Positions 1 through 64,000 of a stretch of 64,000 bases of DNA are shown here, in pieces; positions within the stretch are counted from its first letter, which is position 1; each line of letters opens with the position of its first letter. The stretch lies in assembly GCF_019278525.1 (NCBI RefSeq), contig NZ_CP058986.1, forward strand, positions 4,107,001 to 4,171,000, written 5' to 3'. This DNA comes from Polaribacter sp. HaHaR_3_91. Its GTDB lineage: Bacteria > Bacteroidota > Bacteroidia > Flavobacteriales > Flavobacteriaceae. The notes under the pieces are model-generated. The model saw nothing but the letters and a program-made list of their open reading frames with translations. It did not search any database and was not told the DNA's origin. The translations under genes were made by a program, and so were the position numbers.

Positions 1-1305
1 AGAGTTTTTATACGTATAACCAGTTATGGAAGAGAGTAAGTTAAACTTGTTTTGTTTTTTATTTACAGAATCTAAATATTTTTTAGATTTTCTTACCACT
101 TTTAAACTGTCCTTAAATTTATAATCATCAGTTTCTTCATTCGTTAAAGGTACAGGTCTTAAGGCATTCCAATACAAGGTATCTTTTTCTGTTGCTTGTT
201 TCTCAAACGATAAAACCTCATTAGTAAATGTGTCTTCGTTATATTTTGGTCTAAAATTATATGCAGAATATGCTGATGAAAAGCGGCCATCAAAATTAAA
301 ACCTAATGCATCTACTTTAAAATCTATACTCTGACTAATTAGCACCCAAGCATCGTTTGCTTCTGAATAATTATAGTTTTGTTTTAGATTTAAAACATCT
401 ACAATGGGTATGTTTACTTGAGCTCCGGTAACAGAAACATCTGCGCCATAAATAGCCCAATCATCTTCTACAATATATAAAAAACCATTAAAAACACGAT
501 CATTTTTACGCTTAGGAAGCAATTTTATTTTATTGATGAGTTTGCCATTTGTATCATAAAAAGATCCTTCTAACTTAAAGTTATAATAACCAAAAGCATT
601 TGTAGATATTGGCGAAATTAAATCGCTACCAAAAGTAACACTATTATCATAAAAATTAATATTCGCATCTTCTGCCCTATTAAAACTAATACCATTATCT
701 GTTCCGCTTACTTTAGAAGCAATAATTTTTTCTTTAAACTTTTTCGGGTTTTTCTGAAAATGAATTTCAGAAACCGTTTCAGAAAGATAAATAATTCCGC
801 TTCTTGTAGAATCTAGTGCTCCACCAAAATCGCCCAAATTTTTACCTAAAAACTTCTCTGGAGCATCTTTAATTTTATACAAACCTCTAGAGTAAAATTT
901 AGCTGTATACTTTGTATACTTATCTGTATTTTTATCTTTACTTGCTATTGTGTTTCTAATAATTCTATTTGCAGGATTGTCTTTTGTAGAGATAGAAATT
1001 TCTGCTAATTGTACGTTTTCTTCTTCTAATTGAACATTTAATTCAAAAGGAAAAGATGTAATATTTATTTCTTTTTTTAACGTTGTATAGCCTAAAATTT
1101 GAAAAACAATAGTATGTTTTCCTTTTTTGGTAATGCTTAAAACATATGTTCCGTTATCATTAGAAGTTGTTCCTGTAACAGTTTCATCCAAATAAATACT
1201 TACAAATGATAAAGGTGTATTATTTGTATCTGTAATATTCCCTTTTACTTGTGCTAAGACAGATATTGATAAGCAGAAAAATAGAAGAAAAGTATATTTT
1301 TTCAT
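1..1305 (-). CDS. DUF5686-type outer membrane protein with carboxypeptidase-like regulatory domain (3' end outside window)
   Basis: The first 435 codons are visible and the C-terminus runs off the left edge. The protein opens with a signal peptide (MKKYTFLLFFCLSISVLAQ). A carboxypeptidase-D regulatory-like beta-sandwich follows at about residues 20-105 (VKGNITDTNNTPLSFVSIYL...), the domain that precedes many Bacteroidota outer-membrane barrels. The remainder has the composition of DUF5686 proteins, which are large predicted surface beta-barrels of unknown function. It is divergent from maeB and has its own -7 box about 22 bases upstream of the ATG. The exact family name is inferred from architecture. 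The export signal and the regulatory domain are seen directly. Confidence 0.8.
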   Translation of the reverse strand, partial: MKKYTFLLFFCLSISVLAQVKGNITDTNNTPLSFVSIYLDETVTGTTSNDNGTYVLSITKKGKHTIVFQILGYTTLKKEINITSFPFELNVQLEEENVQLAEISISTKDNPANRIIRNTIASKDKNTDKYTKYTAKFYSRGLYKIKDAPEKFLGKNLGDFGGALDSTRSGIIYLSETVSEIHFQKNPKKFKEKIIASKVSGTDNGISFNRAEDANINFYDNSVTFGSDLISPISTNAFGYYNFKLEGSFYDTNGKLINKIKLLPKRKNDRVFNGFLYIVEDDWAIYGADVSVTGAQVNIPIVDVLNLKQNYNYSEANDAWVLISQSIDFKVDALGFNFDGRFSSAYSAYNFRPKYNEDTFTNEVLSFEKQATEKDTLYWNALRPVPLTNEETDDYKFKDSLKVVRKSKKYLDSVNKKQNKFNLLSSITGYTYKNS

Positions 1306-1327
1306 AGTTTGGTTGTGTTGATAAGAA

Positions 1328-1335
1328 CAAACATA
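1328..1335 (-). promoter_or_regulatory. Candidate -7 promoter box for the DUF5686 gene
   Basis: On the minus strand this reads TATGTTTG, matching the Bacteroidota -7 consensus TAnnTTTG, 22 bases upstream of the ATG at 1305. No convincing -33 TTG was identified. Confidence 0.45.
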
Positions 1336-1489
1336 AACTTTATGATCGACCTAAATCTTTAAAATTTGTTAAACAACAAAAAATAGTGCCCTAACTTAAA
1401 GGTGTTTAAAAAAATAAAAGACCTAATTTTATAAAAATTGACACCTATCAAAAGATTTGAAAATTAATCTTCTCTTTCACTGAAAATCA

Positions 1490-1497
1490 TATCTTTG
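1490..1497 (+). promoter_or_regulatory. Candidate -7 promoter box for maeB
   Basis: TATCTTTG matches the Bacteroidota -7 consensus TAnnTTTG and lies 28 bases before the maeB ATG. No clear -33 TTG at the usual spacing. Confidence 0.5.
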
Positions 1498-1525
1498 TAA
1501 GCTTAAACAAGCAAAGACTTATTAT

Positions 1526-3808
1526 ATGAGCGATTCTAGAAAAAGACACGAAGCTTTATTATATCACGCAAAACCAAAACCAGGAAAAATAGAAGTGGTT
1601 CCTACTAAAAAATATGCCACTCAACACGACTTAGCTTTGGCATACTCACCAGGTGTTGCTGAGCCTTGTTTAGAAATTGAAAAAGACAAAAACAATGCTT
1701 ATAAATATACTGCTAAAGGAAATTTAGTTGCTGTAATATCTAACGGAACTGCCGTTTTAGGTTTGGGAGATATTGGTCCGGATGCCTCTAAACCCGTAAT
1801 GGAAGGTAAAGGATTACTTTTTAAAATATTTGCAGATATCGATGTTTTTGACATTGAAGTAGATGCAACAGATGTAGAACTTTTTATACAAACTGTAAAA
1901 GCAATTGCACCTACTTTTGGTGGAATTAACTTAGAAGATATAAAAGCACCAGAAGCTTTTGAAATTGAAAGACGATTAAAAGAGGAATTAGATATTCCGG
2001 TAATGCACGATGACCAACACGGAACAGCAATTATTTCTGCTGCAGCCTTAAAAAATGCGATTGACATTACCAATAAAGATATTAGTAAAGTAAAAATTGT
2101 AGTTAACGGAGCTGGAGCTGCGGCAATTTCTTGTACCCTTTTATATTTAAAACTAGGTGTAAAGAAAGAAAACGTAGTAATGTGCGATAGTAAAGGTGTT
2201 ATTAGAAGCGATAGAGACAACCTTACTTCTCAAAAAGCCGAATTTGCAACTGACAGAGATTTACATACTCTAGATGAAGCAATGCATGATGCTGATGTAT
2301 TTATTGGTTTATCGAAAGGAAATGTAGTTACTCCACAGATGCTTTTAACCATGGCTAAAGACCCTATTGTTTTTGCAATGGCAAACCCTGTGGCCGAAAT
2401 AGACTACGATTTAGCAGTTGCTACAAGAAAAGATATTATAATGGCTACGGGAAGATCTGACCATCCTAACCAAGTGAATAATGTACTTGGATTTCCATTT
2501 ATTTTTAGAGGAGCTTTAGATGTTAGAGCTACTAAAATTAATGAGGAAATGAAAATGGCAGCCGTTCATGCTTTAGCCGATTTAGCTAAAAAATCGGTAC
2601 CAGAACAAGTAAACATTGTTTATGATGAAGTAAGTTTGGCTTACGGAAGAGAATACATTATTCCAAAACCATTTGATCCAAGATTAATTTATGAAATTCC
2701 ACCAGCAATTGCAAAAGCTGCGATGGATTCTGGTGTTGCTCTACAACCAATTGAAGATTGGGATAAATATAGAGAAGAATTAATGGAGCGCTCTGGTTCT
2801 GGAAATAAAGAGATTAGACTTTTACACAATAGAGCAAAAAGTAATAGAAAACGTATTGTGTTTGCAGAAGCAGACCATATAGATGTTTTAAAAGCTGCAC
2901 AAAGAGTACATGATGAAAAAATTGGGGATCCAATATTATTAGGAAGAAAAGAAGTAATCTTAGCTTTAAAAGCAGAAATAGGATTTACTGCAATTGTACC
3001 AATTATAGATCCAAAAACCGATGAAGAAGCAGAACGTAGAGAGCGTTTTGGAAAAATTTATTGGAAAAATAGAAGACGTAAAGGACGTACTTTATCTGAA
3101 GCAACAAAATTAATGCGAGAACGTAATTATTTTGCTGCAATGATGGTGAATGAAGAAGAAGCAGATGCATTAATTACAGGATATTCTAGACCTTACCCAA
3201 CTGTTTTAAAACCAATTTTAGAACTTATTGAAAAAGACAAAGGAATTACTAAAATTGCTGCAACCAACTTAATGTTAACCAAACAAGGTCCGTTATTTTT
3301 AGCAGATACTACAATTAACATAAATCCTACGGCAAAAGAATTGGTGAAAATTTCACAAATGACTGGTAATTTTGTAAAAATGTTTGGTATGAAACCAAAC
3401 ATGGCAATGGTTTCTTTTTCTAACTTTGGATCTTCAAGTTCAGAAACTTCTAAAAAGATAACCGAAGCTGTTTCTTACCTACACAGACACTTTCCAGACA
3501 CTATTATTGATGGAGAATTACAAGCAGATTTTGCTTTAAATCCAGAAATGTTAGCAAAAGAATTTCCGTTTTCGAAACTAAATGGTAAAAAAGTAAATGT
3601 TTTAATATTCCCTAATTTAGAGTCTGCAAACATTACTTATAAGTTAATGAAACAATTAAACCACGCAGAATCTATTGGTCCAATAATTTTAGGATTAAGT
3701 AAACCTGTACATATTTTACAATTAGGCTCTAGTGTAGATGAAATGGTAAACATGGCTGCATTGGCTGCTGTAGATGCCCAAGAAAAAGAAAAAAGAAGTA
3801 AAATTTAA
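1526..3808 (+). CDS. maeB: NADP-dependent malic enzyme, malic/phosphotransacetylase fusion
   Basis: MaeB-type enzymes decarboxylate malate to pyruvate with reduction of NADP, feeding pyruvate and NADPH to biosynthesis in the cytoplasm. The N-terminal malic domain (about residues 15-390) shows the conserved LAYSPGVAEPC stretch near residue 40, the metal-site region with MHDDQHGTA, and the dinucleotide loop VVNGAGAAAISC. A phosphate acetyl/butyryl-transferase-like domain fills about 430-760. In this family that domain is generally regulatory (acetyl-CoA sensing) rather than a working transferase. The 760-residue length is normal for the fusion. It is followed by a long hairpin and then ruvA, a common flavobacterial order. 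Confidence 0.95.
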   Translation: MSDSRKRHEALLYHAKPKPGKIEVVPTKKYATQHDLALAYSPGVAEPCLEIEKDKNNAYKYTAKGNLVAVISNGTAVLGLGDIGPDASKPVMEGKGLLFKIFADIDVFDIEVDATDVELFIQTVKAIAPTFGGINLEDIKAPEAFEIERRLKEELDIPVMHDDQHGTAIISAAALKNAIDITNKDISKVKIVVNGAGAAAISCTLLYLKLGVKKENVVMCDSKGVIRSDRDNLTSQKAEFATDRDLHTLDEAMHDADVFIGLSKGNVVTPQMLLTMAKDPIVFAMANPVAEIDYDLAVATRKDIIMATGRSDHPNQVNNVLGFPFIFRGALDVRATKINEEMKMAAVHALADLAKKSVPEQVNIVYDEVSLAYGREYIIPKPFDPRLIYEIPPAIAKAAMDSGVALQPIEDWDKYREELMERSGSGNKEIRLLHNRAKSNRKRIVFAEADHIDVLKAAQRVHDEKIGDPILLGRKEVILALKAEIGFTAIVPIIDPKTDEEAERRERFGKIYWKNRRRKGRTLSEATKLMRERNYFAAMMVNEEEADALITGYSRPYPTVLKPILELIEKDKGITKIAATNLMLTKQGPLFLADTTININPTAKELVKISQMTGNFVKMFGMKPNMAMVSFSNFGSSSSETSKKITEAVSYLHRHFPDTIIDGELQADFALNPEMLAKEFPFSKLNGKKVNVLIFPNLESANITYKLMKQLNHAESIGPIILGLSKPVHILQLGSSVDEMVNMAALAAVDAQEKEKRSKI

Positions 3809-3857
3809 TAATATCTAGCTTAAGGTTAATTTGATGTAAGAATCGAGTTTAAATAAA

Positions 3858-3904
3858 ATAGAGATTAGACATTTATTTGTTATCATTTAAAGTCTAATCT
3901 CTAT
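3858..3904 (+). terminator. Long-stem hairpin between maeB and ruvA
   Basis: A 13-bp perfect inverted repeat (ATAGAGATTAGAC / GTCTAATCTCTAT) encloses a 21-nt AT-rich loop. It sits 50 bases after the maeB stop. There is no clean U-run after the stem, so it may be a processing or stability element rather than a classical terminator. Confidence 0.5.
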
Positions 3905-3980
3905 GATTTATAAAATATAAATTGCGCTCACACCTAACCTAAAATAAATTCTTACTTTAGAGGCTTATAAAAAGAAATAT

Positions 3981-4562
3981 ATGATTACACAAGTTAGAGG
4001 AAGGTTGGTAGAAAAAAACCCAACAGAAGTTGTTGTAGATTGCAATGGAGTTGGTTATTTATTACATATTTCTCTAAATACTTTCTCTAGTTTACCCGAT
4101 GATGAAGCTATTGTTTTATACACACATTTATCAATAAGAGAAGACGCACACACCCTTTTTGGTTTTTTTACAAAAACAGAGAGAGAAGTTTTTAAGTTGT
4201 TAATTTCTGTTTCAGGTGTTGGACCAAGTATTGCAAGAACAATGTTGTCATCTATGACATCAGAAGAAATACAACATGCTATTGCATCAGAAAATGTACC
4301 ACTCATACAATCTGTAAAAGGAATCGGTGCAAAAACAGCACAAAGAGTTATTGTAGATTTAAAGGATAAAATTTTAAAAACCTTTAATATTGATGAAGTT
4401 TCTACTTTTACAAGCAATACCAATAAGGATGAAGCGTTATCTGCTTTAGAAGTTTTAGGGTTTAATAAAAAGCAATCAGAGAAAGTGATCTCAACAATTT
4501 TAAAAGAAAACCCGGAAGCTACCGTAGAAAACTTAATAAAACTAGCCTTAAAAAATTTATAA
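3981..4562 (+). CDS. ruvA: Holliday junction branch migration protein RuvA
   Basis: RuvA forms the tetramer that grips the four-way junction and loads the RuvB motor during recombinational repair. The N-terminal OB-fold begins MITQVRGRLVEKNPTEVVVD. Two helix-hairpin-helix motifs follow (VSGVGPSIARTML near residue 77 and VKGIGAKTAQRVIVDLK near 111). The C-terminal RuvB-binding three-helix domain (about 148-193) carries the ALEVLGFNKKQ segment. The length of 193 residues is standard. sprA starts 5 bases after the stop, so the two genes are probably cotranscribed. Confidence 0.97.
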   Translation: MITQVRGRLVEKNPTEVVVDCNGVGYLLHISLNTFSSLPDDEAIVLYTHLSIREDAHTLFGFFTKTEREVFKLLISVSGVGPSIARTMLSSMTSEEIQHAIASENVPLIQSVKGIGAKTAQRVIVDLKDKILKTFNIDEVSTFTSNTNKDEALSALEVLGFNKKQSEKVISTILKENPEATVENLIKLALKNL

Positions 4563-4567
4563 GAATT

Positions 4568-7500
4568 TTGAAAAATTTTTTGAAAAAAATATTTTTATTT
4601 CTTGCTTTTGCTTTCATAGCAAACACCTCTTATGCGCAAACAGATAAGGATACAGATTCCATAACAGTAAAAAAAGATACTCTAGACTTAAGATATAACT
4701 TTAAAAAAGAGCAAACTGGTGGTTTATTTTTAGATTATCTGGCAGAGAAAGAAATTATTTTTGATAAAGATTTAAACAGGTATGTAATTTTCGAAAAAAT
4801 AGGTGATTACTACACCAAAACCCCCATTTATCTTACACAAAGAGAATACGCAGATTATCGTTTAAAACGAGATATGACGCAATATTACAAAGACAAAGTA
4901 AGTGCTACGAACTCTAACAAAAAAGGATCTAAAGAAGCTCAAAAAGATCTACTACCAACATATTATGTAAAATCTGACTTATTTAAAACTATTTTTGGAG
5001 GGAGTGAAATTAAAGTAACACCTACTGGAAGCTTAAATTTAAAGCTCGGTTTTATTTATCAGAATACAGAAAACCCACAATTATCCGAAGAAAACAGAAG
5101 TAGTTTTACGTTTGATTTTGATCAACAAATTAATGCAAGTATTCGTGCACAAGTAGGTACACGTTTAGATTTCACAGCAAATTACGACACACAATCTACT
5201 TTCGATTTTCAGAATTTAGTAAAAATTGGGTACGAGCCAACAGAAGATGATATTTTACAAGGAATAGAAGCAGGTAATGTTTCTATGCCTATTAAAAACT
5301 CTTTAATAAACGGAGCTCAAAGTCTTTTTGGGGTAAAAACACAATTAAAATTTGGGAACACTAATATAACCGCTGTTTTCTCTCAACAAAACTCAGAAAG
5401 TACCACAACTGTTGCAGAAGGTGGTGCTTCTATACAAGAATTTCAATTAAAGGCTACGGATTATGATAATGATCGTCACTTTTTCTTATCACAATATTTT
5501 ATAGATAACTACGCAAACTCTCTTAAAAACTATCCTTTAATTAATAGTCAGGTTAGTATTACAAGAGCAGAAGTTTGGATTACCAATACAAGCTCTAGTA
5601 CAGAAGATTATAGAAGTATTGTAGCTCTAGCAGATATAGGAGAATCTAATACGGATGTTTTGGTAAATCAAACAGGAGAAGTACAGCCAACAAGTCCGCC
5701 AACAACTACAGGTGGAAATATCCCAACAAACGAATCGAATAATTTATCTAATTTACTAACGACAACTAGTGGTATTAGAAATATTTCTACCGTAAATAGT
5801 ACTTTACAACCTTACAACATGAGTGAGGGCACAGACTATTCTGTATTAGAAAATGCAAGAAAATTAAACACTAGTGAGTTTACGTTAAACTCTCAATTAG
5901 GTTTTATTTCTTTAAATAGAAGGTTAAACGATGGTGAAGTTTTAGCGGTTGCTTATGAATATACAATTGCAGGTGGCGTTTCTGGAAGTACAAAAACTTC
6001 TTTTAAAGTAGGTGAATTTTCTAACGATGGTATTCAAGCTCCACAAACTCTAGCTGTAAAATTATTACGTAGTGAAATCTTAAAAACTAACAGAGAGAGA
6101 GTTGTTAATGGTGCTACTATTACAGAATCTTTTCCTACATGGCGTTTAATGATGAAGAACGTGTATGCATTAGGTACTTTTCCTTTATCTCAAGATGGTT
6201 TCTATTTCGAAATTCAATACAGAGATGACCAAACAGGTATTTCTTCTAATGTTTTACAAAATGCAAATACAGCAGGCATACCTAACCTACCATTAATACA
6301 GGTTTTTAAGTTAGACCAATTAGACCAAAGTCAATATAGAACTCCAGACGGATATTTTGATTATGTAGAAGGTATTACCGTAAATTCTCAAAACGGATTT
6401 ATCTTTTTCCCAGAACCAGAACCTTTTGGTAATGATTTAGTTCAACAGAACACCAATGATGTTGGTTTAGATGAAACGGTAGATAACAATTATTTATTTA
6501 AAGAACTTTATTTAAACACCAAAATAAACGCACAAAACAACTATCAAAATAAAGACAAGTATTTCTTAAAAGGATATTTTAAATCCGAAAATTCTGGAGG
6601 AATACCAATTGGAGCATTTAACGTACCAAGAGGGTCGGTTACAGTAACTGCAGGAGGTAGACAATTGGTAGAAGGTGTAGATTATGTGGTAGATTATCAA
6701 TTGGGTCGTGTGCAAATTATAGACACTGGCTTGCAAGCTTCTGGAACTCCAATTAGTGTTTCTACAGAAAACAACGCGGTGTTTAATCAACAACGTAAAA
6801 CCTTTATGGGGGTTGATGTTGAACATAAGTTTTCAGATAAATTTATTATTGGTGCCACCATTTTAAATGTAAATGAAAGACCTATTACTCCAAAAGTTAA
6901 TTTTGGTTCAGACCCAATAAACAATACCATGTTTGGGGCAAATATAGATTACACTACAGAGGTTCCTTATTTTACAAAATTGGCAAATAAATTACCTTTT
7001 GTAGACACAGATGTACCTTCTAATTTATCGGTTAGGGCAGATATGGCATATTTGCTTCCAGGAACGCCAAGTGGTATTGATGTAGCGGGTACTGCAACTT
7101 CTTATATAGATGATTTTGAAGCTTCTCAAATACCAATTAGTATCTTATCACCATTAGATTGGCATGAGGCAAGTACTCCAAAATTTTTCACAGGTTTTAA
7201 TGGAGATCAAGAAGATTTATCTTACAATTACCAAAGAGGAAAATTGGCATGGTATAATGTAGACCAAATTTTCTACGGAGCTGGAGATACACCATCAAAT
7301 ATTAATGCAGCAGAACTTTCTAGAGCAGAAACAAGACAGATTAATTATAGGGAATTATTCCCTAATGTGCAGTTAGATATTACACAGAACTCAGTAATAA
7401 GAACTTTAGATTTAGCTTATTTTCCATCTGAAAGAGGTTCTTATAATTTTGATACAGGTATTAATGTGAAAGCAGACGGAACTTTCTCTGACCCACAAAA

Positions 7501-10500
7501 TAGATGGGCGGGAGTTATGAGAGCTTTAACAACCAACAATTTTGATCAAGCAAATGTTGAATATGTACAGTTTTGGGTAATGGATCCTTATGAAAATTAT
7601 TCCATTACCGAGACAGAAGGTTTACCTATAGGCATGAATCCGGAAGATCCATCAAACCAAATTGGAGATTTATACATAAACTTAGGTAATGTTTCTGAAG
7701 ACATCTTAAAAGATAGTCGTAAAATGTTTGAAAACGGTTTACCAGAAACTGGTGGAGAAATAAATACCGCAGAAACAACTTGGGGAAAAGTACCAACAAA
7801 CTCATCTATAATTTATGCTTTTGATGAAAATGATGAGTCTAGAGCAAACCAAGATCTTGGATATAATGGTTTAAATGATGCTGAAGAATTTGCGAAGTAC
7901 AGTACAACTCTTCCTAACTTTAGTAAATTAAACCCTAATGATCCTGCATCAGATAATTTTCAATATTTTAGAGGTAGTGAGTTAGACGCAAATCGTGCTT
8001 CTATAATTACTAGGTACAAAGATTACAACAATACACAAGGAAATTCTCCAACCTTAAATCAATCTACAGAAAGCTACCCTACTTCATCTACAACCTACCC
8101 AGATGTAGAAGATATTAATAAAGATCAGACCATGAATACCGTAGAAAGTTACTACGAGTATAAAGTTTCTATGAATAGAAATGATTTGGTTGTTGGAAAG
8201 AATTTTATTGTTGATAAAAAAACAACAGATGTAACTTTAGAAAACGGAGCAAACCAAACAACAACTTGGTATCAATTTAGAGTACCTATTAGAAGCGGAA
8301 CACCTGTAAATGGTATTTCAGACTTTAATAGTATTCGTTTTGTTAGAATGTTTTTAACTAGTTTTAAAATACCAGTAGTACTTCGTTTTGGAGAGTTAGA
8401 TTTGGTACGTGGAGACTGGAGACGTTATACAAAAACATTAGACGAATCTATTTCTACACCAGAAGATTTAGATGAAAATGAATTAAAAGATTTTGAAGTT
8501 GGTGTTGTAAGTATAGAGCAAAATGAAGGAAGCTACATTCAGCCTCCAGGAATAGAAAGAGAGCAATTACAAGGTAGTACAAGCGTACAATTACAAAATG
8601 AACAATCTGTAACCTTAAAAGTAAATAATTTACCTGCAAACGAAACCAGAGCCATTTATAAAAACATAAGCATTGATTTAAGACGATTTAAAAATTTAAA
8701 AATGTTTATGCACCTTCAAAAAAATGAAGGAGCTCTTGCTATTAATGACAATGATTTTTCTGCAGTTATAAGATTAGGTACAGATTTAGATGATAACTTT
8801 TATCAAATAGAACTCCCTTTAAAAGTATCTCAAAATGGTACTTCTGCTTTAGATATTTGGCCAGAAGCAAATAATTTAGATGCTTTTCTAGAAACTTTTG
8901 GATTGGTAAAATTAGAAAGAGACAGAGCTGGTGTTGCCATTACAGACATCTATACTTCTATTGAGCAAGATACCGAAATACCGTATACAATTTCAGTAAA
9001 AGGAAACCCAACTTTAGCAGAATTAAAAACAATTGTTTTAGGAGTAAAAAACAAAACAACATCGCCAATTAGTGGTGAGGTTTGGTTTAATGAGTTGCGT
9101 TCTTCTGGTTTTGATAATGAAGGTGGATGGGCAGCTGTACTAAATGCAGATGCAAATTTTGCAGATGTAGCAAATGTATCTTTATCTGGTAGTATGTCTA
9201 CCGTTGGTTTTGGTAATGTAGAAGACAGAGTAGGACAACGTAGTTTAGATGAAACAAAACAATATGATGTTGCTACTACTATAAATTTAGGTAAAGTATT
9301 AACTCCTAAAAAATGGGGAATTCAATTGCCAATGAGTTATAGTATTGGTGAACTTTATATAGATCCAAAATACGATCCTCAGTTTCAAGACGTAGAATTA
9401 GCAGATGCTTTAGGTGAAAATGAAAATAGTGAGTTTTCTAGAGATTATACCAAAAGAACAAGCATTAGCTTTACAAACGTTAAGAAGAATAGAAATCCTA
9501 ATTCTACAAAAAAACCTAAGTTTTATGATGTAGAAAACGTAGCTGTTTCTTATGCTCATAACAAAGAATATCAACGAAATTACAACATTAAAAAACGTAT
9601 TAACGAAAGTGTAAGAGCTTCTGCATCTTATAATTTTAGTTTCGATTCTAAACCATTTGAACCATTTAAAAATAATGATTCTATTTTTAGAAATAAATAT
9701 TGGCAGCTTATAAAAGACTTTAATTTTAATCCAATCCCTAAAACTTTTGCAATTAATTCTAGTATCAACAGAAATTATAACGAACAACAATCTAGAAATT
9801 TAGTTTCAGGTTTATCCGCTCAACCAGAATTAAAACAACGTAGATTTTTATTCGATTGGGATTATACCATCGGTTTCGATTTAACAAAATCGTTACAAGT
9901 AAACTTTAATGCAACCAACAGTTATATTTACGATACTTTTGGTAGCAATGATGAAATACAGGTTTTTGATGACTTTTTTAATACCGGAAGAGCAAATCAT
10001 TACCATCAAGCATTAAACGGAACGTATAATTTACCTATCGATAAAATTCCTTTTTTAAAGTTTATAAAAGCAGACTATGCATATACTGCAGATTTTGACT
10101 GGCAAGCAGCTCCTCAAAATACGATAGACGTTAATGGTGTTGATGTCCCTTCTGTAAACTTAATAGGAAACACGATACAAAATGCAAATACACACAATTT
10201 AAATACCACTATTAATTTTGATGCTTTTTACAAAGGGCTTGGTTTCGAAAAATTATTATTGACTAAAAATCAACGTAAAAGTGCAAAAGGAGATCAAGGT
10301 ACTGGTTTACCAAGAACTCCTGGTAGAGTTAAGCAAAACAAAAAATTATCTATCGGTAAAAAGATCTTAAAAGGTACTTATGACGTTCTAACTTCGGTAA
10401 AACAAGGGAAGATAAGTTATTCAGAAAACAATGGTCAATTATTACCAGGGTATACAGAAGATGTTGGTTTTTTAGGAGGTGCTCCTACTTCTTTTGCTTT

Positions 10501-11683
10501 TGGTAGCCAAGTAGATATTAGAAATAAAGCTTTAGAACAAGGTTGGTTTGTGTCTCGAAACAATGGAGAAGAATATTATAGTAAAACTTACAGCAAAACA
10601 CATTACAATAAATTAGATTACACATTTACATTAAAGCCAATAAAGGATTTAAATATAGATGTTAGAGGTAATAAAATACAAACAAGAGATCTCTCTCAGC
10701 AACTAGACCTTGTATCTGGCAGCAATGAATTTGAAAATACCCCTTTCTTTGAAACGGGAAACTTTAGTACCAGTTACTCTATGATTTCTACTGCATTTAC
10801 AGACGGAGATGTTTTATTTCAGAATTTAAGAGATTATAGAAGTATAATTTCAAACAGATTAGCTACAGAAAATTTAGTACCTGCAAGTGGTTTTGGAGCC
10901 AATAGTCAGCAAGTTTTATTACCTGCATTTGTAGCTGCTTATTCTGGTAAAAGTCCAGATAAAGTAAATACCGGTCTTTTTAGAGATATCCCTATACCTA
11001 ATTGGACATTGCGTTACAATGGTTTAATGAAGTTTAATTTCTTCAAGAAAAACTTCAGTAATTTTGTAGTTTCACATGGTTATAGATCTTCTTACACTGT
11101 ATCTAGTTTTACCAATAACTTACAGTATGATGCCAATAACCCGTACGCAAATATAAATGCTGCCAACAATTATGAATCAGAATTATTAGTATCTGCAGTT
11201 ACTTTAGTAGATGAATTTTCTCCACTAATTAAACTAGATATGAAAATGAGAAACTCATTCTCTTTAAGAGGAGAAATAAAAAGTGACAGAACGCTTACTA
11301 TGAATTTTAATAACAGCACCTTAACAGATATTTCTGGAACAGAATTTATATTTGGAATGGGATATGTTTTTGAAGACGTAAAATTCAATACTCGTTTTAC
11401 AGGAAAGAAACAAACACTAAAAGGAGATGTCAATTTAAGAGCAGATGTGTCTTTAAGAGATAATATTACACAAATTAGATCTGTAGATGAAGATAATGAT
11501 CAAATTAGTGGTGGACAAAAACTTTTTTCTATTAAATTTACCGCAGATTATAGATTAAGTAATAGTTTAACCGCATCATTCTATTACAACCATCAAACAT
11601 CTAGATATGCAATCTCTACCACTTTTCCTAGACAAGCGATTAATGGAGGATTTAATATTATTTATAACTTAGGAGGAAATTAA
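4568..11683 (+). CDS. sprA: Type IX secretion outer-membrane translocon SprA
   Basis: SprA is the giant beta-barrel that forms the protein-conducting pore of the type IX secretion system, needed for gliding adhesins and secreted enzymes. The 2371-residue length fits the family. An N-terminal signal peptide (LKKIFLFLAFAFIANTSYAQ) is followed by a long series of amphipathic beta strands. Characteristic family segments include DNNYLFKELYLNTKIN near residue 640 and GEVWFNELR near 1500. The C-terminus ends in aromatic-rich barrel strands (GGFNIIYNLGGN). The start is TTG, because no in-frame ATG precedes the signal peptide and the TTG lies 5 bases after ruvA. A second TTG four codons downstream (4580) is the alternative. 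It is followed by gcvH, a typical order. Confidence 0.95.
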   Translation: MKNFLKKIFLFLAFAFIANTSYAQTDKDTDSITVKKDTLDLRYNFKKEQTGGLFLDYLAEKEIIFDKDLNRYVIFEKIGDYYTKTPIYLTQREYADYRLKRDMTQYYKDKVSATNSNKKGSKEAQKDLLPTYYVKSDLFKTIFGGSEIKVTPTGSLNLKLGFIYQNTENPQLSEENRSSFTFDFDQQINASIRAQVGTRLDFTANYDTQSTFDFQNLVKIGYEPTEDDILQGIEAGNVSMPIKNSLINGAQSLFGVKTQLKFGNTNITAVFSQQNSESTTTVAEGGASIQEFQLKATDYDNDRHFFLSQYFIDNYANSLKNYPLINSQVSITRAEVWITNTSSSTEDYRSIVALADIGESNTDVLVNQTGEVQPTSPPTTTGGNIPTNESNNLSNLLTTTSGIRNISTVNSTLQPYNMSEGTDYSVLENARKLNTSEFTLNSQLGFISLNRRLNDGEVLAVAYEYTIAGGVSGSTKTSFKVGEFSNDGIQAPQTLAVKLLRSEILKTNRERVVNGATITESFPTWRLMMKNVYALGTFPLSQDGFYFEIQYRDDQTGISSNVLQNANTAGIPNLPLIQVFKLDQLDQSQYRTPDGYFDYVEGITVNSQNGFIFFPEPEPFGNDLVQQNTNDVGLDETVDNNYLFKELYLNTKINAQNNYQNKDKYFLKGYFKSENSGGIPIGAFNVPRGSVTVTAGGRQLVEGVDYVVDYQLGRVQIIDTGLQASGTPISVSTENNAVFNQQRKTFMGVDVEHKFSDKFIIGATILNVNERPITPKVNFGSDPINNTMFGANIDYTTEVPYFTKLANKLPFVDTDVPSNLSVRADMAYLLPGTPSGIDVAGTATSYIDDFEASQIPISILSPLDWHEASTPKFFTGFNGDQEDLSYNYQRGKLAWYNVDQIFYGAGDTPSNINAAELSRAETRQINYRELFPNVQLDITQNSVIRTLDLAYFPSERGSYNFDTGINVKADGTFSDPQNRWAGVMRALTTNNFDQANVEYVQFWVMDPYENYSITETEGLPIGMNPEDPSNQIGDLYINLGNVSEDILKDSRKMFENGLPETGGEINTAETTWGKVPTNSSIIYAFDENDESRANQDLGYNGLNDAEEFAKYSTTLPNFSKLNPNDPASDNFQYFRGSELDANRASIITRYKDYNNTQGNSPTLNQSTESYPTSSTTYPDVEDINKDQTMNTVESYYEYKVSMNRNDLVVGKNFIVDKKTTDVTLENGANQTTTWYQFRVPIRSGTPVNGISDFNSIRFVRMFLTSFKIPVVLRFGELDLVRGDWRRYTKTLDESISTPEDLDENELKDFEVGVVSIEQNEGSYIQPPGIEREQLQGSTSVQLQNEQSVTLKVNNLPANETRAIYKNISIDLRRFKNLKMFMHLQKNEGALAINDNDFSAVIRLGTDLDDNFYQIELPLKVSQNGTSALDIWPEANNLDAFLETFGLVKLERDRAGVAITDIYTSIEQDTEIPYTISVKGNPTLAELKTIVLGVKNKTTSPISGEVWFNELRSSGFDNEGGWAAVLNADANFADVANVSLSGSMSTVGFGNVEDRVGQRSLDETKQYDVATTINLGKVLTPKKWGIQLPMSYSIGELYIDPKYDPQFQDVELADALGENENSEFSRDYTKRTSISFTNVKKNRNPNSTKKPKFYDVENVAVSYAHNKEYQRNYNIKKRINESVRASASYNFSFDSKPFEPFKNNDSIFRNKYWQLIKDFNFNPIPKTFAINSSINRNYNEQQSRNLVSGLSAQPELKQRRFLFDWDYTIGFDLTKSLQVNFNATNSYIYDTFGSNDEIQVFDDFFNTGRANHYHQALNGTYNLPIDKIPFLKFIKADYAYTADFDWQAAPQNTIDVNGVDVPSVNLIGNTIQNANTHNLNTTINFDAFYKGLGFEKLLLTKNQRKSAKGDQGTGLPRTPGRVKQNKKLSIGKKILKGTYDVLTSVKQGKISYSENNGQLLPGYTEDVGFLGGAPTSFAFGSQVDIRNKALEQGWFVSRNNGEEYYSKTYSKTHYNKLDYTFTLKPIKDLNIDVRGNKIQTRDLSQQLDLVSGSNEFENTPFFETGNFSTSYSMISTAFTDGDVLFQNLRDYRSIISNRLATENLVPASGFGANSQQVLLPAFVAAYSGKSPDKVNTGLFRDIPIPNWTLRYNGLMKFNFFKKNFSNFVVSHGYRSSYTVSSFTNNLQYDANNPYANINAANNYESELLVSAVTLVDEFSPLIKLDMKMRNSFSLRGEIKSDRTLTMNFNNSTLTDISGTEFIFGMGYVFEDVKFNTRFTGKKQTLKGDVNLRADVSLRDNITQIRSVDEDNDQISGGQKLFSIKFTADYRLSNSLTASFYYNHQTSRYAISTTFPRQAINGGFNIIYNLGGN

Positions 11684-11710
11684 ACATAACAACAAAAACT
11701 ATTTAAAAAA

Positions 11711-12091
11711 ATGAATTTACCATCAGAATTAAAGTATACTAAAGACCACGAGTGGATTAAGGTTGAAGGAGACGTAGCAACTGTAGGAATTACAGAATTT
11801 GCACAAGGAGAATTAGGAGACATTGTTTATGTAGATGTAGATACTTTAGACGATACTGTAGAAGAAGGAGACGTTTTTGGCTCTGTAGAAGCTGTTAAAA
11901 CAGTTTCAGACTTATTTATGCCTTTATCAGGAGAAGTAATAGAATTTAATGAAGAATTAGAAGAGGAGCCAGAATTGGTAAACTCAGACCCTTATGGAAA
12001 AGGTTGGATGATTAAAATTAAAATATCAGATAGTTCACAAATAAATGATTTATTGGATGCTGCAGCGTATCAAGAGCTTATTGAAGGATAA
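11711..12091 (+). CDS. gcvH: Glycine cleavage system H protein
   Basis: GcvH carries the lipoyl-bound aminomethyl group between the P, T and L proteins of glycine cleavage. The protein is 126 residues. The lipoyl-lysine motif is [12 protein letters not shown], with Lys near residue 63. The C-terminal [12 protein letters not shown] is family-typical. It follows sprA by 27 bases, and the next gene overlaps its 3' end. The other glycine-cleavage proteins are not in the window. Confidence 0.97.
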
Positions 12092-12440
12092 CCTTTTTAT
12101 CATTGCGATATTCATAACAATTACAATTGCTTATTTGAGTTTAAGGAGAATGCCTAAGATAGAAACTGGTATCAATAACGTTGATAAAATATATCATCTT
12201 ATTGCCTACTTTACACTTTCTGTAACTTGGTTATTCTCTTTTTATAGAAAACCAACTCTAAAATATGTGATTGTTATTTGTTGTATTTTTTTTGGCATAA
12301 TTATTGAAGTTTTACAACAGACATTAACTACATATAGAACAGGAGATTATAAAGATGCAATAGCAAATACAGTAGGTATTCTCTTAGGTTTTATTATTTT
12401 TAATCAAATTTTGAAAAAAATTACAGTTAATTCATACTAA
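12045..12440 (+). CDS. VanZ-like integral membrane protein
   Basis: A small membrane protein of up to 131 residues with about four hydrophobic helices. It carries the VanZ-like pattern of a conserved [13 protein letters not shown] segment near residue 46, then a helix ending [19 protein letters not shown] and a final [13 protein letters not shown] helix. VanZ-family proteins are linked to glycopeptide tolerance in some Firmicutes, but the function in Flavobacteriia is unknown. The start is uncertain: ATG 12045 overlaps gcvH by 47 bases, while ATG 12057 or TTG 12081 would shorten the overlap. The first helix begins just after 12081, so the later starts are plausible. Confidence 0.8.
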
Positions 12441-12498
12441 GACTTGTATATAAACCAATAATTTAATTAAATTAGCGAACTATTAAAAACTCTTTACA

Positions 12499-13218
12499 AT
12501 GGAAATTAAAAAAAACCCGAAATCAAATTTAGAAAATTACAGTAAAATTTTTATGCAAATAGGTTTGGTTTTAGCACTATTTGTAACTTACGCAGCTATA
12601 GAAAACAAAACTTATGATAAAGTTATTGGAGACTTAGGTACAGTGAGCATGAATGCTGATATGGAAGAAGAAACAGTTATTACTGAAAAAATAGAACCTA
12701 TTAAACCAAAAACTCCACCACCTCCAGCACCAGAAAAAATAGAAATTGTAGAGGATGAGGAAGAAGTTGAAGAAACTGTAATCGAATCTACTGAAACAGA
12801 TGAAACCGAAGCTGTAGAGGTTGAAGAAATTGTAGAAATTCAAGAAGTTGAAGAAGTTGTAGAAGATGTAAGTTTTATGATTATTGAAGATGTACCTGTA
12901 TTTCCTGGATGTAAAGGAAGTAAAAACGAGTTAAAAGCTTGTTTTAGTAAAATGGTACAAAAGCACTTCTCTAGAAAGTTTGATGCAAATTTACCAAACG
13001 AATTAGGATTATCTTCTGGTAGAAAAAGAGTATTTATCGGTTTCAAAATTGATAAAAACGGTAATATTGTTGATGTTAATGCAAGAGCTCCACACCCAAA
13101 AATTAAAAGTGAAGTTATTAGCGTAATGAAACAATTACCTAAAATGAAACCAGGTAGACAAAGAGGTAAGCCAGTAGGAGTAAAATATAGTATTCCTTTT
13201 ACTTTAATTGTAGAGTAA
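12499..13218 (+). CDS. TonB-like energy transducer, paralogue 1
   Basis: A 239-residue inner-membrane-anchored periplasmic protein. The N-terminus has a short basic cytoplasmic stretch and one membrane helix (about residues 18-36). A Pro-rich KTPPPPAP segment and a long Glu/Val/Ile-rich spacer to about residue 130 follow. A TonB_C-like domain closes the protein (about 131-239) with VPVFPGC...ACF near its start and VKYSIPFTL at its end. Two more relatives lie at 27618 and 30455, and the same domain appears at the N-terminus of RemB. TonB proteins pass proton-motive energy to outer-membrane receptors; the partner here is unknown. A strong hairpin terminator follows. Confidence 0.85.
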   Translation: MEIKKNPKSNLENYSKIFMQIGLVLALFVTYAAIENKTYDKVIGDLGTVSMNADMEEETVITEKIEPIKPKTPPPPAPEKIEIVEDEEEVEETVIESTETDETEAVEVEEIVEIQEVEEVVEDVSFMIIEDVPVFPGCKGSKNELKACFSKMVQKHFSRKFDANLPNELGLSSGRKRVFIGFKIDKNGNIVDVNARAPHPKIKSEVISVMKQLPKMKPGRQRGKPVGVKYSIPFTLIVE

Positions 13219-13235
13219 TTTATAATACATTATAT

Positions 13236-13273
13236 AAAAAAACGTTTAGAGTTAAAACTCTAAACGTTTTTTT
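13236..13273 (+). terminator. Rho-independent terminator after TonB-like paralogue 1
   Basis: An 18-bp perfect inverted repeat with a 2-nt loop (core ACGTTTAGAGTT / AACTCTAAACGT), flanked by A-run and T-run. Confidence 0.9.
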
Positions 13274-13328
13274 ATGCCTTAAACTTTTTTAATGTCTTAT
13301 AATATTCATAAATTATAGCAAATTAAAT

Positions 13329-14204
13329 ATGAAAACTTACTTAATATTAATATTTTCAACTCTACTTTTATATAGCTGTAACCAAGAAATTAAAAAAACA
13401 GAAAACTTCTCACCTTTAATAAACTACCAATATCTGATTAAAACAAATAACGATTTTAAATTACCTACTGAAACTTATAAAATACGTTACAAATCAAATG
13501 GTCTTGAAATAACTGGTTTTCTAACAATACCAAAAGATTTACAGAAATATCCTACCATAATTTATAACAGAGGAGGTAATAGAGATTTTGGTACTTTTAC
13601 GACTAAAAGTTTAATATATCAACAATACTTATCATCAAATGGTTTTATAGTACTGTCTTCTCAATTAAGAGGAAATATGCACAGTGAAGGAAAAGATGAA
13701 TTTGGAGGAAAAGATTTAAATGATATCCTTAAACTTATTGAAATCAATAAATCCCTCAAATATTCTAATCAAAATATTGGAGTATTCGGAATATCTAGAG
13801 GAGGTCTAAATGCATACCAAATTTCGAGATTAACCGATGAAATTAAAGCCATTGCAGTTGTTGGTGCCCCAACGGATCTAAGACTTGATTTTGATACTCG
13901 TCCAGAAATGTATGAAAAAGTATTAAAAGAATTAATTGGTGACACTATCAATTTTAAAAAGGAGTATGACTATAGGTCTCCAATAAAATGGGTAAATGAG
14001 ATCAATGAACCAACGCTTATTTTACATGGATCAGATGATTGGAAAGTAAAGCCCATAAATGCAGAACTGATGATTAAAGAAATGAAAAGACTGAATAAGG
14101 AGTTTGACTTTCAAATTGTTGAAAATGGCGACCATGGATTAAATACTCACCGTAATATTAGAAATGAAAAAGTAATAAACTGGTTCAGAAAGTACTTAAA
14201 ATAA
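13329..14204 (+). CDS. Lipoprotein alpha/beta hydrolase, prolyl-oligopeptidase-like
   Basis: A 291-residue hydrolase with an N-terminal lipoprotein signal ending in a lipobox-like LLLYSC (Cys near residue 17), so it is probably tethered in the periplasm or at the outer membrane. The alpha/beta-hydrolase triad is visible: nucleophile elbow GISRGG (Ser near 155), acid in LILHGSDDW, and His in NGDHGLNTH near 275. An oxyanion-type segment YNRGG is present near residue 80. It resembles S9-like or dienelactone-hydrolase-like enzymes, and its substrate cannot be told. It is a monocistronic gene followed by a bidirectional terminator. Confidence 0.85.
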   Translation: MKTYLILIFSTLLLYSCNQEIKKTENFSPLINYQYLIKTNNDFKLPTETYKIRYKSNGLEITGFLTIPKDLQKYPTIIYNRGGNRDFGTFTTKSLIYQQYLSSNGFIVLSSQLRGNMHSEGKDEFGGKDLNDILKLIEINKSLKYSNQNIGVFGISRGGLNAYQISRLTDEIKAIAVVGAPTDLRLDFDTRPEMYEKVLKELIGDTINFKKEYDYRSPIKWVNEINEPTLILHGSDDWKVKPINAELMIKEMKRLNKEFDFQIVENGDHGLNTHRNIRNEKVINWFRKYLK

Positions 14205-14371
14205 CCTGATGTAAAGATACTTAGCATAACAATCTCATTAAAGAAACTGGAATAAAAAATAATAGTAGATACTCCATTCTTATATTTAAAACTAACAAAG
14301 TATATTAAAACAGTTCTAATTTAGAACCGAAAACGTTTTAATAAATAACCAAGTGTAGTTAGTCCATAAAA

Positions 14372-14401
14372 AAACTCCAAAAAATTACTTTTTTGGAGTT
14401 T
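14372..14401. terminator. Bidirectional terminator between convergent genes
   Basis: A 13-bp inverted repeat AAACTCCAAAAAA / TTTTTTGGAGTTT with a TTAC loop, between the hydrolase (plus) and the MORN-repeat gene (minus). It has an A-run on one side and a T-run on the other. Confidence 0.85.
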
Positions 14402-14436
14402 CAATAGCCCGTTAATTGGCTAAACAAAAATAAAAA

Positions 14437-14787
14437 TTATTTATTAGCAGCTAATTTAGCTTCATGTTTCCATAAATTTACGCTAACAATTGCATTGTTA
14501 TTATAATTAATTTCTTTTAAAGATTCATCATTCCAAACAAACCACTTTCCTACTTTTTTGCCATCATTGTATTTGGCAATTTGAGTTTTGTTTCCGTTTT
14601 TATCAAAACGAGTCCATTGACCTGTTAATTTTTTATCTTTAAAGTACCCTTCAGTACTAATAGAACCATCTTCGTAATAATAAGTAGCTTTCACTAAATC
14701 TCCCTCTATGGTATAAGTTGTTTCTCTATCTTGTGCGTATCCTATTGTTGCTACACAAAGAACTATAAGTGTTAGTATATTTTTCAT
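14437..14787 (-). CDS. Secreted MORN-repeat (YwqK-like) small protein
   Basis: A 116-residue protein with an N-terminal signal peptide (MKNILTLIVLCVATIGYAQ). Several MORN-like beta-hairpin repeats follow (KATYYYEDGSISTEGYFKD, LTGQWTRFDKNGNKTQIAKY, KVGKWFVWNDESL). Such proteins are abundant in Flavobacteriia and are often named YwqK-like antitoxins by automated pipelines. Nothing here supports a toxin-antitoxin role, because there is no toxin neighbour and the protein is exported. A well-formed promoter lies upstream. Confidence 0.85.
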   Translation of the reverse strand: MKNILTLIVLCVATIGYAQDRETTYTIEGDLVKATYYYEDGSISTEGYFKDKKLTGQWTRFDKNGNKTQIAKYNDGKKVGKWFVWNDESLKEINYNNNAIVSVNLWKHEAKLAANK

Positions 14788-14819
14788 GACGATAATTTTT
14801 TATTGTTATATTACATGTT

Positions 14820-14850
14820 CAAATATACGTGAAAAATTACAATTAAGCAA
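14820..14850 (-). promoter_or_regulatory. Promoter of the MORN-repeat gene
   Basis: On the minus strand: TTG (-33), a 20-base spacer, then TATATTTG (-7), a full match to the Bacteroidota promoter pattern. Confidence 0.65.
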
Positions 14851-14932
14851 CCTTTTGGTAACATTAATTTAACATTGGAGTTTTAAGAATAAAAACAACA
14901 CATTTACTATATATAAATTTAAACCAAAGATG

Positions 14933-15134
14933 ATGGCAGTTATGAAGGTTATCTAAGTATTAGCTATTTCTTAAAAAAGTTGGGAAGAAGCGACTAGAGT
15001 AACAGTAAAAGAAGCCTTTTACATCGGTAAAAAATATAAGATCTATTTTTTTACAATCGCAAAGTGCTGTTGTAAATAATGATGAGATTACTGAATTTAT
15101 AGTAAACTTAAAAATCACATTAGAAATAAATTAA
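14933..15134 (+). pseudogene. Dodecin (flavin-binding) pseudogene
   Basis: Conceptual translation starts MAVMKVI, hits TAA at 14954-14956, continues VLAIS, hits TAA at 14972-14974, then reads KSWEEATRVTVKEA. After a net +1 frameshift near 15019-15030 it continues TSVKNIRSIFLQSQSAVV and NNDEITEFIVNLKITLEIN to a stop at 15132-15134. This is the full-length pattern of dodecin, a small dodecameric flavin-storage protein of about 65-70 residues. Both stops are one change from GAA glutamate codons. The 202-base span is one base over a multiple of three, consistent with one frameshift. The gene is inactive unless the sequence has errors. Confidence 0.85.
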
Positions 15135-15198
15135 AAGATAAATCAACTTACTCTAAATTTTTCACATCAAATTAAATCGATTTACTCAATACAACACA

Positions 15199-15226
15199 AT
15201 GAATACAATACAATGAATACAATACA
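15199..15226 (+). repeat. 14-bp tandem duplication over the DUF1304 start codon
   Basis: ATGAATACAATACA occurs twice back to back. The upstream copy places an extra ATG out of frame (it reads into TGA after five codons). The downstream ATG at 15213 is in frame with the DUF1304 reading frame. Confidence 0.85.
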
Positions 15227-15569
15227 AATAATTCTTATTAGCTTGGTTGTTATTATCCACATGTACATCGTCTATATAGAAATGGCTGTTTGGACTTCAG
15301 AAAAAGCAATGAATGCCTTTGCTATAAAAACCAAATAATTTGCAAAAGAAACAAAGTCCATGGCCGCAAACCAAGGTTTATATAACGGTTTTATAGTTGC
15401 TGGATTAATATGGTCTTTAATAGCTGTAAAAGTAGATGTTGCAATCTTCTTTTTGTCTTGCGTAGCAATAGCAGGACTTTATGGTGCCTATTCTATCAAG
15501 ATAATTCGCATACTTTATGTACAAACAATACCAACAGCACTAGGCATTATTTCACTTTTAATATTATAG
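15213..15569 (+). pseudogene. DUF1304 family membrane protein, interrupted by a stop codon
   Basis: Frame +1 from ATG 15213 encodes MNTIQIILISLVVIIHMYIV and continues to FAIKTK, then TAA (15336-15338). The same frame continues FAKETKSMAANQGLYNGF... to 15569. Joined, this is a 118-codon protein with four hydrophobic helices and the conserved AANQGLYNGF loop of DUF1304, an uncharacterised membrane family of this length. A single nonsense codon splits it. The downstream part keeps an open frame from ATG 15360 but would lack the first helix. It lies next to the decayed dodecin gene, so this patch appears to be losing genes. Confidence 0.85.
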
Positions 15570-15600
15570 TTAAACTTTTTCTTGTTCAATAAGAAACCTT

Positions 15601-15608
15601 TATTTTTG
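15601..15608 (+). promoter_or_regulatory. Candidate -7 box for the MscS-type channel
   Basis: TATTTTTG fits TAnnTTTG, with TTG at 15582-15584 as a possible -33 (16-base spacer, slightly short). It is 28 bases before the ATG at 15637. Confidence 0.5.
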
Positions 15609-15636
15609 CATTTAATTTATAAACAGAAGATAAAAA

Positions 15637-16443
15637 ATGAAAAAATATTTAGAGTATTTAGAAAAATTAATTATTGAATATACGCCTAAAGTATTAGTAG
15701 CATTAGCTATTTTAATTATTGGTTTATTAGTTATAAAACTAATTGTTAAAGGTGCTAAAAAGGCAATGAATAAGGGTGGTATTGACACTACTCTTCAAAC
15801 TTTTTTAAGTAATTTACTTGGTTGGGTACTAAAAATATTATTAATTATAGTTGTTATTTCTAAACTAGGAGTAGAAACAACCTCTTTTGCAGCAATTATA
15901 GCAGCAGCAGGTTTAGCTGTTGGTTTAGCACTACAGGGATCTCTTGCTAATTTTGCTGGAGGTGTTTTAATTATGATTTTTAAACCTTTTAAACTAGGTG
16001 ATTTTATTGAAGCACAAGGAGAAAGCGGAACTGTAAAGCAGATTGAAATCTTTACAACGAAACTAAACACTACAGATAATAAAGAAATTATAATTCCTAA
16101 TGGAACGTTATCTAATGGTAATATTGTTAACTATAGTACAGAAGCTACTCGTCGTGTAGATTTTACATTTGGTGTAGGGTATGATTCTGATATTAAGAAA
16201 ACAAAAGATCTTCTTTATGGCATTCTAAACAACCATCCATTAATTTTAAAAACTCCTGCTGCTGCAGTTAATTTATCTGAATTAGGAGACAGTTCTATCA
16301 ATTTCTTTACCAGAGGTTGGGTAAAAAAAGAAGACTACTGGACAGTTAAGTTTGAAGTTATGGAACAGGTAAAAGAAGCTTTAGATGAAGCCGGAATCGA
16401 TATTCCTTATCCACACAGAGTAAACATCAACAAAAACGAATAA
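15637..16443 (+). CDS. Small-conductance mechanosensitive channel (MscS family)
   Basis: A 268-residue inner-membrane channel that releases solutes on hypo-osmotic shock. There are three membrane helices in the first about 125 residues. The third is the Gly/Ala-rich pore helix (AAIIAAAGLAVGLALQGSLANFAGGVLI) typical of MscS. The beta-domain follows (FKLGDFIEAQGESGTVKQIE; IIIPNGTLSNGNIVNYS), then the alpha/beta C-terminal domain ending IDIPYPHRVN. The length matches short MscS/YggB proteins. It is convergent with tsaB, with 4 bases between the stop codons. Confidence 0.95.
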   Translation: MKKYLEYLEKLIIEYTPKVLVALAILIIGLLVIKLIVKGAKKAMNKGGIDTTLQTFLSNLLGWVLKILLIIVVISKLGVETTSFAAIIAAAGLAVGLALQGSLANFAGGVLIMIFKPFKLGDFIEAQGESGTVKQIEIFTTKLNTTDNKEIIIPNGTLSNGNIVNYSTEATRRVDFTFGVGYDSDIKKTKDLLYGILNNHPLILKTPAAAVNLSELGDSSINFFTRGWVKKEDYWTVKFEVMEQVKEALDEAGIDIPYPHRVNINKNE

Positions 16444-16447
16444 TATT

Positions 16448-17134
16448 TTAAAAGGTAGGTTTCTTTTTCTTTTCAGGAATAACCACAAAATCTTTTAAGT
16501 AAAATGGTTCAAAATAAGCGACATCTTCGATGTCGTTTTTTTTGTACTTATCATAAGATAATTTTGCCATTTCTTTCGCAGAAGGGAACATATCATCAAT
16601 AAAAACTGCATTTTTATGGGTAATTATTTCTTTACATTTATGAGCTCCATCACCTAAAAAGTAAACGGTATTTGTTTCTAAATAATCAGAAAAAGAATTT
16701 TCATCAATTATCTCTGCTTTAATATCTCTAATTTGTTCATATTTTTCATTAAAAACCGCAGCATAAACCTCCATTCTTCTAGCATCTAACATCGGTATAA
16801 TAATGCCTTTTTCTAAAGAAGTAGCATATGCTAAAGATTCTAATGTTTTAATAGAAATTAAAGGCTTATCAAAAGCAAAACAAAGCCCTTTTGCGGCAGA
16901 AACTCCAATTCTAAGACCAGTATAAGACCCCGGTCCTTTACTAACGGCTACAGCATCTATTTCAGTAGAAGTAATATTTACTTCATTTAATACATCTAAA
17001 ATAAAAGGGTGTAATACTTCTGCATGAGAATAATTACCATTATTCAATTCTTTTATTGCTATAACTTGCCCGTCTTTTGCAAGACTTACAGAGCAGTTCT
17101 TGGTTGCGGTTTCTATGTTAAGGATAATTGCCAA
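16448..17134 (-). CDS. tsaB: tRNA threonylcarbamoyladenosine biosynthesis protein TsaB
   Basis: TsaB partners TsaD and TsaE to add the threonylcarbamoyl group to A37 of ANN-decoding tRNAs. It has the ASKHA fold, with N-terminal ILNIETATKNCSVSLAKDG and the conserved VSKGPGSYTGLRIGVSAAKGL segment near residue 65. I start it at TTG 17134, which gives the standard N-terminus MAIILNIETAT. The frame stays open to ATG 17185. That ATG lies inside the terminator of the upstream gene and before a TATATTTG promoter box at 17151-17158, so it should not be transcribed from that box. Length from TTG is 228 residues, normal for TsaB. Confidence 0.9.
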   Translation of the reverse strand: MAIILNIETATKNCSVSLAKDGQVIAIKELNNGNYSHAEVLHPFILDVLNEVNITSTEIDAVAVSKGPGSYTGLRIGVSAAKGLCFAFDKPLISIKTLESLAYATSLEKGIIIPMLDARRMEVYAAVFNEKYEQIRDIKAEIIDENSFSDYLETNTVYFLGDGAHKCKEIITHKNAVFIDDMFPSAKEMAKLSYDKYKKNDIEDVAYFEPFYLKDFVVIPEKKKKPTF

Positions 17135-17150
17135 TTGTTCTATTTTTATG

Positions 17151-17158
17151 CAAATATA
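17151..17158 (-). promoter_or_regulatory. Candidate -7 box of tsaB
   Basis: The minus strand reads TATATTTG, 16 bases before TTG 17134. It decides the tsaB start by placing the longer ATG start upstream of the transcript. Confidence 0.55.
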
Positions 17159-17177
17159 AGTTATAGAAAAAAGAAAA

Positions 17178-17195
17178 CCTCGCAAATGTGCGAGG
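17178..17195 (-). terminator. Terminator of the TolC-like gene
   Basis: A 7-bp GC-rich stem CCTCGCA / TGCGAGG with a 4-nt loop. On the minus strand it is followed by TTTTCTTTTTTC. It is 25 bases after the TolC-like stop codon. Confidence 0.9.
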
Positions 17196-17219
17196 CTTCA
17201 TAAGGAATCTTTATTTTAT

Positions 17220-18551
17220 TTATTCTAGAATCAATTCTCCAGAATAGAATTGTAATACTTTCGTTTTAAAAACATAATCGTATTTAGAGCGTATCATGGT
17301 AGCTTCTGCATTTACCAAACGGGTTCTTACTTGATCAAAATCAAACAAAGTAATGGTTCCGTAATTATAACGTTCTTGTGCATTTTTAAAAGCTTCTTTT
17401 TGTGCTTCTAAAGAAATGTTTGAAGCTTCGTAGGTTTTTAATGCAGACTTAACATCTAAAAAAGATTGTTCTATCGTTTGCTTTAAATTTAATTTTTCAC
17501 TTTCTAATTGAGTTTCAGAAATCTCTTTATTAATCATCGATTTAGCGACACTATTTTTTGTTTGAAATCTGTTAAAAATAGGAATACTAAGAGAAACACC
17601 TAATCCGTGTTGTAACCTATCTTCAAACTGGGCAAAGAAAGAAGAGTTCGTTTGATTTGGTAACAAGTTATTAAACTGATGATAATAAGAATTACCAGAA
17701 CTAACAGAATATGATAAAGTAGGTAAAAAAGCTCCTTTAGAAATATCAATATTTAAATCTGCATTTTCTATTGCCAATTTAGCTCTTTCTATTTCTGGCA
17801 TTTCCTCTAATGATTTTTCATATACGTCATCAGAATTTTTAAATAATAAAGTTGATGTAGGAGTACCAACATCTATAGAAGTAATATCGAAATTTTGAAC
17901 CGGTACTTGTAATAGTTGCGCTAAGTTTAACAAAGCTAAGTCTAACGCATTTTCTTGTGCAATAACATTTTGTAAGTCTGTAGCAGCTGTAGATTGCGCG
18001 TTTAAAAGATCTCCTTTAGCAATAACTCCAGAATTAAATCTACTCTCCGCAGCTTCAATTTGTTTTTTACTAATCTCATACTGCACTTTACCAGAACTTA
18101 AATTTTCTTTAGCAAATAATATATTTAAATAACCATTTACAACAAATAAAGAAATATCATTTTCTATCTTCTTTAAATCTAACAAACTAGACTTTACACC
18201 TAACTGAGCTTGTTTATAAGTGTTCGTATTTCTAAAACCATTAAAAATAATTCCACCACCAGATAAACTTAAACTAGATGAAAAATTATTTGTGTTTTTT
18301 AATACTCCGTTTTCATCTGAAGATAAACCTGCATTAAATCTTCCTCCAGTAGAAAGGTTTAAGTTTGGTAAAAAATTTCCCTTAGCAATAGCAACATCTT
18401 TTTTAGCTAGCTCTAAGCTTAATTTATTTTGTTGGATAGAAATATTTTTCTCTAAAGCTTGATCTACACATTCTTTAAGTGTCCATTGTTTCTGTGAAAA
18501 GGTAGTAATAGTGGTTAAAAAAGCTACAAATAGGATCAATTTAGTTTTCAA
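17220..18551 (-). CDS. TolC-family outer membrane efflux protein
   Basis: A 443-residue outer-membrane channel of the TolC family. There is a signal peptide (MKTKLILFVAFLTTITTFSQ) and two repeats of long amphipathic helices typical of the outer-membrane efflux domain. The first half starts WTLKECVDQALEKNISIQQ and the second ends near NAQERYNYGTITLFDFDQVRTRLVNAE. The inner-membrane pump and periplasmic adaptor are not adjacent in the window, so the substrate is unknown. It is terminated by a clear hairpin at 17178. It lies downstream of the cytochrome-oxidase cluster on the same strand but is separated by 122 bases. Confidence 0.92.
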   Translation of the reverse strand: MKTKLILFVAFLTTITTFSQKQWTLKECVDQALEKNISIQQNKLSLELAKKDVAIAKGNFLPNLNLSTGGRFNAGLSSDENGVLKNTNNFSSSLSLSGGGIIFNGFRNTNTYKQAQLGVKSSLLDLKKIENDISLFVVNGYLNILFAKENLSSGKVQYEISKKQIEAAESRFNSGVIAKGDLLNAQSTAATDLQNVIAQENALDLALLNLAQLLQVPVQNFDITSIDVGTPTSTLLFKNSDDVYEKSLEEMPEIERAKLAIENADLNIDISKGAFLPTLSYSVSSGNSYYHQFNNLLPNQTNSSFFAQFEDRLQHGLGVSLSIPIFNRFQTKNSVAKSMINKEISETQLESEKLNLKQTIEQSFLDVKSALKTYEASNISLEAQKEAFKNAQERYNYGTITLFDFDQVRTRLVNAEATMIRSKYDYVFKTKVLQFYSGELILE

Positions 18552-18673
18552 AACGTATTATTTTTTAGTTGATATAATATAGATTGTAATTACAAAAGAA
18601 TAACTTTTCTTTTGAAGTTAAAAATAAGACGACTAAAAGTAAAATTTGTTACAAAAAAAAAACACTTATAATC

Positions 18674-18895
18674 CTATTTCTCATTTATCCTTTTATATTT
18701 ATAAATTACAAAAAGCAAAAGACCTACTAAAAGATAGGGAAATACCATTAAATAGGTTATTCCATTATTAATACCTTCTGCCATAGAACTATCTCCATTT
18801 TCTACAACAGCTTTACACATTGCACATTGAGAAAATGAAATTTTCGATGTAAAAAACATCATCAAAAAAAATACTAAAACTCTTTTTTTATACAT
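18674..18895 (-). CDS. Small CxxC membrane protein of the SCO/DUF420 cluster
   Basis: A 73-residue protein with a signal peptide or first helix (KKRVLVFFLMMFFTSKISFS), a CAMCKAVVENG motif immediately after it, and one C-terminal membrane helix (YLMVFPYLLVGLLLFVIYKY). The CxxC would face the periplasm. It overlaps the DUF420 gene by 8 bases, so it is the last gene of the oxidase-maturation operon. I infer a metal or thiol role in oxidase assembly from context only. No named family was recognised with certainty. Confidence 0.75.
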   Translation of the reverse strand: MYKKRVLVFFLMMFFTSKISFSQCAMCKAVVENGDSSMAEGINNGITYLMVFPYLLVGLLLFVIYKYKRINEK

Positions 18896-19427
18896 AGTAA
18901 GGAGATATCATTAAATAGACAATTACACCAGTAACAGCAACATACAACCATAAAGGAAAAGTAAATTTGGCTATTTTTTTATGTTGTGGAAAATTACCCA
19001 ATTTTGCTCTCATATAAGTTGTGAGTACAAAAGGAATTACAATTATTGATAAAATAATATGCGTGAATAAAATAAAATAATAAACGTATTTTATAATCCC
19101 TTCTCCTCCAAAAGATGTAGAATTTGAACTCATATGATATCCAATATAAAGCAAAAGAAAAATAAGAGAACATGCTATTGCAACCGTATTAAGTTGCTCA
19201 TGTAATTTTATATTTCCTTTTTTAACTGCAATAACTGCCGCTATTAAAAGAACAGCTGTAACGCCATTGATAGAGGCATAAATTGGAGGTAAAAATGTTA
19301 ACGGTTCTACATTAAAACCTAAATCTTTTAGATTAACACCAAACAAAGCTGCAACAGCTATAGGAATTACAATGGATAAACCAGTTATAATTTTCTTATA
19401 CTTTTTTTCTTGTGCTAAATTACTCAT
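18888..19427 (-). CDS. DUF420 membrane protein
   Basis: A 179-residue protein with five predicted membrane helices. His residues lie at helix ends (LHEQLNTVAI, YHMSS, THIILSI, PQHKKIAKFTFPLWLYVAVTGVIVYLM), as in the DUF420 family. DUF420 proteins recur beside SCO and cytochrome-oxidase genes and are thought to help oxidase assembly or heme/copper handling; the biochemical role is not established. It overlaps the SCO gene by 8 bases and the CxxC gene by 8 bases, so translation is probably coupled. Confidence 0.9.
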   Translation of the reverse strand: MSNLAQEKKYKKIITGLSIVIPIAVAALFGVNLKDLGFNVEPLTFLPPIYASINGVTAVLLIAAVIAVKKGNIKLHEQLNTVAIACSLIFLLLYIGYHMSSNSTSFGGEGIIKYVYYFILFTHIILSIIVIPFVLTTYMRAKLGNFPQHKKIAKFTFPLWLYVAVTGVIVYLMISPYYV

Positions 19428-20121
19428 TCAACAAAATTTTAATATCTTCTTTTAATTCTTTAACCTGATCTGCAAAACCTTGTTCAGACAAAGCTCTGTA
19501 ATACATAATAGGATTACCGTACTCGTCTTTTCTAGATCTAATATTTCCTTCTTTATCTACCAAAGCAAATAAGCCAGAATGTTCAAAACCACCATGTTCT
19601 TCAGCACCTTTACCTGCAAACAGTTTAAAACCTTTATTAGCTAAATCATACACTACCTCTTCCCCTTTACCCGTTAATAAGTGCCAGTTTTTATGTGTAA
19701 TCTGATTCACTTTAGCATATTCCTTTAAAACTTCTGGAGTATCAATGTCTGGTGTTATAGAAAAAGAAGCTATTCCAAAATTATTATTGGAAGCAAATTT
19801 ATCTTGAATTGTTACCATTTTCTTATTCATTAGAGGACAAATGGTTGGACAAGTAGAAAAGAAAAATTCTACAACATACACCTTGCCTTCATAATCTTTA
19901 TTGCTAATAGTTGTTCCGTTTTGATCTATAAATTCAAAATCTGGAACTTTGTTAAATGTGTATAAGTCATTTTTGCTTGTTCCTTTTTTATCAACCTTAT
20001 TCAATCTATCTTCTTGGACAAGATCATTGTCGTTTATTCTGCTATCTAAGTTTCTAACAACATAAATTCCGAATAAAAGAATAATAAATGAAACACCTAT
20101 ATAAGAATACTTTTTGTTCAT
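19420..20121 (-). CDS. SCO1/SenC family copper chaperone for cytochrome oxidase
   Basis: A 233-residue membrane-anchored thioredoxin-fold protein that delivers copper to the CuA site of cytochrome c oxidase. There is one N-terminal helix (IGVSFIILLFGIYVV). The copper-binding CxxxC is in FFFSTCPTICPLMNKKM near residue 95, with a downstream His in GGFEHSGLFALVDKEGNIR. It overlaps both neighbours (ATGA-type overlap of 4 bases with the upstream gene, 8 bases with DUF420), marking a tight operon. Confidence 0.94.
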   Translation of the reverse strand: MNKKYSYIGVSFIILLFGIYVVRNLDSRINDNDLVQEDRLNKVDKKGTSKNDLYTFNKVPDFEFIDQNGTTISNKDYEGKVYVVEFFFSTCPTICPLMNKKMVTIQDKFASNNNFGIASFSITPDIDTPEVLKEYAKVNQITHKNWHLLTGKGEEVVYDLANKGFKLFAGKGAEEHGGFEHSGLFALVDKEGNIRSRKDEYGNPIMYYRALSEQGFADQVKELKEDIKILLNE

Positions 20122-20783
20122 AACCCTACTTCTTTTCTATCTGCTTTGTTCTTATTATTTTCTTTAAAAGCGGCATAATACTCGTAATAAAGTACCAATA
20201 CATCATCTTTTAATTTTGCGTTTAACACAGAAACTGAATTCATATTATAGCCAAATAATTTTCCATCAACACTATCTGCATCTTTCACTCTACCTCTTAG
20301 ATCTCCATTTTTATCAATCAAAAAAACATTAGATGTATACAAGTTAGATAATGTATCATTTGAATTAAACCCAGCGTGTAATGCTTTAATTTGTTCTTTA
20401 GAGCCTGCTGTAAATTTCCATTTTACCATATCCGTAAAAGCACCTATTTCTTTTTTTAGAACAGCTACCTCATTCTCTTTTCCTTCTGGATAAACAGCAA
20501 TGATTTGAAATTGATTATATTCTATAAATTTCTTATAAATTTTCTCATTCAAATTAAAGAATCCCCCCTTATTAGAATCCATATCGTTTCCTAAAAAACA
20601 AACAACAGAAATCTTGCCTTTAAATGTGTTTGATGAATCTAACGTAGAAATATCTACAACATTGCTTGTAACAACAGGTAGTTTGCTAAAATTATTTGTT
20701 CCGGTTGATAAAATTAAAAAACAAATTAATGGGAAAATAAAAAGTAAAAATAAAACAACTCTTTTTTTAGTAAGTTTCATCAT
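20118..20783 (-). CDS. Membrane-anchored thioredoxin-fold-like protein without the redox motif
   Basis: A 221-residue protein with one N-terminal helix (VVLFLLFIFPLICFLILS) and a periplasmic domain that follows the SCO/thioredoxin pattern. A strand and loop (KISVVCFLGNDMDSN) stand where SCO has its CxxxC. Later strands are IIAVYPEG, VFLIDKNGDLRGRVKDAD. The only cysteine near the active-site position is in VVCFLG, so there is no CxxC or CxxxC. It overlaps the SCO gene by 4 bases, suggesting joint work in oxidase assembly. The fold call is inference from the pattern. Confidence 0.7.
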   Translation of the reverse strand: MMKLTKKRVVLFLLFIFPLICFLILSTGTNNFSKLPVVTSNVVDISTLDSSNTFKGKISVVCFLGNDMDSNKGGFFNLNEKIYKKFIEYNQFQIIAVYPEGKENEVAVLKKEIGAFTDMVKWKFTAGSKEQIKALHAGFNSNDTLSNLYTSNVFLIDKNGDLRGRVKDADSVDGKLFGYNMNSVSVLNAKLKDDVLVLYYEYYAAFKENNKNKADRKEVGL

Positions 20784-20931
20784 TGTTAAAAATTATAAAT
20801 TAACCGCAAAAAGCGTAAAGTTTTTTTTTATCACCCCAGGTAAGTTCTTTCTAAGTCTTAATTGGTAATAAAGAAATTCTAGATATTTTATTGTTAGTCT
20901 TAGATTATAAGAACCTATATTTTGTATATAA

Positions 20932-20957
20932 AAAAAGGTGGTTAAAACCACCTTTTT
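20932..20957 (-). terminator. Hairpin terminator after cytochrome oxidase subunit IV
   Basis: A 12-bp inverted repeat AAAAAGGTGGTT / AACCACCTTTTT with an AA loop, 11 bases past the subunit IV stop. It separates the structural oxidase genes from the SCO/DUF420 maturation genes, so the latter may have their own promoter. Confidence 0.9.
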
Positions 20958-20968
20958 AAATTTTTAAA

Positions 20969-21310
20969 TTACCATTTTACAAGTGGTGCTAAAACGCTAT
21001 GTAAATAATTACCTTCTATTAAAAAAAGTGTTAATAAATAACAAATTAAGAAAACAGAGGTCCAAACTACAGAACGTCTTAACCATTTATTTTCTGCTTC
21101 TAAGTGCATAAATGCCCATGCAATGTAATAAGCCTTTACTAATGTTAAAATGATAAATATCCAGTTTAAAGGACTTGTACCTAAAATACTAGTAAGGTGT
21201 AAAGATGCTGGTTTTATAATACCTAATACAACCTCTACAGTAGTTATAAGTGTTAATAGTACTAAAACTATCCAGATTCTTTTTGTGTTTGATTCGTGTG
21301 CGTGTGCCAT
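20969..21310 (-). CDS. Cytochrome c oxidase subunit IV (caa3-type small subunit)
   Basis: A 113-residue protein with three membrane helices: RIWIVLVLLTLITTVEVVLG, the PLNWIFIILTLVKAYYIAWAFMHLE segment, and VVWTSVFLICYLLTLFLIEG. The conserved KAYYIAWAFMHL signature of prokaryotic cytochrome oxidase subunit IV (COX4_pro) is present. It stabilises the heme-copper oxidase complex in the inner membrane. It is the last structural gene of the minus-strand oxidase run. Subunits I and II are not in the window. Confidence 0.93.
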   Translation of the reverse strand: MAHAHESNTKRIWIVLVLLTLITTVEVVLGIIKPASLHLTSILGTSPLNWIFIILTLVKAYYIAWAFMHLEAENKWLRRSVVWTSVFLICYLLTLFLIEGNYLHSVLAPLVKW

Positions 21311-21397
21311 TTTTAATCTTATTTTAGATTCCTACTTTCACAGGAAAGACAATTTAATTAGAACTTTTAGGCAATGCCTAGAGGTCTTTATTTTTTT

Positions 21398-22411
21398 TTA
21401 TACTAAGTAGAAGAATGTGAATACAAATACCCAAACTAAATCTACAAAGTGCCAATACAACCCTACTTTCTCTACCATTTCATAATGTCCTCTACGCTCA
21501 TAAGTACCTAGTACTACGTTAAAGAAAATAATGATATTAATGATAATTCCAGAAAGTACGTGAAATCCGTGAAAACCTGTGATAAAGAAAAAGAAATCTG
21601 CAAAACTTGTGTTTCCATATTCATTAACTTTTAGGTTAGCTCCTTCAACAACCATTTTTGTTTTGGCTAACTGCGCCATTCCTTCTTCTCTAGAAAGGAT
21701 GATCTTTTGTTTTGTTGCTGGGTCAATCAATTCTGAACGAATTAATACGTCTGGATTTGATTTGTATGATTCCTGAATTTGAGCAACAGAATACGTAGCA
21801 ATCGCTTCTTCTTTCTCAAACCACAATCCGTTTTCTCTTTCGTGTAAGACTCTTCCGTCTGTTCTTTCTCCTACAACAAAATCAGACAATGCTATTTGAT
21901 GAAATATTGGTTCTCCATCGGCATCAACACCATCTTGTGTTGCAAATTGTAAAAGTCTACCATCTGTAGTTTTTACAGCACCATAAGTACCATTAATAAA
22001 GTTTTTCCATTCCCAAGCTTGAGAACCGATAAAAATTACTCCAAAAATAATAGTGGCAAACATGTACCAAGCTACTCTTTTTTGTTTCATTTGATGACCT
22101 GCATCAACGGCTAAAACCATTGTTACAGAAGATATAATAAGAATAAAGGTCATTAATGCAACATAATACATTGGTGCATGTACACCATGTAAACCAGGAA
22201 AATGTGTAAACACTTCATCGGCGATAGGCCAAGAATCCATAAATTTAAATCGTGTTAAACCGTAAGCGGCTAAAAACCCTGAAAAGGTTAAAGCATCAGA
22301 AACGATAAAAAACCACATCATCATTTTACCATAACTTGCTCCTAGTGGTTTTTGTGTACCACCATTCCAAGTATCTTTACCATCTGTAGGTATAGCAATA
22401 TTTGCTTCCAT
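21398..22411 (-). CDS. Cytochrome c oxidase subunit III with a large internal insertion
   Basis: A 337-residue heme-copper oxidase subunit III. Membrane helices include MMMWFFIVSDALTFSGFLAAYGL, MYYVALMTFILIISSVTMVLAV, and the C-terminal part with FFFFITGFHGFHVLSGI and YWHFVDLVWVFVFTFFYLV, which carry the conserved His residues. Between them lies about 125 hydrophilic residues (roughly 145-265) absent from ordinary subunit III proteins, which are near 200 residues. A shorter subunit III lies directly upstream at 22468. The two may be different oxidase-linked subunits of the same complex. Confidence 0.92.
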   Translation of the reverse strand: MEANIAIPTDGKDTWNGGTQKPLGASYGKMMMWFFIVSDALTFSGFLAAYGLTRFKFMDSWPIADEVFTHFPGLHGVHAPMYYVALMTFILIISSVTMVLAVDAGHQMKQKRVAWYMFATIIFGVIFIGSQAWEWKNFINGTYGAVKTTDGRLLQFATQDGVDADGEPIFHQIALSDFVVGERTDGRVLHERENGLWFEKEEAIATYSVAQIQESYKSNPDVLIRSELIDPATKQKIILSREEGMAQLAKTKMVVEGANLKVNEYGNTSFADFFFFITGFHGFHVLSGIIINIIIFFNVVLGTYERRGHYEMVEKVGLYWHFVDLVWVFVFTFFYLV

Positions 22412-22467
22412 ATAATAATCTCTGTTAATTAATTCTTAGTTAGTTTGCCAAAAATAACTATTTTTCA

Positions 22468-23055
22468 TCACCTAATAAAATAGAAAAAGAAAAATAGATA
22501 AATCCATAGTATATCTACAAAATGCCAAAAGATTGCACCTAGTTCAAACCCAAGCATATTGTCTGATTTGTATTTGTATTTAAAATGATTATAAATAACA
22601 ACCAAAAGCACTAGAACACCTGCCAACAGGTGTAAAATATGCATAAATGTAATTCCTATTATAAAAGATGTTGATACAGTACTCTCTGGTCCTGTAAAAA
22701 ATAACCCTACACTTTTTAACTGATTAAAGCCTACATATTGTTGCCAAATAAACCCTATCCCTAACAATAAAGTAACAACAATCATCACTAAAGAGAGCTG
22801 TCTTTTATCATTTTTTAAGAATTTTTGTGAGAAAAAAAGCGTAATACTACTTGCAATAATTAAAAATGTACTGATATAAAATGATTGCGGTAAGTTAAAA
22901 GTAACCCAATCATCTCTTTCCATACTTATTACATAAGCACTTGTTAGTCCTGCAAAAAACATCACCATACTAATCATGGAAATCCATAACATAGGTTTTG
23001 CAGTCTTTTTCTTAGCAATCACTAATTCTTCTTCTATTCTCTGTTCTCTTACCAT
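22468..23055 (-). CDS. Cytochrome c oxidase subunit III (short form)
   Basis: A 195-residue heme-copper oxidase subunit III with five membrane helices: MLWISMISMVMFFAGLTSAYV, SFYISTFLIIASSITLFFS, LSLVMIVVTLLLGIGFIW, and FIIGITFMHILHLLAGVLVLLVV. The conserved C-terminal FWHFVDILWIYLFFFFYFI is present. The length is typical. It begins 2 bases after heme O synthase stops, so the two are cotranscribed. It precedes the longer subunit III gene. Confidence 0.94.
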   Translation of the reverse strand: MVREQRIEEELVIAKKKTAKPMLWISMISMVMFFAGLTSAYVISMERDDWVTFNLPQSFYISTFLIIASSITLFFSQKFLKNDKRQLSLVMIVVTLLLGIGFIWQQYVGFNQLKSVGLFFTGPESTVSTSFIIGITFMHILHLLAGVLVLLVVIYNHFKYKYKSDNMLGFELGAIFWHFVDILWIYLFFFFYFIR

Positions 23056-23057
23056 TA

Positions 23058-23960
23058 TTAATGTAAAAATTTATCAACTACGTATACAATTTGCACTACT
23101 GTAATATATAAAACACTAGACAACATTAATTTTCTAGCATCAACGTTATCTTCACTTTTATGCAACTTAACACCAAAATATAACATATATACTCCTAAAA
23201 GAGCAACAATTACAGCTGTTATTGGGTGAATGTAAAATGCTCCAGATAATTTTAAAACTGGAGAAATCGATACCAATATCATTATTACTGTGTAAAAAAT
23301 AATCTGTTTTACGGCTCCTTTATTTTTTTGCCCCATTGGCAACATATTAAAACCTGCTTTTTTATACTCTTCATGTTGTAACCAACCAATAGCCCAAAAA
23401 TGTGGAAACTGCCAGAAAAACTGAATCATAAACAAAAAACCTGCTTCCATACCAAATTGATTGGTAGCAGCTACCCAACCTAACATAAAAGGAATGGCTC
23501 CCGGAATGGCACCAACAAAAACAGATAAAGGTGTTACTGGTTTTAAAGGTGTATAAACACTTGTATATAAAAATATGGAAATAGCACCAAACAAAGCTGT
23601 TTTAGCGTTGATACTATATAATATTGACAACCCAGATACTGTAAATAGTATTGCAATTGTAAGCGCAACATTAACAGACATTCTACCGGTTGGTAAAGGT
23701 CTATTTTGCGTACGTTTCATAATAAGGTCTGTATCTTTTTCTATGATTTGATTAAATGCATTTGATGCACCAACCATAAAAAAACCTCCAATGGCTAACA
23801 TTAAAAGCGTAAAATAATTTACAACATCTATAGCCAATAAATAACCGGCAACGGAAGAAAATACAACACTTAATGACAAACCAACTTTTGTAAGTTGTTT
23901 AAAGTCTGAAATTATAGCTTGCATAGATATTTTATTGTCTGTAATTACTGTTGATTCCAT
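23058..23960 (-). CDS. ctaB: Protoheme IX farnesyltransferase (heme O synthase)
   Basis: A 300-residue UbiA-family membrane prenyltransferase that attaches farnesyl to heme B to make heme O for cytochrome oxidase. The first Asp-rich motif is NAFNQIIEKDTDLIMKRT near residue 90 (N-x-x-x-D-x-x-D type), with the following RPLPTGRMS. The second polar loop includes WAIGWLQHEEYKKAGFNMLP. Eight or nine membrane helices are visible. It is the first gene of the oxidase run, with a -7 box 17 bases upstream of the ATG. Confidence 0.96.
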   Translation of the reverse strand: MESTVITDNKISMQAIISDFKQLTKVGLSLSVVFSSVAGYLLAIDVVNYFTLLMLAIGGFFMVGASNAFNQIIEKDTDLIMKRTQNRPLPTGRMSVNVALTIAILFTVSGLSILYSINAKTALFGAISIFLYTSVYTPLKPVTPLSVFVGAIPGAIPFMLGWVAATNQFGMEAGFLFMIQFFWQFPHFWAIGWLQHEEYKKAGFNMLPMGQKNKGAVKQIIFYTVIMILVSISPVLKLSGAFYIHPITAVIVALLGVYMLYFGVKLHKSEDNVDARKLMLSSVLYITVVQIVYVVDKFLH

Positions 23961-23977
23961 TCTATAAAAATAGTTTG

Positions 23978-23985
23978 CAAAGATA
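23978..23985 (-). promoter_or_regulatory. Candidate -7 box of the oxidase operon
   Basis: The minus strand reads TATCTTTG (TAnnTTTG), 17 bases before the ctaB ATG. Confidence 0.5.
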
Positions 23986-24041
23986 TTTGATAATTATGAC
24001 TTTACCATCCTTTTAGTTGGGTTTTAACTATAAATAAAAAA

Positions 24042-24063
24042 CCCACTCAATAAATTGAGTGGG
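24042..24063 (-). terminator. Terminator of the deoC-acyltransferase-remB operon
   Basis: A 10-bp stem CCCACTCAAT / ATTGAGTGGG with an AA loop. On the minus strand it is followed by TTTTTTATTT, about 100 bases beyond the remB stop. Confidence 0.88.
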
Positions 24064-24161
24064 AAAATTGCTATGAAAAAGAAAAAGTGTGACTTAATTA
24101 AAAATCACACTGCAAATGTATGTATAATACTCTTATGTTTTTCTTAAAAAAATATTAAAAT

Positions 24162-26228
24162 TTAAAAATCGAAATACCAATTAAACAAATCGGCTCTTAC
24201 CCCTACTGAAAACCAAACATTAGAACCAGATGGATAACTTGTTAAATCTGAATCTGAAGAGAAGTTTCTGTAAGATAAACCCGCAAATAGATTCGTATTC
24301 GTAGAAGGATTTATTAAATAATTGGCTTGTACGTCTGCAATAAAGACATTTGCAGCATTACCTTGTGCAAGCTCTATACCCGTATCTGACAATCTATCGT
24401 TATAAGATTGATAAATATCACCACCATAACTTATTGCCTGATCTTCTAAATCGAATCCCTTTTTACCTACAATAATTTTTGCACTACCACTCCATCTATC
24501 TTTTTTATATCTAGCAATAGCAATTGCTTCCCAAAAGTTAGCACCCCACAAATGCCCAAGAGGCTGACTGTAATTACCGTAATTTAATATTGGTGATTTA
24601 TGTGCAAAGGTATAAGGACGAGCACGATTGTACTCTAACTGTAAAAATAAGTTTTCTACTTTAAAAGCATCAAAGTATTTTACACCTAATTGATATGCGA
24701 ATTTATGTTTCCAATCGCTCATGTCACTAAAGTTCCCTACAGAAAACTCATCAATTACTAATTGAGAATATAAAGAGACATTATTATTTAGCTTATATTT
24801 TCCTGTTAAACCAATAATTGCGTTTCCAGAATCTTCACCTCTATTAAATTCTAAAGACCTATAAAATATAAGTGGGTTTAAGAAACCAGCATCCATTCCA
24901 TTCTCTCCGGCAGAAATTGCAGTTTCAAAAAAGCCTAAATTTAATTTATCTGTAACATTCACACTTAAATAATGAGCTGCGACATACTTTCTTGCATGTT
25001 CATTAGGATCTGATACTGAACTTAAAGATGGTTCTGTATTCCACATCCAAATATTGGTGTATTGTATTTTCCAAATATCTAATTTCATTTTTAAATAAGT
25101 AGTTGGAGAAGAAACATCAGACAAAATAAAAGATCTATATCCATCTCCTATAAAGTTTTTACCGTTTCCAAACTGAAACTGCATGTATTTATTTGGTGTA
25201 TATGCCAAATAGCCTTCTGCAACAGGGTAATCGTGTGAATCCTCTTTAAACCCTTTTGTCTTCCCCCTTCCAGGAACTAAACCTTCGGAATTTTGGGGTC
25301 TTACATTGGCTGCATTATTTGTTACAAAGCTATTTACATATTCTGCAAACCTACCTTGACTTTCTGCATAAGTAGTAGAAAATGAAAAGTTGTTTCCAAT
25401 TTCTCCATTTACATTTACAATTCTAGAATTATTAAAGGTGTAATCTACATCAGAATTGTCTTTTCCCATTTGAACATCAAACAGCAAATCTACCGTAAGC
25501 CAATAATCGTCTTTTTTTACTTGTACCAAATGCTCATTCCAGACCTTTTTACCTAACCAAGTTTCTTTATTTGGTTTTAAAAATTTCTTTTTTTCTTTAG
25601 TTAAATCGTAATATGGCTTTATATCATCATAAGTATAAGGTTTAGACGCGGTGTGCGTTCCTTTTGCTTTGTGCAACGCAAATTCATAATCTACATAGCT
25701 TCTATGTGTAAAAGGTATGTTTAGTTTACTACTATGTTCTAAAAAAGTAGAGTCTGCAATTCTCTTTTTTGCTACAACATCTATTAAGCTTTCTTTTTTA
25801 ATTTCTAATGTAGTATTGTCTACAACAACATCACTATCATTCGTTAAAGGAAATTTAATAGGAAGCTCGAATTTCATTTCTATTGCATGGTCATTATACC
25901 AAGCAGGTTTAATTTTCGAAAACACCTTAAAAGCTCTCTTTACTTCGTCTCTAATTTCATCGAAAGGCGTGTCTACATAAATTAATTTAAACTCCCCTTC
26001 TGCTGTAACAGCAAAAATAGTATTGGCAGAACCAACAAAACCTTCTTCTTTTGCAATTGCCGGTGTTTCAAACTCTGCAAAAAACAGTTCTCTTGTTTGG
26101 GCATAGAAACAATCTTTTAAAGATTGAACTTCTACATCTTTACAAGCATCAAAAACGGGGTACTTTTCTTCTTGAGCAAAATATATTGAGGGAAATAATA
26201 AAACTAGAAATATGTATTTTTTTATCAT
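24162..26228 (-). CDS. remB: Gliding motility outer membrane protein RemB-like
   Basis: A 688-residue exported protein with a signal peptide (KKYIFLVLLFPSIYFAQ) and two parts. Residues about 22-118 form a domain that parallels the C-terminal domain of the TonB-like proteins in this window (YPVFDAC...DCF at the start, FELPIKFPL at the end). Residues about 200-688 are a beta-barrel-like region with the RemB/Wzi-like pattern (GNGKNFIGDGYRSFILSD; GHLWGANFWEAIAIARYKK). RemB is an outer-membrane protein linked to gliding in Flavobacterium johnsoniae. The family assignment is from recognition, and the motility role here is inferred. The stop is followed by an operon terminator. Confidence 0.8.
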   Translation of the reverse strand: MIKKYIFLVLLFPSIYFAQEEKYPVFDACKDVEVQSLKDCFYAQTRELFFAEFETPAIAKEEGFVGSANTIFAVTAEGEFKLIYVDTPFDEIRDEVKRAFKVFSKIKPAWYNDHAIEMKFELPIKFPLTNDSDVVVDNTTLEIKKESLIDVVAKKRIADSTFLEHSSKLNIPFTHRSYVDYEFALHKAKGTHTASKPYTYDDIKPYYDLTKEKKKFLKPNKETWLGKKVWNEHLVQVKKDDYWLTVDLLFDVQMGKDNSDVDYTFNNSRIVNVNGEIGNNFSFSTTYAESQGRFAEYVNSFVTNNAANVRPQNSEGLVPGRGKTKGFKEDSHDYPVAEGYLAYTPNKYMQFQFGNGKNFIGDGYRSFILSDVSSPTTYLKMKLDIWKIQYTNIWMWNTEPSLSSVSDPNEHARKYVAAHYLSVNVTDKLNLGFFETAISAGENGMDAGFLNPLIFYRSLEFNRGEDSGNAIIGLTGKYKLNNNVSLYSQLVIDEFSVGNFSDMSDWKHKFAYQLGVKYFDAFKVENLFLQLEYNRARPYTFAHKSPILNYGNYSQPLGHLWGANFWEAIAIARYKKDRWSGSAKIIVGKKGFDLEDQAISYGGDIYQSYNDRLSDTGIELAQGNAANVFIADVQANYLINPSTNTNLFAGLSYRNFSSDSDLTSYPSGSNVWFSVGVRADLFNWYFDF

Positions 26229-26229
26229 C

Positions 26230-26802
26230 CTATAACTTTATAATGGTATTATTTTTTAATTGATATTGTTCTTTACTTTCTTTACAGACTGCAATTCCGT
26301 TTTTATTAAACTCTAATCGATGTCCGTATTCACTAACCCAACCAATTTGTTTGGATGGATTACCAACTATAAGTGCAAAAGGTAAAACTTCTTTGGTTAC
26401 TACTGCTCCCGCTCCAATAAGGGCGTATTCACCAATAGTATTTCCACAAATAATAGTAGCATTTGCCCCAATACTTGCTCCTTTTTTTACTAAGGTTTGT
26501 TGGTATTCATTTTTTCTTTTGATAGCACTCCGTGGATTGATTACGTTTGTAAAAACCATAGAAGGTCCTAAAAAGACATCGTCTTCGCAAATTACTCCTG
26601 TGTAAATAGATACGTTATTTTGCACTTTTACATTTTTACCCAAAACTACTTCTGGAGAAACCACTACATTCTGACCAATATTACATTGTTCACCAATAAC
26701 ACAATGAGACATAATATGACTAAAATGCCAAATTCTGGTATCTTTTCCGATACTGCAATCGTTATCTATTACAGCCGTTTCATGTGCAAAATATTCTATC
26801 AA
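26230..26802 (-). CDS. Hexapeptide-repeat acyltransferase (WbpD/WlbB-like)
   Basis: A 190-residue left-handed beta-helix acetyltransferase. Hexapeptide turns run from about residue 12 to 155 (IGKDTRIWHFSHI, VIGEQCNIGQNVVVSPEV, ASIGANATIICGNTIGEYALIGAGAVVTKEV), ending in the LIVGNPSKQIGWVSEYG segment. The FSHI and GENTRIW-type start resemble N-acetyltransferases acting on UDP-amino-sugar uronates for surface polysaccharides (WbpD/WlbB). No other sugar genes are adjacent, so the substrate is inferred only. It is sandwiched between deoC (2-base gap) and remB (1-base gap). Confidence 0.85.
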   Translation of the reverse strand: MIEYFAHETAVIDNDCSIGKDTRIWHFSHIMSHCVIGEQCNIGQNVVVSPEVVLGKNVKVQNNVSIYTGVICEDDVFLGPSMVFTNVINPRSAIKRKNEYQQTLVKKGASIGANATIICGNTIGEYALIGAGAVVTKEVLPFALIVGNPSKQIGWVSEYGHRLEFNKNGIAVCKESKEQYQLKNNTIIKL

Positions 26803-26804
26803 AA

Positions 26805-27551
26805 TTAGTATCCTGAATTACTGTTTTGTTCTTTATTTACAATCTCTTTAGAAGATGATGTACCAATTCTATCTACTCCTAAATTAACCATTTTTACAGC
26901 CATTTCATAATCTCTTACGCCGCCTGCTGCTTTTATTTTTAATGGTTTTGCATTTTCTGCAATTAACTTCATTGTTTCTAACGTTGCTCCGTTAGGCAAA
27001 TTGTTTTCTGTTTTAAAAAAACCTGTTGATGATTTCACAAAAACATTCTCTGCATTTTCTTCACCAAAATCAGTAAAAACAATATTTTTAATTAAGCGCG
27101 AAATTACAATTATTTCTTTGTTTGTTAAGGCAGCAACTTCAATTATCCATTTTATTACTTTGTTATGTTCCAAAGCAAGTGCAATCCCTTTTGTAATTTC
27201 ATTGGTAACCAATTGTAATTCACCTCTTTTAAAGGCTTCGTAATTCACAACAAAATCTAACTCATCTGCCCCTAAATTAATAGCTTCTTGTGCTTCTTCT
27301 AATTTTTCTTGAGTAGTATAAGTTCCTTCATGAAAACCAATTACAGTTCCAGTAAGAATACTTTTATTTGCCTCTTGAAGCATTTCCTTAGCTAAAGGAA
27401 TGTATTTAGCACGAATCATAATTAATTTATAATCGTACAAAATAGCTTCTTGAATTAAATGAATAACGTTTTGTTTATTTTCTTCTTCCGTAAGATTCGC
27501 TTGACTTGCTGTTTTTAAGTAAGTAGCGTCTAAATATTGACTGATTTTCAT
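26805..27551 (-). CDS. deoC: Deoxyribose-phosphate aldolase
   Basis: DeoC cleaves 2-deoxyribose-5-phosphate to glyceraldehyde-3-phosphate and acetaldehyde, salvaging carbon from deoxynucleosides. The TIM-barrel class I aldolase motifs are seen: GADELDFVVN with catalytic Asp, the Schiff-base Lys in VFVKSSTGF, and the second Lys in IKAAGGVRD. The 248-residue length is normal. It is the first gene of an operon with the acyltransferase and remB, an arrangement without an obvious metabolic link. Confidence 0.96.
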   Translation of the reverse strand: MKISQYLDATYLKTASQANLTEEENKQNVIHLIQEAILYDYKLIMIRAKYIPLAKEMLQEANKSILTGTVIGFHEGTYTTQEKLEEAQEAINLGADELDFVVNYEAFKRGELQLVTNEITKGIALALEHNKVIKWIIEVAALTNKEIIVISRLIKNIVFTDFGEENAENVFVKSSTGFFKTENNLPNGATLETMKLIAENAKPLKIKAAGGVRDYEMAVKMVNLGVDRIGTSSSKEIVNKEQNSNSGY

Positions 27552-27589
27552 CTTGCTAAAATAACAAATAATAAAATATTTTCAACATA

Positions 27590-27613
27590 AAACCCAACCA
27601 AAAGGTTGGGTTT
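27590..27613 (-). terminator. Terminator of TonB-like paralogue 2
   Basis: A 10-bp stem AAACCCAACC / GGTTGGGTTT with an AAAA loop, directly after the minus-strand TonB-like stop at 27618. Confidence 0.88.
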
Positions 27614-27617
27614 CATT

Positions 27618-28355
27618 TTATTCTAAACTAAAAGCAATGGGCAAGTTATACCTTACTTTAACAGTTTTACTATTTTGTATACCTGGTTTAAATTTTGGTA
27701 ACTTCTTAATAACTCTTAAAGCCTCTTTTTCTAATGTTTTATATGCAGTCCTTATTTTAACATCAACTATTTCTCCTTTATCATCTATAACAAACTGAGT
27801 ATATATTTTATGTTTACCAGTGCCTAAACCTATTTCATTTGCCAATTCCACATCAAAATTACGCTGTACAAACTGTTTCATTTTTTTCTCAAAACAAACC
27901 TTATTTTCTTCTTTCGATAAATTATCACATCCTTTAAAAATGGGTGCATTTTGTATGTTGATAAAATCTACATCTTCTACAAATTTCTCTTCAACATTAA
28001 CCTCTACAACATTTTCTATATCTATTAAAACTGGATCTTCTGCTGTAACATTATCAATAAAATTTTCAATGATATTATTATCACCTTTTACAACCTCATC
28101 TAAAATAATTGGTGCTGCTTTTATAATCTCTATTTTAGGAATAACCTTAGGCTCTTTTGTAAAAATGACATCTGTATCTGGTGCTACATAAACGACTTCT
28201 CTTTTAGTAGTTTCAAAATCTGCAACTATTTTCTCTTCGGTTTGGTGCTCTAACGTTATAAAGATAATAAAGAGCACTAATACCAACCCTAACTGTGTAA
28301 AAATATTAGAGAATTTCTCTAATTGTTTTCTTGGTAATTTTTTGGTGTTTCTCAT
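27618..28355 (-). CDS. TonB-like energy transducer, paralogue 2
   Basis: A 245-residue protein with the same plan as the genes at 12499 and 30455. A basic N-terminus (RNTKKLPRKQLEKFSNIF) and one membrane helix (about 21-38) lead to a long acidic/valine-rich spacer without the strong Pro-rich block. The C-terminal domain has APIFKGC...VCF and VRYNLPIAFSLE. It is more divergent than the other two. TonB_C domains bind TonB boxes of outer-membrane receptors; whether this divergent domain does so is unknown. It has its own terminator. Confidence 0.82.
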   Translation of the reverse strand: MRNTKKLPRKQLEKFSNIFTQLGLVLVLFIIFITLEHQTEEKIVADFETTKREVVYVAPDTDVIFTKEPKVIPKIEIIKAAPIILDEVVKGDNNIIENFIDNVTAEDPVLIDIENVVEVNVEEKFVEDVDFINIQNAPIFKGCDNLSKEENKVCFEKKMKQFVQRNFDVELANEIGLGTGKHKIYTQFVIDDKGEIVDVKIRTAYKTLEKEALRVIKKLPKFKPGIQNSKTVKVRYNLPIAFSLE

Positions 28356-28409
28356 AATTCAAAAGTTTTTAAATGTTAAAACTTTGTTAAAACAATTAAC
28401 GTGCCATAA

Positions 28410-28439
28410 AAAAAGCATCAAATTTCTTTGATGCTTTTT
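28410..28439 (-). terminator. Terminator of the DUF3109 gene
   Basis: A 13-bp stem AAAAAGCATCAAA / TTTGATGCTTTTT with a TTTC loop, about 30 bases after the DUF3109 stop on the minus strand. Confidence 0.88.
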
Positions 28440-28470
28440 ACTTCTATTTATACGTGATATAAAAATTTAC

Positions 28471-29043
28471 TTATTTTTCTAAATGTTTTGCGGCTATAAC
28501 CTCTAATTCATCATACCAATCCTGTCCAAATTTCCTTATCAAGGCTTGTTTCACAAACTTGTAAATAGGTACTTGTAATTCTTTTCCTAAAGAACAGGCA
28601 TCATCACAAATTTCCCATTTATCATAATTTACAGCAGAAAACTCACTGTATTCTTTTATTCTGATAGGATATAAATGACAAGAAACTGGTTTTTTCCAAT
28701 CTATTTCTCCTTGGTTATACGCTTCTTCTATTGCACAAAGTGCTGTCTTTTTTTCATCAAAAATAACATAAGCACAATCTGCACCATTAATTAAAGGAGT
28801 TTCTAATTCTCCCCACTCACTGGTAACCCAAGTACCTTGTTCTTCAATAACAGCAATTCCTTCTTTTCTTAAAAAAGGTTTTACTTTAGGATATATTCTT
28901 TCTAAAATTTTGGTTTCTTCCTCATCTAAAGGAGCTCCGGCGTCACCATCTACACAGCAGGCGCCTTTACAAGCAGATAAATTGCAAACAAAATCTTTTT
29001 CGATAATATCTTCTGAAACTATAGTTTTTCCAAGTTGAAACAT
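28471..29043 (-). CDS. DUF3109 family cysteine-rich protein
   Basis: A 190-residue cytoplasmic protein. The N-terminal VCNLSACKGACCVDGDAGAPL, then ADCAYV, TALCAIE, VSCHLYPIR and ICDDACSLG give the regular Cys pattern of the DUF3109/YkgJ-like putative metal-binding families. A Fe-S or zinc site is likely but unproven. A -7 box lies only about four bases upstream of the ATG, so the mRNA may be leaderless. It is divergent from marC. Confidence 0.92.
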   Translation of the reverse strand: MFQLGKTIVSEDIIEKDFVCNLSACKGACCVDGDAGAPLDEEETKILERIYPKVKPFLRKEGIAVIEEQGTWVTSEWGELETPLINGADCAYVIFDEKKTALCAIEEAYNQGEIDWKKPVSCHLYPIRIKEYSEFSAVNYDKWEICDDACSLGKELQVPIYKFVKQALIRKFGQDWYDELEVIAAKHLEK

Positions 29044-29047
29044 ATCG

Positions 29048-29055
29048 CAAAAATA
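29048..29055 (-). promoter_or_regulatory. Candidate -7 box of DUF3109 gene (leaderless spacing)
   Basis: The minus strand reads TATTTTTG, ending 4 bases before the ATG at 29043. This would place transcription start at or next to the A of the start codon. Confidence 0.5.
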
Positions 29056-29071
29056 GTGTTATTTTTTTCTA

Positions 29072-29079
29072 TAACTTTG
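29072..29079 (+). promoter_or_regulatory. Candidate -7 box of marC
   Basis: TAACTTTG (TAnnTTTG) lies 49 bases before the marC ATG and is back to back with the DUF3109 promoter. Confidence 0.5.
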
Positions 29080-29128
29080 CGTTTTCCTAAACTAAGTTAT
29101 CTAATTTTACAAAAAAATATAAAAAATT

Positions 29129-29716
29129 ATGAATTTTAATTTTAAAGAAGCTTTTACAGCCTTTATGGTTTTGTTTGCAGTTATAGATGTTATTGGTAAC
29201 ATCCCTATTATTATAGATTTAAGAAAGAAAGCAGGCCATATCCAATCAGAAAAAGCAGCTATTATTGCAGGTGTAATTATGATTGTTTTTTTGTTTTTAG
29301 GACAAAGTTTACTAAAACTCATTGGTATTGACGTACATTCATTTGCCGTTGCAGGTGCTTTTATACTTTTTTTTATTGCTTTAGAAATGATTTTAGGAAT
29401 TACGCTTTACAAAGACAATGAAGATGATGTAAATGCAATTACAGCTTCTGTATTTCCATTAGCTTTTCCTTTAATTGCTGGTCCAGGAAGTTTAACAACC
29501 TTACTTTCTTTAAGATCTGAGTTTTTTTTAGAAAATATTATAATTGCAGTATTAGCAAATATTATTTTAATTTACATTGTCTTAAAAACCTCTTCTAGAA
29601 TAGAGCGCATGATTGGCCCTATTGGAATTCAAATAATTAGAAAAATATTTGGTGTAATTTTATTAGCTATTTCTGTAAAATTATTTGCAGCAAATATTAA
29701 AGTTCTATTTGTATAA
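29129..29716 (+). CDS. MarC family membrane protein
   Basis: A 195-residue integral membrane protein of the MarC/UPF0056 family with six helices. Family segments are FMVLFAVIDVIGNIPIIIDL, ALEMILGITLYK, and SVFPLAFPLIAGPGSLTTLLSL, with GPIGIQIIRKIFGVILLAISVKLFAANI at the end. The function of the family is unknown; an old link to antibiotic resistance was not upheld. The flavoprotein gene starts on the base after its stop. Confidence 0.94.
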   Translation: MNFNFKEAFTAFMVLFAVIDVIGNIPIIIDLRKKAGHIQSEKAAIIAGVIMIVFLFLGQSLLKLIGIDVHSFAVAGAFILFFIALEMILGITLYKDNEDDVNAITASVFPLAFPLIAGPGSLTTLLSLRSEFFLENIIIAVLANIILIYIVLKTSSRIERMIGPIGIQIIRKIFGVILLAISVKLFAANIKVLFV

Positions 29717-30322
29717 ATGAATTTTGATGTTTTAATTATTGGTGGTGGAGCTTCTGCACTGCAGTGTGCATTGGTATTAGGTTCTGCAAAAGACAAAGCT
29801 TTTGCAGCTGGTAAAACTATTGGAATTATCAGCCATCAGAGAGCTTCTCACCTGCAAGATGCCTTATTTAATAATGTATTAGGCATACCTGCTAAAACTT
29901 TAGGGAAAGACATATTACTTGAAGGTAAAAAACAGCTTTCTACCTTATACCCTCATGTACAACAAATAGAAAGTGAAAAAGTTATCTCTATTTTAACTGC
30001 AGAAAATGGATATCAAATAACAACCAATTATACTATCCATTTTACTAAGGTTGCAATTCTTGCTTTAAATTACTCTAAACCTTTTACAATAGAAGGGCTA
30101 GACTCTTTTATAGAACCTCATCAAAGAGCTAATCCAGTAAAAGATAGAATTCAACTTAAAAATAAAAATCACCTTATAAAAGACGGTTTATACTGTTGTG
30201 GCACCATCTCTGGTTGCAGAAGTCAATTTGCAATTGCTGCAGGAAGTGGCGCAAGTGTTGCTACAGATATTCTTACAATTTGGAACAATAATACACCCAC
30301 CAAAGTACATGACAAAGTATGA
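29717..30322 (+). CDS. Single-domain FAD-binding protein related to thioredoxin reductases
   Basis: A 201-residue protein with an N-terminal Rossmann dinucleotide motif (VLIIGGGASALQCALVLG). A C-terminal segment (GLYCCGTISGCRSQFAIAAGSGASVATDIL) matches the second FAD contact of thioredoxin-reductase-like enzymes. The central NADPH-binding domain and its CxxC are missing: the protein is about 100 residues shorter than thioredoxin reductase and reads smoothly across the gap. Cysteines CC and C in the C-terminal motif are unusual. Its partner is unknown. It is contiguous with marC (0-base gap). Confidence 0.8.
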   Translation: MNFDVLIIGGGASALQCALVLGSAKDKAFAAGKTIGIISHQRASHLQDALFNNVLGIPAKTLGKDILLEGKKQLSTLYPHVQQIESEKVISILTAENGYQITTNYTIHFTKVAILALNYSKPFTIEGLDSFIEPHQRANPVKDRIQLKNKNHLIKDGLYCCGTISGCRSQFAIAAGSGASVATDILTIWNNNTPTKVHDKV

Positions 30323-30454
30323 TGGAAATCATATTTTAAAGCCCTTTAAATTATTAATTTTACAATAGAAAATCGAATTTAAAAGAATTTGATAATCTAG
30401 AAAGCTATTTTTAAATAACGAAGTTAAAATTATACATTTTTAAAGGATTTCAAA

Positions 30455-31189
30455 ATGGACATTAAAAAAAACCCAAAACAACAGTTAGAAAATTACAGTA
30501 AAATTTTCTTACAAATAGGGTTAGTATTAGCCTTATTTATTACTTATACTTTAATTGAGCACAAAACTTATGAAAGGAATGACCTAAAAAGCTTAGGACA
30601 AGCAAACATGATTGATGATATGAAAGAAGATATTCCTATCATTGAAATGCAAGAAGTAATACCTCCACCAAAAAACACACCTCCACCTATTGTAGAGCAA
30701 ATTACAGTAGTAGAAGATGAAAAGGAAATTGAAGAAACAGTAATTGAATCTACAGAAACAGACGAAACAGTAGGTGTAGTTGTAAATACCGATGATATTG
30801 TTGAAATTGAAGAGGTAGAAGAAGTGGTAGAAGACATTCCTTTTGTATTAATAGAAAACGTGCCAGTTTACCCTGGTTGTAAAGGAAACAATAAAGCACT
30901 AAAAGACTGTTTTACAAAAAAAGTTACAGAATTTTTTGGTAAAAGATTTGATATTAATTTAGCATCTGAATTAGGCTTAGACCCAGGTAAAAAGAAATTG
31001 TTTGTAATTTTTACAATTAATAAAAAAGGGAAAATAGCAAATGTTAAAGCGAGAGGACCACACCCTCGATTAGAAAAAGAAGTAGTAGAAATTATTAATG
31101 CTTTACCTACAATGACTCCAGGTAAACAAAGAGGTAACCCTGTAGGTGTTAGCTACAGCATACCAATAACATTTGAAGTTAGAACATAA
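30455..31189 (+). CDS. TonB-like energy transducer, paralogue 3
   Basis: A 244-residue protein closely related to the one at 12499; both begin with an IKKNPK...LENYSKIF stretch. There is a membrane helix at about 18-36, a Pro-rich IPPPKNTPPPI, an acidic spacer (VEDEKEIEETVIESTETDET), then a TonB_C-like domain with VPVYPGC...DCF and VSYSIPITF. The near-identical N-terminal third suggests a recent duplication of paralogue 1, while the intervening 17 kb contains the more distant paralogue 2. A strong terminator follows. Confidence 0.85.
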   Translation: MDIKKNPKQQLENYSKIFLQIGLVLALFITYTLIEHKTYERNDLKSLGQANMIDDMKEDIPIIEMQEVIPPPKNTPPPIVEQITVVEDEKEIEETVIESTETDETVGVVVNTDDIVEIEEVEEVVEDIPFVLIENVPVYPGCKGNNKALKDCFTKKVTEFFGKRFDINLASELGLDPGKKKLFVIFTINKKGKIANVKARGPHPRLEKEVVEIINALPTMTPGKQRGNPVGVSYSIPITFEVRT

Positions 31190-31191
31190 AT

Positions 31192-31229
31192 AAAAAGAAA
31201 ACCCAACTTTAAAGTTGGGTTTTCTTTTT
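31192..31229 (+). terminator. Rho-independent terminator of TonB-like paralogue 3
   Basis: A 19-bp palindrome (core AAAACCCAACTTT / AAAGTTGGGTTTT) just after the stop, ending in a T-run. Confidence 0.93.
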
Positions 31230-31348
31230 TTACTCAAAATCGACACAGTAGCAGCAACCTATAAGATTTATAAGCAATCTCTTATGATTTGTATATCACC
31301 AAAACCTGCTTTTTTATACCTAATTATAAAAAATAAGAAATTCACCTA

Positions 31349-31379
31349 TTGAACAACCTTACAATGTTATATATATTTG
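31349..31379 (+). promoter_or_regulatory. Promoter of the candidate C-rich small RNA
   Basis: TTG (31349-31351), a 20-base spacer, then TATATTTG (31372-31379), a full match to the Bacteroidota pattern, with no open reading frame downstream before the terminator at 31510-31544. Confidence 0.6.
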
Positions 31380-31385
31380 TAGTAT

Positions 31386-31545
31386 AAAAACAAGTACATG
31401 GTTGATAATCAAACAAATTAAATCTTACTAAAAAAATATTTTATTAAAATATCTTCCCCCACTATTTTAATAATTCATTAATATATTAGTCCCCCAATTA
31501 TATTAATAAAAAAGCTAAACAACCCCCTTAAAGTTTAGCTTTTTG
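31386..31545 (+). ncRNA. Candidate C-rich small RNA, about 160 nt
   Basis: The 432-base gap between TonB paralogue 3 and the receiver gene has no gene, but it holds a complete transcription unit: promoter (31349-31379) and terminator (31510-31544). In between, a small hairpin (31436-31452, ATATTTTA / TAAAATAT) is followed by three CCCCC blocks at 31456-31460, 31491-31495 and 31523-31527. The rest is AT-rich, and the third block sits in the terminator loop. Evenly spaced C-rich single-stranded stretches are typical of base-pairing sRNAs. No coding potential or known RNA family was recognised. The role is inferred. Confidence 0.5.
31510..31544 (+). terminator. Terminator of the candidate small RNA
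   Basis: Stem GCTAAAC (31514-31520) / GTTTAGC (31533-31539) extended by A-run and T-run, with a 12-nt loop containing CCCCC. Confidence 0.75.
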
Positions 31546-31621
31546 TTATTATAAAAACTTTGTAAAATCAATAATATCTTTTTTTTGGAATTAAATTTCT
31601 TAAAGATTAGCAGCTTAATAG

Positions 31622-31984
31622 TTATGCTATCTTTATTGCCTCAACTAATTCATCAAAATCTTTGGCTTTATCAAAAAAGGCAAACGCTCCGTATTTAAAA
31701 CACGTTTTTCTTAGCTCTGTACTTATAGAAAAAACAAAGACTTTAGTATCCTTTTTATCTTTCTGAAGCATTCTTAACAACTCTATCCCATTACCATCAG
31801 GCAACTTCAAATCGAGTATTATTACATCAAAATTAGTTTTGTTAAAAATAGAAATTGCTTCATGTAAAGATTTTGTCAAGCAAATATCTCTTATACTATC
31901 AATTTGCTTAGCGGCATCAAAAATATTTCTACCTATAAAAGGGTTGTCTTCCACTATCAGTAAATTATGAAATGCTGCTTTCAA
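31622..31984 (-). CDS. Stand-alone response regulator receiver domain
   Basis: A 120-residue single REC domain. The acidic pair is in LIVEDNPFIG, the phospho-acceptor Asp in VIILDLKLPDGNG near residue 58, the switch Ser in VFVFSIS near 85, and Lys in AFFDKAKDF near 104. There is no output domain, so it acts by protein contact or as a phosphate relay. It lies just downstream of the NarL-type regulator and giant kinase on the same strand (113-base gap), so it is a likely second target of that kinase. This pairing is inferred. Confidence 0.9.
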   Translation of the reverse strand: MKAAFHNLLIVEDNPFIGRNIFDAAKQIDSIRDICLTKSLHEAISIFNKTNFDVIILDLKLPDGNGIELLRMLQKDKKDTKVFVFSISTELRKTCFKYGAFAFFDKAKDFDELVEAIKIA

Positions 31985-32097
31985 TATAAGGTTGGGTATC
32001 TTAATTAAAAGGCAAGGTAAATAGTTTTTACAGATATTTTCATAAGCAAAGTGCTTATCATTTTAATTTAACAGCTATATGAAAAAGTATAGATCTA

Positions 32098-32751
32098 TTA
32101 AATTCCCAATGAAGTTAATCCTTCTTGAATGGCATATTTTGTTAATTCAGGAATAGTGAATAAATCTAATTTTTTCATAATGTTATTTCGATGTACATCA
32201 ACCGTTTTAGGACTTAAAAATAAGATTTCTCCTATTTCTTTAGAAGAACGCCCTTCTGCAATTAACTGTAATACTTCTTTCTCCCTAGAGCTTAATTGTG
32301 TCTTTTCTATTCCTTTAGGCTCTTTTAATACCAAAAGAAACTCTTGATTAATATCATTTGAAAGATATTTTTTATTTTGCATTACAGTGCATATTGCTGT
32401 AATCAATTCATCTGAATCTCCATCTTTTAACAAGTAAGCAAAGGCACCAGCTTTAAACATACTCTGTATAAACTGCTTGCTAGAATGCATAGAAAGACCA
32501 ATTATCTTTATTTCTGGATTGTTTTTATGAATCTGCCTTGTTGCCTCTATACCATTTAAACCAGGCATAGCAACATCCATAACAACAACGTTTGGCAAAA
32601 GTTTTGGACATATTTTTATAGCCTCTCTACCATCGGAAGCTTCACCAATTATGTGCATATTAGACCTCTGCTCTATAATGTTTCTTAAACCATCTCTTAA
32701 TAGCTTATGATCATCTACTAATACAATTTTAATATCTTTTAAATAACTCAT
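32098..32751 (-). CDS. NarL/FixJ-type response regulator
   Basis: A 217-residue regulator. The receiver domain (about 1-125) has acidic pair VDDH, phospho-acceptor Asp in VVMDVAMPGLNG near 58, Ser in GLSMHSS and Lys in YLLKDGDSD. A C-terminal LuxR-type HTH (about 150-210) has LSSREKEVLQLIAEGRSSKEI and PKTVDVHRNNIMKKL. Its ATG overlaps the kinase stop by 4 bases, so the two are translationally coupled and form a two-component pair. Target genes are unknown. Confidence 0.95.
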   Translation of the reverse strand: MSYLKDIKIVLVDDHKLLRDGLRNIIEQRSNMHIIGEASDGREAIKICPKLLPNVVVMDVAMPGLNGIEATRQIHKNNPEIKIIGLSMHSSKQFIQSMFKAGAFAYLLKDGDSDELITAICTVMQNKKYLSNDINQEFLLVLKEPKGIEKTQLSSREKEVLQLIAEGRSSKEIGEILFLSPKTVDVHRNNIMKKLDLFTIPELTKYAIQEGLTSLGI

Positions 32752-35700
32752 TTAGATAAAGGTATAAAAATTTTAACAGTTGTACCCATATTTATTTTTG
32801 ATTTTATTGTAAATTTCCCTTGAATATTTTTAATTCGTTCCTGAACCGTAAACAAACCAAAACCTGAACCTGAATGATTGTGAAGACTACTCAATATTGC
32901 TGTATTAAAACCAACACCATTATCTGTAATAAAAATATCTAACCCTAACTCATTCTTATCAAGGTCTAAAGTTATCAAAGATGCATCTGCATATTTTATA
33001 GCATTGGTTAACACTTCTTGTATGCTTCTATACAGTAAAATAGATTTTACTTCATCTAGATTAATATTATCTACATTAGTATTAACTACACAAGCAATCT
33101 TATGCGTAGTCTCTACATTATCAAACAACCAACTTAGCGCTTCAATAATACCTAATTGATATAATACCGGAGGAGAAAGTTCATACGTAATTTTTCGACT
33201 ATTTTCTAAAGCTTCAGAAATATGAGTTTCAATAAATTTTAAATCCTCGTCAATCAATTTTAATTGAGGTCTTTTTTTCAACTCATTAATTTTCATTTTT
33301 GAGATTACTAAAGACTGACTTAGATGATCATGTATGTTTGTTGCAATTTCTTTTTTCTGTTTTTCTTCTATTAACGTCATTTCTGTTGTTAATTTCTGAA
33401 GTGATGATTGGTATACTTCTATCTCTTGCTTCGCCAGTACCCATTGCGTAATATCTCTTGCTGATGAAATATAGGAATTAATCATATTATCTTTATAAAC
33501 TGGAGAGGATAAAAACTCTAACCAAACGTAATGACCTTCTTTATGCAACACTCTACAACTAAATGCATCAGTATACATATTACTAGATGTTCTTTCAGAC
33601 ATTACTTTTAATAAAGGCTCAATATCTTCTTTATGAACAATGCCAAACACTTTTCTCCCTAAAAGCTCTGATTGCTCATAACCTAATAAGTTATGTATAG
33701 AAGGACTAATATATTTAAAGCTACTATCAACTTCATGCAAACAGATTAAATCATTAGAATTATCCGTTAATATACGGTACATCTCTTCTGCTTTCTCGAT
33801 TTCACTTCTTGCCTCTTTTTGAGCTGTAATATCTTGATTGGTTCCTTTTAAACTAACTACCTCCTTATTTTCTCCGAATATAGGCTTACATATAGACCTT
33901 ATAGTTTTTTCTACATTATTTGGTAAACAAATTCTAAACTCAATATCATAAGGTATTCCTTTAGTGTAAACTAAAGATGCTGCATTTTCAAAATAATCAA
34001 GATCATCTTTATGAATTCTATTTAAGATATCTACTTGCTCTGGTGTTGGTTTATTTAAATCAAAACCCCAAATACGAAACGTTTCATCAGACCATTCTGA
34101 TTTTTTTGTTGAAAAGTCAAACGACCAACTACCAACTTGTGCTAACTCTTGTGCTTCTTTTAACCTATTTAAAGATTCTCTTTTTTCAGATTCAGCATCT
34201 TTTATATTTTGTATACTCTGTATACTAACAGGAACCGTTTTTTGCTGTTCCAAATTTAGAGGAATTGGAATTGAAATTAGGGCCGCAAACTCATCCCCTT
34301 TAAAAGTTTTATAATTTACTTCGGATGTAAATGTTTTCTCCTTATTCCATATTGAAATTATAAATTCGGCAAACACTTTATGCGCACCTGTACCAAATGT
34401 GTTTTCCATTTTTCCATCTAAAAACTCTTTTTCACTTTTTGCTTTAAAAAGTTTTACAGTAGCTTTATTCACTTTGTTTATGACTACTTTTTTAAGTATC
34501 GAAACAAAAACCTCTGGATGCAGCTCTAAATAAACTCTAAAATCAAGAATTTTAAGCTTTTTAAGTTCTTCTAATTGTTTTATCACTCCAGATAAATCTC
34601 CATTCCAAACGGAAATCGTAGCGTTATCAAAGAGATTTCTATACCTTTCGGTTATTATTAAATTTTCGTGTTCTATTTGTTTTCTCTCGGTAATATCTTG
34701 AAAAACACCTCTTCTACCAATAACCTCTTTTTGCTCATTAAATAAAGGCTGAACTATCATTCTACCCCAAACCTCTTCTTTCTTTTTATTAATTAACCTA
34801 AGTTCAATATCATAAGGAATACCATGCTGCTCAAGATCTAAAGTCACTTGTTTCATCTTTTTTTGCGACTCTTTATCTAAAAAATTAATAATCTCTTTTA
34901 ATGGAGGCACTGGGTCTTTTGAATCCAATCCAAAAATATGAAATAGAAACTCAGACCAAACAAAAGTCCCCGTAGCATTATCATATTCCAAATACCCTAT
35001 TTTAGCCAAATTACTAGCCTCGTTCTTAGAATACTCACTTTTTTCTAACAATTCTAAAGAGGTTTGAATATTTTTCTTAGAAACCTCTAACTCAAACTGT
35101 GCTTTTTTAGACGCAGTAATATCTTGTAAAACTCCCCTTCTTCCTATTATTTCATTATGTTTATTATAAACAGGCTGACCAAAATTTCTTACCCAAACTT
35201 CTTCTTTATCATTGGTAACAAGCCTCAACTCACAATCTAAAGGAGTCCCATTTTTAATTAGTTCTTGAGTTGCTTTCGTATATTTCTCGACAGATTCATC
35301 ATCAAAAATTGCAATAACATCTTCACGTGATGGAATCCCTTTTTTTATATCAAACCTTAAAATATCATAAACATAATCAGACCACATAAAAGTATCCGTT
35401 GCATTATCATATTCTTGGTAGCCTATTTTAGCTATTTCACTTGCTTTTCTCAAGGAATATTCCTTTTTCTCTAAAAGTTTTAGAGCATTTTCTATCTTTT
35501 CTTTAGATAGTTCTAATTCCTGTTGCGCTTCCTTAGAACCTGTAATATTCTGCAAAACACCTCTTTTACCAACAATTTCATTCTTTTCATTATAAACAGG
35601 TTGCGCTACATTCCTTAACCAAACCACTTCGTCTTTTATATTATTAAATTTCAACTCTAGATCGTAAGAAACACCTTTAGTAGTAAGTGCTGTAGTTGCT

Positions 35701-38700
35701 TGTACAAACTTTTCTTGCGATTCTATAGTCATACTTTCTAAAAACTCTACCTTTGATGGAATTCCATTTTTTGGATTTAATCCAAAAATATGATACACGT
35801 ATTCAGACCACACAACAATATCTGTTAACAGGTCATGCTCCCAATACCCTATTTTAGCCACTTTACTAGCCTCCCCCATAGCAAACTTACTTTTTCTTGA
35901 CAGTTCTAGGGAATTCTGAACATTTTCTTTAGAAATTTCTAGTTCTAGTTGAACATTTTTAGAAGCTGTAATATCTTGTAAAACACCTCTTCTTTTAATA
36001 ATTTTATTTTGTTGATTGTAAACCGGTTCAACTGCAATTCTAATCCAAACTTCTTCCTTTCTTAGGTTTGTCAACTTCAACTCAATATCAAAAGAAATGC
36101 CCTCAGTATCGAGTTTTAAGCTAGCATCCCTCATTTTTTCATTAGATTCCTTGTCAAAAAATTCTGCTATTTCTCTACGTGAGGGTACTGGTTGTTTTAT
36201 ATCAATTCCAAAAATATGATATGTATATTCCGACCAAGAAAAAGTTTCAGTTGCAATGTCATACTCTATATACCCTATTTTAGCCATTTTACTAGCTTCA
36301 TTCTTAGAGAACTCACTACTTTCCAACAACTCTAAAGACCTCTGAATCTCATCTTTAGAAATTTCTAATTCTATTTGAGCATTTTTAGCGGCTGTAATAT
36401 TATGTACTACACCTCTTCTTCCAATAATTTCATTTTTATCGTTATAAATAAGATGAACCACTTGTCTTACCCATAACTCTTTATTTTTTTTATTAATTAA
36501 TTTCAATTCAATATCATAAAGAGTGCCTTTTAAACTAAGGTCTACAGTAGATTTTGCTAATTTTAACTGAGAATCTTTATCGTAGAAAGCAACCATATCC
36601 TTACGAGACGGAATACTTTCACTTGGGTCTAAACCATAAATTTCATACACATAATCAGACCAAACAAAAGCATCAGTTGCTATATCATACTCCCAATGTC
36701 CTATTTTAGCAATCCTGCTTGACTCAGTTAAAGAGTGATCTCTCTTTTCTAAAAGATGTAACGAAGATTGTATCTTTTCCTTAGACAATTCTAATTCAGC
36801 TTGTGCTTTTTTCCATTCAGAGATATTTTGCGACACACCTCTTCTGCCAATAATTTCATTTTGTTTATTATATATAGGCTTAGCAACATTTCTTACCCAA
36901 ACTTCTTCTTTATTTTTATTAATTAATTTTAAAACAAGATTATAAGGTGTACCATGTGTATTCAGTTCTACAGTGGCTGCTAATAATTTATCTATCGACT
37001 CTTTATCACAAACCTTTACTACTTCTTCATATGGTGGAATTCCTTCATTAGGGTCTAATCCATAAATATGATAAATATAATCGGACCATGTATATGTATC
37101 TGTTGCTGCAATATAATCCCAATACCCTATTTTTGCCAAATTACTAGACTCATTTAAGGAGTAGTCCTTTTTTTCTAGTAACTCTAAAGAAATTTGAATC
37201 TTTTCATTAGAAAGCTCTAAGGCTAATTGGGCTTTTTTAGAAGTTGTAATATTCTGTAAAAGCCCCCTTCTTCCAATAACTTTATTTTGTTTATCGAATA
37301 CAGGTTGCACTATATTGCGTACCCAAATTTCTTCCTTTTTTTTATTAGTTAACTTTAATTCAATATCATAAGGCGTTCCACTTGAATTCAACTCTAAATT
37401 TACTTGCACAATCTTTCTTTGAGATTCTTCATCAAAAAGTGCTACAATTTTTTCTCGTGGAGGAATTCCTTTTTTAGGATCAAATCCAAAAATTTCATAA
37501 TGATAATCAGACCAGACAATATTAACCTGCTCGTTATTATACTCCCAATAACCAATTTTCGCCATTCTACTAACTTCATTCAAGGCATAATCCTTTTTCT
37601 CTAAAAGCTCTAGAGAAGATTGAATCTTTTCTTTTGAAAGTTTTTCTTCAAATTGGGCTTTTTTAAAGGCTGTAATATCCTGCATAATACCTATTCTACC
37701 TACAACTTCATTTTGTTGATTGTAAATAGATTGAGCTACAGTGCGCTCCCAAACAACTTCATTTTGTTTGTTGACAAACCTTAACTCTACATCACAAGAA
37801 ACTCCTTTTACAGCAACATCTTTTAGAGCCTGTAGTATTTTTTCTTGTGATTCGTCATCGTATAGAGAGAGCAGTTCTTTTTTAGAAGGAATTCCATTTA
37901 CGGGATCCATTCCATAAATAGTATACATATAATCAGACCAAGTAAAAGTATCTGTTTTAATATCATATTCCCAATATCCTATTTTAGCAACTTTACTCGC
38001 TCCCTCTAAAGAGTGTTCCTTTTTTTCTAATTCTTCTAAAGAATCTTGAAGTTTCTTCTTTGATAACACTCTCTGCGTAATATCTCTAGCAGAGGTAACA
38101 AAGTAACTAATTTCACCTCCTTCATAAACAGCAGATGACAAAAACTCTAACCAAACAAAATGACCTTCTTTATGATGAACTCTAACAGGAACAGCTTCAG
38201 AAATAACACCTTTACTAATCAACTTGTTTGATACTACTTCGTTTAAAAACTTAAGATCTTCTTTATGAACAATACTAAAAACTTTTTTACCTACTAAATC
38301 TAATTGTTCATAGCCTAATATATTTTTTATAGAGGGGCTAATATATTTAAAAGCACCATCTGGTTCTTGTAAAAAGATTAAATCATTTGAGTGATCAGTT
38401 AGTATACGATACATCTCTGTAGTTTCTTCAATTACTTTTTCTGCAGATTCAAATTTCTGCTTGTAAGTTAGAGGTTCAAAGACGTCTTTTATTTTAAAAA
38501 CACCTGTTAACTGCTTGTTTAAATCAAAAAACCTTAAATAAAGATAAAGAAGTGCACTATAAAAGACTGTAAAAATTCCTTTAGATATAAGTCCTGATAT
38601 GATAATTGACTTTAAATTATCTATTCCCCAAAAATTAAGGGTTACAAAGAATAATGTATCAAAACTTACAACAATTAACATGGTAATACAAATGCGTAAG

Positions 38701-39200
38701 AATAAACATTCTACTCTTTTAGATATATATTCGAATAAAAGTATAATTAAAAAAGCATCTAAAAACAATACCACTGTACCAATAAATAATTCTCTTAAAC
38801 TTATATCGAAAAGGTTTACAGATGCATTAAAAGTTCCTTGTATTGATGTATTGTTAAAATTTAAGTTTAATGCTTGTACAAGAATTGTCATTACTATATT
38901 TACTATAAACAGCGCATAAATTAGTTTTTTTGTTTCACTAGCATCTTCTTTTATATATACCATAAGTATTACAAAGAGAGATGCCGTAAAATAAACAACA
39001 GAGCCTGGAGAAACAAAGAAATTATCTGTAATTGAAACAGAAACCGTATTATATAAAAATAATTGTACAAATTGAAATAATCCCAGGCATGCAAACATGA
39101 CTCCAATACCCAACTGCTTTCTAAGGTGAAATAAAAAAAGAATTACCAAAGCAACTAAAGTGCCCTGCATAAACAAATGGGCTATTTGACTATAATTCAT
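32748..39200 (-). CDS. Giant multi-PAS sensor histidine kinase
   Basis: A 2150-residue membrane sensor. About seven hydrophobic helices fill residues 1-230. Twelve PAS-type domains follow: a classical PAS at about 266-385, eight tandem PAS units (about 386-1520) in exact 142-residue steps, an atypical PAS at about 1525-1670, another near 1690-1800 and a last classical PAS near 1810-1920 that closely resembles the first. The kinase core is HisKA_3-like with IATNIHDHLSQSL (His near residue 1957) and a HATPase with VLTNAIKYADA, ITDNGVGF and GFGLFTVQERI. It pairs with the overlapping NarL-type regulator. The ligand is unknown; the unusual feature is the PAS array. Confidence 0.95.
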   Translation of the reverse strand: MNYSQIAHLFMQGTLVALVILFLFHLRKQLGIGVMFACLGLFQFVQLFLYNTVSVSITDNFFVSPGSVVYFTASLFVILMVYIKEDASETKKLIYALFIVNIVMTILVQALNLNFNNTSIQGTFNASVNLFDISLRELFIGTVVLFLDAFLIILLFEYISKRVECLFLRICITMLIVVSFDTLFFVTLNFWGIDNLKSIIISGLISKGIFTVFYSALLYLYLRFFDLNKQLTGVFKIKDVFEPLTYKQKFESAEKVIEETTEMYRILTDHSNDLIFLQEPDGAFKYISPSIKNILGYEQLDLVGKKVFSIVHKEDLKFLNEVVSNKLISKGVISEAVPVRVHHKEGHFVWLEFLSSAVYEGGEISYFVTSARDITQRVLSKKKLQDSLEELEKKEHSLEGASKVAKIGYWEYDIKTDTFTWSDYMYTIYGMDPVNGIPSKKELLSLYDDESQEKILQALKDVAVKGVSCDVELRFVNKQNEVVWERTVAQSIYNQQNEVVGRIGIMQDITAFKKAQFEEKLSKEKIQSSLELLEKKDYALNEVSRMAKIGYWEYNNEQVNIVWSDYHYEIFGFDPKKGIPPREKIVALFDEESQRKIVQVNLELNSSGTPYDIELKLTNKKKEEIWVRNIVQPVFDKQNKVIGRRGLLQNITTSKKAQLALELSNEKIQISLELLEKKDYSLNESSNLAKIGYWDYIAATDTYTWSDYIYHIYGLDPNEGIPPYEEVVKVCDKESIDKLLAATVELNTHGTPYNLVLKLINKNKEEVWVRNVAKPIYNKQNEIIGRRGVSQNISEWKKAQAELELSKEKIQSSLHLLEKRDHSLTESSRIAKIGHWEYDIATDAFVWSDYVYEIYGLDPSESIPSRKDMVAFYDKDSQLKLAKSTVDLSLKGTLYDIELKLINKKNKELWVRQVVHLIYNDKNEIIGRRGVVHNITAAKNAQIELEISKDEIQRSLELLESSEFSKNEASKMAKIGYIEYDIATETFSWSEYTYHIFGIDIKQPVPSRREIAEFFDKESNEKMRDASLKLDTEGISFDIELKLTNLRKEEVWIRIAVEPVYNQQNKIIKRRGVLQDITASKNVQLELEISKENVQNSLELSRKSKFAMGEASKVAKIGYWEHDLLTDIVVWSEYVYHIFGLNPKNGIPSKVEFLESMTIESQEKFVQATTALTTKGVSYDLELKFNNIKDEVVWLRNVAQPVYNEKNEIVGKRGVLQNITGSKEAQQELELSKEKIENALKLLEKKEYSLRKASEIAKIGYQEYDNATDTFMWSDYVYDILRFDIKKGIPSREDVIAIFDDESVEKYTKATQELIKNGTPLDCELRLVTNDKEEVWVRNFGQPVYNKHNEIIGRRGVLQDITASKKAQFELEVSKKNIQTSLELLEKSEYSKNEASNLAKIGYLEYDNATGTFVWSEFLFHIFGLDSKDPVPPLKEIINFLDKESQKKMKQVTLDLEQHGIPYDIELRLINKKKEEVWGRMIVQPLFNEQKEVIGRRGVFQDITERKQIEHENLIITERYRNLFDNATISVWNGDLSGVIKQLEELKKLKILDFRVYLELHPEVFVSILKKVVINKVNKATVKLFKAKSEKEFLDGKMENTFGTGAHKVFAEFIISIWNKEKTFTSEVNYKTFKGDEFAALISIPIPLNLEQQKTVPVSIQSIQNIKDAESEKRESLNRLKEAQELAQVGSWSFDFSTKKSEWSDETFRIWGFDLNKPTPEQVDILNRIHKDDLDYFENAASLVYTKGIPYDIEFRICLPNNVEKTIRSICKPIFGENKEVVSLKGTNQDITAQKEARSEIEKAEEMYRILTDNSNDLICLHEVDSSFKYISPSIHNLLGYEQSELLGRKVFGIVHKEDIEPLLKVMSERTSSNMYTDAFSCRVLHKEGHYVWLEFLSSPVYKDNMINSYISSARDITQWVLAKQEIEVYQSSLQKLTTEMTLIEEKQKKEIATNIHDHLSQSLVISKMKINELKKRPQLKLIDEDLKFIETHISEALENSRKITYELSPPVLYQLGIIEALSWLFDNVETTHKIACVVNTNVDNINLDEVKSILLYRSIQEVLTNAIKYADASLITLDLDKNELGLDIFITDNGVGFNTAILSSLHNHSGSGFGLFTVQERIKNIQGKFTIKSKINMGTTVKIFIPLSK
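34640..38047 (-). repeat. Eight-unit tandem PAS-coding array, 426-bp period
   Basis: Equivalent Ile codons in the AK-I-G motif of successive units end at 37982, 37556, 37130, 36704, 36278, 35852, 35426 and 35000. Each interval is exactly 426 bases (142 codons), with no insertion or deletion in seven steps, while the encoded sequences have diverged. Outer limits are approximate. Recurrent motifs per unit are AKIGY.EYD, WSDY..., F/Y-G-D/N and GRRGVLQ(D/N)IT. Confidence 0.9.
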
Positions 39201-39377
39201 AGTTATAGGGATAATTATATAGACATAATAAAATGAAAATCTTTTCTATTTTATATACTACATTAAATATTTTAAGGACTAAGGTAAGTATATTTTTTTT
39301 TTACATATCAATATACAATGTTGATATTTAACTAATCACAAAATTTAAGTGTAATATATTGATCTTATAAAATGAAA

Positions 39378-39400
39378 AAACCCAGCTATAAGCTGGGTTT
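39378..39400 (-). terminator. Terminator of glmS
   Basis: A 10-bp stem AAACCCAGCT / AGCTGGGTTT with an ATA loop; it is 24 bases after the glmS stop on the minus strand and is followed by a T-rich stretch. Confidence 0.88.
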
Positions 39401-39423
39401 AATTTTATAAAATATAAGAGAAA

Positions 39424-41280
39424 TTACTCTACCGTAACCGATTTTGCTAAATTTCTTGGTTGATCTACATTCTTACCTAACATCACTGCAACGTGATAAG
39501 ATAATAATTGAAAAGGAATTGTAGTTAATAACGGTGTTAATGCTTCTTCTGTTTCAGGAATTTCTATAACATGATCTGCTATATCTCTAACCTGTGTATC
39601 TCCTTCTGTTACAATTGCAATAATTTTACCAGACCTCGATTTAATTTCTTGAATATTACTCACTACTTTTTCGTAATGACCTTTATTGGTTGCAATAACA
39701 AAAATTGGCATGTTCTCATCAATTAAAGCAATTGGACCATGTTTCATTTCTGCTGCAGGATATCCTTCTGCATGTATATAAGAAATTTCTTTTAATTTTA
39801 AAGCGCCTTCTAATGCTACCGGAAAGTTAAAACCTCTACCTAAATACAAACAGTTTTTTGCATCTTTATAAACATCAGCTATTTCTTTTACCTTTTCATC
39901 AATCTTTAAAAGAGCCTCTATTTTAGCCGGAATTAATTCCATTTTCTGCAAATACATTCTAAAAGCAGAGTCTGACATTGTTCCTTTTGCCTTTGCTAAC
40001 TTTAAAGAAATTAATGTAAGTACCGTAATTTGAGTTGTAAATGCTTTTGTTGAAGCTACTCCAATTTCTGGACCAGCATGCGTATAAGCTCCTGCGTGTG
40101 TTTCTCTTGCAATAGAAGAACCTACTACATTACAAATACCAAATACAAAAGCTCCTTTAGATTTTGCTAATTTAATAGCTGCTAAGGTATCTGCAGTTTC
40201 TCCAGATTGAGAAATTGCAATAACCACATCATTTGGTGTAATTATAGGGTTTCTGTATCTAAACTCTGATGCGTATTCAACCTCAACAGGTATACGCGCC
40301 ATATCTTCTATTAAATACTCACCAACTAAACCAGCATGCCAAGAAGTACCACACGCAATAATTATAATTCTATCAGCATTTAAAAACTTATTTAAATTGT
40401 CATCTATTCCAGACATTTTAATAAGTCCTTCATTAGGTAACATTCTACCTCTATAAGTATCTATGATAGCTTTAGGTTGCTCATGAATTTCTTTTAACAT
40501 GAAATGCTCATAACCACCTTTTTCAATTTGATCTAAGCTCAGTTTTAATTTCTGAATATTAGTATCAACCATAGAGTCGTCTTTAATCTTACGAACTTTA
40601 ATGTCTTTACCAATTTTAACAACTGCTAATTCTTCATCCTCTAAATAAATAGCATCCTTAGTATATTCTATAAAAGGAGATGCATCAGAAGCAACAAAAA
40701 ATTCACTATTATTTTTTCCTACCCCAATTGCAATAGGACTTCCTAAACGAGCAATAACTAACTCATTTGGTTTTGTTTTATCAAAAACAGCAATTGCATA
40801 AGCACCTACAACACTTGTTAGTGCTAATTGAACTGCTTGCCCCAATTTACAACCTTCTTTCTTTTTTACTTCTTCTATAAGATTTACTAAAACTTCTGTA
40901 TCTGTGTCACTCTTAAAAACATAACCTCTAGAAATTAGTTCTTTTTTTAAAGTGTCATAATTTTCAATAATACCGTTATGTACAATAACTAATTCACCAG
41001 ACTGAGAAACATGTGGATGAGAATTTACATCATTTGGCACCCCATGAGTAGCCCAACGTGTATGGCCAATTCCTATATTTCCTTTTTTTCTTTTTTCGTC
41101 ATTATCAGTTATAGCTTCTAAATCAGAAACTTTTCCTTTGGTTTTAGAAAGATGTATCTCTTTTCCATCATACATCATTATCCCAGAACTATCATACCCT
41201 CTGTACTCTAATCTTTTAAGTCCATTTACAACTATCGGGTAAGCATCCCTAAAGCCAATATAGCCAGTAATTCCACACAT
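39424..41280 (-). CDS. glmS: Glutamine-fructose-6-phosphate aminotransferase
   Basis: GlmS makes glucosamine-6-phosphate, the entry to peptidoglycan and lipopolysaccharide amino sugars. The N-terminal glutaminase (type 2 amidotransferase) begins MCGITGYIGF with the catalytic Cys after Met. Family motifs GIGHTRWATHG and NGIIENYD follow. Two SIS domains follow, with VIAISQSGETADTLAAI and a conserved C-terminal NLAKSVTVE. The 618-residue length is normal. Upstream on the same strand lie DUF4270 and the glycogen-synthase-like gene, a conserved order in this family. Confidence 0.98.
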   Translation of the reverse strand: MCGITGYIGFRDAYPIVVNGLKRLEYRGYDSSGIMMYDGKEIHLSKTKGKVSDLEAITDNDEKRKKGNIGIGHTRWATHGVPNDVNSHPHVSQSGELVIVHNGIIENYDTLKKELISRGYVFKSDTDTEVLVNLIEEVKKKEGCKLGQAVQLALTSVVGAYAIAVFDKTKPNELVIARLGSPIAIGVGKNNSEFFVASDASPFIEYTKDAIYLEDEELAVVKIGKDIKVRKIKDDSMVDTNIQKLKLSLDQIEKGGYEHFMLKEIHEQPKAIIDTYRGRMLPNEGLIKMSGIDDNLNKFLNADRIIIIACGTSWHAGLVGEYLIEDMARIPVEVEYASEFRYRNPIITPNDVVIAISQSGETADTLAAIKLAKSKGAFVFGICNVVGSSIARETHAGAYTHAGPEIGVASTKAFTTQITVLTLISLKLAKAKGTMSDSAFRMYLQKMELIPAKIEALLKIDEKVKEIADVYKDAKNCLYLGRGFNFPVALEGALKLKEISYIHAEGYPAAEMKHGPIALIDENMPIFVIATNKGHYEKVVSNIQEIKSRSGKIIAIVTEGDTQVRDIADHVIEIPETEEALTPLLTTIPFQLLSYHVAVMLGKNVDQPRNLAKSVTVE

Positions 41281-41305
41281 AAAATTTTCTTTTAGTTAGT
41301 TTTTT

Positions 41306-42874
41306 TTAATCCTTTTTCTCTGAATATGAAATCTTTAACTCTACCTTTTTATCTTCATTTATAGCTTCATGATTATAAAGAGTTACTGCCTTCGGATTCC
41401 AATTATAATTCTTAAATATAGTATCTGTAACTGTTAGTAAGTCTGTAGCGTTAATTACTTTAAGCCTTAGTGTTGGAGAATAATTTGTTTCACCACTTAA
41501 TAAGTCTGAAATATAATCTGTAATTCTAAAAGTGTACTTCTCTTTCTTTCCATTAGAGTCTCTTTGTAACAAACCTCCAAAAACAGCGGCTCCCTCAGAA
41601 TAAACATCTTTTATTTGACTGTAAACAGGCGGTACATTTTCATCACTCTTGTACAAAAATAACTGATAAGGAACAGCTGTTGTATCTATAGATTGATTAA
41701 TATAAAAGGTTAAAGAAGCATCATTTATCAACAGATTTCTAGCTCTTAATTCTTCTATTTTATCAGCAACTCCATTACCATCTGTATCTGCTCCAAAAAG
41801 GTTTATTTTAGCTTCACTTCCTGCAGCTCCTTGTAATACAATTTTATCTGAAGGATATACTTTATCATCCATCTTATAAGTACTTGCTCTTACACCAGAT
41901 AGTAAAAAACTATCATTTTTGTAAATTGTATCTATAATAACTCCTCCAGCAACAACTGTGTTTGTATAATAAACTTCTAGTGATGGCTTAACCGTAGCAT
42001 TAAAATTAAAAGAAACTAAAGATCCTTCGTCTCCTGTAGCTTCTAGAATAAGTCCTCTAAAATAGTCATTAAACGCAGCCTGAGAATCAAAATCTGATGA
42101 TTCATATTTATCTAGGAATAATTCTTTAATTTTATCTTCTTTTAAAGGGATCGCTGCAAAAGGTACTGGTATTGTAGCAGATGTAGAATTAAAATATTTT
42201 ATAGTATCTTGCTTAGCTACTGTTTCATCACTTAACCATCTTTTAACTACAATTGAGTCTGTTAAGTTCGGTAAAAATTTAAAATCTGAAGTAGCATTCA
42301 ACTCAGTTACTTTTTTATCAAACACATCATTAGATTGATAACTATTCAATTTTGAAGGCTCTGTAGGATTTAATATACTTAAATAAGTACTGGTTTCATA
42401 AACATTTAAATTAAACGCTTTAGTTTGATCCCCTATAATTGAATCTAACTCATACGCTGTACCATCATTATTAAAAGTTACTTGATATGGTAATTTTACA
42501 AATGCAGTATCTATTGTAGTAACCACAATAGTATCAGAACCGTAAATATTGGCATCATCTATTACTTGTAAACCTGTACTTAAAGCTAGTTGAGAAACTA
42601 TAGAAGCTTCTATTTTTTCGTAATCACCATTTGCACCAGTATGAACACCTAGTAGATATAAACCTGGCTCTGCAGAAATATTATCAGAAGTAACACTTGT
42701 AATAGGGCTATTTTCTATAACAATTCCTTTAACAGTTAAGGTATCTGTATCAAACTTTGTATTACTAATAATACTAGACTTAATATCTGTAAAATCTTTT
42801 TCACAAGAAATAACAGCTGTAAATACGAATACTAAAGCTACAATAAATGTGCTCTTCTCAAAAAATCTCCTCAC
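41306..42874 (-). CDS. DUF4270 family lipoprotein
   Basis: A 522-residue exported lipoprotein with signal and lipobox-like AVISCEKDF (Cys near residue 24). The body is beta-rich, as in DUF4270, a family found in Bacteroidota beside glmS and glycogen synthase. The function is unknown; a surface or periplasmic polysaccharide role is only guesswork from neighbours. Features include a segment GADTDGNGVADKIEELRARN that resembles a calcium-binding-like Asp-rich loop near residue 370. The ATG is 12 bases after the glycogen-synthase-like stop, so the two are probably cotranscribed. Confidence 0.88.
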   Translation of the reverse strand: MRRFFEKSTFIVALVFVFTAVISCEKDFTDIKSSIISNTKFDTDTLTVKGIVIENSPITSVTSDNISAEPGLYLLGVHTGANGDYEKIEASIVSQLALSTGLQVIDDANIYGSDTIVVTTIDTAFVKLPYQVTFNNDGTAYELDSIIGDQTKAFNLNVYETSTYLSILNPTEPSKLNSYQSNDVFDKKVTELNATSDFKFLPNLTDSIVVKRWLSDETVAKQDTIKYFNSTSATIPVPFAAIPLKEDKIKELFLDKYESSDFDSQAAFNDYFRGLILEATGDEGSLVSFNFNATVKPSLEVYYTNTVVAGGVIIDTIYKNDSFLLSGVRASTYKMDDKVYPSDKIVLQGAAGSEAKINLFGADTDGNGVADKIEELRARNLLINDASLTFYINQSIDTTAVPYQLFLYKSDENVPPVYSQIKDVYSEGAAVFGGLLQRDSNGKKEKYTFRITDYISDLLSGETNYSPTLRLKVINATDLLTVTDTIFKNYNWNPKAVTLYNHEAINEDKKVELKISYSEKKD

Positions 42875-42886
42875 TTTATAAAATAA

Positions 42887-43696
42887 TTAATTAGCTGAAA
42901 TTAAATCAGCATAAAAATTTAAATAACTTTCCTTTAAATCTTCAGATTGATATTCTAAAACTGGAATATCTTTACCTTCTATAAAAGAAGTCAATTCTTC
43001 TGAAATATCTTCACTACCATGTATAATTGCGTCAGAATTTTCTATCGCACTTTTTAATATGTTTGTAAAGTTTGGTGTTTTAATTGTAGCAATTTTCTCG
43101 TCACAAATATTATCAAATTTCACTTTATCAGCTAAAGATTCATCTAACGTTCCCTCAAAAGGGTTGTTATATAAAGACGTTATAATTTTACTTTCGGTAA
43201 ACAAAGGTTCTTCTTTATAAAACTCTTTTAAATAAAGAGGTAAAAGAGAAGCCATCCATCCATGAACATGGATAATATCTGGTGCCCAGTTTAATTTTTT
43301 CACAGTTTCTATAACTCCTTTTGCAAAGAAAATAGCGCGCTCATCATTATCCTCAAACAAATCATCATCTTCATCTGTAAAAACGGCTTTTCGTTTAAAA
43401 TATTCTTCATTATCTATAAAATATACTTGCATTCTTTCTTTAGGAATAGAAGCAACTTTTATAATTAATGGCATATCCATATCATTAACTACTAGATTCA
43501 TACCAGATAAACGAATTACTTCGTGTAGCTGATGTCTTCGCTCGTTAATTACGCCATATCTTGGCATGAAAATTCTTGTTTGTACTCCTTTAGAATGTGC
43601 GTTTTTTGCAACATTAAAGGCTGTAGATGATAACTCTGTTTCGGGTAAGTATGGAACTACTTCAGATGAAACAAATAATATTCTCTTGTCCTTCAT
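42887..43696 (-). CDS. Half-length glycogen/starch synthase-like protein (GT5 N-terminal domain)
   Basis: A 269-residue protein with the N-terminal domain of GT5 glycogen synthases. It opens KRILFVSSEVVPYLPETELSS and has the conserved IIHVHGWMASLLPLYLK segment. The C-terminal GT-B domain that holds the ADP-glucose site is absent. The reading frame is clean and stops normally, so it is not a local truncation by frameshift. Short proteins of this kind are annotated as glycogen/starch synthases in Flavobacteriia, but an active synthase is doubtful. It is the first gene of a conserved run with DUF4270 and glmS, divergent from panC. Confidence 0.85.
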   Translation of the reverse strand: MKDKRILFVSSEVVPYLPETELSSTAFNVAKNAHSKGVQTRIFMPRYGVINERRHQLHEVIRLSGMNLVVNDMDMPLIIKVASIPKERMQVYFIDNEEYFKRKAVFTDEDDDLFEDNDERAIFFAKGVIETVKKLNWAPDIIHVHGWMASLLPLYLKEFYKEEPLFTESKIITSLYNNPFEGTLDESLADKVKFDNICDEKIATIKTPNFTNILKSAIENSDAIIHGSEDISEELTSFIEGKDIPVLEYQSEDLKESYLNFYADLISAN

Positions 43697-43722
43697 TAAA
43701 TCAAACTCTTTTATAAGAAGCG

Positions 43723-43730
43723 CAAAAATA
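43723..43730 (-). promoter_or_regulatory. Candidate -7 box of the glycogen-synthase-like gene
   Basis: The minus strand reads TATTTTTG, 26 bases before the ATG at 43696. Confidence 0.5.
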
Positions 43731-43762
43731 CAAATTTTTATGCTAATATCGTGTTAAATTGG

Positions 43763-43770
43763 TAAGTTTG
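43763..43770 (+). promoter_or_regulatory. Candidate -7 box of the panC operon
   Basis: TAAGTTTG (TAnnTTTG) lies 23 bases before ATG 43794; it is back to back with the minus-strand box at 43723. Confidence 0.5.
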
Positions 43771-43793
43771 CAGACTCTACTTAATTTTTGAAG

Positions 43794-44639
43794 ATGAAAA
43801 TTTTTAACACTAAACAAGAAATAAATACATATTTAACCTCTAAAAAAGAGGGTAATAAAACCATAGGTTTTGTGCCAACAATGGGCGCATTACACGAAGG
43901 TCATTTATCTTTAATTAAAAAAGCAATCGAAAAAAACGATCTAGTTGTAGTAAGTATTTTTGTAAATCCAACCCAGTTTGATAACCAAGAAGACTTAATT
44001 AAATACCCAAAAACCATAGAAAACGATACTAAATTACTAGAAAGTGTTTCTTGTGATGTATTATTTTTGCCTTCTGTAGAAGAAATCTATGCAGAAAACA
44101 TAGCCTCAGAAAAATTTGATTTTGACGGACTAGAACACCAAATGGAAGGCAAGTTTAGAACAGGGCATTTTGATGGTGTTGGTACCATCGTAAAAACCCT
44201 TTTCGAAATTGTAACACCTAATAGAGCTTATTTTGGTCAAAAGGATTTTCAGCAGTTACAGATTATCAAAAAAATGGTTAGAAAAAACAGACTTCCTGTA
44301 AAAATAAAAGGATGCCCCATTTTTAGAGAAGCAGATGGTTTGGCAATGAGTTCTAGAAACGCTAGATTATCTAAAGAACATAGAGAGGCAGCACCTTTTA
44401 TATACAAAACTCTTAAAAAAGTTAAAAATAAATTTGGCATAGAAAATGCTGTAACCGTAACTGAGTGGGTAGAAAATCAATTTAAAGAACACCCTTTATT
44501 AGAATTAGAGTATTTTACAATTGCTGATGAAAAATCATTAGAAACCATAAAAAACAAAGAATCTAACAATAAAAACCGTGCTTTTATTGCAGTTTATGCA
44601 GGAGAAATACGATTGATAGACAACATTCGATTAAAATAG
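43794..44639 (+). CDS. panC: Pantoate-beta-alanine ligase
   Basis: PanC joins pantoate and beta-alanine with ATP to make pantothenate, the precursor of coenzyme A. The nucleotidyl-transferase fold is seen in GFVPTMGALHEGHLSLIKKA, with the HEGH (HIGH-like) loop, then VSIFVNPTQF, YFGQKDFQQLQII, and the KMSKS-like LAMSSRNARLS. I start at ATG 43794 (MKIFNTKQ); a TTG at 43788 is in frame but less likely. The 281-residue length is normal. panD follows 31 bases later. Confidence 0.97.
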   Translation: MKIFNTKQEINTYLTSKKEGNKTIGFVPTMGALHEGHLSLIKKAIEKNDLVVVSIFVNPTQFDNQEDLIKYPKTIENDTKLLESVSCDVLFLPSVEEIYAENIASEKFDFDGLEHQMEGKFRTGHFDGVGTIVKTLFEIVTPNRAYFGQKDFQQLQIIKKMVRKNRLPVKIKGCPIFREADGLAMSSRNARLSKEHREAAPFIYKTLKKVKNKFGIENAVTVTEWVENQFKEHPLLELEYFTIADEKSLETIKNKESNNKNRAFIAVYAGEIRLIDNIRLK

Positions 44640-44670
44640 TAGTAATCAAAAAAAATAGTATTTTTGCCCC

Positions 44671-45021
44671 ATGTTAGTACAAGTTGTAAAATCAAAAATC
44701 CACCGTGTAAAAGTTACAGGTGCAGATTTAAATTATATAGGAAGCATTACCATTGATGAAGATTTAATGGATGCGGCCAACATTATTGAAGGCGAACGCG
44801 TTCAAATTGTAAACAATAATAATGGCGAGCGTTTAGAAACATACGCTATTCCTGGACCTCGTGGAAGTGGAGAAATCACCTTAAACGGAGCCGCAGCAAG
44901 AAAAGTTGCTGTTAATGACGTTTTAATTCTAATCGTTTACGGATTCATGGATTTTGAAGAGGCAAAAAGCTTTAAGCCATCTTTAGTTTTCCCTAACGAA
45001 AAAGACAATACACTTACATAG
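44671..45021 (+). CDS. panD: Aspartate 1-decarboxylase
   Basis: PanD makes beta-alanine from aspartate for pantothenate synthesis, directly supplying PanC. The pyruvoyl enzyme self-cleaves at Gly-Ser; here the site is in [12 protein letters not shown], near residue 23-25. The 116-residue length and the end segment [14 protein letters not shown] are family-typical. It lies between panC and a UPF0104 gene on the plus strand, with a 2-base gap to the latter. Confidence 0.97.
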
Positions 45022-45023
45022 GT

Positions 45024-45968
45024 TTGAATATCAAAAAAATATTAAAAACTATACTACCTCTCGTTTTGGGAGGTTTTTTAGTATGGTACTCTCTCTCTAA
45101 AATCTCTTTAGATGTTCTAATAGGATATTTTAAAGACGCAAAATATGGTTGGATTGTCCTTGGTCTATTTTTCGGAATTTTGAGTCACCTTTCTAGAGCT
45201 TATAGATGGAAATTCATGTTAGAACCTTTGGGTTTTAACCCCAAATACACAAATAGTGTTTTAGCTGTTTTAGTAGGTTATTTAGTAAACTTAGCCATAC
45301 CAAGAGCTGGAGAAATTTCTAGAGCAACTGTAATGGCAAACTACGAGAAAATTCCTTTCGAAAAAGGATTTGGAACTATTGTAGCCGAACGTATTGCAGA
45401 TTTAATCATGATGCTTTCTATCGTTGCAATAACACTTTTTGTTCAATTCGATTTTATCTACGACCTCTTAACTAAAAACTTTAATCCTACAAAAATCATT
45501 ATTGGCTTAACGGTTCTTATTCTTGGTTTTTACATTTTAACATCATTTATAAAGAAAGCAAAATCTGGGTTTTTACTAAAAATTAAAACCTTTGTTGCTG
45601 GTTTGTTAGAAGGTGTTACTAGTATTTTTAAAATGAAAAATAAATGGGCATTTATTTTTCATACCGTATTTATTTGGGTAATGTACGTTGCCATGTTTTG
45701 GGCAACAATTCCTGCAATTGAAGGATTACACGTTCCGTTTGGCGGAATATTAATAGGATTTATTGCCGGTGGTTTCTCCATTGCGGCAACAAATGGCGGA
45801 ATTGGATTATACCCAATTGCTGTAGCTGGTGCCTTGGCGTTGTTTGATGTACCTACAGAACCTGCAACCGCTTTTGGTTGGATTATGTGGACCGCACAAA
45901 CAGCAATGATTATCATTTTTGGAGGTTTAGCATTTTTTGCATTACCAATTTACAATAAGAATAAATAA
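45024..45968 (+). CDS. UPF0104 / lysylphosphatidylglycerol synthase-type membrane protein
   Basis: A 314-residue membrane protein with about eight helices, matching the flippase-like membrane part of MprF (LPG_synthase_TM, UPF0104). Motifs include GILSHLSRAYRWKFMLEPLG, VGYLVNLAIPRAGEISRATVM and FGTIVAERIADLIMM. There is no cytosolic transferase domain. It starts at TTG, 2 bases after panD, and no in-frame ATG is nearby. In related genomes this gene normally sits next to radA; here about 2.2 kb of repeat-bracketed DNA separates them. The transported lipid is unknown. Confidence 0.9.
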   Translation: MNIKKILKTILPLVLGGFLVWYSLSKISLDVLIGYFKDAKYGWIVLGLFFGILSHLSRAYRWKFMLEPLGFNPKYTNSVLAVLVGYLVNLAIPRAGEISRATVMANYEKIPFEKGFGTIVAERIADLIMMLSIVAITLFVQFDFIYDLLTKNFNPTKIIIGLTVLILGFYILTSFIKKAKSGFLLKIKTFVAGLLEGVTSIFKMKNKWAFIFHTVFIWVMYVAMFWATIPAIEGLHVPFGGILIGFIAGGFSIAATNGGIGLYPIAVAGALALFDVPTEPATAFGWIMWTAQTAMIIIFGGLAFFALPIYNKNK

Positions 45969-45982
45969 CTTTTAAGCATTCC

Positions 45983-46096
45983 TAAAAAGGTTACGCTTTC
46001 ACTACTCGCTTTTTTCTTTTGCTAAAAAATCAGCAAAAGAAAAAAAATCAAACAATGAGCCTGCCTTGAGCTTGTTAAAATATTCAATCGCTAACG
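45983..46096 (+). repeat. Dispersed repeat, copy A
   Basis: Contains GCTTTCACTACTCGCTTTTT, then an inverted repeat CTTTTGCT / AGCAAAAG (46016-46023 / 46032-46039). After that come TCAAACAA, and further on TTCAATC and CTAACG. The same blocks in the same order occur at 48035-48127 (same strand) and, inverted, at about 51681-51748. Copies A and B bracket the dehydrogenase pair as direct repeats. Confidence 0.8.
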
Positions 46097-46110
46097 TAAA
46101 AAATTTAGAA

Positions 46111-46148
46111 AAAAGGGTCTTGTAAATAGCTATTTACAAGACCCTTTT
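46111..46148. terminator. Perfect 38-bp palindrome, terminator-like
   Basis: AAAAGGGTCTTGTAAATAG followed immediately by its reverse complement (46130-46148). It lies after repeat copy A and before the aspartate-dehydrogenase-like gene and could end readthrough from the panCD run. Confidence 0.8.
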
Positions 46149-46200
46149 CATTTAACTTTTGAATAACTTTTTATAATTGCCTATACTGTAAAAAAGGAAT

Positions 46201-47013
46201 ATGTTTGCCGTTATGGGAAAAAAAACATTAGCAATTGTAGGTTGCGGCGGACTTGCAAGCATCGTTGTACAAGCTTTAGATAAAGGCTTGTTGCCAGATT
46301 TTCAAATTATCGGTACATACTCTAGAACATTCAATAAGGCCGAGGTTTTTTCAAATCATATTAACAATATAGATAGAGGATATACCTGTACTGCATGTCA
46401 TTCTCTAGAAGAATTATTAATGCTAAAACCAGACTATCTTATTGAAGCATCTTCTCCAGACTCTTTAAAAGAATTAGCTTTGCCAACCTTAAAAAACGGA
46501 ACATCAATAGTAACAATCTCCATAGGAGGTCTTGCAGATACCGATTTTTACGAAGAGGTTAAAAAAACAGCTTCAGAACATGGTACACGAGTTCATATTG
46601 CATCAGGAGCCGTTGGAGGATTCGACGTACTAAGAACCGTCTCTTTAATGGAGGAAAGCGAAGTGACTTTCGAGTCTACAAAATCGCCAAGAGCCATGAG
46701 AAATAGCCCCGTTTATAATCCTGTTATAGAAACGCAAGAACATACATCTTTTAAAGGTACTGCCGTAGAAGCCATCGCACTTTTCCCAAGACAAGTAAAC
46801 GTTTCTGTAGCAGCTGCATTAGCATCAACTGGGCCAGAAAACGTAAAAGTTTCTATTAAAACTACCCCAGAATTTGTTGGAGATAATCATCGTATAGAAA
46901 TAAAAAGCCAGGAAATTCATGCCGTTTTAAACATTTATAGTCAAACGGCAAAAATTGCTGGCTGGAGTATTGTTAATACATTGCGAAATATTACTTCGCC
47001 TATTGCTTTTTAA
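46201..47013 (+). CDS. Aspartate-dehydrogenase-like oxidoreductase
   Basis: A 270-residue protein. A Rossmann motif ALAIVGCGGLASIVVQAL-like stretch opens it, SLEELLMLKPDYLIEASSPDSL follows, and the conserved RVHIASGAVGGFDVLR segment is near residue 133. The catalytic-domain end has the ALASTGPENVKVSIKTTPEF pattern of the L-aspartate dehydrogenase / DUF108 family. Such enzymes convert aspartate to iminoaspartate with NAD(P). A second ATG at 46213 (MGKKTLAIVG) is an alternative start. The 3' end overlaps the convergent gene by 14 bases, and the gene pair is bracketed by direct repeats. Confidence 0.85.
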   Translation: MFAVMGKKTLAIVGCGGLASIVVQALDKGLLPDFQIIGTYSRTFNKAEVFSNHINNIDRGYTCTACHSLEELLMLKPDYLIEASSPDSLKELALPTLKNGTSIVTISIGGLADTDFYEEVKKTASEHGTRVHIASGAVGGFDVLRTVSLMEESEVTFESTKSPRAMRNSPVYNPVIETQEHTSFKGTAVEAIALFPRQVNVSVAAALASTGPENVKVSIKTTPEFVGDNHRIEIKSQEIHAVLNIYSQTAKIAGWSIVNTLRNITSPIAF

Positions 47014-47914
47014 AATAAGCTATTAAGTTAGCTAATACCTTTTCACTTAATCTAACAAACGCTTGTTGTGTTCTACCCGTAGAAACTTCTAAGCAATTAA
47101 CTTTAGGATTATTTAAAAGCTCTTTATCACCTAAAGCGCCAAGAGTATCACAGTATACGGCATTGTCACCTGCTGCTAGCCACTTATTAAAAGGCTCAGC
47201 ATCCCAAGCAGGTGATAATCCTGTATTGAATAATATTTTATGATTTCCAAATTTAATAAACTCGTTTTCATGCAATAAAACTATGTTTTTATTTAAACAA
47301 GCAATCACAACTTCATTTGTTTTCATTAGTTCTTCTAATGGTAAAAACTCATAGCCTTTTGCTTTAGCATCTTGTTTTTCGCTTCTAGCAAAATAAGTGA
47401 TTTCTGCACCTAAAAAATGAAGTGCATCCGCAACCATACCGCCAGATTTACCCAAACCTACAATCCCTACTTTTAGTCCTGTAATCTCTCTTGGAATTCC
47501 ACCCCAAGCATTTCTTGGTTTACCATCAGAAGTAGTTCCAAAACCATGTAAACATCTTACCAACTCACTAATTACATATTCTACAACTCCCTCATCTCCA
47601 TAATCACGCACACCAGTAACGGTAATACCACGAGAATTTGCATAGTTAATATCTACATTAGCACTTTCTGGCGCATACAACGAACAGCACATACCTATAT
47701 ATTTTATGTTCGGACAACGCTCTAAAATTTCTTTTGTTAATGTAGTAGTATAACTTAATAAAACACCATCTGCATCACCAATACGCGCTACAATCTCATC
47801 GTCTGTTGTTGGTCTGTCTGTGTATAATAGTAGGTTTTCTGTTAAAGACTCTAATTTTATATTAACCGACTCAATTAACTCTAAAGGCTCTATTCCTATA
47901 AGTTTTTTAAACAT
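47000..47914 (-). CDS. D-2-hydroxyacid dehydrogenase family protein
   Basis: A 304-residue protein of the D-isomer-specific 2-hydroxyacid dehydrogenase family. The NAD-binding loop is VGIVGLGKSGGMV near residue 150, preceded by the conserved DYGDEGVVEYVISELVR helix. In this family a catalytic Arg follows an N-(T/S)-S/A-R-G stretch; here the equivalent position reads FNTGLSPAWD, so the Arg is replaced. The substrate could therefore be unusual or the protein may act otherwise. It is convergent with the aspartate-dehydrogenase-like gene (14-base overlap). Confidence 0.82.
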   Translation of the reverse strand: MFKKLIGIEPLELIESVNIKLESLTENLLLYTDRPTTDDEIVARIGDADGVLLSYTTTLTKEILERCPNIKYIGMCCSLYAPESANVDINYANSRGITVTGVRDYGDEGVVEYVISELVRCLHGFGTTSDGKPRNAWGGIPREITGLKVGIVGLGKSGGMVADALHFLGAEITYFARSEKQDAKAKGYEFLPLEELMKTNEVVIACLNKNIVLLHENEFIKFGNHKILFNTGLSPAWDAEPFNKWLAAGDNAVYCDTLGALGDKELLNNPKVNCLEVSTGRTQQAFVRLSEKVLANLIAYFKKQ

Positions 47915-48034
47915 AATTCACTTTTTTATTTGTTGTAAATGAAAGACGGCAACATAAGAAATATCCCTTGTAAGAACTAATTTTTAACGTAACTTTAAAC
48001 GATTCTTTAGTCTACATTATTTTTGGGCGTCCCC

Positions 48035-48127
48035 TAAAAAAGGTCGCGCTTTCACTACTCGCTTTTTTCTTTTGCTAAAAAAACAGCAAAAGAAAAAGAG
48101 CTCAAACAAGTCGTTCAATCACTAACG
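48035..48127 (+). repeat. Dispersed repeat, copy B
   Basis: Direct-repeat partner of copy A: GCTTTCACTACTCGCTTTTT (48049-48068), CTTTTGCT / AGCAAAAG (48069-48076 / 48085-48092), then GAGCTCAAACAA, TTCAATC and CTAACG. It sits between the hydroxyacid dehydrogenase gene and radA. The rest of the 323-base gap from 47915 to radA holds the radA promoter box at 48200; nothing else was seen. Confidence 0.85.
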
Positions 48128-48199
48128 CAACTGTTTGTTAGCTTTTTGATATTTCTTTTTTTATTATTTTTTTTAAAACCAATAAGCTTATAAACTTTG

Positions 48200-48207
48200 T
48201 AACTTTG
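48200..48207 (+). promoter_or_regulatory. Candidate -7 box of radA
   Basis: TAACTTTG (TAnnTTTG), 30 bases before the ATG at 48238. Confidence 0.5.
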
Positions 48208-48237
48208 TTCCTCAAAAAAATTGTAAACTTTTTTCAA

Positions 48238-49599
48238 ATGGCTAAAACCAAAACTACTTTTTTCTGTCAGAACTGTGGAACCCAACACGCAAAGTGGGTA
48301 GGACAATGTGGTGCTTGTAAAGAATGGAATACCATTGTAGAAGAAGTAATACAGAAGGAAGAAAAACGCGTTTGGAAACAATCTACAACTGCAAAACAAA
48401 CCGTAAACAAACCTTTAAAAGTTGCAGACATTCAACTAAATCCAGAAGAAAGAATTGTTACCAATAACAACGAATTAGACACGGTTTTAGGAGGCGGATT
48501 GGTAAAAGGCTCTGTAACACTTTTAGGTGGTGAACCTGGAATTGGAAAATCGACCTTATTATTGCAAGTTGCCTTAAATATTAGTCAGAAAGTACTGTAT
48601 GTTTCTGGTGAAGAAAGTCAGTCTCAAATAAAAATGAGAGCAGAAAGATTAGAAGCAAATAATTCTAACTGTTTAATTTTAACGGAAACCAACACCCAAA
48701 ACATCTTTAAAAACATAGAAGAAACAATGCCAGATGTTTTGGTCATAGACTCTATACAAACATTACATACAAGCTCTATAGAAGCTTCTCCTGGTAGCAT
48801 TTCTCAAATTAGAGAAACTGCTGCAGAACTCATAAAATACGCCAAAGAAACTGCGACTCCAGTTTTATTAATTGGGCACATAAACAAAGACGGAAACATT
48901 GCGGGACCAAAAATTTTAGAGCACATGGTAGATGTTGTTTTACAATTTGAAGGCGACAGAAATCATACCTACAGAATTTTAAGAAGTCAGAAAAACAGAT
49001 TTGGTTCTACATCAGAGTTAGGAATTTATGAAATGCTTTCTAACGGATTGAGAGAAATCTCTAATCCGTCTGAAATTTTAATTTCTAAAAAAGATGCAGA
49101 CTTAAGCGGAACTGCAATTGCAAGTACTTTAGAAGGGATTAGACCTTTAATGATAGAAATTCAAGCCTTGGTTTCTACAGCTGTTTACGGAACTCCACAA
49201 CGTTCTACAACTGGTTATAATTTAAAAAGATTAAATATGATTTTAGCGGTTCTAGAAAAAAGAGCTGGCTTTAAATTAGGTGCAAAAGATGTCTTTTTAA
49301 ATATTACAGGAGGAATAAATGTAGATGATCCTGCAATTGACTTAGCCGTTGTAGCCGCCATTTTATCATCTAACCAAGATGTTGCAATTAACCCAAATGT
49401 ATGTTTTGCTGCAGAAGTTGGTTTGGCAGGAGAAATAAGACCTGTTTCTAAAATTGACCAAAGAATTACAGAAGCAGAAAAATTAGGCTATAAAACTCTT
49501 GTAGCTTCTAAATACAATAAGATTTCTTCTAAAAATCATGGTATTAGGTTGGTTTTGGTTGGTAAGATTGAAGAAGCTTTTGCTACTTTGTTTGCATAG
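48238..49599 (+). CDS. radA: DNA repair protein RadA
   Basis: RadA is a RecA-like helicase that processes recombination intermediates. An N-terminal zinc ribbon (FFCQNCGTQHAKWVGQCGACKEWNT) is followed by a RecA-type ATPase. Walker A is GGEPGIGKSTLLLQ, with KNRFG in RSQKNRFGSTSELG, the RadA-specific motif, near residue 250. A C-terminal Lon-protease-like domain shows VYGTPQRSTTGYNLKRLNM and the IDLAVVAAILSS stretch. The start is ATG 48238, giving MAKTKTTF; the upstream TTG extension is not family-like. Length from there is 453 residues. An expected neighbour of the panC-panD-UPF0104 run. Confidence 0.97.
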   Translation: MAKTKTTFFCQNCGTQHAKWVGQCGACKEWNTIVEEVIQKEEKRVWKQSTTAKQTVNKPLKVADIQLNPEERIVTNNNELDTVLGGGLVKGSVTLLGGEPGIGKSTLLLQVALNISQKVLYVSGEESQSQIKMRAERLEANNSNCLILTETNTQNIFKNIEETMPDVLVIDSIQTLHTSSIEASPGSISQIRETAAELIKYAKETATPVLLIGHINKDGNIAGPKILEHMVDVVLQFEGDRNHTYRILRSQKNRFGSTSELGIYEMLSNGLREISNPSEILISKKDADLSGTAIASTLEGIRPLMIEIQALVSTAVYGTPQRSTTGYNLKRLNMILAVLEKRAGFKLGAKDVFLNITGGINVDDPAIDLAVVAAILSSNQDVAINPNVCFAAEVGLAGEIRPVSKIDQRITEAEKLGYKTLVASKYNKISSKNHGIRLVLVGKIEEAFATLFA

Positions 49600-49799
49600 A
49601 ATAAATTCTATATTTTAAGAATTGTAGGTAATAAATTATTAAAATAAATTCACTTAAAGTTAAACTACTTATAGCATGTGAATTCTATTTAAATTTTAAA
49701 ATGTAGATGCTTTTTACAAAAATATAATTTTACTCCTTACTCTAATTTGCCATTATTTTTTAATAAAAAAAATAAGTTTTAATATTTGAAAAAATAATA

Positions 49800-49807
49800 T
49801 ACATTTG
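49800..49807 (+). promoter_or_regulatory. Candidate -7 box of the arsR-permease operon
   Basis: TACATTTG (TAnnTTTG) ends 12 bases before the first operator, so a bound repressor at 49820-49839 would sit on the transcription start. Confidence 0.55.
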
Positions 49808-49819
49808 CATCCGTCAATC

Positions 49820-49839
49820 ATATGTGTTTTTACACATAT
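49820..49839 (+). promoter_or_regulatory. Operator 1 of the ArsR-type regulator
   Basis: ATATGTG-N6-CACATAT, a perfect inverted repeat. It recurs with identical half-sites at 50229-50248. Its ATG (49822) is the only upstream in-frame start of the regulator, but it lies inside the operator. Confidence 0.8.
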
Positions 49840-49854
49840 ATAAAAAATAAAAGC

Positions 49855-50190
49855 ATGGATAAATACACCAAAATACTAAAAGCTTTGTCGGATGAGACAA
49901 GATTAAAAATTGTTTGGTTGCTTACTAATATTGATGAAAAAATTTGCGTTTCAGAAATTGTAGAAGTCTTAGAAGAGCGTCAATACAATATATCTCGCCA
50001 CTTAAGAATATTAAAAGACGCCCAACTAATAGAAGAGGTAAAAGAAGGAAAATGGGTGTTTTACTATTTAACTTCAACCAATAATGAATTTAGACTTTTA
50101 ATGCAAAAAACAATTAGCGCAATACCAGAAAAAGATATGAAAAAAGAATTAACTAAATGTAAAACACTACTAGATAAACGCGAAAAATAG
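49855..50190 (+). CDS. ArsR/SmtB-family transcriptional repressor
   Basis: A 111-residue winged-helix regulator. It opens MDKYTKILKALSDETRLKIVW and has the metal-loop-like KICVSEIVEVL with one Cys near residue 34 (classic ArsR has two, ELCVCDL). The recognition helix is RQYNISRHLRILKDAQLI, with the wing in EEVKEGKWVFYYL. A second Cys is near the C-terminus (LTKCKTLL). The single inner Cys leaves metalloid type uncertain. I chose ATG 49855 because 49822 lies inside the operator and the family begins here. The gene is followed by the permease, with a second identical operator between them. Confidence 0.9.
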   Translation: MDKYTKILKALSDETRLKIVWLLTNIDEKICVSEIVEVLEERQYNISRHLRILKDAQLIEEVKEGKWVFYYLTSTNNEFRLLMQKTISAIPEKDMKKELTKCKTLLDKREK

Positions 50191-50228
50191 AAAACAACAA
50201 ATAATACTTAACCTTTTTTTATAACAAC

Positions 50229-50248
50229 ATATGTGTTTTTTCACATAT
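50229..50248 (+). promoter_or_regulatory. Operator 2 of the ArsR-type regulator
   Basis: ATATGTG-N6-CACATAT, the same half-sites and spacing as operator 1, 25 bases before the permease ATG. No clear TAnnTTTG box is seen next to it. Confidence 0.8.
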
Positions 50249-50273
50249 AATTAATTTTAATAAAACAAATATC

Positions 50274-51242
50274 ATGAATGAAAAATTTAATTTAGCTCTA
50301 GAAGAATTTATACACGTAGGTGTGGTCTTAATATTTATTATTGCCTTAGTATCTATATTTACTGGCTTAATAAGAGCATTTATCCCTCAAGAAAAACTTC
50401 AAAAGAAACTATCTAAAACAGGAAAATATGGCGGTTTAATGGGAGCTTTAATAGGCATTCCAACTCCATTTTGTAGCGCATCAATGGTTCCGGTATCTAT
50501 GGGAATGATAGAAATGGGAGCTCCTTTTTCAATGGTTTTTTCATTTTTACTCGCCGCACCATTGGCTAATTTTGTTGTAGTTGGTTTTATTTTTGGTGTT
50601 TTTGGGTGGGAAGTTGCTTTGGTATACTTTTTAATTGTTTTTATTGGAGCTGTTTTAATTGGAACACTTGCTGGTAAAACATCATTAAAAAACGAGGTAA
50701 AAAGAATTAACTTAACCCCTTCTACCCTCTCTTCAACTTGTACTCCTCAACCTATAAATACACAAGACTGCAATTCTAACAATCAATCAGAAACGTATTC
50801 AAAGACTTCTTGCAACCAAACAAATACAACCAACCCTAAATTAAAAGAAGCCCTTACTTTTGCGTGGGCATTATTTAAACGAATCTTTCCTTATGTTTTA
50901 GTTGGTGCGCTTATTAGTGCTGTTTCTGCTGTTTTTGTACCAGACGCATGGGTAGAAAAGTATTTAGGAAATGATAGTCCACTAGCCATTCCTATAGCAG
51001 CAACTGTTGGTATTCCTCTATACTTAAGAATTGAAATGGCTATACCTATTTTAAATGCTCTTATTGTTAAAGGAATGAGTATGGGAGCTGCAATGGCATT
51101 AATTATAGGAGGAACAGGAGCTAGTTTACCAGAAATAGCAATAATTTCTTCTATGTTAAAAACGAAAGCCATAATAGCCTTTGTTTTGTCTGTGATGACA
51201 ATGGCTGTAGTAGGTGGTTTTATATTTTATTTCTTCTTTTAG
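50274..51242 (+). CDS. ArsP/DUF318-type permease (metal or metalloid efflux)
   Basis: A 322-residue membrane permease with about eight helices. It carries the family's duplicated signature: GIPTPFCSASMVPVSMGMIEMGAPFSMVFSFLLAAPLANFVVVGF (Cys near residue 65) and GTVGIPLYLRIEMAIPILNALIVKGMSMGAAMALIIGGTGASLPEIAIIS in the second half. A hydrophilic loop (about residues 145-190) is rich in Asn, Thr, Ser and has three Cys (STCTP, QDCN, TSCNQ), suggesting a metal-binding segment. The family includes methylarsenite and Cu/Zn efflux permeases. The substrate here is not determinable. It is under an ArsR-type operator. Confidence 0.88.
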   Translation: MNEKFNLALEEFIHVGVVLIFIIALVSIFTGLIRAFIPQEKLQKKLSKTGKYGGLMGALIGIPTPFCSASMVPVSMGMIEMGAPFSMVFSFLLAAPLANFVVVGFIFGVFGWEVALVYFLIVFIGAVLIGTLAGKTSLKNEVKRINLTPSTLSSTCTPQPINTQDCNSNNQSETYSKTSCNQTNTTNPKLKEALTFAWALFKRIFPYVLVGALISAVSAVFVPDAWVEKYLGNDSPLAIPIAATVGIPLYLRIEMAIPILNALIVKGMSMGAAMALIIGGTGASLPEIAIISSMLKTKAIIAFVLSVMTMAVVGGFIFYFFF

Positions 51243-51244
51243 TT

Positions 51245-51568
51245 ATGATAAAATTTATAAAAAAAATAATAAAAGCATGTCCTTATTCAATAATGGGGAA
51301 AAAATGTATTGAAACTCTACAAGGTAAAAAAAAAGATAAAAAGAAAAATAACACCAAAATTGAAACATTAAAGAAAGGGATAAAAACAGGACGAGATATT
51401 ATATTGATTGGGATATTCTGTCCCCTACTTTGGTATTCTATACTATCAGGATCTAGTAAAAATTTAATTATTATAAATTTAATGCATTCAGGAGTTATTG
51501 TTGCTCTAGGTTTTCTACTTATAGTTATTAATTATTTAGCATTATTCCGATATAAAAATGCTAGTTGA
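51245..51568 (+). CDS. Small membrane protein of the permease operon
   Basis: A 107-residue protein of unknown family. The basic N-terminus holds two Cys (IIKACPYSIMGKKCIE), followed by a Lys-rich segment (QGKKKDKKKNNTK) and two C-terminal membrane helices (IILIGIFCPLLWYSIL and MHSGVIVALGFLLIVINYLAL). It starts 2 bases after the permease stop, so it is cotranscribed and presumably linked to the same efflux trait. The Cys pair could bind a thiophilic metal. The function is unassigned. Confidence 0.7.
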   Translation: MIKFIKKIIKACPYSIMGKKCIETLQGKKKDKKKNNTKIETLKKGIKTGRDIILIGIFCPLLWYSILSGSSKNLIIINLMHSGVIVALGFLLIVINYLALFRYKNAS

Positions 51569-51680
51569 AGTAACACCTCTTCTTTTAGGCAAGTGTATAT
51601 TTAATAAATTAGGTGTTTTTTCTAATTTTAAAAAAGGAAAAAACACCTATTAATCTAAAAGAAAGCAAACAAGTTTAGCC

Positions 51681-51748
51681 CTGATTGAACGGTATGTTTG
51701 AGCTCTTTTTTGTTTTTTTTTACAAAAAAAGCGAGTAGTGAAAGCAGG
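51681..51748 (-). repeat. Dispersed repeat, copy C (inverted)
   Basis: On the minus strand this reads GCTTTCACTACTCGCTTTTT, then a T/A-rich stretch, GAGCTCAAACA and TTCAATC, matching copies A and B without their inner CTTTTGCT hairpin. It sits in the 315-base gap between the permease operon and the lipoprotein gene; nothing else was seen in that gap. Confidence 0.75.
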
Positions 51749-51883
51749 AAATAGCTTCTAAAATGAAAAATCATTTCTTTTATGGATTGAGTTCATATAT
51801 AATGCTATTGTTATATTATTAACCTTAAAAAGGTTTGATATTTGGACTTTATAACTAAATGTCATTAACTTAAAACAACAAAG

Positions 51884-52687
51884 ATGAAATTAAGAAAGAC
51901 GAAATTAAGAATATTAAGTATTATCTGTTTAACTTTAATAACACTTGTAGGCTGTAAAGAGACTAAAAAGGAAAAAGTGAACGATACTCCAGAAAAAATT
52001 ACAGAAATTACCTTAGAAAAATTAGAAAACTCACCGGAATACGTTACAGCTTCGCTTAAAATGACAACACCAAATGATACGATAATAAAAACTGTTGGTG
52101 AAACTGCTTTTAATTTTGAAGTAAATAATTACGAATTAGGTGCATTAACGCAAAGTAAAGACACTGCGCTATTAGCAAATTCAGGAAAAGGACAACATAT
52201 TCATTTTATTTTGAATAACGAGCCATATTCTGCACATTACGAACCAACATTTAAAAAAGACATGCCTAATGGAGTGCATCATTTAGTGGCTTTTTTAAGT
52301 AGATCTTATCATGAATCTGTTAAAAACGAAAGTGCTGTAGTTGTTAAAAAATTAATTGTCGGAGAAGACACTAAAGACGATAACAATTTAGATATAAATG
52401 CACCAACACTTATTTATAGTCGCCCAAAAGGAGAATATTCTGGAAAAGATACAGAGAATCTATTACTAGATTTTTTCGTATTAAATACACAACTTTCAGA
52501 AAATGGTACTAAAGTTCGTGCAACTATTAATGAGAAAGAATTTATAATCACAGAATGGGCACCACAGGTAATTAAAGGTTTACCAAAAGGAAAAGTTTCT
52601 ATAAAATTAGAATTAATAGATGCAGAAGGAAATTTAATTCCTGGACCTTTTAATAGTGTTGATAGAACAGTTACTTTAAAAAAATAA
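51884..52687 (+). CDS. Lipoprotein of unknown function
   Basis: A 267-residue lipoprotein with a signal peptide and lipobox-like TLVGCKET (Cys near residue 24). A beta-rich body contains a GQHIHFILNNEPYSAHYEP stretch near residue 105, with several His residues, and ends VTLKK. The HxH-containing stretch is reminiscent of DUF4399-like domains, but I do not claim membership. It is monocistronic with a shared terminator at 52714. The function is unknown. Confidence 0.75.
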   Translation: MKLRKTKLRILSIICLTLITLVGCKETKKEKVNDTPEKITEITLEKLENSPEYVTASLKMTTPNDTIIKTVGETAFNFEVNNYELGALTQSKDTALLANSGKGQHIHFILNNEPYSAHYEPTFKKDMPNGVHHLVAFLSRSYHESVKNESAVVVKKLIVGEDTKDDNNLDINAPTLIYSRPKGEYSGKDTENLLLDFFVLNTQLSENGTKVRATINEKEFIITEWAPQVIKGLPKGKVSIKLELIDAEGNLIPGPFNSVDRTVTLKK

Positions 52688-52713
52688 TTAAATTTATAAC
52701 TAAAAAAGAATCA

Positions 52714-52747
52714 TAAAAAAAACCAAGCAATTATGCTTGGTTTTTTT
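52714..52747. terminator. Bidirectional terminator between the lipoprotein and hemD
   Basis: An inverted repeat with core AACCAAGCA / TGCTTGGTT and an ATTA loop, A-run on the left and T-run on the right, between convergent genes. Confidence 0.88.
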
Positions 52748-52776
52748 TTATGTAATTTATAGAGCTATAAGAAATA

Positions 52777-53523
52777 TTACTTCTTATTTGCTAATTTTAT
52801 GTATTTATCTAAAGCCATTGTCATAGAAGGTGTTTCTGGTGACGGTGCCGTGATATCACACTTAAAACCAGCATCTGTTACAGCTTTTACTGTAGAATTA
52901 CCAAAAGCAGCAATTCTTGTTTCTTTTTGCTGAAAATTAGGGAAATTCTTTAAAAGAGATTCTATTCCTGATGGGCTAAAGAACACCAAAACATCATAAA
53001 ATACATCTTCTAAATCAGACAAATCACTAACGACTGTTCTATATAAATCTAATCGTTTCCAGTTTATTCCTAATTTATCTAATTCTTCTGGAATTAAAGG
53101 TTTTAATTTATCTGAACTTGGCAATAAAAACTTTTCCGTCTTATGTTTCTTAATTAATTTTGTTAATTCTAGAAATGATCTAGGACCAACATAAATTTTA
53201 CGCTTTCTATATACCACATATTTCTGTAAGTAATAAGCTACTGCCTCCGACTGACAAAAGTACTTCATTGAATCTGGCACTTTAAAGCGCATTTCTTCTG
53301 CAATTCTAAAAAAATGATCTACGGCATTTCTACTTGTTAAAATAATAGCTGTAAAATTATGTAAATCAACTTTTTCTCCTCTCACTTCTTTGACAGATAT
53401 ACCTTCTACATGAATAAATGGTCTAAAATCTATCTTTACTTTTTGTTTATCAGACAAGTCAAAATAAGGGGAAGTTTCAGTCTTTGGTTCTGGTTGCGAT
53501 ACTAAGATCGTTTTCACTTTCAT
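52777..53523 (-). CDS. hemD: Uroporphyrinogen-III synthase
   Basis: HemD cyclises hydroxymethylbilane to uroporphyrinogen III in heme synthesis. The 248-residue protein has the two-domain HemD layout. Family-typical segments are FTAIILTSRNAVDHFF near residue 60, FLLPSSDKLKPLIPEELDKLG, and the VFFSPSGIESL stretch near residue 185. HemD is poorly conserved, but these three are recognisable. It is followed upstream by DUF4271 on the same strand (17-base gap), a regular pair in Bacteroidota. Confidence 0.9.
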   Translation of the reverse strand: MKVKTILVSQPEPKTETSPYFDLSDKQKVKIDFRPFIHVEGISVKEVRGEKVDLHNFTAIILTSRNAVDHFFRIAEEMRFKVPDSMKYFCQSEAVAYYLQKYVVYRKRKIYVGPRSFLELTKLIKKHKTEKFLLPSSDKLKPLIPEELDKLGINWKRLDLYRTVVSDLSDLEDVFYDVLVFFSPSGIESLLKNFPNFQQKETRIAAFGNSTVKAVTDAGFKCDITAPSPETPSMTMALDKYIKLANKK

Positions 53524-53540
53524 ATGCTTCTTTTTTCTAG

Positions 53541-54182
53541 TTAAAACAGCAATCTAAACAGTACAAATAGCGGTGCTATTTCGACCGCGCAAAGGTACAA
53601 AATAAAATAAAACAACTCGCTAAAAACCAGCTTTTTATTAATTACCGCATGAAATATAAATCGAATAGAAAATAAAAGTGCCGAAAAATAGACTAAAAAA
53701 GGGGTGTCTAACTGTGAGTATTCCACTAAAACAATAGCTATAAGTAGAAAAAAAGAAACAGAATATAAATAGACTGACTTAGAAACTAAAAAGAAATCTA
53801 GCTTTTTATCAATCTTAAAAACTACAGAAAGCAAGAATTCTAATAGCCTTTTAATCGTTAAATATGAAAAAACAACTCCAAAAATCTGCAGAAAAATATA
53901 AAAACCTTGTTCTGCAGAAGAATTATAATACAAATAGATTTTATAGGTTAATAAAGCAAGAACTGTAATCGAAAAAATAAAAATGACATTTTTAAAAGGG
54001 TTAAAAAAAGAAGTATTTTCTTCTATTTCAGATTCGATAAAACTTTCATTAAACAAAGAAGATACAGTACCTCTTAACCTTACAACACTCACCCCTCTTA
54101 AAAGGAAAACACAGGCAAACAAGCATACCAATAATATGGTAATCCAACTGTTATCTATTACTACTCTTTCTATTGCTTGCAC
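53541..54182 (-). CDS. DUF4271 membrane protein
   Basis: A 213-residue integral membrane protein with about six helices (SWITILLVCLFACVFLLRG, NPFKNVIFIFSITVLALLTYKI, and four more to the C-terminus), including a NPF motif near residue 68. DUF4271 is found almost only in Bacteroidota and is regularly beside hemD; its function is unknown. It is divergent from the glycosyltransferase gene. Confidence 0.9.
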   Translation of the reverse strand: MQAIERVVIDNSWITILLVCLFACVFLLRGVSVVRLRGTVSSLFNESFIESEIEENTSFFNPFKNVIFIFSITVLALLTYKIYLYYNSSAEQGFYIFLQIFGVVFSYLTIKRLLEFLLSVVFKIDKKLDFFLVSKSVYLYSVSFFLLIAIVLVEYSQLDTPFLVYFSALLFSIRFIFHAVINKKLVFSELFYFILYLCAVEIAPLFVLFRLLF

Positions 54183-54230
54183 CTATTTTTGTTTTGGTAA
54201 GATTAACACAAAATTAGTAATTAAATAATG

Positions 54231-54238
54231 TATATTTG
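54231..54238 (+). promoter_or_regulatory. Candidate -7 box of the glycosyltransferase operon
   Basis: TATATTTG (TAnnTTTG), 26 bases before ATG 54265. Confidence 0.5.
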
Positions 54239-54264
54239 TCTACTTACCACATGAAATTTTATTT

Positions 54265-54996
54265 ATGTCAGATGCGTTAGTCATAATACCTACTTATAAC
54301 GAAAAAGAAAATATAGAAGCTATTATTAGAGCCACTTTTAATCAAAAGCAAGAATTTCATATTTTAGTTGTAGACGACAATTCTCCTGATGGAACCTCAG
54401 AAATAGTAGAAAACTTAATTTTAGAATTCCCAAATCAGCTTTTTTTAGAAAGAAGAATCGGCAAAAGTGGTTTAGGTACTGCTTATATACATGGTTTTAA
54501 ATGGGCCATTGCTAAAAAATATGACTATATTATTGAAATGGATGCCGACTTTTCTCACAATCCAAAAGATTTAATTCACTTGTATAAAGCTTGTAAAAAA
54601 AAGGGGGCAGATGTTTCTATTGGCTCTAGATATTCACAAGGTGTAAATGTTGTGAACTGGCCTATGAAGCGGGTTTTACTTTCTTATTTTGCTTCTAAAT
54701 ACGTCCGCTTTATTACTAGAATTCCGGTTTGCGACACTACAGCAGGTTTTGTTTGTTGGAAAAGAAATGTACTCGAAACCATAGCATTAGACAAAATAAA
54801 ATTTATTGGCTACGCTTTTCAAATAGAAATGAAATTTAAAGCATGGAAACACGGTTTTAATATAAAAGAAGTATCTGTAGTTTTTACTGATAGAACATTA
54901 GGAACTTCTAAAATGAGTGGAAACATTATTTCTGAAGCTTTGTTTGGTGTGATAAAAATGAGATTAAAAGGATTACCAAAAAAAGTTTATGAATAA
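54265..54996 (+). CDS. Polyprenol-phosphate mannosyltransferase-like GT2 glycosyltransferase
   Basis: A 243-residue GT2 enzyme. It opens ALVIIPTYNEKENIEAIIRA, then has VVDDNSPDGTSEIV and the acidic metal motif EMDADFSHNPKDLI near residue 92. RIGKSGLGTAYIHGFKWA and YAFQIEMKFKAWKHGFNIKEV are the Dpm1-type segments. It has no C-terminal membrane helices, so it matches the soluble Dpm1 class that loads mannose (or a related sugar) on polyprenyl phosphate. The next gene overlaps it by 8 bases. Confidence 0.92.
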   Translation: MSDALVIIPTYNEKENIEAIIRATFNQKQEFHILVVDDNSPDGTSEIVENLILEFPNQLFLERRIGKSGLGTAYIHGFKWAIAKKYDYIIEMDADFSHNPKDLIHLYKACKKKGADVSIGSRYSQGVNVVNWPMKRVLLSYFASKYVRFITRIPVCDTTAGFVCWKRNVLETIALDKIKFIGYAFQIEMKFKAWKHGFNIKEVSVVFTDRTLGTSKMSGNIISEALFGVIKMRLKGLPKKVYE

Positions 54997-55450
54997 AATT
55001 TCTATTAGAACTGCGAATTTAAAAGATTTAGAGACATTACTGGAGTTTGAACAAGGTGTTGTTACTGCAGAAAGACCTTTAGATCCTTTTTTAGGTGATG
55101 GTAAATTGTCTTATTATAATATACCCGAATTAATTACTAATGAAGACATTTATTTTATTGTTGCTACTTCTAACAATCAATTAGTTGCTTCTGGTTACCT
55201 AAGAATAGAAAACTCTAAACATTATCACAAAAACCCAAAACATGGTTATATTGGTTTTATATTTGTAAAACCAGCTTTTAGAGGAAACAAGATTAGTAAT
55301 TTAATTTTAGAGTCTTTAAAAAATTGGGCAGTAAAAAAAGATTTAAAAGAATTAAGATTGGATGTTTATAGCAATAATTCTGCAGCAATAAAATCTTATG
55401 AACGCTTTGGTTTTACAAAAATCTTAGTGAACATGAAAATGAGTATTTAA
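54989..55450 (+). CDS. GNAT-family N-acetyltransferase
   Basis: A 153-residue acetyltransferase. The acetyl-CoA motif is GYIGFIFVKPAFRGNKISNLIL near residue 95, with SYERFGFTKILVNMKM at the end. The substrate is unknown. It overlaps the upstream glycosyltransferase by 8 bases, so it is translationally coupled, which is a regular pairing in this family. Confidence 0.9.
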   Translation: MNKISIRTANLKDLETLLEFEQGVVTAERPLDPFLGDGKLSYYNIPELITNEDIYFIVATSNNQLVASGYLRIENSKHYHKNPKHGYIGFIFVKPAFRGNKISNLILESLKNWAVKKDLKELRLDVYSNNSAAIKSYERFGFTKILVNMKMSI

Positions 55451-55488
55451 TAGATAGGAATAGTAAAAAAAACAATTAAAAACTTTAC

Positions 55489-55496
55489 TAACTTTG
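55489..55496 (+). promoter_or_regulatory. Candidate -7 box of the dihydroorotase gene
   Basis: TAACTTTG (TAnnTTTG), 42 bases before the ATG at 55539. Confidence 0.5.
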
Positions 55497-55538
55497 CAAA
55501 AATCAGCAAAGTATTTTCAGTAAAAACAATTATAAAAA

Positions 55539-56879
55539 ATGGCGAAATCGACTTTAATAAAAAACGCAAGAATCGTAAATGAAAACAAAACTTTCTTAGG
55601 GGATGTTCTCATTGAAAACGGAATTATAAAAGAAATTTCATCAGACATAAAAACAACTGGAGATCTTGAAGTTATTGATGCAGAAGAGAAGTTTTTAATT
55701 CCTGGTTTTATAGATGATCAAGTACATTTTAGAGAACCTGGTTTAACACATAAAGCAAATATTGCTACAGAAAGTAGAGCTGCCGTTGCTGGCGGAATTA
55801 CTACTTTTATAGAAATGCCAAACACGGTACCACAAGCTACAACACAAGATTTATTAGAAGATAAATTTATAATAGCAGCAAACGATTCTTACGCTAATTA
55901 TTCTTTTATGTTTGGTGGAACAAACGATAATTTAGACGAATTATTAAAAACAGATCCTAAAAAAGTAGCCGGAATTAAATTATTCTTAGGTTCTTCTACT
56001 GGAAATATGTTGGTTGATAATGAAGAAATTCTAGAGAAAATTTTCTCATCAACAAAAATGATTATTTCTGTGCATTGTGAAGATGAAGCAACTATCAGAA
56101 AAAATACACAAGAGTTTGTTGATAAATACGGAGAAGATATTCCGGTAAAATACCATCCGATTATTAGAAGTGAAGAAGCTTGTTATTTATCATCTTCTAA
56201 AGCTATTGAGTTGGCTAAGAAAACGGGTGCAAGATTGCATATTTTTCATGTTTCAACCGCTAAAGAAACTGAACTTTTTAGAAACGATATTCCTTTGGAA
56301 GAAAAACAAATTACTGCAGAAGTTTGTGTGCATCACTTATGGTTTTCAGATAAAGATTATGAAGAAAAAGGAACCCATATTAAATGGAATCCGGCAGTAA
56401 AAACAGAAAAAGACAGACTTGGTTTATGGGAAGCCTTGTTAGATGATAGAATTGATGTTTTAGCTACAGACCACGCTCCGCATACTTTAGAAGAAAAAAC
56501 AAATGTGTATACGAAAGCACCAAGTGGTGGACCTTTAGTGCAACATGCAGTTATTGCGCTTTTAGAAAAAGTAAAAGAAGGAGTAATTCCTATTGAAAAA
56601 TTAGTTGAAAAAATGAGCCATAATCCGGCAAAATTATTTCAAATTGAAAAACGAGGCTTTATAAAAGAAGGGTATTTTGCAGATATCGTTTTAATTGATA
56701 CCAACAAACCACAAACTGTTTCTAAAGACAATATTTTATACAAATGTGGTTGGTCTCCTTTTGAAGGCACTACGTTTTCATCAACCATTACACATACTTT
56801 TGTAAACGGAAATTTAATTTATAATAATGGTGTCTTTAATGATAATATTAAAGGAAAACGCCTGACTTTTAATCGTTAA
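55539..56879 (+). CDS. pyrC: Dihydroorotase
   Basis: Dihydroorotase closes the pyrimidine ring of carbamoyl aspartate. The 446-residue amidohydrolase has GFIDDQVHFREPGLTHK near residue 55, the MPNTVPQAT substrate loop, metal ligands in SVHCEDE and HIFHVST, and LATDHAPHT near residue 308. The first metal motif of typical dihydroorotases is D-x-H-x-H; here it is D-D-Q-V-H, so the first His is Gln. Other Bacteroidota relatives show the same change as far as I recall. The downstream DUF4296 gene begins one base after the stop. Confidence 0.94.
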   Translation: MAKSTLIKNARIVNENKTFLGDVLIENGIIKEISSDIKTTGDLEVIDAEEKFLIPGFIDDQVHFREPGLTHKANIATESRAAVAGGITTFIEMPNTVPQATTQDLLEDKFIIAANDSYANYSFMFGGTNDNLDELLKTDPKKVAGIKLFLGSSTGNMLVDNEEILEKIFSSTKMIISVHCEDEATIRKNTQEFVDKYGEDIPVKYHPIIRSEEACYLSSSKAIELAKKTGARLHIFHVSTAKETELFRNDIPLEEKQITAEVCVHHLWFSDKDYEEKGTHIKWNPAVKTEKDRLGLWEALLDDRIDVLATDHAPHTLEEKTNVYTKAPSGGPLVQHAVIALLEKVKEGVIPIEKLVEKMSHNPAKLFQIEKRGFIKEGYFADIVLIDTNKPQTVSKDNILYKCGWSPFEGTTFSSTITHTFVNGNLIYNNGVFNDNIKGKRLTFNR

Positions 56880-56880
56880 T

Positions 56881-57345
56881 ATGAAAAATTTAAGTTATTT
56901 TTTTGTTTTTCTTTTCTTGGCATCTTGTACAAGTAACACTATTTTTAAAGAACCAGAAGACCTCATTCCTAGAGATACAATGACTTTATTACTTGGGGAT
57001 ATGATGATTGCTTCTTCTGCAAAATTTATACAAAACAAAAACGAGCAAAAGAAAGTAAATTACATGGCTTTTATATATGATAAGTATAAAATTGATAGCC
57101 TACGTTTTCAAAATAGCAACTTATACTATACCTCCAAAATAGATTTATACGAGGAAATGATTACCGATGTTAAAAAAAACTTAGAAGATAAAAAGGATTT
57201 TTACAATAAAATAAGCTCACGAAAAGACTCTATTAGAAGAGACTCTATTAAAAAAGTTGGAAAAAAGTTAAAAAAATTAGATTCTATAAGAAAGGAAGAA
57301 AAGATTTTAGATCCTAATTTGGAGGAATTTCAGATAAAGATTTAA
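56881..57345 (+). CDS. DUF4296 family lipoprotein
   Basis: A 154-residue lipoprotein with signal and lipobox-like FLASCTSN (Cys near residue 16). It then follows the DUF4296 pattern: PRDTMTLLLGDMMIASSAK near residue 32, YDKYKIDSLRFQNSNLYYTS near 67. It ends in a charged helix rich in Lys/Asp/Arg (residues 100-154). The function is unknown. The ORF overlaps the convergent epimerase gene by 32 bases. It is cotranscribed with dihydroorotase (1-base gap). Confidence 0.9.
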   Translation: MKNLSYFFVFLFLASCTSNTIFKEPEDLIPRDTMTLLLGDMMIASSAKFIQNKNEQKKVNYMAFIYDKYKIDSLRFQNSNLYYTSKIDLYEEMITDVKKNLEDKKDFYNKISSRKDSIRRDSIKKVGKKLKKLDSIRKEEKILDPNLEEFQIKI

Positions 57346-58339
57346 CGTATTTCTGAGATACCTCTTTAATAACAGTATCAATTTTCTCAAATTGAAAAGG
57401 TATTGTTTTTTCAATTTTTTCTGAGGAGTATTTAGATACCGAATGTACACTCCTTGCTGAATATTTACTCAACAATGGTGCTTTTCTTGAAAATAGAGAC
57501 AACACCCAAGAAACTCTCCAAAAAATAGCAGTTTGCCAAGGCTGAATATTTTTTGTTGGTCTTTTTTTACCGAAAGCATCTGCAATAGAAAAGAAAATTT
57601 CTTTAAAAGATTTATTCTCTGCAACTAAAATAAAACGTTCATTTTTAATGCTAGAATTCATCAATTTAATCATTGCTGCAACCACATCTTTTACACCTAC
57701 AAAACCAGTAATTCCTTCTGTATAATAGCTAAAACCGTTATAAACCTGTGTAAACATTTTACCAGAACCCGCTGTAAAAAAACCACTCCCTAAAATAATA
57801 CCTGGGTTTACTATAACTACATCTACTCCTTCTTGGCTTGCACGCCAAATTTCCATTTCTCCCCCAAATTTCGTTATCGAATATCCACTATTATCAGATT
57901 CTGGATTCCATTCATTCTCTTCGGTGATAAGACCACCTTTTAGAGAATCTCCCACAGAAGCAATAGAACCTACAAAACAAATTTTATGAACATTTGCATC
58001 AATGGCAAGGTTTACAATAATCGCTGTTCCATGTATATTTACTTTACGCATTTCCCTATAATCTTTCGGATTAAAGGAAATAAATGCTGCGCAGTGATAT
58101 ATTTTTTCAATTCCAATAAAAGCAGGAATCATAGCAGGAACATCTGTAATATCTGCTTTAAACCATTCTATTTTAGAAATTAAGTCCTCAACATCATCCG
58201 TATAAAAAGAAAAGACTTCTTTTACTTTTTTAATTCTTTCTTCAGAACGGTAAATAGCACGTATTTTTTCATCATTCTTAACTAAATGATACAATAAATG
58301 TGCGCCAACCAAACCTGTTCCTCCAGTAACTAAAATCAT
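57314..58339 (-). CDS. NAD-dependent epimerase/dehydratase (extended SDR)
   Basis: A 341-residue extended short-chain dehydrogenase. The Rossmann motif is MILVTGGTGLVGAHLLYHL. The catalytic YxxxK is in GYSITKFGGE near residue 158, with VNPGIILGSG following. The C-terminal half has no clear sugar-nucleotide signature; it resembles DUF/dihydroflavonol-reductase-like members. The substrate is unknown. It is convergent with DUF4296, overlapping by 32 bases. Confidence 0.9.
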   Translation of the reverse strand: MILVTGGTGLVGAHLLYHLVKNDEKIRAIYRSEERIKKVKEVFSFYTDDVEDLISKIEWFKADITDVPAMIPAFIGIEKIYHCAAFISFNPKDYREMRKVNIHGTAIIVNLAIDANVHKICFVGSIASVGDSLKGGLITEENEWNPESDNSGYSITKFGGEMEIWRASQEGVDVVIVNPGIILGSGFFTAGSGKMFTQVYNGFSYYTEGITGFVGVKDVVAAMIKLMNSSIKNERFILVAENKSFKEIFFSIADAFGKKRPTKNIQPWQTAIFWRVSWVLSLFSRKAPLLSKYSARSVHSVSKYSSEKIEKTIPFQFEKIDTVIKEVSQKYVKSLSEIPPN

Positions 58340-58372
58340 AACGCGAATTTATGATATTTTCATTGATAAGTT

Positions 58373-58380
58373 TATCTTTG
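58373..58380 (+). promoter_or_regulatory. Candidate -7 box ahead of tyrS (long leader)
   Basis: TATCTTTG (TAnnTTTG), 145 bases before the tyrS ATG. The leader includes hairpins AATAGCAA / TTGCTATT (58391-58398 / 58407-58414) and TTGATT / AATCAA (58441-58446 / 58455-58460). Confidence 0.4.
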
Positions 58381-58525
58381 CATAATGAAAAATAGCAAAT
58401 AAATAATTGCTATTAAGATGTCAAATTGAGCTTGTCCAGATTGATTATTTAAACAATCAAGACACAAAACTTAAACAAACTGAATTTGGCATTCGTATTT
58501 TGAATTGAATTAATTTAGACTTATA

Positions 58526-59818
58526 ATGACAAATTTTGTTGAAGAATTACGCTGGCGTGGATTATTGCATGATATTATGCCTGACACTGAAGACTATTTA
58601 TTAAAAAATAAAACTGCTGGTTATATTGGTTTTGATCCAACTGCAGACTCTCTACATATTGGTAGTTTGGTGCAAATATTTATTTTGAAACACTTTCAAA
58701 ATGCAGGTCATAATCCTATTGCTTTAATTGGTGGAGCTACTGGTATGGTTGGTGATCCTTCTGGAAAATCTGCAGAACGTAATTTGTTAGATGAGGCTAC
58801 TTTGGCAAAAAATGTTGCTGGTGTTAGAGAAAATCTAGAACGTTTTTTAGATTTTGATGCTACCGCAGAAAACAAAGCAGAATTGGTTAACAATTACGAT
58901 TGGATGAAAGATATTTCATTAATCGATTTTGTAAGAGATACAGGAAAACATATTACTGTAAACTACATGATGGCTAAAGATTCTGTAAAGAAACGTTTGA
59001 GTTCTGAATCTTCAGTTGGTATGAGTTTTACAGAATTCACCTACCAATTATTTCAAGGATACGATTTTTATCATTTATACCAAGAAAAAAATTGTAGACT
59101 GCAAATGGGTGGTTCTGATCAGTGGGGAAATATTACCACAGGTACAGAATTAATTCGTAGAAAAGCACAAGGAAAAGCGTATGCAATTACGGTTCCTTTA
59201 GTAACAAAAGCAGACGGAACCAAATTTGGTAAAACAGAAGGTGGAAATGTTTGGTTAAATACAGACAGAACTTCACCTTATAAATATTACCAATATTGGT
59301 TAAATTCTTCGGATGAAGATGCAGAGAACTTTATTAAAAAGTTTACATTTTTAGACAAAGAAACTGTAGAAAACTTAATTGCTGAGCACAAAGAAAATCC
59401 GCATTTACGTTTGTTACAGAAAAAATTAGGGGAAGAAGTTACTATTTTAACACATGGTAAAGAAGCTTATGAAAATGCTTTAAAAGCTTCTAATATTTTA
59501 TTCGGGAAATCTACTGCTTCTGATTTAAAGTCTTTAGATGAACAGACGTTTTTAGATGTCTTTGATGGAGTACCACAAGCAACAGTATCTACTACTGATA
59601 TTGAGGAAGGTTTAGATATGATTGGTGCTTTGGCTGCTAAAACAAATTTCTTAAAATCTAATGGAGATGCAAGAAGAGCTTTAAAAGAAAATGCAATTTC
59701 GGTAAATAAAGAAAAAGTAAAAGAAGATTATTCTATTACTAAAGAAGATCTAATTGCAAATAAATATGTGTTGTTACAACGTGGTAAAAAAACATATTAT
59801 TTATTAGTAGTTGAGTAA
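58526..59818 (+). CDS. tyrS: Tyrosine-tRNA ligase
   Basis: TyrRS charges tRNA-Tyr. A class I catalytic domain has the HIGH-type motif in ADSLHIGSLVQI and GGATGMVGDPSGKS. The tyrosine pocket is in QMGGSDQWGNI, with the KMSKS-type loop KADGTKFGKTEGGNVWL. The S4 RNA-binding domain at the end (about 370-430) has FLKSNGDARRALKENAISVN. The 430-residue length is standard. It is ended by a strong terminator. Confidence 0.97.
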   Translation: MTNFVEELRWRGLLHDIMPDTEDYLLKNKTAGYIGFDPTADSLHIGSLVQIFILKHFQNAGHNPIALIGGATGMVGDPSGKSAERNLLDEATLAKNVAGVRENLERFLDFDATAENKAELVNNYDWMKDISLIDFVRDTGKHITVNYMMAKDSVKKRLSSESSVGMSFTEFTYQLFQGYDFYHLYQEKNCRLQMGGSDQWGNITTGTELIRRKAQGKAYAITVPLVTKADGTKFGKTEGGNVWLNTDRTSPYKYYQYWLNSSDEDAENFIKKFTFLDKETVENLIAEHKENPHLRLLQKKLGEEVTILTHGKEAYENALKASNILFGKSTASDLKSLDEQTFLDVFDGVPQATVSTTDIEEGLDMIGALAAKTNFLKSNGDARRALKENAISVNKEKVKEDYSITKEDLIANKYVLLQRGKKTYYLLVVE

Positions 59819-59934
59819 ATTATAAAGCTCATTCGAATATTTCTGAGATTAAAAATTATTTTAATATAGAGTAGATATAAGCACTAATAATGAATAATCT
59901 AAAGAAGTTTCGAAATGACATAAAGGGTAAATAT

Positions 59935-59965
59935 AAAAAAGAGCTGATTGAATCAGCTCTTTTTT
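59935..59965 (+). terminator. Terminator of tyrS
   Basis: A 15-bp inverted repeat with core GAGCTGATT / AATCAGCTC and flanking A-run and T-run, 117 bases after the tyrS stop. Confidence 0.88.
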
Positions 59966-60005
59966 TTACAACATTCACAAAATCCCCCGACATTGCTTTC
60001 AATCA

Positions 60006-60446
60006 TCATTTTTTATTAATTTTCAACCAGTTTTTGTCTGCTTTTATTTTTAAATCTTCAGCACCTTCTTCCTTCCATAACTCTAACGTATTTATTCCCC
60101 AAGAATTGTAGAATAGATATAATTTTCCATCTCTAATCTCAAATGTTTCCGGATCTATAGAAACCTTCTCTCCTTTTGCTCCAATTGCATATGCACAATA
60201 TCCTCCATAAGCAGGAACGTATTTTTTAGGTGATGTATTAAAAATTTCTAAATTCTCTTTTGATGAAAACTTAAATTGCACACCATCGTAATCTGCAACA
60301 AATCTTTTATCTCCTTTTACTGCGGTGTTGTTAAAATAAGAAACCACATCATACCCCTCTGCAACAAAACCTTTTTTGGTATTGTAATCTTGAGCATATA
60401 GTGAAGTGGAAATTATAAGAACTAAAAGTGTAATTATGTGTTTCAT
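60006..60446 (-). CDS. YHS domain-containing secreted protein
   Basis: A 146-residue exported protein with a signal peptide (KHIITLLVLIISTSLYAQ). The YHS-like domain covers about 20-110, with VAEGYDVVSYFNNTAVKGDKRF and the YGGYCAYAIGAKG segment that supplies a Cys. YHS domains are metal-linked in copper ATPases and others; metal binding here is unproven. It is divergent from the tyrS terminator region and downstream of the alpha/beta hydrolase. Confidence 0.88.
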   Translation of the reverse strand: MKHIITLLVLIISTSLYAQDYNTKKGFVAEGYDVVSYFNNTAVKGDKRFVADYDGVQFKFSSKENLEIFNTSPKKYVPAYGGYCAYAIGAKGEKVSIDPETFEIRDGKLYLFYNSWGINTLELWKEEGAEDLKIKADKNWLKINKK

Positions 60447-60499
60447 CGATTGTATTTTCTACATAGTCGCTGAAATTTTTGAGAAATTACAAATAAAAA

Positions 60500-61285
60500 T
60501 TAAGATATACAGGCTTTTATGAATTTTTTTAAAGTAATAATTAGTTCTGGAGTATTTTCAATATGACTCAAATGTCCGTCAGGAAAAATAATAAGTTCGG
60601 TATTTGTCTTTTTAGCCTCCACTTTAGAAGTTTCTAAATCTAAAACAAGATCTTTCTCACCAACAATTATCAATTTTTTAAAATTATTTTCAGCTAAAAC
60701 AGCATTGGTATTTAAGCGATTTTTCATTCCCTCATTCGCAGCAACATAACCTTGTAAAGAAGTCTGCATAGCTTCTTTTTTTACCACTTCTATTTCTTCT
60801 TTAAATTTTAATAAATTTTCTTGATTAAATAAATTTGAAATCGACATTCTTACCATGATTTCAAAATTATTCTGCACCATTTTATTTGCTCTTGTTCTTA
60901 TTTTTATCCGCTCTTCAGAATCTTTTTCAGAAGTCGAGTTTAATAAGCACAAGCCCTTTATTTTAGAAGGATTCATTTTGGAAATAACCAAAGAAATATA
61001 GCCTCCAAGAGAATGGCCAACCAAAATAAATTTCCTGATTTTCAAGTGTTTTAAAACAGCTTCTATAGTCTCTGAAAACAACTCCATAGAATGCACATAA
61101 CCCAAACAATCAGACTTCCCATGCCCTAATAAATCAATGGTAATTATTCTGTTTCTTTTAGTGAGTTCAGGTACAATTTTATCCCACATAGTGGAATTCT
61201 CTAAAAAACCATGTATGAGAACAACAACAGATCCTTTCCCTTGATCTGTATAAAAAATATTAGCGTTTTTGTAGACTAAAATCAT
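60500..61285 (-). CDS. Alpha/beta hydrolase
   Basis: A 261-residue hydrolase. The oxyanion stretch is VVLIHGFLENSTMW, the nucleophile elbow VGHSLGGYIS near residue 92, with acid in GEKDLVLD near 215 and His in PDGHLSHIEN near 240. There is no signal peptide, so it is cytoplasmic. It resembles esterase/haloperoxidase-type enzymes, with the substrate unknown. A -7 box lies about 5 bases before the ATG (61291-61298, minus), suggesting a leaderless mRNA. Confidence 0.9.
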   Translation of the reverse strand: MILVYKNANIFYTDQGKGSVVVLIHGFLENSTMWDKIVPELTKRNRIITIDLLGHGKSDCLGYVHSMELFSETIEAVLKHLKIRKFILVGHSLGGYISLVISKMNPSKIKGLCLLNSTSEKDSEERIKIRTRANKMVQNNFEIMVRMSISNLFNQENLLKFKEEIEVVKKEAMQTSLQGYVAANEGMKNRLNTNAVLAENNFKKLIIVGEKDLVLDLETSKVEAKKTNTELIIFPDGHLSHIENTPELIITLKKFIKACIS

Positions 61286-61290
61286 AGAAA

Positions 61291-61298
61291 CAAATATA
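61291..61298 (-). promoter_or_regulatory. Candidate -7 box of the alpha/beta hydrolase (leaderless spacing)
   Basis: The minus strand reads TATATTTG, ending 5 bases before the ATG at 61285. Confidence 0.5.
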
Positions 61299-61345
61299 GT
61301 GTTTGATTCGTTTTTAGAAATCTAAAACATCGTAAAACTATTTAC

Positions 61346-61353
61346 TATATTTG
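61346..61353 (+). promoter_or_regulatory. Candidate -7 box of the serine hydrolase
   Basis: TATATTTG (TAnnTTTG), 24 bases before ATG 61378. Confidence 0.5.
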
Positions 61354-61377
61354 GAGTAAATTCAACAACTTTATTAT

Positions 61378-62928
61378 ATGTTTCTTAAAAAAGCAATACT
61401 ACTCTCTCTTTTCCTTATTTCATTAACCTTAAACGCACAAATTAACGAGAAACAACTCGATAATTTAATAGAAGAAACCTTAAAAACTTTTGACGTTCCT
61501 GGTATTTCTGTCGGAATTTTAAAAGATGGAAAAATAGTCTACGCAAAAGGTCACGGAGTTCGTTCTTTAACCAACAAAAAAGACATGAATGAAAACACCT
61601 TGGTTGGTATTGCGTCTAATAGTAAGGGATTTACTTGTTTTGCTTTGGCAATGATGGTAGATGCAGGAAAATTAAATTGGGATGATAAAGTACGTAAACA
61701 CATTCCGGAATTTGAAATGTACGATGCTTGGATTAGCCAAAATATTACAGTTCGAGATTTAGTTACACACAGAAGTGGTTTAGATTTAGGGTCTGGAGAT
61801 TTAATGTTTTTTCCTGAAAACAATAATTTTACCACAGAGGACATCATTAAAAATGTAAAATATTTAAAACCATCGAGTAAATTTAGAACCGATTTTAAAT
61901 ATAACAACAATATGTTTATTGTTGCAGGAGAGGTTTTAAAACGTGTTAGCGGACTTACTTGGGAAGAGTTTATTGAAACTAAGATAATGAAACCCGTTGG
62001 TATGAACAACAGTAAAGCATCTTACAATAGAGTTACTAACAGAACAAATATTATTGATGCACACACAAGAACAGAAGAAAAAGTAATTCAAATTCCGCAT
62101 GATTGGAGCGATACTGCAAACCCAGCTGGTGGAATTATGAGTAACGTAAACGACATGTTAACTTGGGCAAATTTTTTAATGAATGATGCAGTTACCAAAA
62201 ACGGAGAGCGCTTGCTAAGTGAAACTCAATTTCATGAACTTTGGCAATTACAAACTCCTTTAAAAGTTGCTAAAGATGATTCTTATAATTCTAACTTTAG
62301 AGGCTACGGTTTGGGTTGGTTTGTAACCGATGTTAAAGGCGGACACAAACAAGTGTATCATACTGGTGGTTTATTGGGTACCGTTACTCAGTTTACTATG
62401 ATACCAGATTTAGATTTGGCAATTATCGTATTAACAAACCAAATGAACGGAAGTGCTTTTAACACCATTACAAATACGGTAAAAGACACTTATTTAGGTT
62501 ATGAAAACAGAAACTGGATCGAAAAACTAGGAACTAATAATACCAAGTATTTAAAATACAACGACAGTATAAAAGCAAGTGTTTATAATAAAGTTGCAGT
62601 AGCGAAAGCAGATAAAAGCTTGCCAAGACCTTCACAAATTGTAGGTACTTATAATGATGCTTGGTTTGGTAATATGACCATTTCTAATGATGGAAATTCT
62701 TACAGTATAAAATGTGAACGCTCTGCTACTTTATTTGGAGAATTATTGCCATACAACCAAACAACCTACGTTGCAAAATGGAACAATAGAAGTTATGATG
62801 CAGATGTTTTTGTACAATTTTCTTTTGATGAAAAAGGAAATACCACAGGAGCAACCATGAAATTTATTGCACCAATTACAGATTTCAGTTTCGACTTTAA
62901 TCATTTAAACTTTAAAAAAGTAAACTAA
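61378..62928 (+). CDS. Exported serine hydrolase, beta-lactamase/esterase family with DUF3471
   Basis: A 516-residue secreted protein of the beta-lactamase/penicillin-binding superfamily, with signal peptide (LKKAILLSLFLISLTLNAQ). The SxxK nucleophile is in ASNSKGFTC near residue 82. The Tyr-x-Asn motif is FKYNNNMFIVAGEVL near 177, and the H-x-G box is VYHTGGLLGTV near 327. A C-terminal DUF3471-like domain (about 415-516) begins PRPSQIVGTYND. It may be an esterase or peptidase rather than an antibiotic hydrolase. brnQ starts on the second base after the stop. Confidence 0.9.
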   Translation: MFLKKAILLSLFLISLTLNAQINEKQLDNLIEETLKTFDVPGISVGILKDGKIVYAKGHGVRSLTNKKDMNENTLVGIASNSKGFTCFALAMMVDAGKLNWDDKVRKHIPEFEMYDAWISQNITVRDLVTHRSGLDLGSGDLMFFPENNNFTTEDIIKNVKYLKPSSKFRTDFKYNNNMFIVAGEVLKRVSGLTWEEFIETKIMKPVGMNNSKASYNRVTNRTNIIDAHTRTEEKVIQIPHDWSDTANPAGGIMSNVNDMLTWANFLMNDAVTKNGERLLSETQFHELWQLQTPLKVAKDDSYNSNFRGYGLGWFVTDVKGGHKQVYHTGGLLGTVTQFTMIPDLDLAIIVLTNQMNGSAFNTITNTVKDTYLGYENRNWIEKLGTNNTKYLKYNDSIKASVYNKVAVAKADKSLPRPSQIVGTYNDAWFGNMTISNDGNSYSIKCERSATLFGELLPYNQTTYVAKWNNRSYDADVFVQFSFDEKGNTTGATMKFIAPITDFSFDFNHLNFKKVN

Positions 62929-62929
62929 A

Positions 62930-64000
62930 TTGAACAAAACAAGAGATATTTGGATTGCAGGTTTTGCATTATTTTCACTCTTTTTTGGGGCTGGAAATTT
63001 AATTTTACCACCAACTTTAGGTGTTAAATCTGGATCAGATTGGTGGATTGTTGTTTTAGGTTTTATCTTAACAGCCATCATTATTCCTATTTTTGCCATT
63101 TTTGCGCACGCAAGGCTACAAGGAACTTTGTACGATTTTGGCAAGAAAGTATCACCTGTTTTTAGTACTATTTTTTGTTTTTTAATTTACATTATAGCGG
63201 CGGCAATTCCATCACCAAGAACTGCTGCGGTTACTCATGAAATGGCAATTCAACCTTTTTTTGATTCACCTCCTATTTTAACAAGTATTGTTTACTTTGT
63301 TTTAGTGTTTATTTTTGCGGTAAATCGCTCTAAAATAATTAGTTTAATTGGTAAATTCTTAACGCCAATTATTGTAATAATTTTATTGGTCATTATTTCG
63401 ATTGCCTTTTTTACTTCTCCAGGAACCGTAAATCCATCATCCTTTAAAAACCCTTTTGTAGACGGAATTTTAGAAGGATATCAAACTTTTGATGCCATTG
63501 CAGGTGTTGTGGTTGGAGCCGTAATTATTATTTCTTTAGATTACAGCAATCACACAACTTTTTTAGAGAAAAGAACATTAATTAGAAAAGCGGGGTATAT
63601 ATCTGGGATTGGTTTGTTATTAATTTACGGAGGTTTAATTTTAAGCGGATCTTTATTCAGTGCTACGTTTACAGAAGATGCTACCAGAATTGAAATTTTA
63701 TCTGGTTTAAGTACTAAAACCTTAGGTAATTTAGGTACTACTTTTTTAAGTGTATTGGTTGCTTTAGCTTGTTTTACAACAGCAGTTGGTATTGTTACAG
63801 GAACTGCAGATTATATAAAAGGAATTTGCAACAATTCTAAAACGGCATATGTTATTACGGCTGCAATTGCTTCCATTGTTGGAATTATTGTTGGAAGCTA
63901 CAATGTTGGTTTTATTATTGATGTTGCCGTGCCTGCGTTAATGTTTGTCTACCCAATAACCATTATGCTGATTTTACTAAATGTGGTACCAGAAAAATAT
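62930..64000 (+). CDS. brnQ: Branched-chain amino acid transport protein BrnQ (3' end outside window)
   Basis: The first 357 codons are visible and the gene runs off the right edge. It is a multi-helix symporter with the LIVCS-family start IWIAGFALFSLFFGAGNLILPP (with the typical FFGAGNLI). It continues through several membrane helices, including an FDAIAGVVVGAVIIISLDY segment near residue 190. LIVCS transporters import leucine, isoleucine and valine with sodium or protons. It starts at TTG two bases after the serine hydrolase stop, with no ATG nearby, so the genes are probably coupled. Confidence 0.94.
   Translation, partial: MNKTRDIWIAGFALFSLFFGAGNLILPPTLGVKSGSDWWIVVLGFILTAIIIPIFAIFAHARLQGTLYDFGKKVSPVFSTIFCFLIYIIAAAIPSPRTAAVTHEMAIQPFFDSPPILTSIVYFVLVFIFAVNRSKIISLIGKFLTPIIVIILLVIISIAFFTSPGTVNPSSFKNPFVDGILEGYQTFDAIAGVVVGAVIIISLDYSNHTTFLEKRTLIRKAGYISGIGLLLIYGGLILSGSLFSATFTEDATRIEILSGLSTKTLGNLGTTFLSVLVALACFTTAVGIVTGTADYIKGICNNSKTAYVITAAIASIVGIIVGSYNVGFIIDVAVPALMFVYPITIMLILLNVVPEKY

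Follow-up and report, generated by a model that had tools for sequence, protein, structure and literature searches.

Exact 142-residue spacing of eight PAS units in a Polaribacter histidine kinase and heptad-stepped linkers among its relatives

The engineered kinases YF1 and YHF have one and two sensor PAS-type domains, respectively (PMC6798134). Tandem-PAS receptors show a seven-residue dependence on linker length, and coiled-coil linkers are proposed to integrate several signals (PMC6798134). NifL contains an amphipathic PAS-PAS linker with heptad periodicity, for which a torque or rotation model has been put forward and in which deletions disrupt signalling (PMC3466315). The linkers of PadC phytochrome-cyclases fall into discrete natural length classes; 54% of PadCs differ by multiples of seven, and there are also -4 and +2 families (PMC9587094). 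The signalling helix (S-helix) is a parallel coiled coil of about 40 residues that can sit between two PAS domains (PMC1592074).

The Polaribacter kinase described here shares with YF1/YHF-type receptors the seven-residue linker dependence and the regular spacing of tandem PAS domains (PMC6798134), but it carries eight homologous units, with up to twelve in relatives, and its heptad differences are natural ones between homologous contexts. Its PAS-PAS linker is heptad-periodic like that of NifL, whereas NifL has PAS1 and PAS2 only and no long homogeneous array (PMC3466315). Discrete length classes occur both in PadC (PMC9587094) and among the linkers counted here, where 445 of 445 pairs lie in one phase. 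The array linker is similar to the S-helix in length and in its placement between PAS domains, but it is without the central ERT signature (PMC1592074), which is absent from the consensus of the 41-, 34-, and 27-residue linkers. Heptad-spaced PAS linkers and the addition of torque are already published, and the array is an extreme, clean case of a known kind. Among the papers found on heptad or tandem PAS domains in open-licence literature, no title or abstract opening names a homogeneous long PAS array, which is not proof of absence. None of the papers found there for the VUPS domain concerns it by title, and the one found that combines PAS domains, Polaribacter, and histidine kinase is, by title, about plant phytochromes.

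The window, the whole 64,000-nucleotide stretch of marine bacterial DNA that was analysed, encodes on its minus strand (32748..39200) a 2150-residue protein of the Polaribacter group that by its domains is a PAS domain-containing HisKA_3 sensor histidine kinase. Its domain order is VUPS, PAS_9, eight PAS_3, a probable PAS, PAS_3, PAS_9, HisKA_3, and HATPase_c; all coordinates given here refer to minus-strand features. The first domain, VUPS (PF20973, a vitamin uptake-like sensor; residues 18-222, 38535..39149, Pfam E 8.6e-61), would probably anchor the kinase in the membrane. It is followed by the first classical PAS domain (PAS_9, residues about 263-384, 38049..38414). Beyond the array, the region of residues about 1530-1665 (34206..34613) probably represents a PAS domain carrying an insertion, judged by eye from the sequence and without a profile match of its own. 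Next come a ninth, more distant PAS_3 (residues 1679-1805, 33786..34166), detected by Pfam and by the unit profile outside the 142-residue period, and the last classical PAS domain (PAS_9 type, residues about 1807-1928, 33417..33782). The two classical domains, once described as near-identical, are in fact 60% identical over 122 residues. The catalytic end consists of the HisKA_3 dimerisation and phosphoacceptor domain (residues 1950-2013, 33162..33353), which scores 24.7 bits against a curated cut-off of 24, and the HATPase_c domain (residues 2053-2149, 32754..33044; E 1.1e-13, 52.1 bits against a cut-off of 26.4). Upstream of this core, Pfam finds PAS_3 in nine stretches and PAS_9 in seven, with the two families overlapping.

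Residues 385-1520 consist of eight PAS_3 units of exactly 142 residues (426 bp) each, delimited by self-comparison and a profile built from the units: unit 1 (residues 385-526, 37623..38048), unit 2 (527-668, 37197..37622), unit 3 (669-810, 36771..37196), unit 4 (811-952, 36345..36770), unit 5 (953-1094, 35919..36344), unit 6 (1095-1236, 35493..35918), unit 7 (1237-1378, 35067..35492), and unit 8 (1379-1520, 34641..35066). The motif AKIG occurs at residues 405, 547, 689, 831, 973, 1115, 1257, and 1399, giving seven steps of exactly 142 residues among its eight copies. When the protein is compared with itself at an offset of 142, 583 of 2009 positions are identical (29%), as against at most 11% at any other offset between 30 and 1499, multiples of 142 aside. 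The unit profile recovers eight copies at 221-233 bits with seven spacings of 142. All three approaches confirm the exact 426-bp period, with seven steps free of indels, that a sequence-only reading had proposed; each motif position it gave (37982, 37556, and the rest) corresponds to the first base of an Ile codon in the minus-strand reading, and its range for the array, 34640..38047, is one base off the 34641-38048 that the units fill. The divergence that it saw among the units is also borne out: any two share 44.4-58.5% identity at the protein level and 61.0-69.5% at the DNA level. The array escapes Tandem Repeats Finder, as expected from a DNA identity between units of only about 65%. All eight units recur in P0002, a protein that is 99% identical and comes from a different assembly, so the period is unlikely to be an artefact of assembly.

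Linkers were compared between neighbouring unit pairs in homologues and fetched loci, the proteins being picked by similarity to the query and the homologues comprising 120 of 403 matches. Pairs were counted only when less than 100 residues apart (less than 90 in the 100-bit count), a limit that sets aside those with another domain between them. Between fixed anchors, a unit of the window protein consists of a PAS core of about 101 residues and a 41-residue linker. At a threshold of at least 40 bits, linkers are 20, 27, 34, or 41 residues long in 445/445 pairs and in 120/120 non-redundant pairs, so that all 445 share a single phase modulo 7. At 100 bits or more, all 317 pairs, from 84 proteins or open reading frames, have linkers of 27, 34, or 41 residues (6, 50, and 261 pairs), as do all 75 non-redundant pairs. 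Lowering the cut-off to 20 bits leaves 25 pairs dropped for want of an anchor; none is dropped at 40 bits or above. Core lengths, which serve as an internal control, range from 97 to 102 and shift by 1-4 residues, and 41 of the 448 units that score at least 100 bits depart from 101; indels not divisible by seven are therefore tolerated in the cores. Linker hydrophobicity follows a coiled-coil pattern, with a period of 3.48 in 41-residue linkers (n=55) and 3.46 in 34-residue linkers (n=17).

A motif-only count gives a similar picture once its anchors are sorted. It yields 377 matches, with 353 in phase at the proper anchor length, 8 coincidentally in phase, and 16 out of register. The eight coincidental matches, of 55 or 62 residues, start 21 residues early and were sorted by eye. 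Fourteen of the 16 off-register matches fall into phase after by-eye correction of a wrong Ile anchor: the 13 with lengths of 24, 31, 38, or 17 start at a second Ile that lies three residues into the linker, and the single match of 44 begins ten residues too early. The remaining two, of length 26, have no PAS end before them. Eleven of the 16 were examined by eye, and the other five share their length and first 12 letters with one of these. Linkers outside the array are constant wherever their motif matched: 34 residues from the first PAS_9 to the unit in 19/19 matches, and 42 from the last PAS_9 to the kinase motif in 33/33. A broader profile count covering more distant PAS proteins finds 31 of 32 linkers following the rule and one, of 23 residues, breaking it; since more distant PAS proteins follow it too, the rule lends no particular support to a new function. 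Parsimony on two quick, weakly resolved trees of 217 pairs, run without a shuffle control, gives 19-21 changes of linker length, a count that whole-unit shuffling may inflate. Eleven pairings of contexts, several of them with a protein in common, have both flanking cores more than 60% identical and yet different linkers.

Rigid stacking of coiled-coil-linked domains under a strong length constraint had been proposed from the period alone, with the proviso that units or linkers of other lengths in homologues would count against it. Such lengths do occur, but every counted linker difference is a whole heptad; this strengthens the stacking idea, and the hydrophobic period of the linkers agrees with it. 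The best explanation is probably a coiled-coil-linked, heptad-phased rod of PAS dimers that signals to the kinase, where the dimer, the rod, and the torque are inferred. Two copies of the protein would pair in parallel, with every linker running as a single unbroken helix of a two-stranded coiled coil, and PAS dimers would be stacked head to tail along the rod. Depending on its state, each PAS domain may contribute positively or negatively to the torque or register of this rod, which would alter the balance between kinase and phosphatase activity and, in turn, phosphorylation of the adjoining NarL-type regulator. If heptad phase must be kept, linkers could change only by whole heptads and the array only by whole units, which would explain why the period stays at exactly 426 bp while the sequences diverge. 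Over species time, arrays would enlarge or shrink through duplication, loss, and reshuffling of units. The seven-residue steps in the relatives examined point to a stiff rod along which signals may reach the enzyme at its end, and the array might integrate ligands or act as a ruler.

An unlikely but still serious alternative is that most units are passive spacers, forming a stalk of variable length whose sole role is to keep the membrane domain and the kinase in heptad phase. The wide variation in unit number between species while phase stays constant fits such a stalk, as does a unit consensus in which no cofactor residue stands out; nor was any motif for a ligand or cofactor recognised in the units. 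However, a pure stalk would require the coiled coil alone, and the units keep their own sequence across species: units 1-4 of the window protein are 75-80% identical to P0015, and the eight units are 65-89% identical to P0006, comparable to the VUPS and PAS_9 domains. Unit conservation is about equal to that of the other sensory domains, and several core residues do not vary across 19 aligned rows of three-unit stretches. Some of the units could nevertheless be spacers.

Recent tandem duplication or gene conversion, equalising unit length without a functional length constraint, is very improbable as the cause of the period and is already contradicted by the data. Relatives do contain younger duplicates, such as units 5/6 (79%) and 9/10 (67%) of P0001 and three adjacent units of G029 that form one supported group in the unit tree. 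In the window protein, however, dS is 0.82-1.56 in all 28 unit pairs, exact identical runs do not exceed 26 nt, and only one pair of the 28 has a run (26 nt, P 0.008) that exceeds those in shuffled codons at P < 0.01. Window units are also closer to the matching units of P0001 and P0006 (65-96%) than to one another (44-58%), and linkers differ only in sevens. Past gene conversion, raised as a possible cause in the sequence-only reading, was rejected after identity against array distance, dN/dS, exact runs, and the unit tree had been examined. Also very improbable is a contingency locus whose array length varies fast between strains, as the suggestion of phase-like variation implied: unit number at the glmS-linked locus does vary between species (8 in the window, then 11, 6, 3, 3, and 2), but frequent slippage is expected to need longer exact identity than the 26 nt shared here, and the near-identical P0002 has an equal count, although n=2 makes that comparison weak.

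For the heptad-phased rod, a tentative extension is that its length is set in two quanta, the 142-residue PAS unit and the single heptad, so that phase is never lost between membrane and kinase. On this view Polaribacter would possess a large natural set of rods, varied in the number and order of sensors, that may sum many small inputs mechanically. Signalling by torque or register could be studied in a natural experiment here, since homologous pairs of units differ in having linkers of 20, 27, 34, or 41 residues and none of those counted is out of phase. The range among relatives, from 1 to 12 strong units per array, allows one to ask how many sensory modules a single kinase sums and whether distance from the kinase dilutes the signal.

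Compared with solved structures, a two-unit stretch matches FixL (8js5, 273 residues in the matched chain) at E 0.002 and a blue-light-activated histidine kinase (6ph4, 482 residues) at E 0.007. These are distant sequence matches only and do not imply heme or flavin binding by the array. The NCBIfam FixL model does not place the kinase in that family, scoring it at 276.8 bits against a cut-off of 850.

The kinase open reading frame overlaps by 4 bp that of a NarL/LuxR-type response regulator (32098..32751, Pfam), which is the likely cognate partner. A stand-alone receiver domain protein is encoded at 31622..31984 (Pfam). The neighbourhood of kinase and regulator is conserved across the fetched loci: among the 18 that contain the kinase C-terminus, 16 have a match to the regulator at 40% identity or more, and 16 have a match to the stand-alone receiver protein.

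The giant PAS-array protein is a sensor histidine kinase of 2150 aa encoded by an ORF at 32748..39200 on the minus strand. Pfam assigns it VUPS (PF20973), PAS_9, PAS_3 in nine stretches, HisKA_3, and HATPase_c, and the VUPS domain points to a putative membrane location. Eight PAS_3 units, each a core plus linker of 142 aa without exception, span residues 385-1520. The exact period described in the sequence-only reading is borne out: self-identity is 29% at an offset of 142 and no higher than 11% at any offset other than a multiple of 142, and the eight-unit profile recovers all eight units, which score 221-233 bits and are separated by 142 in each of the seven steps. Pairwise identity between units is 44.4-58.5% in protein and 61.0-69.5% in DNA, and its mean does not drop with array distance, pair 1-8 being the sole exception. 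One classical PAS domain immediately precedes the array and a second immediately precedes the kinase part; these had been called near-identical but share 60% identity over 122 residues. Residues 1530-1665 are a probable PAS domain.

Linker length, taken as the distance between the Ile in one unit's terminal DIT motif and the Gly in the following unit's AKIG motif, keeps a single heptad phase across homologues. The sample comprises 120 listed homologues of the 403 above threshold, a set chosen by similarity to the query, plus ORFs from fetched loci; pairs are neighbouring matches <90 residues apart in the 100-bit count and <100 in the 40-bit count. At ≥100 bits, 317 pairs from 84 proteins or ORFs have linkers of 27 (6), 34 (50), or 41 (261) residues, and the 75 pairs non-redundant at 70% identity divide into 27 (3), 34 (17), and 41 (55). 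At ≥40 bits, the 445 pairs have lengths of 20 (20), 27 (11), 34 (137), and 41 (277), or 20 (4), 27 (7), 34 (49), and 41 (60) among 120 non-redundant pairs. Zero pairs were discarded from the 40-bit count for a missing anchor, and none of its 445 linkers (<100 residues apart) is out of phase. A motif-only count is consistent with the profile count after by-eye sorting of mis-anchored matches.

The cores are looser than the linkers: 41 of 448 units (≥100 bits) are 1-4 residues off the 101-residue length. The hydrophobicity of the linkers has a period of 3.48 residues in the 41-residue class (n=55) and 3.46 in the 34-residue class (n=17), which is the coiled-coil period and not 3.6. Similar cores with unlike linkers resemble, as judged by eye, the loss of one heptad within a helix. 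In quick, probably weakly resolved trees built from 217 pairs, parsimony counts 21 linker-length changes on downstream cores and 19 on both cores, a count to which whole-unit shuffling may add.

The spacing rule is probably general for consecutive PAS domains, because a broader profile applied to more distant PAS proteins yields 39 pairs, or 32 non-redundant linkers, of which 31 share the phase; some of the units concerned score as low as 16-22 bits. Nineteen of these linkers are 27 residues long, one that was counted in phase is 69, and the sole exception is 23. Particular to this family are the longer linker (41 = 27 + two heptads), the homogeneity, and the unit number. Published work describes PAS-PAS linkers with heptad periodicity, a head-to-tail arrangement, and proposed addition of torque along the axis (PMC3466315, PMC6798134), and opposite light responses of YF1 with 7n versus 7n+1 linker residues (PMC6798134). 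The window array fits this heptad-linker, torque-addition model; the dimer, rod, torque, and ligands of the array are all putative. Its heptad phasing is cleaner than that of PadC, and the ERT signature that PMC1592074 gives for the S-helix is missing from the family's linker consensus.

Past gene conversion, offered earlier as one source of the exact period, is contradicted by the divergence of the units. Across the 28 window unit pairs (NG86), dS is 0.82-1.56 and dN 0.30-0.45; exact runs reach at most 26 nt and exceed shuffled codons at P < 0.01 in 1 of 28 pairs. Units of two relatives' proteins, P0001 and P0006, match window units at 65-96% identity with order kept, against 44-58% within the window protein. 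Window units 2, 3, and 4 cluster with units of other species at starred support in a 74-unit tree (≥60 bits) of the window protein and its relatives, in which 30 of 71 inner branches are open and the bootstrap is not yet settled. Their order is 2-3-4 in the window and 4-2-3 in G009, a relative's genome. The units predate these species and evolve separately. Younger duplicates exist in other relatives, such as P0001 units 5/6 at 79%; P0001 has two extra units, next to its counterparts of window units 5 and 8.

Unit number varies widely among 121 proteins (the 120 listed of 403 plus the window; P0003 is the window protein with a later start). At ≥100 bits, 0 units occur in 28 proteins, 1 in 18, 2 in 21, 3 in 9, 4 in 8, 5 in 4, 6 in 10, 7 in 5, 8 in 9, 9 in 3, 10 in 3, 11 in 2, and 12 in 1, the largest being P0004 (3511 aa). 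Unbroken genes at the glmS-linked locus carry 8 units in the window, 11 in G029, 6 in G009, 3 in P. marinus, 3 in L053, and 2 in G020. The G029 gene (L031, 5366-15091) has an open frame of 3242 codons in which the profile matches 15 times, 11 of them at ≥100 bits, and contains three adjoining units that form a supported group in the unit tree. Draft-genome array sizes may be unreliable because the G004 kinase gene appears split over two contigs (L035, L036), both ending inside the gene; its array has at least 7 units. The suggested strain-level variation did not appear in the sole near-identical pair available, in which a protein from another assembly, 99% identical to the window kinase, likewise has 8 units; differences are seen between species.

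The source genome is one contig of 4.2 Mb, and the best-matching named relatives are Polaribacter, species names here being those in database titles. A NarL-type response regulator ORF overlaps the kinase ORF by 4 bp and is followed by a lone receiver. Upstream are a DUF4270 protein and a protein with two SIS domains and a glutamine-amidotransferase domain, the domain make-up of GlmS. A synteny search of 22 loci gave matches at ≥40% identity in 20, L037/L051 and L040/L052 each being one place twice. At this threshold the kinase C-terminus is present in 18 loci, with the regulator in 16 of 18 and the receiver in 16 of 18, and glmS is found in 8. Gene order reads glmS, kinase, regulator, receiver in L031, L033, L048, and L053; L032 retains glmS, kinase, and receiver with no regulator match at ≥40% identity. 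In P. glomeratus (L049, 3413-17206), VUPS and the PAS array are carried by different genes, an ORF of 1013 aa and a kinase of 1730 aa, and four further ORFs ≥150 aa lie between the two, which suggests that an ancestral gene was split or interrupted by insertion. G009 has a second PAS-rich kinase (L034, 5541-10343), which is accompanied by a regulator and a receiver of its own; a glmS match is absent within the fetched stretch. The longest ORF in the window lies elsewhere, at 4568-11683 on the plus strand (2371 aa).

Between the window kinase and P0006, identity is 95% in the C-terminal kinase part, 65-89% in the units, 77% in VUPS, and 72-82% in the PAS_9 domains. The lower conservation outside the kinase part is as expected for a diversifying sensory region.
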